Positions 1 to 21,325 of a DNA stretch of 21,325 bases are shown one piece after another. A model generated the notes under the pieces. It had not been told where the DNA came from, made no database searches, and saw only the letters and a program-made list of their open reading frames with translations. The position numbers and the translations under genes are program-made. Origin of the DNA: Hyphomicrobiales bacterium (GTDB taxonomy: Bacteria; Pseudomonadota; Alphaproteobacteria; Rhizobiales; Aestuariivirgaceae); NCBI GenBank assembly GCA_025362535.1, contig JANYGE010000025.1, positions 1-21,325 on the forward strand, given 5' to 3'. Each line of letters begins with the position of its first letter. Position 1 is the first letter of the stretch.

Positions 1-45
1 CTCATAACCTGAAGGTCGTCAGTTCAAATCTGGCTCCCGCAACCA
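1..45 (+). tRNA. tRNA-Met (initiator, fMet), 3' part only
   Basis: The window opens inside the anticodon loop CTCATAA, with anticodon CAT at 3-5. After it come the 3' anticodon strand (8-12), a short variable region, a T arm with five pairs (18-22 with 30-34) around the loop TTCAAAT, the acceptor 3' strand, discriminator A42 and an encoded CCA at 43-45. The T loop and the acceptor end CCCGCA-ACCA resemble bacterial initiator tRNA rather than elongator tRNA-Met. The 5' half, with the acceptor and anticodon stem features that would prove initiator identity, lies outside the window. Confidence 0.85.
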
Positions 46-50
46 AATAG

Positions 51-87
51 AAACCCGTTATCTCAATCAGATGACGGGTTTTCTTTT
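51..87 (+). terminator. Intrinsic terminator after tRNA-fMet, possibly bidirectional
   Basis: Bases 51-63 pair with 69-81 to give a 13-bp stem with one G-T wobble and a five-base loop (64-68). A T-rich run, TTTTCTTTT, follows at 79-87. This is a textbook rho-independent terminator six bases after the tRNA CCA. Read on the minus strand, the hairpin is followed by TTTCTATTT, so it could also stop the NUDIX transcript that ends at 99. Confidence 0.85.
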
Positions 88-98
88 AGGGTCTCTGC

Positions 99-515
99 TT
101 ACGGCGTAAAATTACGAATAATGTCTTTCAAGCCAGGTTCCTGCACCAGATTGACGGCTTCGGCCACCTCAAACCACGCTCGGCTGCGTTGATGTTTTTC
201 CATCCATGTGGATAAAAGGCTGGTCACCCGAAGCGGATAAATGACCACATTGCACGGCAGAACCACACCGCCGCCTTGACGCTTGCTATAATCATAGCAC
301 CCGACTGCTGCTTTAGTGATGCGCCCCTTGATCCCCGCTTCTTCAAAGGCTTCGCGCCTGGCGGCGTTAAAATCTTTCAGGCCAACCATTGGCCAACCCT
401 TGGGGATGATCCAGCGTTGAGATTCGCGCGACGTAATCAAAAGAATTTGAATACGTTTGCCACGTTCTCGAAACGGCAATGCCGCAACTTGCGCACCAGG
501 TGATTCGACATCCAT
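99..515 (-). CDS. NUDIX hydrolase, diphosphoinositol-polyphosphate-phosphohydrolase-like
   Basis: This 138-residue protein is a single NUDIX domain, a fold that cleaves nucleoside diphosphates linked to another moiety. The PKGWP segment is followed by a NUDIX box at about residues 40-62, with G40, R54-E55, E58-E59 and G61-I62 in place. The first glutamate of the box (G-x5-E) is Leu46. In my recollection the PKGWPxxG subgroup, which includes DIPP/Ap4A-type enzymes, often lacks this glutamate, so activity is still plausible. The true substrate cannot be read from sequence. The gene lies 58 nt downstream of trmB on the same strand and could be the last gene of the metK transcript. The ATG at 515 has no clear Shine-Dalgarno sequence. 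Its stop faces the tRNA terminator. Confidence 0.85.
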   Translation of the reverse strand: MDVESPGAQVAALPFRERGKRIQILLITSRESQRWIIPKGWPMVGLKDFNAARREAFEEAGIKGRITKAAVGCYDYSKRQGGGVVLPCNVVIYPLRVTSLLSTWMEKHQRSRAWFEVAEAVNLVQEPGLKDIIRNFTP

Positions 516-573
516 GGAAATATAATTAATGGCGCTGCATTAGTTTGAAAAGAGGCGGTTTAAACCAGAGAAA

Positions 574-1233
574 TCAAAGTGCCACTTTTCTAAAGCGCAA
601 ATAAGCCGAGCCTCGCCCCTCGCGCACTGCCTTGGCTTCATAACGGGTGCGAATCCAGTTTTCAAACGGAACTGCAGCATCACCCTCTTCAGCAAAGCCC
701 GCATGAGCGTTCACGTGTTCACGGGTCCATTCAACATAAGCTTCAATATCGCTGGCAAACCAAAATTGCCCATCAGCTTTCAATGCGCGGTGAATTTCTG
801 CGAGATTCTCTGGATTTACAAACCGTCGTTTTTTCTGGCGCTCCTTTGGCCATGGGTCAGGATAAAGCAGGTAGACCCGTTCTAGGCATTGCTCTGGCAA
901 TGCCTCCAAAAGAAAACGTGCATCGCCATAATGCACCCGCACATTGGTGAGCTTATGCTCCTCAATTTCAGCCATAAGCTTGGCCACACCGTTGAGATAA
1001 GGCTCAGCCCCCAGAATTGTAACATCGGGATTGAGAGTTGCTTGATGGGCAAGATGTTCGCCCCCACCAAAACCAATCTCCAACCAGCAGCGCGGGCTTG
1101 CTCCCTTTAATGGCGTGGCCAAATCCACGGCCACTTGCGGCAGCAAACTCTCCATCAAGCCAACATGATGACGGCGCAAAGGTTTCCCCTTGCGCCGCCC
1201 ATAAAATTGAAAAACCGGTCTTAAGGAGCTCAC
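574..1233 (-). CDS. trmB: tRNA (guanine-N7-)-methyltransferase TrmB
   Basis: TrmB transfers a methyl group from SAM to N7 of G46 in the tRNA variable loop. The 219-residue protein has the SAM-binding glycine motif EIGFGGGEH at residues 52-60. The family signature DPWPKxRxxKRR lies at 126-137, and the conserved C-terminal T-R-Y-E-x-K segment at 196-201. Length is typical. The start is GTG at 1233-1231, overlapping the metK stop as GTGA. This suggests translational coupling to metK, whose product makes the methyl donor. I see no strong independent Shine-Dalgarno sequence. The start is supported by alignment of the N-terminal [16 protein letters not shown] region with the family start. Confidence 0.95.
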
Positions 1234-2423
1234 TTCACCGCCGCTTTAAGAGCGTCAACCAAATCGGTCTTCTCCCATGAGAAGCCACCATCCTTGGCAG
1301 GCTTGCGGCCAAAATGGCCATAAGCTGCGGTACGCGCATAAATCGGGCGATTGAGATCCAGATGCGTGCGAATGCCACGTGGAGAAAGGTCCATCACCTT
1401 GCGCAAGGCCTTCTCGATTTTAGCATCATCAACTTTGCTCGTGCCATGCGTATCGACATAGACTGACAAAGGTTGCGACACGCCAATCGCATAAGACAAT
1501 TGAATGGTGCATTTCTTGGCAAGCTTGGCCGCAACCACATTTTTGGCCAAATAGCGCGCGGCATAAGCCGCTGACCGATCAACCTTGGTTGGGTCTTTAC
1601 CAGAGAAGGCACCACCGCCATGCGGGGCAGCACCACCATAAGTATCCACAATAATCTTACGGCCCGTGAGACCAGAGTCACCATCGGGTCCACCGATATA
1701 GAACTTGCCAGTAGGGTTCACATGCCAAACTGTGTCTTTGGTGATCCAACCTTTAGGCAGAGCTTTCTTCACATAAGGAGTGACCAGCTTCAAAACATCT
1801 TTCGATGTCATGCTCTCATCGACATGCTGATGCGAAACCACAATTTGTGTGGCACCCACGGGCTTGCCGTTTTTATATTTCACTGTCACCTGGCTCTTCG
1901 AGTCAGGGCCCAATTGCTTGGCCGCACCAGAGTGCCGCGCTTCGGCCAGCAATTGTAAAATGCGTTGTGAATAATAAAGTGGGGCTGGCATCAGGTCTGG
2001 CGTTTCATCACAGGCAAAACCAAACATAATGCCCTGATCACCAGCCCCTTCATCTTTATGCGCGGCAGAATCAACACCAACGGCAATATCAGCCGATTGC
2101 CCATGCAGCAGAATTTCGATTTTTGCAGTGTTCCAGTGAAACCCAGATTGCTCGTAGCCGATCGACTTAATTGCAGCCCGTGCCACAGCTTCAATTTTCG
2201 CATGCGTCACCGAAGCAGGTCCACGGGTTTCGCCTGCGATCACCACCCGGTTGGTCGTGGCCAAAACTTCGCAGGCCACCCGCACGGTCCACGGGTCCAT
2301 GCCTTGTTCCAGCGCTTCGCGGAAAAAGAGATCAACAACTTCATCAGAAATCCGGTCGCACACCTTGTCGGGATGCCCCTCGGATACGGATTCACTCGTG
2401 AAAAGATAAGAACTTCTCGCCAT
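1230..2423 (-). CDS. metK: S-adenosylmethionine synthetase MetK
   Basis: MetK makes SAM from methionine and ATP in the cytoplasm, as a tetramer requiring Mg and K ions. The 397-residue protein shows all the family signatures: [12 protein letters not shown] at residues 16-27, [10 protein letters not shown] at 126-135, [16 protein letters not shown] near 249-264 and the phosphate-binding [16 protein letters not shown] at 269-284. The reading frame extends 12 bases upstream to a TTG. I chose the ATG at 2423 because GGGAG sits five bases upstream of it and because [20 protein letters not shown] is the usual beginning. It follows the praR-like gene after a 162-bp gap full of repeats and a palindrome, so it probably has its own promoter and control. 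It overlaps trmB downstream by 4 nt. Confidence 0.97.
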
Positions 2424-2468
2424 GGTAGCTCCCAAGAATAACCAATATGTTTGGCCAACATAAATCTA

Positions 2469-2486
2469 TATAAAGGAATCTTTATA
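2469..2486 (-). promoter_or_regulatory. Perfect 7-bp-arm palindrome upstream of metK, candidate operator
   Basis: The sequence TATAAAGGAATCTTTATA consists of arms TATAAAG and CTTTATA around a 4-bp centre. It lies 46-63 bases upstream of the metK ATG, where an operator overlapping a promoter or 5' end would be expected. ArsR-family regulators that sense SAH or SAM (SahR/SamR) control methionine-cycle genes in many Proteobacteria, and I recall AT-rich AAAGAT-type palindromes for them. The match to that class is from memory only. I did not find a convincing -35/-10 pair here. Confidence 0.45.
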
Positions 2487-2521
2487 CCGATAATGTTCTT
2501 CATGACAGGACGCAAGAAACA

Positions 2522-2547
2522 GGTCAAGCCAAAACCCATGCTTGACC
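2522..2547 (-). other. Inverted repeat GGTCAAGC/GCTTGACC between praR and metK (weak terminator, attenuator or operator)
   Basis: GGTCAAGC at 2522-2529 is the exact reverse complement of GCTTGACC at 2540-2547, with a 10-base spacer. In a minus-strand transcript this forms an 8-bp hairpin followed by UGUUUCUUG. That is a poor U tract, so termination after praR would be weak at best. The right arm shares TTGACC with the direct repeats next to it, so the element may instead be protein-binding DNA. Confidence 0.4.
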
Positions 2548-2574
2548 CATGCGCGACAATTGACCCATGTGCGA
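2542..2574 (-). repeat. Two 15-bp direct repeats, TTGACCCATG(C/T)GCGA, upstream of metK
   Basis: TTGACCCATGCGCGA at 2542-2556 recurs as TTGACCCATGTGCGA at 2560-2574, with one mismatch and an 18-bp period. A third partial copy, ACCCATG, lies at 2534-2540. The copies occupy the gap between the praR-like gene and metK, where coding constraint is absent, which makes a regulatory role likely. I do not recognise the motif. Confidence 0.6.
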
Positions 2575-2585
2575 AAAAACAGAGC

Positions 2586-2987
2586 TTAGGTTTTAAGATC
2601 AACCACCATGCGCGCAAGATTAGCGATAATCCGGCGCTTCAATTCACTGTCTGCATCTTTGAAAGCTTTAGCGAGGTGAATGCCTTCAGGCGTCATCATC
2701 GAAGCCAAGAAATCATCCCCAGCACTGGATTCGCTTAAACCGCCAGATTGATCGACATCGGGAAGACCATCATAGAAAAATTGAACCGGAACACCCAAAG
2801 TTTTGGCCGCATAAAATAAGCGGCTGGCGCTGATTCGATTGGAACCCTTTTCATATTTTTGAACTTGCTGAAAGGTAATACCCAGCAGTTCACCAAGTCT
2901 CTCTTGAGACATGTTGATCAATTGTCGGCGCATACGAATGCGAGAGCCAACATGCACGTCAATATAATTAGGGTCGCGTTTTGTCAT
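2586..2987 (-). CDS. praR: XRE-family transcriptional regulator, PraR/PhrR-like
   Basis: This 133-residue cytoplasmic regulator has an N-terminal Cro/C1-type helix-turn-helix at about residues 13-68, with the recognition region QERLGELLGITFQQVQKYE at 28-46. A C-terminal part at about 90-133 is likely helical. The position between lnt and metK matches the rhizobial regulator called PhrR in Sinorhizobium, a pH-regulated gene beside actA, which is lnt. It is called PraR in Azorhizobium and Rhizobium, where it represses quorum-sensing and adhesion genes. The start ATG at 2987 has GAGGA four bases upstream. A 132-bp gap separates it from lnt and could hold a promoter, though I see none of good quality. 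Orthology rests on synteny and motif resemblance. Confidence 0.8.
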   Translation of the reverse strand: MTKRDPNYIDVHVGSRIRMRRQLINMSQERLGELLGITFQQVQKYEKGSNRISASRLFYAAKTLGVPVQFFYDGLPDVDQSGGLSESSAGDDFLASMMTPEGIHLAKAFKDADSELKRRIIANLARMVVDLKT

Positions 2988-3119
2988 AGTATCCTCAGAC
3001 CAATTGCCCCCAGCCTGACATTAAACTTCATATTCATTTTTATCGTGAGCTTTGCCATAAGCGCTTTCCCCAAATCGATTACAGCTGCTAGAGATTGATA
3101 CTACAGACAACACCATTGT

Positions 3120-4688
3120 TCAAACCCTATCAACCCGACGCAACACAACCGAAAAAAGAAAGATTACCCCCATCAAACCAAACAACGTGAAGTCGCCAAA
3201 CTGTCCATAAACAGTCACCTCAACTGAATGCGGAATCTGTGAGTCAATCACCGCCACCGCACCCAGCTCACTGCGAATCTCATAACCCCCAGTTGCATTT
3301 ATGATAGCACTTACACCAGTATTTGCAACACGAACAATTCCCACTCCTTGTTCAATGGCCCGTAACCGCAATTGTGCCAAATGCTGATAAGGCCCCGCCG
3401 AATTGCCAAACCAACCGTCATTGGTTACATTTAAAATCCAATCAGGCCGCTCAGCCGTCATCAAGGCCTCTGGAAAAATCGCTTCATAGCAAATCTGCAT
3501 CGCCACAGACCCTAAACCTTTGATTGCAACCACCGATGGCCCAATTCCGCTGCTGAAACTCTCAGGCAGGTTGACCACTTTGCGAAACCCAAGCGGCTCG
3601 ATCAACCAAGCCAGCGGCAGATATTCCCCACCCGGAACCAAATGTTTTTTATCGTAATGCGCAATCAGTTTCGCCTCGCCATCAAAAGCCAAGATACTGG
3701 TAAAATAATCCGGCGGCTCGCCCCCACTTGTTTCTGGGGATGATCGTCGCACTGCACCGGTCAACAATATTTTACCGCCAGCCAGCACACCCTGTAATTC
3801 GCGTTGCCCTTCAGCACTTTCATCGATCAAAAAGGGCACAGCCGATTCCGGCCAAACAATAACGGTGACAGGCGCCTTTGCTGGCCGCACTGACAGCTCA
3901 AGCAACTGATCAAAAATGGCCCGCGCATTATCATCGCGCCACTTATCGCTCTGTGAAATATTAGGCTGCACCATGCGCACGATCTCACCATCGATATACT
4001 GGGTTGGATGCTGCGCAATACGCATTTCTCCCCAAATCCAACTGGCCGGCAAAGCAAGCGCAATCAAAACTGCAAAGCCGCGTGAAAGCCGATCACCTCT
4101 GGCCCATCCGAGTGGCACCATGGCCCACAACACAATGAGCAGTGTGAGACCATTCATACCAATGAGCGAAGCCAATTGCACTGTTCCGCCCATGCCATCA
4201 GCAGCAAGGCCCGGAACCGCCCAGGGAAATCCCGTCAGAATACGCCCACGCAGCCATTCAAAGCCTGCAAAACAAAAAGGCGCGATGAGAAATAAGGGCA
4301 GGCCGCGTTTCGCCAAAGCGAGGCTTGTGGCAACAGCCCCAGCCCAGAACAACGACATGCCCGCCGCCAATCCGCCAACAGCAAATGGCATCATCCAAAG
4401 ATAGGCCTTGGCATCAACTAAAAACGCAAAACCAATCCAATGCAGAGCTATAACAAAGTAGCCAAAGCCAAACAGCCAGCCCAGCCAAAACATAGCCCGC
4501 AAACTGGTGGGGTTTTGGCGCTGGATGAGGGCAAAGCACAAGGGAAATGTGAGACCCAAAATCCACCAGGCCCCAACTGGCGGCAGGGCCAAGCCAGACA
4601 ACAACCCAAGAATAAAAACCAGCGCACCGCCGCGCCAACTGTTGGGAGCGGCCAGACCAAGGAATTTTATGGTGGGGGGATTTTCCAT
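3120..4688 (-). CDS. lnt: Apolipoprotein N-acyltransferase Lnt
   Basis: Lnt adds the third acyl chain to the N-terminal cysteine of lipoproteins at the inner membrane. The 522-residue protein has a hydrophobic N-terminal half with several membrane segments (about 20-220) and a periplasmic nitrilase-like domain (about 235-480). A final membrane helix follows near 498-515. The catalytic triad is visible: Glu281 in WPESA, Lys347 in YDKKHLVPGGE and Cys400 in QICYE. VTNDGWFG at 421-428 is also typical. The ATG at 4688 has only a weak Shine-Dalgarno sequence. A good -10 lies 13-18 bases upstream, so the mRNA leader would be very short. The neighbouring corC/hlyC gene that often precedes lnt in rhizobia is absent. 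A divergent TerB-like gene takes its place. Confidence 0.95.
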   Translation of the reverse strand: MENPPTIKFLGLAAPNSWRGGALVFILGLLSGLALPPVGAWWILGLTFPLCFALIQRQNPTSLRAMFWLGWLFGFGYFVIALHWIGFAFLVDAKAYLWMMPFAVGGLAAGMSLFWAGAVATSLALAKRGLPLFLIAPFCFAGFEWLRGRILTGFPWAVPGLAADGMGGTVQLASLIGMNGLTLLIVLWAMVPLGWARGDRLSRGFAVLIALALPASWIWGEMRIAQHPTQYIDGEIVRMVQPNISQSDKWRDDNARAIFDQLLELSVRPAKAPVTVIVWPESAVPFLIDESAEGQRELQGVLAGGKILLTGAVRRSSPETSGGEPPDYFTSILAFDGEAKLIAHYDKKHLVPGGEYLPLAWLIEPLGFRKVVNLPESFSSGIGPSVVAIKGLGSVAMQICYEAIFPEALMTAERPDWILNVTNDGWFGNSAGPYQHLAQLRLRAIEQGVGIVRVANTGVSAIINATGGYEIRSELGAVAVIDSQIPHSVEVTVYGQFGDFTLFGLMGVIFLFSVVLRRVDRV

Positions 4689-4700
4689 ATTTTACACTTT

Positions 4701-4706
4701 AGTATA
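4701..4706 (-). promoter_or_regulatory. Possible -10 element for lnt (TATACT on the minus strand)
   Basis: The minus-strand hexamer TATACT matches the sigma-70 -10 consensus at five of six bases and lies just upstream of the lnt ATG. The -35 region (TTTTTG with a 16-base spacer) is weak. If used, transcription would begin only a few bases before the start codon. Confidence 0.35.
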
Positions 4707-4735
4707 GAATTCAGTCTTTGCTCAAAAACTGTACA

Positions 4736-4760
4736 TTGCAATCTATGCTAAAAATTGCAA
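4736..4760. promoter_or_regulatory. Inverted repeat TTGCAAT-N11-ATTGCAA in the lnt/terB-like divergent gap
   Basis: TTGCAAT at 4736-4742 and ATTGCAA at 4754-4760 form a dyad with 7-bp arms and an 11-bp spacer, in the middle of the 112-bp region between two divergent genes. It could be an operator for either side. The first arm is within the self-complementary ATTGCAAT. I do not recognise the binding protein, and AT-rich chance matches are possible. Confidence 0.3.
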
Positions 4761-4800
4761 CACATCATAAAATCGAAGATTGAATCGACTGGGGACTCTG

Positions 4801-5292
4801 ATGACAACACCTAATACCGAAATGGGCACAATCGTAAGCCATGCCTTGATGGCTGAAATTATGTCAAAACTCGATCAACCCAGTGGTTTTGCCAAATTGC
4901 AACCGAATCAGCGCAAGTTTTTGCTTGCTGCCGTTTTAGGCTCAATCGTCCCAGCAGATGGGAAAATTCGTGACGTCGAAATGCAACATCTGGAAGCCCA
5001 CCTGAAGCAAAAATACAATTGCACTCCCGAAACGCTGAAACTCGCCCTATCTTACGCCAACACTGGCCTTACCGATAAACACCTGCAAAAAGCAGCACGC
5101 CAACTCACCGAACTGCTCAGCATTGAAGACCGAACCACGCTGATCGGCCTGCTATGGGATATCGCCATTTGCGACAATGAATTACACAAAAGTGAGGAAT
5201 CGCTGATTTATAAAATCGCCGATGCCGCCGAGGTTCCCAAAAAACGGGTGGTCGAACAACAGGCCCGAATGCAGGGTAACAAAGGCCATTAA
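4801..5292 (+). CDS. TerB-like tellurite-resistance family protein
   Basis: The 163-residue protein has no signal peptide or membrane segment and appears all-helical. Two acidic repeats spaced about 70 residues apart, VPADGKIRDVE (50-60) and ICDNELHKSEE (123-133), match the TerB/DjlA fold pattern, where such motifs bind metal. Stand-alone TerB-domain proteins are common in Alphaproteobacteria and mostly of unknown function, so tellurite resistance itself is not implied, and no other ter genes are near. The frame opens at a TTG at 4780. I prefer the ATG at 4801 because GGGGA sits five bases upstream. It is divergent from lnt. Its stop TAA directly abuts the stop of the convergent ureohydrolase, with no intervening base. 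Confidence 0.7.
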   Translation: MTTPNTEMGTIVSHALMAEIMSKLDQPSGFAKLQPNQRKFLLAAVLGSIVPADGKIRDVEMQHLEAHLKQKYNCTPETLKLALSYANTGLTDKHLQKAARQLTELLSIEDRTTLIGLLWDIAICDNELHKSEESLIYKIADAAEVPKKRVVEQQARMQGNKGH

Positions 5293-6255
5293 TCATTTGC
5301 GCTGCTTGGCTACAGCCTCGGCCATTGAACACATGATTTCAAACATCATCACACTGCCCGCATAAGCCGTCAGGCCTGAAGGATCAAACGGCGGCGAGAC
5401 TTCAACCACATCGGCGCCCACAATATTAAGCCCGCGAAGCTCGCGCAGCATTTGTTGCGCTTGGAATGTGGTGAAACCACCAATTTCCGGTGTGCCGGTG
5501 CCGGGCGCATAAACCGGGTCCAGCATATCAATGTCGAAACTCACATAAACCTCATCATCACCCACAAGCTTACGCGCTTCGGCCATAATAGCCTTGGGGC
5601 CTTTTTCCATGGCTTCTTCGATGCGGATCATCCGCACTCCCATTTTTGCACCATATTCAAAATCATCAAGATCATACATGGAACCACGAAGACCAATTTG
5701 GATGGTGCGCTTGGGATCCAAAACTCCTTCTTCAATGGCGCGCCGAAACGGCGTGCCATGGGTGAATTTGAAGCCGCCAAAATAACTGTCATAGAGATCC
5801 GAATGCGCGTCAAAATGAATCATCGCCACAGGTTTCTTGGCACCCACAGCCCGCAGCACTGGAAGCGAACACAAATGATCACCCCCACCCGATAAAGGCC
5901 TGATGCCCTTAGCTACCAACGCTTTGAAATATTTCTCAACCCGCGCCAAGGCATCATCCACATTGGCGGGGTTCACCGGGCAATCTCCTAAATCAGCCAC
6001 ATTGGCCAAATCATAGGGCACCACATGCGTGGTCTGGTGCATGCGCCGCACCATCGCAGATTGATCGCGCATTTGGCGTGGAGCATGGCGCGGTCCGGGC
6101 CTATTCGTCGTGCCGCCATCCCAAGGAATGCCCACCACGCCAATATCAATTCCGTCAGCCTGTTCAAGAGCCACATGGGGCAGGCGGAAAAACGTCGCCA
6201 ATCCACCAAAGCGTGGCGTAACGAGACCGGAAACCGGTTGATTAAAGTTAGACAT
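5293..6255 (-). CDS. Ureohydrolase (agmatinase family), probably guanidinobutyrase
   Basis: Members of this family use a dimanganese centre to hydrolyse guanidino compounds to urea and an amine. The 320-residue protein has all expected metal ligands: His127 in GGGDH, Asp149, His151 and Asp153 in HFDAHSD, and Asp241 and Asp243 in SFDIDMLDP. Automated annotation would call it agmatinase (SpeB). It diverges from a DauA/AruI/AruH-type operon whose product after oxidation would be 4-guanidinobutyrate, so I infer that the substrate is 4-guanidinobutyrate (GbuA activity, giving GABA and urea). The sequence alone does not separate the two, and proclavaminate-amidinohydrolase-like or other guanidino-acid specificities remain possible. 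The start ATG at 6255 has AGAGGAA seven bases upstream. An in-frame ATG at 6285 lacks a ribosome binding site. Confidence 0.85.
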   Translation of the reverse strand: MSNFNQPVSGLVTPRFGGLATFFRLPHVALEQADGIDIGVVGIPWDGGTTNRPGPRHAPRQMRDQSAMVRRMHQTTHVVPYDLANVADLGDCPVNPANVDDALARVEKYFKALVAKGIRPLSGGGDHLCSLPVLRAVGAKKPVAMIHFDAHSDLYDSYFGGFKFTHGTPFRRAIEEGVLDPKRTIQIGLRGSMYDLDDFEYGAKMGVRMIRIEEAMEKGPKAIMAEARKLVGDDEVYVSFDIDMLDPVYAPGTGTPEIGGFTTFQAQQMLRELRGLNIVGADVVEVSPPFDPSGLTAYAGSVMMFEIMCSMAEAVAKQRK

Positions 6256-6294
6256 GGTGCAGTTCCTCTGTTCTGCTGATACCATAGCGAACTA

Positions 6295-6300
6295 TATAAT
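6295..6300 (+). promoter_or_regulatory. TATAAT -10-like box between the divergent ureohydrolase and dauA genes
   Basis: A perfect TATAAT lies 33 bases before the dauA start, in the 78-bp divergent gap. The surrounding CTATATAATG is AT-rich and nearly symmetric, so it may serve promoters in both directions. No good -35 is visible on either strand (TTCTGC at an 18-base spacing for plus), which suggests activator dependence or a chance match. Confidence 0.35.
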
Positions 6301-6333
6301 GCTGCCAAGGGGCCAGTGCGCTAAGGATGTTGG

Positions 6334-7449
6334 ATGCAAAACGAATATGATTATATTGTAATAGGCGCAGGCATCGCGGGAGCGTCAATTGCAGCGCATC
6401 TGGCATCCCACGCCAAAGTCGTCATTCTCGAAATGGAAGATCGTCCCGGCTTTCACACCACCGGAAGATCAGCCGCAAGTTATGAACCCAATTATGGCCC
6501 GCCGCCCATGTTGGCTTTCACCAGAGCCAGCGCTGCATTTTTTAAAAACCCACCTGATGGTTTTGCTGATGGTCCATTGCTCACGCATCGTGCCTCTTTG
6601 TTTTTAGAAGCTGAAGGCCAAGAAGATTTTACGAAGAAACTTCTCGCCCACAGTTCTGAGTTGGAAGAAATTTCTGAAACCCGCGCCACAGAATTTTTTC
6701 CAATTTTAAAACAAGGCTATGCCAAGCGCAGCTTTCTCGACGATCACACAGGCGATCTCGATGTTGATCTTCTACACCGCGGCTATTTGCGTCTGTTCAA
6801 AGCAGCAGGTGGCGCACTCATCACCACAGCACCTGCTCAACAGATCGAACGCAAAAATAATCGCTGGACCATCTCCACGCCATCGCAAAAATTTTCCGCC
6901 CCCACCCTCATCAATGCCGCAGGTGCATGGGGTGATGAGGTGGCAAAAATGGCGGGCGTAAAACCCATAGGCCTAACGCCGAAGCGCCGTTCTATCGGTG
7001 TGGTCCCCGTCACCAACCATCCCGATTTCGCAAGCTGGCCCATGGTCACCGACAATGGTGAAACTTGGTATGCCAAACCACAAGGCGGAAAACTGATGGT
7101 TTCATCCGCAGATGCCACTCCGGTTGAACCGCATGATGCCTATGCCGATGACATGGCCATTGCCGAAGGCATTGAGCGTTTAATGAATGCCAGCACTCTT
7201 GAAGTCACTCACCTTGACCATTCTTGGGGTGGCCTTCGCACCTTTGCACCAGATGGTATGCCGGTGATCGGATTTGATCCGTCTACGGATGGGTTTTTCT
7301 GGCTCGTCGGCCAAGGCGGTTATGGCATTCAATCCGCTCCAGCCTTATCGCGAACTGCAGCGGCTCTGGCGCAGGGACACGCCATCCCCTCTGACGTCTT
7401 GGATGCTGGCCTTAAAAAATCTGATATTCACCCGCAACGCTTGAGATAG
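6334..7449 (+). CDS. dauA: FAD-dependent D-amino-acid dehydrogenase, DauA (D-arginine dehydrogenase)-like
   Basis: DauA oxidises D-arginine and other D-amino acids to 2-oxo acids, passing electrons to the respiratory chain. The 371-residue protein is a DadA-type oxidoreductase with the FAD-binding GAGIAGAS at 11-18 and HTTGRSAASY at 41-50. A C-terminal GQGGYGIQ lies at 326-333. Compared with my memory of Pseudomonas aeruginosa DauA, length and colinear motifs agree closely. The carboxylate-binding arginines (here R219 and R302) and two active-site tyrosines (Y54 and Y246) are kept. The glutamate that holds the guanidinium group (Glu87 there) aligns with Ser88, and His48 aligns with Ser49, so D-arginine specificity is uncertain. 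AAGGA lies six bases before the ATG. AruI follows after 3 nt, supporting a 2-ketoarginine product. Confidence 0.8.
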   Translation: MQNEYDYIVIGAGIAGASIAAHLASHAKVVILEMEDRPGFHTTGRSAASYEPNYGPPPMLAFTRASAAFFKNPPDGFADGPLLTHRASLFLEAEGQEDFTKKLLAHSSELEEISETRATEFFPILKQGYAKRSFLDDHTGDLDVDLLHRGYLRLFKAAGGALITTAPAQQIERKNNRWTISTPSQKFSAPTLINAAGAWGDEVAKMAGVKPIGLTPKRRSIGVVPVTNHPDFASWPMVTDNGETWYAKPQGGKLMVSSADATPVEPHDAYADDMAIAEGIERLMNASTLEVTHLDHSWGGLRTFAPDGMPVIGFDPSTDGFFWLVGQGGYGIQSAPALSRTAAALAQGHAIPSDVLDAGLKKSDIHPQRLR

Positions 7450-7452
7450 ATC

Positions 7453-9030
7453 ATGACAAAACGACCCGAACTTTCTGTTGGAGAAGCCCTCATCGGCCTG
7501 CTTGAAGCTTATGGCGTGAGCACCATCTTCGGTATTCCAGGCGTTCACAATGTTGAAATGTACCGGGCTTTGCCACGCTCCGCCATCAAACATATTCTCA
7601 CCCGCCATGAGCAAGGTGCAGGCTTCATGGCTGATGGTTTCGCAAGGGCTACAGGCAAGCCCGGCGTGTGTTTCACCATCACCGGCCCAGGTCTTCTCAA
7701 TATTCTAACTCCCATGGGCCAAGCTTGGTCCGATAGCAGCAATATCTTAGTCATTTCTTCAGCGCTTGATATGGTAGATAGTGCCCAAGGGCGTGGCCGC
7801 TTGCATGAAATGATCAGCCAGCACCAGGCCGCCAAATCTGTCACATCCTTTGCCGCCAGAGCCTATACCGCAAAAGACATTCAAAACGCGATCGCCAGTT
7901 CCTTCGCACGCTTTGCCAGTGCAAGGCCGCGCCCCGCCTATCTCGAAGTGCCGCTCGATTTGTTCAATGCGCCTGCTGGTGAAGGCTGGACCGCAACCGC
8001 ATTGCCACAGCGGCTAAGACCGCACGATGACCAAATTAAAACTGCCGCTCTCAAACTGCAAAATGCCAAGCATCCCCTTATGATTTTGGGCGGCGGTGCA
8101 TTGAGCGCAGGAAAAGCCGCAACAGCCATTGCCGAAAAACTAAACTGCCCCATCCTGCTCACGACGGCTGGAAAAGGTGCCGTGCGCGCTGATCATCCCC
8201 TGTGCTGGGATTATCGTTTGGGCATGCCCGAAACTCAGAACATCATCGCAAATTCAGATGCCATTCTCTGCGTCGGTTCAGAACTTTCTGAAACCGATTT
8301 TTGGAATTCCAATTTTATCATCAGCAAAAACCTCATTCGCATTGATATCGATCCTGAATCTCTGGCTCGCCCGCACAGTGCTGAAATCGCTATTCTCGCT
8401 GATGCTGAACAGGCACTGGCAAAGCTCTCAGCCGAGCTCAATGCCAAGCCCAAAACCACAAGTCAAAAGTCGCCACCAACAGATGAGTCCGCTTTGCGTA
8501 AAACCTTGACCACAGTTCTCAAGACTATCCGCGATCATCTGCCGGAAGAGACCGTCATTGCCTCTGACATGACGCAGATTGCCTATGCCGCCAATGAGAT
8601 ATTTCCTGTTTACAACCCCCGCACCTGGATTCATCCCGTGGGCTTTGGCACTTTGGGTTTTGCGTTGCCTGCGGCCATCGGCGCAAAATTCGGGGTGGGC
8701 AAAACACCCGTGGCCGCCCTGATCGGCGATTATGGTTTTCAATACACCCTCAATGAATTGGGAACAGCGGTGGAGCATAAGCTTCCCCTCATCATTCTGC
8801 TGTGGAACAATGATGCGCTTGGCCAAATCAGAGATGACATGGTGAATAAAGCCATTCAGCCCAATGCCGTCACGTTGCAAAACCCGGATTTTCAAATGCT
8901 GGCGAAAGCCTATGGTGCCCGCGCCGAGCGCCCGGAAAATCTCAAAGCTCTAGGCCTCGCAATCACTGCGGCTCTTAAGGCCGATGGCCCAACTGTGATT
9001 GAGATGACACCCCGGATGGTGCATGGCTGA
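7453..9030 (+). CDS. aruI: Thiamine-diphosphate-dependent 2-ketoarginine decarboxylase, AruI-like
   Basis: AruI decarboxylates 5-guanidino-2-oxopentanoate (2-ketoarginine) to 4-guanidinobutyraldehyde. The 525-residue protein has the three-domain layout of acetolactate-synthase-type enzymes. It has an N-terminal pyrimidine-binding domain with the catalytic Glu53 in TRHEQGAGFMADG, a central domain and a C-terminal diphosphate-binding domain. The diphosphate motif reads GDY (425-427) and ends at NND (452-454), with a tyrosine where GDG is usual. The stretches DMTQIAY, HPVGFGTLGF and LLWNNDALGQIRDDM agree with what I remember of P. aeruginosa AruI, and this is why I prefer it over IlvB or benzoylformate decarboxylase. 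The gene starts 3 nt after dauA and overlaps the HAD gene by 8 nt. Confidence 0.82.
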   Translation: MTKRPELSVGEALIGLLEAYGVSTIFGIPGVHNVEMYRALPRSAIKHILTRHEQGAGFMADGFARATGKPGVCFTITGPGLLNILTPMGQAWSDSSNILVISSALDMVDSAQGRGRLHEMISQHQAAKSVTSFAARAYTAKDIQNAIASSFARFASARPRPAYLEVPLDLFNAPAGEGWTATALPQRLRPHDDQIKTAALKLQNAKHPLMILGGGALSAGKAATAIAEKLNCPILLTTAGKGAVRADHPLCWDYRLGMPETQNIIANSDAILCVGSELSETDFWNSNFIISKNLIRIDIDPESLARPHSAEIAILADAEQALAKLSAELNAKPKTTSQKSPPTDESALRKTLTTVLKTIRDHLPEETVIASDMTQIAYAANEIFPVYNPRTWIHPVGFGTLGFALPAAIGAKFGVGKTPVAALIGDYGFQYTLNELGTAVEHKLPLIILLWNNDALGQIRDDMVNKAIQPNAVTLQNPDFQMLAKAYGARAERPENLKALGLAITAALKADGPTVIEMTPRMVHG

Positions 9031-9691
9031 CGCGGCGATCATCTTTGATGTGGATGGCGTGCTGCTTGAGCTCACCCGGGCTGAAGAAAACCTCTTCTTC
9101 CAGCCCTTCGCCACTCGCTGTGATACGGAAAAACTCTCGCGCGATTGGAACAGTTACGAAATTCGCAATGATGAAAACATCGTAGCCGAACTTGTTGAAC
9201 GCCATGCTTTGCCCGCCACCGATAAAATAAAAATCAGAGAAGAATATCTAGCTCTTCTGCAAGGCCAACTGAGTGGAAACCACATCTCATCTCCCAGCAT
9301 AGAGGGTGCTGCAGAACTGCTGCACAACCTCGCAGCACAGGCAAAACTTGGCATCGCCACCGCCAATTTTCGCGAAGCCGCAAGATTGCGTCTCGAACAT
9401 TCTGGTCTCTGGCACCATGTTGAAAAACACGCTTTCGGCGCTGATGGTGGTGGCCATAAGCATCAAATTCTAGGCCGTGCTCTCTCATCCATCACGCTGC
9501 CCAAATCGCGCATTGTCTATATTGGTGACAATTTGAATGATGTCGAAGCAGGCCTCACGCACGGCGTCCATTTCATTGGCTTCAGCACCTCGCCAAATCG
9601 TTTAAAAGCCCTTAAGCAGGCGGGCGCTAAGCATGTGAGTTCAAACCACACAACAACAGCGAACCTTATCAAAACCCTGTTGCACCTGTGA
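9023..9691 (+). CDS. HAD-superfamily hydrolase (phosphatase), substrate unknown
   Basis: The 222-residue cytoplasmic protein carries the four HAD motifs: DVDGVL with nucleophile Asp9 and acid Asp11, a threonine in GIATANF (motif II), a lysine in GGGHKHQ (motif III), and GDNLND with Asp169 and Asp173 (motif IV). It has an alpha-helical cap after motif I (about 15-90), as in phosphoglycolate-phosphatase-like enzymes. Its ATG overlaps the aruI stop by 8 nt, and the aas gene follows after 15 nt, so it is translated as part of the operon. No phosphorylated intermediate is known in the arginine transaminase pathway, so its job here is unclear. Repair of a damaged metabolite or a role in lipid turnover with Aas are only guesses. 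Confidence 0.8.
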   Translation: MADAAIIFDVDGVLLELTRAEENLFFQPFATRCDTEKLSRDWNSYEIRNDENIVAELVERHALPATDKIKIREEYLALLQGQLSGNHISSPSIEGAAELLHNLAAQAKLGIATANFREAARLRLEHSGLWHHVEKHAFGADGGGHKHQILGRALSSITLPKSRIVYIGDNLNDVEAGLTHGVHFIGFSTSPNRLKALKQAGAKHVSSNHTTTANLIKTLLHL

Positions 9692-9706
9692 ACCAAAGGG
9701 AAAAAT

Positions 9707-12700
9707 ATGAGCGGCCACAGTCAATTTGCACTTCTCAAAACCAAACGCTTCCTGCCGCTCTTTGTCGCCCAAGCCATCGGTGCCTTTAACGATAATGTGT
9801 TCCGCAGTGCGCTGTCCATGTTGTTCATCAATGTGCTCAGCCGCGAATTGGTGCCAGATCCAGAATTCACCAACACGCTTTCAGCGGGTCTGCTGATTAT
9901 TCCGTTCTTTTTATTCTCGGCTTTCGCCGGGCAGCTTGCCGATAAATATGACAAGGCCGTCATCGCGCGCCGCATCAAGCTGGCCGAAATCGGCATTGTC
10001 AGCTTGGCCAGTTACTCGCTGTTCTCAAACAATGTGCCACTACAACTTTTCTGCGTCTTCCTTGCAGGTGTGCAATCTTCCTTCTTCGGCCCGATAAAAT
10101 ATTCAATCCTGCCGCAATATTTGCACAAAAATGAATTGTTGGGCGGCAACGGCCTGATTGAAATGGGCACCTTTATTTCAGTTTTGCTCGGCACAATTTT
10201 GGGCACGACGCTTATTCTCCACCCCACCGGCACGCATTATGTATCAGCCGCAATGGTGGGCCTTTCGATCATTGCCTATATCGCCGCATGGTTCATGCCA
10301 GCGGCTCCGTCGGCGCAGCCTGATCTTAAAATCAATTACAATATCTTTGCTGAAACCTGGGTGGTGATGAAACAGGCCGCCGAAAAACGTGATGTGCTCC
10401 TCGCCATTCTCGGCATTTCTTGGTTCTGGTTTTTGGGCGTGGTGTTCCTCACCCAAATTTTGGTCTTCAATAAAAATGATTTGCATGCCAGCGAGCAATT
10501 CGGCCCCATCATCATGGCGGTGTTCAGCGTGGCCACGGGCTTAGGCTCGATCTATTGCAACAAATTGCTTGATGGCAAAGTAACCGTCAAATATGTGCCC
10601 CTTGCCGCGGTGTTGATGAGCCTCTTCATCGTTGATCTTTATTTTGCCAGCGGCAGCGTTGGCGCATTGGCGCAAGGCACAGACTTATTAACCTACACCC
10701 AAGTTCTCAGCAGCTTTGCTGGCTGGCGGGCCCTGTTTGATTTGGCTGCCGTGGCCTTCTGCTCTGGCCTCTTCGTGGTGCCGCTTTATGCCACCGCACA
10801 ATCGCGCACTCCTTATTATCGCCGTGCTCGGGTTATCGGTGCCAATAACATCATGAACGCCATTTTCATGATTGCCGCCACCGTGCTTTCCGGTGTGTTG
10901 CTGAAGAGCGGATTTTCCGTCCGCGCCATTTATCTCTTGCTCGGCGTGGTCAATGCTTTTGTCGCTTTGTATATCATCATCAAATTCCCACAAACGCTTT
11001 TTGCCTCGACCATCCGTGGCCTGTTTCGCTTGCTCTACCGTGTCGAAGTGAAAGGCATGGAGCATTATCAAGCGGCTGGCCGCAAAGCCTTGATCGTGCC
11101 CAATCACACCTCCTTCCTTGATGGCCCCATGCTCTCGGTGTTCCTCCCCGAGCGTGCCGCCTTTGCCATCAACACTTATATGGCCAGAGCCTGGTGGGTG
11201 AAGCCCGCCTTTATTCTCTATGACATGTGCCCCATTGACCCCTCCAATCCTTTGGCGCTCCGCACCTTGGTGGACCGTATGAAACACAATCAAAAAGTGG
11301 TGATCTTCCCTGAAGGCCGCATCACCGTCACGGGCGCTTTGATGAAAGTCTATGAAGGTCCGGCGGCCATTGCGCAAATGGCCGGAGCAAATGTTTTACC
11401 CGTGCGCATTTCTGGCGCGCAGTTTTCACCTTTCTCCATGATGCGCGGCAAACTGCGCCTGCAACTATTCCCAAAAATCACCATCACGTTTTTGCCGCCG
11501 GTAAAATTTAACGCCCCCGAAAATCTAAAGGGCGGGGCTTTACGCGAATATCAAGCCGAAAAGCTTTACGATGTGATGGCCAATATGATGTTCCAAACAT
11601 CAAAGATTGACCGCACCTTGTGGCAGGCCCTGCTGGATGCGCAAGCCACCCATGGCGGCAAGCGCGAAATCATTGAGGATATTCAGCGAAAGCCAATCAC
11701 CTATGATCGCATTGTCACGGGCAGTCTGGTGCTGGGCCGTAAGCTGGCACAGCTCACACCAGGCCATAAAAATGTGGGCGTGCTCATGCCCAATGCTATT
11801 GGCAGCGCTCTCGCCTTTTTTGGCCTGCTGGCAACGGGCCGCGTTCCGGCGTTGCTGAATTTCTCAACTGGTGCCGCTAATATGTCAGCAGCCTGCACCG
11901 CAGCTGAAGTGCGCAGCATTGTCACCAGCCGCAAATTTATCGAAGCGGCAGAAATGCAGGACGATCTGCAATTCCTTGCCAAAACCTGTAAGATTATTTA
12001 CCTCGAAGATGTGCGTGCATCGATTGGCCTCGTCGATAAGCTTTATGGCCTGTGGACCAAGCTCGCCCCTGGCCTTGCCCTCAGAAATGCTGGGGCCTCA
12101 AAAAATCCGGATGAACCCGCTGTAACTCTTTTCACATCAGGCTCCGAAGGTGTGCCCAAGGGCGTGGTTCTCTCGCATAGGAATCTCAATGCCAATTGGC
12201 TGCAAGTGGCGGCCCGCATTCCCTTCACGCCATTGGACAAGGTTTTTAACGCCATGCCGGTGTTTCACTCCTTTGGTTTGACAGGCGGCCTGCTTCTGCC
12301 ATTGCTCGGCGGGGTAAATTCATTCCTTTATCCGTCACCGCTGCATTATAAAGTCGTGCCTGAAATGTGTTACGATACCAACGCAACCGTTCTGTTCGGC
12401 ACCGATACATTCCTCACCGGATACGCGAAAAATGCCCACACCTATGATTTCTTCAATATGCGCTTTGTGGTGGCCGGGGCTGAACGGGTGAAACCTGAAA
12501 CCCGTGAAATATGGATGGAAAAATTCGGCCTGCGCATTCTCGAAGGCTATGGTGCCACTGAATGTTCCCCGGTGATTGCGGTGAACACACCAATGCATTA
12601 TCGCTCAGGCTCAGTGGGCCGCTTGTTGGATGGCATCAACTATAAGCTGGAAGCCGTGCCCGGCATTGAGCAGGGCGGCAGGCTCTATGTGAAAGGCCCC

Positions 12701-13144
12701 AATATTATGATGGGCTATTTGCGCGCTGATAATCCTGGCGTCATCGAGCCCCCACCTGAAGGCTGGTATGATACAGGCGATATCGTGAATGTTGACGAGC
12801 AGCGGTTCGTCACCATTCTGGGCCGAGCCAAACGCTTTGCCAAAATTGCTGGCGAAATGGTCTCCCTCACCATGATCGAGGCCAAGCTGCAAACGCTCTA
12901 TCCTGATCTGGCGCATGCCGTGGTCGCCGTTCCTGATAAAAAGAAGGGCGAACAATTGGTGCTCTTCACCACGCTCGAAAAACCTGACCGCAAGAGGATT
13001 TCTGACGGTTTAAAGAGCCTGGGTGTCGCTGATCTGATGATCCCCAAGAGCATTTTTCCAGTAGAAAAAATGCCATTGCTCGGTTCAGGCAAAACCGACT
13101 ATGTCAGCATCGCCCGTATGGCGAAAGAAAAAGTACCCGAATGA
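9707..13144 (+). CDS. aas: LplT-PlsC-Aas fusion: lysophospholipid transporter / acyltransferase / acyl-ACP synthetase
   Basis: This 1145-residue inner-membrane protein joins three domains for lysophospholipid re-acylation. Residues about 1-425 are a major-facilitator transporter with about 12 membrane segments, equivalent to LplT. Residues about 435-640 are a PlsC-type acyltransferase with HxxxxD at His467-Asp472 and the PEG motif at 535-537. Residues about 660-1145 are an AMP-forming acyl-ACP synthetase with TSGSEGVPKG at 810-819, GYGATE at 947-952, YDTGD at 1021-1025 and the late catalytic lysine in GSGK (Lys1129). In E. coli LplT and Aas are separate neighbours, and I believe this fused form is common in Alphaproteobacteria. 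The start has AAGGGA upstream. The stop overlaps the next gene as ATGA. Its position inside an arginine catabolic operon is unexpected. Confidence 0.92.
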   Translation: MSGHSQFALLKTKRFLPLFVAQAIGAFNDNVFRSALSMLFINVLSRELVPDPEFTNTLSAGLLIIPFFLFSAFAGQLADKYDKAVIARRIKLAEIGIVSLASYSLFSNNVPLQLFCVFLAGVQSSFFGPIKYSILPQYLHKNELLGGNGLIEMGTFISVLLGTILGTTLILHPTGTHYVSAAMVGLSIIAYIAAWFMPAAPSAQPDLKINYNIFAETWVVMKQAAEKRDVLLAILGISWFWFLGVVFLTQILVFNKNDLHASEQFGPIIMAVFSVATGLGSIYCNKLLDGKVTVKYVPLAAVLMSLFIVDLYFASGSVGALAQGTDLLTYTQVLSSFAGWRALFDLAAVAFCSGLFVVPLYATAQSRTPYYRRARVIGANNIMNAIFMIAATVLSGVLLKSGFSVRAIYLLLGVVNAFVALYIIIKFPQTLFASTIRGLFRLLYRVEVKGMEHYQAAGRKALIVPNHTSFLDGPMLSVFLPERAAFAINTYMARAWWVKPAFILYDMCPIDPSNPLALRTLVDRMKHNQKVVIFPEGRITVTGALMKVYEGPAAIAQMAGANVLPVRISGAQFSPFSMMRGKLRLQLFPKITITFLPPVKFNAPENLKGGALREYQAEKLYDVMANMMFQTSKIDRTLWQALLDAQATHGGKREIIEDIQRKPITYDRIVTGSLVLGRKLAQLTPGHKNVGVLMPNAIGSALAFFGLLATGRVPALLNFSTGAANMSAACTAAEVRSIVTSRKFIEAAEMQDDLQFLAKTCKIIYLEDVRASIGLVDKLYGLWTKLAPGLALRNAGASKNPDEPAVTLFTSGSEGVPKGVVLSHRNLNANWLQVAARIPFTPLDKVFNAMPVFHSFGLTGGLLLPLLGGVNSFLYPSPLHYKVVPEMCYDTNATVLFGTDTFLTGYAKNAHTYDFFNMRFVVAGAERVKPETREIWMEKFGLRILEGYGATECSPVIAVNTPMHYRSGSVGRLLDGINYKLEAVPGIEQGGRLYVKGPNIMMGYLRADNPGVIEPPPEGWYDTGDIVNVDEQRFVTILGRAKRFAKIAGEMVSLTMIEAKLQTLYPDLAHAVVAVPDKKKGEQLVLFTTLEKPDRKRISDGLKSLGVADLMIPKSIFPVEKMPLLGSGKTDYVSIARMAKEKVPE

Positions 13145-14328
13145 AACTCGCAAAAATAGCTGAACGTCTGTCTGGATTAGGCTCTGAAAAATGGGCCGTT
13201 CATGGGGAAGGCAAGCGCCGCGCGGCGGCGGGCGAGAATATGATTTTTCTCTCCATCGGCGAGCCTGATGCTGCACCTCCTGAAGCCATTTTAGAAGAAG
13301 CCCGCAAACAAATGCGGCCAGGCCGGTTGCATTATTCCGCTGGCAATGGTGAGCTTTCAGTGCGCGAAGCCTTGTCGCGCTATTATACCAAACAAACGGG
13401 CAGACCCATAAGCAACAAACAGTTTTTGTTCCTGCCCGGCACGCAAACGGCCCTCTTCATCGCTTTCATGGCCATCCTTGATGAAGGCGACGAGGTGCTG
13501 CTACTCGATCCTTATTACGCCACTTATGAAGGCGTGATCGCCGCTCCCGGTGGCGTGCCTGTGGCCGTGCCGCTTGATCCTGACAATGGCTTTCACCCCA
13601 ACATCACAGCTCTTGAAGCTGCCATCACACCGCGCACCAAAGCCCTGCTCTTAAACTCACCAAGTAATCCAACCGGAGCAGTGTTCACCCGCGATGAAAT
13701 TGCGGCCATCGGCAAGCTCTGTAAAAAGCATGATCTGTGGATTGTCTCTGATGAGGTCTATGCCAGCCTGATCTATGGCAATAATATCTTCACCTCGCCT
13801 TTCTTTGATAAGGATTTGGAAGAGCGCACCATCGTCACCTCCTCCATTTCAAAGTCTCACGCCATTCCCGGTTTCCGCTGCGGCTGGATCGCCGCCTCAG
13901 AAGATTTCTGCGCCCGCGCTTTATCAATCAGTGAATCGATGCTGTTCGGCAGCCAGGCCTTTCTGGAAGACGCAACAGCCTTCGCCCTCGACACGCATTT
14001 TCCCGAACTAGACGCCATGCGCAATACCTATCAGGCCCGCGCCAAAATCTTGATCGAGGGGTTAAAGGGCTCAAACTCGGTCAGCGCCCGCATGCCCGAA
14101 GGCGGCATGTTTGTCATGGTCGATCTGCGCAAAACCGGATTATCCGGCGAAGACTTCGCCCGAAAATTATTGACCGAGCACAATGTCGTCACCATGCCCG
14201 GCGAAAGTTTCGGGGCCTGTGGCGCAGGCCATTTGCGCGTGGCCCTCACAGTTGATGAAAAGCAGGTGGCAGAAGCCGCAAAAAGAATTGCAGCACTTGC
14301 AGAAAAACTAATGCACAGCGGCCACTAA
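13141..14328 (+). CDS. aruH: Class I PLP aminotransferase, arginine:pyruvate transaminase (AruH)-like
   Basis: AruH transfers the alpha-amino group of L-arginine to pyruvate, giving 2-ketoarginine and alanine. The 395-residue protein is a fold-type I aminotransferase with SPSNPTGA, the PLP lysine Lys238 in SISKSHAIPGFRCGW and the carboxylate-binding Arg366 in GHLRVAL. The KSHA form of the lysine motif, the GGMFVMVDLR segment and the overall colinearity match what I remember of P. aeruginosa AruH rather than aspartate transaminases. It begins in an ATGA overlap with aas and is the last gene of the operon that also holds aruI. The context strongly favours arginine as substrate, though an aspartate/tyrosine-type specificity cannot be ruled out. 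Its last 21 bases overlap the 3' end of the convergent RNase T2 gene. Confidence 0.8.
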   Translation: MKLAKIAERLSGLGSEKWAVHGEGKRRAAAGENMIFLSIGEPDAAPPEAILEEARKQMRPGRLHYSAGNGELSVREALSRYYTKQTGRPISNKQFLFLPGTQTALFIAFMAILDEGDEVLLLDPYYATYEGVIAAPGGVPVAVPLDPDNGFHPNITALEAAITPRTKALLLNSPSNPTGAVFTRDEIAAIGKLCKKHDLWIVSDEVYASLIYGNNIFTSPFFDKDLEERTIVTSSISKSHAIPGFRCGWIAASEDFCARALSISESMLFGSQAFLEDATAFALDTHFPELDAMRNTYQARAKILIEGLKGSNSVSARMPEGGMFVMVDLRKTGLSGEDFARKLLTEHNVVTMPGESFGACGAGHLRVALTVDEKQVAEAAKRIAALAEKLMHSGH

Positions 14329-15327
14329 TCCAGACGGACATCCAGCATCCGTCGCTTCAGAAGCAGCAATCAAATCCGTGAGCTTGGCACCAGAGGGAAT
14401 ATCGCCTTTCAAACCAATCGTCAGTTCACTGATCATGCCATCCTTGCTGCAGGAAACCCGCACACGCTCGCCTGAACCCTTGCCGAAAGCTTCATCAAAC
14501 TTGGCACGCAGATCAGCCGTCTGAATCACCTTGCCGATATTGGCCGCCATAAAGGCCTGCACGGGCGAGGCATTCACATCATTGATCAGGCGAATTTCAT
14601 CTTTGAAATACTGCTCGGCTGTGCCGCCAGCATAGCATGTGCCATGCTTGATCCATTCATGGCGTTCCAGAACTGATTGCGTGCCCGGCATCACCTTATC
14701 TAAAGCGGCTTTGGTTTCAGCGCTCATTTGGGGTTCGGGCAATTGCTCCCACTTGTGTTGGTCATCCAATGCAGCCGTTGCCCGGTCTACCCCGCAAAAC
14801 ACATTGCGCCGTGGCTGTGGCCACAGTCCATGCAATGAAAAATGTGAGGCCTCATAACTTACAGGCGTTTCAGCTTTGCATTCCGCCTTGTCCTTCATGG
14901 CAGAGCAAAAGGCCGGTTCCCAGCTCAAAGCCAAAACATAAAACGCCACACCATCTTTAGGGCCATGGGGCTTAGGCTTGGGTTTCACCGTGCCATCAGG
15001 CGTATTCACTGCAGCCCCACCGCCAGTGGCGGCAGCGCTGGTTTGCGCCCCATCTACGGTGCCACAGTCTAATGCCACCCAGCGCTGAGGCGGATTTGCT
15101 CCCGGAACTTCCACCCAATAATGCGAGGCTTGATCTTTGTTTTTTCCCAAGAGCTGATAGGTCTTGCTCGCCTCAACCGACACATTGCCGGGATTGCTGC
15201 CCTTCTTGATCGAGAGGAGGGCTGGGCAAGATTTTGTCGCCACAAACTGCCCCTGCATTTTCACTTGCGCCGAAACAGGCAAAACCAAAGCAGTCAAAAC
15301 AGCAAAACGCAGAATCAAATTTTTCAT
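14308..15327 (-). CDS. Secreted ribonuclease T2-family endoribonuclease with extra N-terminal domain
   Basis: RNase T2 enzymes cut RNA with little base specificity through a 2',3'-cyclic phosphate and usually act in the periplasm or outside the cell. The 339-residue product starts with a signal peptide (basic MKNLILR, hydrophobic core, cleavage near VSA-Q at 20-21). An unrecognised domain of about 70 residues (24-92) has two cysteines and a W-V-E-V/R-W-V-A pattern. A Gly/Ala/Pro/Lys-rich linker follows (95-124), then the catalytic domain. Both active-site boxes are intact: FSLHGLWPQ with His166 and HEWIKHGTC with His223 and His228. I chose the ATG at 15327 because of AGGAAG six bases upstream and the signal peptide. 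It sits 10 nt after vapC, so it is probably transcribed with the toxin-antitoxin pair. Confidence 0.92.
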   Translation of the reverse strand: MKNLILRFAVLTALVLPVSAQVKMQGQFVATKSCPALLSIKKGSNPGNVSVEASKTYQLLGKNKDQASHYWVEVPGANPPQRWVALDCGTVDGAQTSAAATGGGAAVNTPDGTVKPKPKPHGPKDGVAFYVLALSWEPAFCSAMKDKAECKAETPVSYEASHFSLHGLWPQPRRNVFCGVDRATAALDDQHKWEQLPEPQMSAETKAALDKVMPGTQSVLERHEWIKHGTCYAGGTAEQYFKDEIRLINDVNASPVQAFMAANIGKVIQTADLRAKFDEAFGKGSGERVRVSCSKDGMISELTIGLKGDIPSGAKLTDLIAASEATDAGCPSGLVAAVH

Positions 15328-15337
15328 CTCAATCTTC

Positions 15338-15715
15338 CTATCGCCAAGCCAGGGGGTGATCCACCAAAGCCTTATCAATCGTCAACAGCTTCATACCTTC
15401 AGCCGCACAAACACCCAACAACAATCGATCAAATGGATCTTTTGTAATTGGTTCTGGGCCAATAGCAGCAAGCGTGTGGTGTGAGGTAATGTCGAGAATT
15501 GTAATCTCTTGCTTTTCAATCATCAGCGGTAATTTTTCGACAGCAAAAGCAAGTCGCATTTTGCCAATACGATATTTTATCGCAATCTCCCAAATTGACA
15601 CAACACTAATGCTCGCTCCGTTTAAGCTTAACACTTCGTGCTGTATCGCCTCAGGCAACACCAAATCCACCTGGCCGAGAACCGACAATAAAATGTGGGT
15701 GTCGAGAAGTATCAC
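15338..15715 (-). CDS. vapC: PIN-domain ribonuclease toxin, VapC family
   Basis: VapC toxins are small Mg-dependent RNases that cleave tRNA or rRNA and are held inactive by their antitoxin. The 125-residue protein keeps the acidic residues of the PIN active site: Asp5 in MILLDTH, Glu43 in SIWEIAIK, Asp93 and Asp96 in KDPFDRLLL and Asp114 in LLTIDKAL. The pattern belongs to the type II toxin-antitoxin PIN group that pairs with Phd/YefM antitoxins. The start is GTG at 15715-15713, overlapping the antitoxin stop as GTGA, which is typical of coupled expression. It appears intact and full length. A secreted RNase T2 gene follows after 10 nt. Confidence 0.92.
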   Translation of the reverse strand: MILLDTHILLSVLGQVDLVLPEAIQHEVLSLNGASISVVSIWEIAIKYRIGKMRLAFAVEKLPLMIEKQEITILDITSHHTLAAIGPEPITKDPFDRLLLGVCAAEGMKLLTIDKALVDHPLAWR

Positions 15716-15987
15716 GCCGGATCAGTTGTCGGTGTAATTAGATAATCTTCGGGAAATGGATCATCAAAATCCGGAGCAATATATGTTACAGCCTTTTCAA
15801 CCCCGAGTTCCTTTAGGAAGGCGCGACCAGCTTCAAAATTTATGCCACCACGTTTCTTCTCATGAGGACGAAGCTCCACCACAGGCTTGCCATGCCGCGT
15901 GAGCACAATTTTTTCACCAGCTTCGGCGCGGTGTAAAAGCTCCGACAATTGATTTTTGGCGTCTTTAACTGAGATATACATGATCAT
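15712..15987 (-). CDS. Phd/YefM-family antitoxin
   Basis: The 91-residue antitoxin has the N-terminal Phd/YefM DNA-binding domain, ISVKDAKNQLSELLHRAEAGE at about residues 5-25, followed by IVLTRHGKPVVELRP. The C-terminal tail (about 50-91) would wrap the VapC toxin. It should neutralise VapC and repress the shared promoter. Two starts are possible, ATG at 15987 with GGTGG seven bases upstream, or ATG at 15981, which would give a leaderless message from the promoter seen at 15988-16016. They differ by two residues. The gene overlaps vapC by 4 nt. Confidence 0.9.
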   Translation of the reverse strand: MIMYISVKDAKNQLSELLHRAEAGEKIVLTRHGKPVVELRPHEKKRGGINFEAGRAFLKELGVEKAVTYIAPDFDDPFPEDYLITPTTDPA

Positions 15988-16016
15988 AATGTAGCCACCA
16001 GTAGCTACTTTGTCAA
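15988..16016 (-). promoter_or_regulatory. Promoter and operator half-sites of the phd-vapC operon
   Basis: On the minus strand a perfect -35 TTGACA (16011-16016) is followed after 17 bases by TACATT (15988-15993), four of six matches to the -10. The expected start of transcription falls at about 15981, on the second antitoxin ATG. Between the boxes, GTAGCCAC (15991-15998) and GTAGCTAC (16001-16008) repeat at a 10-bp interval, one helical turn. GTAGC/GCTAC also form a dyad. This is a natural site for Phd-VapC autorepression. Confidence 0.65.
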
Positions 16017-16018
16017 TA

Positions 16019-16075
16019 AATAGGATTTAACCTTTTCCTATTGCAAAACCGCCAGATAATAGGCATTATCCTATC
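16019..16075 (+). promoter_or_regulatory. Array of four AATAGG-type half-sites in two dyads before cysD
   Basis: AATAGGA (16019-16025) and TCCTATT (16036-16042) form one perfect dyad with 7-bp arms. ATAGG (16059-16063) and CCTAT (16070-16074) form a second, nested with GATAAT/ATTATC (16055-16060, 16065-16070). The array ends at the base before the ATG at 16076 and overlaps the apparent promoter. It looks like a tandem operator for the cysD gene, perhaps for autoregulation by the HTH-like domain of its own product. No regulator is identified. Confidence 0.5.
16041..16069 (+). promoter_or_regulatory. Possible cysD promoter giving a leaderless message
   Basis: TTGCAA (16041-16046) and CATTAT (16064-16069) are spaced by 17 bases and would start transcription at about 16076, exactly at the first ATG, which has no Shine-Dalgarno sequence. 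An alternative -10, GATAAT at 16055-16060, matches five of six bases but has a poor -35. Either way the 5' leader is at most about ten bases. Confidence 0.4.
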
Positions 16076-16282
16076 ATGGATACCATCGCCCAATCTTTCC
16101 TCGCTGAAATTGAAGCCTTTTTGGCCAGTTCCGCCACTGACGCAACCGCGCTTGGCAAACAGGCCTTGGGCGATCCCAGCTTCGTTTTCGATTTGCGCAA
16201 AGGCCGCTCGCCATCCACCCGCACCATGGAGAAGCTCCGCAGCTTCATCCGCACCACCACCAATCAGGAGGCCACCAAGCCC
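16076..16282 (+). other. In-frame N-terminal HTH-like domain fused to CysD
   Basis: These 69 codons encode [20 protein letters not shown] (residues 9-28), then [30 protein letters not shown] (29-58) and a polar linker. This pattern, FL-x(n)-FG/LG-x3-L-x-DP-x-FV-x-x-LR-x-GR-x-x-x-x-x-T-x-x-x-x-x-F, is one I recognise from small stand-alone alphaproteobacterial proteins of about 80-100 residues with a Cro/C1-like helix-turn-helix. No stop separates it from CysD. It could be a genuine fusion, or an upstream small gene whose stop was lost and whose downstream gene still uses its own start. Confidence 0.6.
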
Positions 16283-17194
16283 ATGATCGCCCCACACCGC
16301 ATGACCCATTTGGAAAAGCTCGAAGCCGAATCCATTCACATCATCCGTGAAGTGGCCGCCGAATGCGATAAGCCGGTAATGCTCTATTCCGTGGGCAAGG
16401 ATTCAGCCGTCATGCTGCATCTCGCCATGAAGGCGTTTTATCCGGCCAAGCCGCCCTTCCCACTGATGCATGTGGATACGCGCTGGAAATTCCGCGACAT
16501 GATTTCCCTGCGCGATGAAACCGCCAAGCGCTTGGGGCTTGATCTTATCGTCCATATCAATCCTGAAGGCATTGCCAAAGATGTAAACCCGTTTGACCAT
16601 GGCTCGGCTCTTCACACCCAAATTATGAAAACCGAAGGCTTAAAACAGGCGCTCGATAAATATGGCTTTGACGCGGCCTTTGGTGGTGCACGCCGCGATG
16701 AGGAAAAATCCCGCGCCAAGGAACGCATCTTCTCCTTCCGCGATACCAAGCACCGCTGGGACCCCAAGAACCAACGCCCTGAATTGTGGAGCCTTTATAA
16801 TGCCCGCAAAAACAAGGGTGAATCGATCCGGGTCTTCCCGCTCTCGAACTGGACCGAGCTTGATATCTGGCAATATATCCATCGCGAAAATATTCCAATT
16901 GTACCTTTATACTTTGCCGATGAGCGCCCTGTGGTTGAGCGCGATGGCCAATTGATCATGGTCGATGATGACCGCATGCGCCTGTTGCCCGGCGAAGTTC
17001 CGATGTTGAAAAAAATCCGCTTCCGCACATTGGGCTGTTATCCACTCACCGGAGCCATTGAATCCAATGCCACTTCGCTTCTCGATATCATCGAGGAAAT
17101 GCTGGTCGCCACATCCTCCGAACGCCAAGGCCGCGTGATCGATAAAGACCAATCGGCTTCGATGGAAAAGAAAAAACAGGAAGGATATTTCTGA
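16076..17194 (+). CDS. cysD: Sulfate adenylyltransferase subunit 2 (CysD) with N-terminal HTH-like extension
   Basis: CysD is the catalytic subunit of ATP sulfurylase, making APS from sulfate and ATP with CysN. Residues 70-372 form a complete CysD of 303 residues, the normal family length. They include [20 protein letters not shown], the PP-loop [34 protein letters not shown] and the terminal QGYF. Ahead of it, in the same open frame, are 69 residues of a small HTH-like domain (see the separate entry). Translation may start at 16076 to give the fusion, or at the internal ATG 16283 to give canonical CysD. The gene is followed by cysNC in a 1-nt TGATG overlap. No cysH is in the window, so whether APS/PAPS goes to reduction or to sulfation is open. 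Confidence 0.93.
16266..16271 (+). promoter_or_regulatory. Internal Shine-Dalgarno AGGAGG before the canonical CysD start
   Basis: A perfect AGGAGG lies 11 bases upstream of ATG 16283, which corresponds to the start of canonical-length CysD. The spacing is longer than ideal. The outer start at 16076 has no such site, so this element argues that at least some CysD is made without the extension. Confidence 0.55.
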
Positions 17195-19104
17195 TGACCC
17201 GCTTCGTAGAATTCCAAGGCGGTGATGTGGATGCTTTCCTTGCCGCGCAAGAAAATAAAGATCTGCTGCGCTTCATCACCTGCGGCTCGGTTGACGATGG
17301 CAAATCCACGCTGATTGGCCGCTTGCTCTATGAATCAAAAATGCTGTTCGAAGATCAGCTCACAGCCCTCGAAGCCGACTCAAAGAAACTCGGCACCCAA
17401 GGCGGCAATCTTGATTTTGCTCTGCTGGTCGATGGTCTCGCTGCCGAACGCGAGCAGGGCATCACCATTGATGTGGCCTACCGGGCCTTCACCACATCCA
17501 AACGCAAATTCATTGTGGCCGACACACCAGGCCATGAGCAATATACCCGCAACATGGCCACCGGGGCTTCCACCGCCGAGCTCGCCATTATTTTGATTGA
17601 TGCGCGCAAAGGTGTGCTCACCCAAACCCGCCGCCATTCTTTCATTGCCACATTGCTCGGCATTAAAAATCTCGTGGTCTGCGTGAACAAGATGGATCTC
17701 GTCGGCTATAAGCGCGAGACTTTTGAAGCCATCGAAGCTGATTACCGCGCCTTCGCCGCCCAGCTTGGCACCACCGCGAATATCACCGTTATTCCAGCCT
17801 CGGCTTTGGCTGGCGATAACATCATTGAACGCTCCGCCAATATGCCCTGGTATCAGGGTGCCACATTGATGGGCTTTCTCGAAACCGTGCCAGTGGGCGA
17901 TGATCAATCGGCCAAGCCCTTCCGCATGCCCGTGCAATGGGTGGCACGGCCTGACCAAAATTTCCGTGGCTTTGCTGGCACCATTGCCAGCGGCACCTTG
18001 AAAGCGGGCGACGAGATTAGAGTTTTGCCCTCCGGCAAAACCTCAAAGGTCACCCGCATTGTCACTTATGATGGCGATCTGGCAGAAGCCATCGCCGATC
18101 AAGCCGTCACCATCACACTGGCTGATGAAATTGATGCCAGCCGTGGCGATGTGCTCTGCGCCGCAAAATTCCCGATCGAAGTCTCCAGTCAATTCGAAGT
18201 GGAAGTGCTGTGGATGGGTGACGAGGCCATGTTGCCCGGCCGCCCCTATATCATCAAGTCAGGCACCAAAACGCTGCCCGGCACGCTCGATAAATTGAAA
18301 TATAAAATCAATGTGAATACGCTGGAACACGCAGCAGCTGATACATTGACCTTGAATGAAATCGGCGTGTGCAATCTCGAATTGGATGGCCCATTGGCTT
18401 TTACTCCGTATACGGAGAATAAAACCTTGGGCTCTTTCATCATCATTGATCGCTTCACCAACACCACTGTGGGGCTAGGCTTGATCCATTTTGCTTTGCG
18501 CCGTGCTGCCAATATTCATTGGCAAGCCATGGATGTTAATAAGTCATCGCGTGGCGGCCTGCTCAAACAAAAACCAACTGTCTTGTGGTTCACGGGTCTT
18601 TCGGGTGCGGGCAAATCCACCATCGCCAATCTGGTGGAAAAGAGGCTTCACTCCAAGGGCCATCTCACCTATTTGCTCGATGGTGATAATGTGCGCCATG
18701 GGCTCAATCGTGATCTCGGCTTCACCGATGCTGACCGGGTGGAAAATATCCGCCGTGTTGCTGAAGTAGCAAAGCTGATGACCGATGCGGGCCTCATCAC
18801 GCTGGTCTCATTCATCTCGCCCTTCCGCTCTGAGCGCTTGATGGCGCGCGAAAGCGTGGCCAAGGATGAGTTTGTTGAAATCCACATCGACACCAGTTTG
18901 AACGAAGCCGAAAAGCGCGATGTGAAAGGCCTCTATGCCAAAGCCCGCAAAGGCGAGCTCAAAAACTTCACAGGCATTTCATCGCCCTATGAAGCGCCAG
19001 AAAATCCTGAGCTGCGCATTGATACCGCTTTGATGACCGCCGAAGAAGCAGCTAACGAGATTGTGAAGTTTTTGCAGAATAGAGGGCGTTTGGCTTCACA
19101 ATAA
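17194..19104 (+). CDS. cysNC: Bifunctional sulfate adenylyltransferase subunit 1 / adenylylsulfate kinase (CysNC)
   Basis: The 636-residue protein couples GTP hydrolysis to APS formation with CysD and then phosphorylates APS to PAPS. The N-terminal GTPase domain has GSVDDGKST (31-39), DTPGH (110-114) and NKMD (165-168). Beta-barrel domains of EF-Tu type follow to about residue 440. The C-terminal APS kinase domain, from about 455, has P-loop GLSGAGKS (468-475), [10 protein letters not shown] and the ISPFR segment. The fused order is common in Alphaproteobacteria (also as NodQ). The ATG shares one base with the cysD stop, and AAGGA lies just upstream. The last 9 bases overlap the 3' end of convergent hutH. 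Confidence 0.96.
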
Positions 19105-20610
19105 GCCCGTCACGAACCGATCATAGTCACCGCTCTCAACCTGCTGTGCGACAGCTTCAATCTCGGTGCTGAATTCGCGGTCCTCGGGCCGTGGCCCGGC
19201 AGCTTTACGCACCAATGCATGAGCCTGTTCAAGCGGCGGCGATGATTTAAGCGGACGCCTGAAATCTATCCCTTCCACTGCAGCCATCATTTCAATGGCC
19301 ACAATACGTGAGAGATTTTTATTCATCAGCATCAAGCGCCGCGCCCCGTGCGTGGCCATCGACACATGATCTTCCTGATTTGCTGATGTTGGCGCTGAAT
19401 CAATCGAAGCCGGATGAGCAAGCTGCTTATTTTCGCTCATCAAGGCCGCTGTCGTGCATTGCGGAATCATGAAGCCAGAATTGAGGCCCGGATTGCGAAT
19501 AAGAAAAGGCGGCAGCAAGGAGATCGATGTATCAATCAGCGCCGCCATGCGCCGTTCGGAGAGCGAGCCCACTTCGGCAATTGCCATGGCAATCATATCG
19601 GCCGCAAAGGCCACAGGCTCGGCATGAAAATTGCCGCCCGAAAGCACCGCACCGTCTTCGGCAAACACCAAGGGATTATCAGAAACCCCATTGGCTTCCA
19701 CCAGCAACATGCCCATCGCATGTTTAAATAAATCGAGGCAGGCCCCCATCACCTGCGGCTGGCACCGGAAGGAATAGGGGTCTTGCACACGGTCATCATT
19801 TTGCAAATGGGAGAGCCTGATTTCACTGCCCGACATTAAGCGCCGATAATGTGCCGCAGCTTTGATCTGCCCGGCATGCGGGCGCAGCGCGTGAATGCGT
19901 GGATCAAACGGCGTATCAGAACCCATAATCGCATCAAGCGACAAGGCGCCAGCAAGAATGGCCGCAGCCGCATTGCGCTCTGCCTCCACCAAACCAAGCA
20001 GCGCCAGTGCTGTTGAAACTTGCGTGCCATTGAGCAGGGCCAAACCCTCTTTTGGCCCGAGTGCCAGCGGCGCTAGGCCAGCTGCTTTCAGTGCTGCATT
20101 TCCGGAAACGCGCGCACCCTTAACCTGCGCCTCGCCCTCACCAATCAACACCAAGCTCATATGCGCCAAGGGTGCGAGGTCGCCAGATGCTCCAACCGAA
20201 CCTTGCCCCGGAATAATCGGCAACACATCTGCATTGATCAGCGCTGCCAAAGCTTCTGCCGTGGCAAATGCAATGCCTGAAGCCCCTTGCGCCAATGAAC
20301 GCAACTTCAAAACCATAATAAGGCGCACCACAGCAGCAGGCAGCGCAGCGCCCACACCCGCCGCATGCGAGCGCACAATATTGATTTGCAGCTTGCGCAA
20401 ATCATCATTGGCAATGCGGGTCTTGGCCAATTTTCCAAAGCCTGTATTGATACCATAAAGCGCATCACCAGTTTTCAAAAGCCGCTCAACTGTGGCAGCA
20501 CTTTTTTCGATCAAGCCTTTTGCTTCACTTGATATTGAAACTTTTACAGGCCCCGCCAACACCAATTTGATGTCATCGAGTGTGAGTTCTGTGCGGCCAA
20601 TATTAATCAT
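19096..20610 (-). CDS. hutH: Histidine ammonia-lyase HutH
   Basis: HutH deaminates histidine to urocanate, the first step of histidine utilisation, in the cytoplasm. The 504-residue protein has the Ala141-Ser142-Gly143 triplet in [14 protein letters not shown], which cyclises to the MIO electrophile. It also has [11 protein letters not shown] (52-62) and [15 protein letters not shown] (around 277-291). Length matches the family. The ATG at 20610 overlaps the hutF stop by 8 nt, which suggests coupling, since only a weak GAGAC-type ribosome binding site precedes it. The stop overlaps the convergent cysNC end by 9 bp. The remaining hut genes are not downstream and are presumably upstream of hutF, outside the window. 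Confidence 0.96.
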
Positions 20611-21325
20611 TTGAAAGTCTCGCTAATGTCTTTTTGAAATTCTTCATAATCTGCGCGCTGTGGATATGCGTGTGGTCTTTCACAAGCTGAGTGCCACCCA
20701 CATAGACATCACGCACGCAAGCATTGCCACCCGAAAAAATCCAGGCGTCCAACGCATTATCTTGCATGCGCCCCAGCAGAGAATGATGCTCCGCATCCAG
20801 CACCACAAAATCAGCGCGTTTGCCCACGGAAATCACACCCATATTTTGCTGCAAAGCTTGCGCGCCGCCGCTTGATGTCGCTTCGAACAGGCTGCGGCCC
20901 GTCGATTGTCCGGCTCCGCCAGCCAAGGCATTGCGGGTGTGGTGCGTGAGGCGCTGTGAATATTCCAACATACGTAAATCTTCTGCAGGCGAGATTGTAA
21001 CATGGCTGTCAGTGCCAATGCCTATGCGCCCACCCGACCGCTGATAGGCAACCGCCGGAAAGACACCGTCACCAAGATTGGCTTCGGTTGTTGGGCACAG
21101 GCCCGCAACAGCACCAGATTTGGCCAAGCGTAAAGTCTCGTCAGCCGTCATATGGGTGGCATGAATGGCGCACCAGGCCTCATCCACGGCAAAATTATCG
21201 AGCATATATTGCACGGGCCGCGCGCCACTCCAGGCCACACAATCATCAACTTCTTTCAGTTGCTCAGCCACATGAATGTGAACTGGCTTGCCTTGGGGCA
21301 CCGCCGCCAGCACCGCAGTCAAACT
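20603..21325 (-). CDS. hutF: Formimidoylglutamate deiminase HutF, C-terminal part (5' end beyond the window)
   Basis: HutF removes ammonia from N-formimidoyl-L-glutamate to give N-formylglutamate, the branch of histidine degradation that continues with HutG deformylase. About 240 C-terminal residues of an amidohydrolase-superfamily protein of about 450 are present. The visible metal and active-site segments are HIHVAEQ, IHATH and GTDSH, together with [11 protein letters not shown], which I associate with HutF. The C-terminal beta strands ([13 protein letters not shown]) complete the amidohydrolase barrel. The frame is open to the window edge, so the start is not here. The stop TAA lies inside the hutH start region. 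Confidence 0.9.

Follow-up and report, generated by a model that had tools for sequence, protein, structure and literature searches.

The 21,325-nt stretch analysed here (the window) carries at 16076-17194 (+) a single open frame of 372 codons plus stop, most of which encodes CysD, subunit 2 of ATP sulfurylase. The CysD models of NCBIfam begin at residues 69-79 and extend to residue 372 (PRK12563, 4.1e-168; TIGR02039, 3.4e-155), the CysD equivalog cut-off is passed by a full-length match (558.7 bits against 413) and cysNC is the next gene; together these make the protein a member of the CysD family. The solved CysD 1zun_A aligns to residues 74-372 (E 4.4e-152), and we place the core at residues 77-372 plus stop (16304-17194, +). 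In this solved CysD of the CysDN complex the match begins at residue 23 of a 325-residue chain and thus leaves no room for an HTH domain, which sets it apart from the protein of the window. The following gene, cysNC (17194-19104, +), encodes 636 aa in which CysN is fused to APS kinase (NCBIfam PRK05506, 1032.8 bits against a cut-off of 715), and its ATG shares one base with the cysD stop.

Residues 1-69 had no significant match among Pfam, NCBIfam or PDB sequences, which, with the starting points of the NCBIfam models, confirms the view of the first-pass annotation that CysD is preceded in the same frame by residues that do not belong to it. An AlphaFold2 model of these 69 residues (pLDDT 84.6) has four helices, at 3-18, 23-31, 36-41 and 48-66; its Foldseek neighbours are nearly all DNA-binding domains of Cro/C1 or POU type, every one with an E-value above 1. 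The modelled fold, compact and helical like Cro/C1 structures, is of Cro/C1 type, and the extra domain, which we set at residues 1-58 (16076-16249, +), is predicted to fold like a lambda-repressor-type HTH. The annotation's further suggestion that the extension is HTH-like is therefore upheld by predicted structure and not by catalogued profiles: no HTH profile of Pfam or NCBIfam matches it, so it is filed under no named HTH family there, and we call a domain without a model in these two collections uncatalogued.

Between domain and core lies a variable linker, residues 59-76 (16250-16303, +), marked by its length, its pN/pS and its low pLDDT. Mean pLDDT is 55 at residues 61-70 of the full-length model, which is also poor in parts of the core (under 50 at residues 207-234 and 347-364); the distance from residue 59 to the core ranges from 16 to 38 residues in 120 fusions among the matches listed, and both length and sequence of the linker are free across relatives. 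The domain is nearly invariant around one 22-residue stretch. Comparison of 25 congener loci gives a pN/pS of 0.31 for the domain, 0.84 for the linker and 0.13 for the core, rough values with pS at 0.57-0.67, and by this measure the HTH domain is under purifying selection.

Conservation of the fusion among relatives

Residues 1-75, used as a query, returned 249 proteins at E ≤ 1e-3; the CysD domain PF01507 is present in all 120 proteins among the matches listed, 118 of which are 369-391 aa long. The presence of PF01507 in all 120 listed relatives marks the fusion as a conserved arrangement, and we reject chance read-through or a missed stop. Our set of 61 genomes includes 37 of the window's genus (its own counted), and 25 of these contain the complete fusion without internal stops (loci L042-L066). 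Three more hold partial or broken matches, free of stops in the matches listed: one split over two contigs (G006), one broken within the core near residues 217-246 (G007) and one covering residues 1-86 only (G024). A stop codon or frameshift between the two parts in close relatives, which by the first-pass annotation would have refuted its reading, occurs in none of the 25 congeners that match completely, and the CysD homologues with N-terminal extensions that it wished to see collected are now at hand, all 120 listed matches being CysD fusions; the long frame is, as it had supposed, genuine, and its combination of CysD with an extra N-terminal part is conserved among relatives.

A close CysD without the domain is found in five congeners (G005, G010, G017, G023 and G026), and a further four lack CysD (G014 and G015; weak matches only in G022 and G030). 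The domain-less proteins form one clade (99/95), nested among the fusions by a midpoint root with modest support (82/79); we count them as one event, probably a loss of the domain, the root being a midpoint. At one of their loci (L067), a divergent gene at 757-1419 (-), 220 aa, reads as HTH plus cupin and adjoins the domain-less cysD; by eye, the other domain-less loci of L067-L071 have a similar divergent sequence, and this HTH-cupin gene is possibly a replacement regulator. Five of the 61 genomes (G018, G025, G028, G031 and G035) have a second CysD, 59-62% identical, that is without the HTH domain.

Within the linker, AGGAGG (16266-16271) stands 11 nt before an ATG at 16283 (together 16266-16285, +), a possible second start for a CysD of 303 residues. 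This Shine-Dalgarno-like word, present as GGAGG in the nearest relative (L043) and missing in L044-L046, makes a short second product possible in this organism, and the gene could then yield two proteins, the long HTH-CysD acting as regulator and the short CysD as enzyme. The 11-nt spacing is long, however, and such a start is not general: the linker has no ATG, GTG or TTG in 9 of the 25 congener fusion loci and no ATG in 14, and 59 of the 120 proteins among the matches listed have no Met in it. Many species thus have no separate CysD start, and we regard the two-product reading as unlikely.

Palindromes at the HTH-cysD promoter

Two operator-like palindromes, listed without strand, lie ahead of the fusion gene: ATAGGATTTAACCTTT distally (16020-16035) and ATAGGCATTATCCTAT proximally (16059-16074). 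Each is two mismatches from the pattern ATAGGATNNATCCTAT, and the proximal one is an exact TAGG-N6-CCTA that a single base separates from the start codon. A putative promoter, recognised by its resemblance to consensus, comprises TTGCAA (16041-16046), a 17-nt spacer and CATTAT (16064-16069; together 16041-16069, +), and CATTAT, a plausible -10 box, falls inside the proximal site; the putative transcript would start near 16076 and be leaderless. This candidate operator at the gene's own promoter, which co-varies with the HTH, is new beyond the first-pass annotation.

We searched 22 loci, that is, the window and 21 relatives. At up to two mismatches of 14, ATAGGATNNATCCTAT has 24 matches in 19 of the 22, each of them no more than 200 bp upstream of HTH-cysD, and none elsewhere in the 274,791 bases of these loci. 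At up to three mismatches it lies upstream of 24 of the 25 congeneric fusion genes and of none of the five domain-less congeneric cysD genes, which represent one clade and one event. As a control, TAGG-N6-CCTA (≤1 mismatch, 150 bp upstream) was found at 21 of 21 HTH-cysD genes versus 3 of 271 other ORFs, taken mechanically at ≥200 codons from the same loci. Operator spacings are 39-40, 50-51 and ~104 bp and are helically phased in appearance.

In many congeners the proximal site stands against the start codon, a position that would also suit an RNA hairpin at the ribosome-binding region through which the protein regulates translation. We give this hardly any credence: in many congeners distal sites of the same kind lie ~48-122 bp upstream of the start, in relatives such sites lie beside -35-like words, and the modelled fold is of DNA-binding type.

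A wider regulon was considered at up to two mismatches and rejected. Nine congeners without a domain-bearing cysD have a mean of 17/9 = 1.9 such sites, and the 28 others, three of which hold only partial fusions, a mean of 1.8 after subtraction of the 26 sites at cysD (24 in the 25 complete loci plus two in G006); a reversed-pattern control for these counts is poor because the pattern contains TAG. As the congeneric genomes show no excess of sites outside cysD, the target of the domain is probably its own operon, cysD-cysNC. In the window's own genome the other sites with up to two mismatches both lie within coding frames, and exact TAGG-N6-CCTA recurs at three other places, on C261 in a transporter-like frame and on C219 and C267 with a GC-rich middle.

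The domain outside CysD and its recognition segment

Elsewhere in the Alphaproteobacteria, relatives of the domain occur as standalone genes, as tandem copies and fused to other enzymes. A class-wide search with a standalone relative matched 26 of 385 genomes, and a profile search matched 80 of 397 genomes of the order, 33 of 385 of the class and 156 of 246 of the order of G385; in the window's own genome (G000), single-sequence search and profile A4 found one copy of the family. NCBIfam identifies partners as homoserine dehydrogenase (L145, 6.5e-155), CoaBC (L142, 473 aa, 8.6e-118; a TAGG-type site at one mismatch upstream), AMP nucleosidase (L084, 3.3e-183; no clear upstream site) and class II fumarase, or fumarase C (L075, 1.2e-232). 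The last three fusions were seen in one genome each among the genomes searched; that to homoserine dehydrogenase has 62 protein matches, two named Devosia, and 20 loci with a site of TAGG-N6-CCTA type (L145, L155, L159, L161, L165, L168 and others).

A further partner, methyltransferase-like by eye, is common in family f27 (genomes of 4.8-8.8 Mb), and in L146 it had no match in Pfam or NCBIfam. These fusions (L080, L090, L144, L146, L147, L149-L154, L156-L158, L160, L163, L164, L167, L170, L172, L174, L183, L186, L188 and L189) include three with an exact TGGG-N6-CCCA upstream (L090, L144 and L186); by eye, a group of 447-451 aa has a widely spaced TGGGCAGA...TCTGCCCA pair instead. Tandem HTH-HTH proteins (L073, L074, L076, L081, L087, L098, L099 and L101) differ in their upstream motifs, and that of L101 has, by eye, a MerR-like tail. 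The same small domain, with an operator preference that can be read, thus accompanies five enzyme types of confirmed identity and one type of protein without a name.

We compared the upstream palindrome with the recognition segment of the domain across 130 loci, from which 71 representatives with less than 75% HTH identity were kept, counting sites at ≤1 mismatch within 150 bp upstream. The palindrome tends to follow the segment, in classes defined after the first data set had been viewed: TAGG-N6-CCTA is present at 23 of 31 'DP' versus 1 of 29 'DG' representatives (Fisher 7e-9), and TGGG-N6-CCCA at 2 of 31 versus 14 of 29 (Fisher 3e-4). The 11 representatives of other classes have TAGG in none and TGGG in two, and the background over 1228 windows is 1.2% for TAGG-N6-CCTA and 4.9% for TGGG-N6-CCCA. 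Among all 256 possible 4-6-4 palindromes, counted as exact matches, TAGG ranks top in DP (16/31, the next 2) and TGGG in DG (13/29, the next 4).

The same rules were applied unchanged to 31 unused loci, nearly all of DP type: 28 from the order of G385, perhaps Sphingomonad-like (30 returned minus two used earlier), two DG loci and L242. The 28, which are interrelated and not thinned, have TAGG in 16, that is, in 12 of the 22 labelled DP and 4 of the 6 labelled other, these six being QDP/RDP variants missed by the class pattern; TGGG also occurs in 3 of the 28. Both new DG loci have TGGG and neither has TAGG, and L242, of another class, has neither TAGG-N6-CCTA nor TGGG-N6-CCCA upstream. Background for the unused loci, over 508 windows, is 2.6% for TAGG (13/508) and 4.1% for TGGG.

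The rule has clear failures. No TAGG site is found in 12 of the 28 loci from the order of G385, with 10 of the 22 new DP loci failing; L095 is of DG type with TAGG, and the fumarase fusion L075, also DG, has ATAGGAAATATCCCTT upstream, which is TAGG-like at two mismatches. Neither motif is found at 14 of the 29 DG representatives, including the 447-451-aa methyltransferase-like fusions L146, L170 and L172, and TAGG-N6-CCTA is mostly missing from tandem-HTH representatives. With a PWM trained on the congeners, the top-scoring site within a locus fell upstream in 11 of 28 class loci, where 8% is expected (6 of 18 non-tandem and 5 of 10 tandem loci, with low scores for some). Other recognition variants (L206, L210, L214, L187, L212 and L215) have, by eye, other palindromes, for example CGCTATAGCG and TCGGAAATCTCCGA, which suggests a larger residue-to-base code. 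The pairing of DP with TAGG and of DG with TGGG is itself a rule amenable to bench experiments.

CysB and CymR exemplify the control in trans that is usual for known cys operons, and the palindrome might likewise be the site of a different transcription factor, with the N-terminal domain structural or vestigial. This seems very improbable. The palindrome accompanies the domain at fused genes that are unrelated to each other, and its sequence tends to vary with the recognition segment; it is missing where the domain is missing (the five domain-less loci, one clade); by pN/pS the domain is under purifying selection; and searches of the window's own genome found just this one copy of the family.

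A proposed model of enzyme-borne autoregulation

Taken together, the computational results (a conserved fusion, an HTH-like fold and an operator that co-varies with the HTH) make it quite probable that HTH-CysD is real in its long form, that this ATP sulfurylase subunit has a Cro/C1-type DNA-binding domain built in, and that it autorepresses cysD-cysNC through TAGG-N6-CCTA palindromes; from these results we infer DNA binding, dimerisation and repression as the sign of control. The domain, probably dimeric and tethered by the flexible linker, would bind TAGG-N6-CCTA at its own promoter and repress the operon, and the level of the enzyme would in this way set its own transcription. Steric repression fits, since in the window the proximal site covers the plausible -10 box and abuts the start codon. 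The simplest working model is abundance control, to which coupling to CysN assembly or substrate would be an addition: speculatively, the protein might leave the DNA once its CysD part engages CysN or substrate, and it would then be a sensor of flux or stoichiometry. The proposal of the first-pass annotation that a sulfate-activation enzyme could carry its own regulatory module thus gains support from a candidate site that lies at its own promoter and co-varies with the HTH.

Across relatives, 45 of the 83 loci with a site have a -35-like word in contact with it (13.3 expected; maximum 23 in 200 random placements). The site touches such a word in all 20 of the 20 homoserine dehydrogenase fusion promoters, and only 2 of the 25 CysD promoters pass this -35-contact rule. 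The promoter layout suggests that of a repressor. Nonetheless, the distal sites of many congeners, together with the regulated biosynthetic steps among the fused partners (Hom, CoaBC, CysD), would also suit an activator, or a ligand-switched repressor/activator in which contact with substrate or CysN gates DNA binding, that is, a full trigger enzyme. We hold this to be somewhat unlikely: as is typical of repression, proximal sites lie over the start region or in contact with -35-like words, and nothing in the analysis points to ligand coupling.

We propose, tentatively and with slightly less than even confidence, that this uncatalogued alphaproteobacterial mini-HTH is a plug-in autorepressor grafted repeatedly onto the N-termini of unrelated enzymes, often with its operator (the partners being CysD, homoserine dehydrogenase, CoaBC, fumarase C, AMP nucleosidase and the methyltransferase-like protein); each enzyme would become a sensor and limiter of its own abundance, released from DNA on engagement with its complex or substrate, and the standalone mini-HTH would repress its own gene. 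Enzyme-coupled autoregulation would then appear as a transferable module, which would explain the control of sulfate activation in these Alphaproteobacteria and supply a small building block with which to make enzyme expression self-limiting.

Enzymes acting on their own genes have been known as isolated examples. PutA, for which ligand switching is known, has a ribbon-helix-helix DNA-binding domain, and BirA represses biotin genes through a winged HTH. PutA is an enzyme unrelated to HTH-CysD, with a ribbon-helix-helix in place of a Cro/C1-type HTH, and BirA acts on biotin genes, whereas HTH-CysD sites are seen only at the enzyme's own gene. According to the available text of PMC6978683, PutA is a proline dehydrogenase, a metabolic enzyme that directly represses the put operon, and BirA a biotin protein ligase, an enzyme that represses the biosynthetic (bio) operon; HTH-CysD would resemble PutA in combining metabolic catalysis with direct repression of the operon of its pathway. 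One chain here contains, as judged from sequence and predicted fold, both an enzyme and a DNA-binding domain, and the regulatory site that a trigger enzyme has in the promoter of its own or related genes is present as a predicted one. On present sequence and model evidence, the best explanation is that HTH-CysD is of this 'trigger enzyme' kind, with an uncatalogued plug-in domain.

Within sulfate assimilation, PAPS reductase A of Tuber melanosporum is both enzyme and transcriptional activator, according to the available text of PMC4848566; it differs in being fungal, in activating through a C-terminal peptide and in being another enzyme of the pathway. C.Esp1396I, C.AhdI and other small Cro/C1 regulators share the HTH fold and are among the closest structures; the two controller proteins differ in having no fused enzyme, and no significant sequence similarity to the HTH-CysD domain was found. 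Restriction-modification controller proteins autoregulate via operators at their own promoter. In searches of open-access literature, the matches listed included no description of HTH-CysD, of HTH-homoserine dehydrogenase or of a shared plug-in domain, in line with the remark in the first-pass annotation that no HTH-CysD regulator is known to have been described.

Divergent from HTH-cysD, the window carries at 15338-15987 (-) a Phd-family antitoxin (NCBIfam TIGR01552, 4.9e-9) and a toxin that is PIN-like by eye and had no match in NCBIfam. Upstream in L010/L044 the DNA is similar. Between the toxin-antitoxin genes and cysD, GTAGCCACCAGTAGCTAC looks like the antitoxin's own palindrome.
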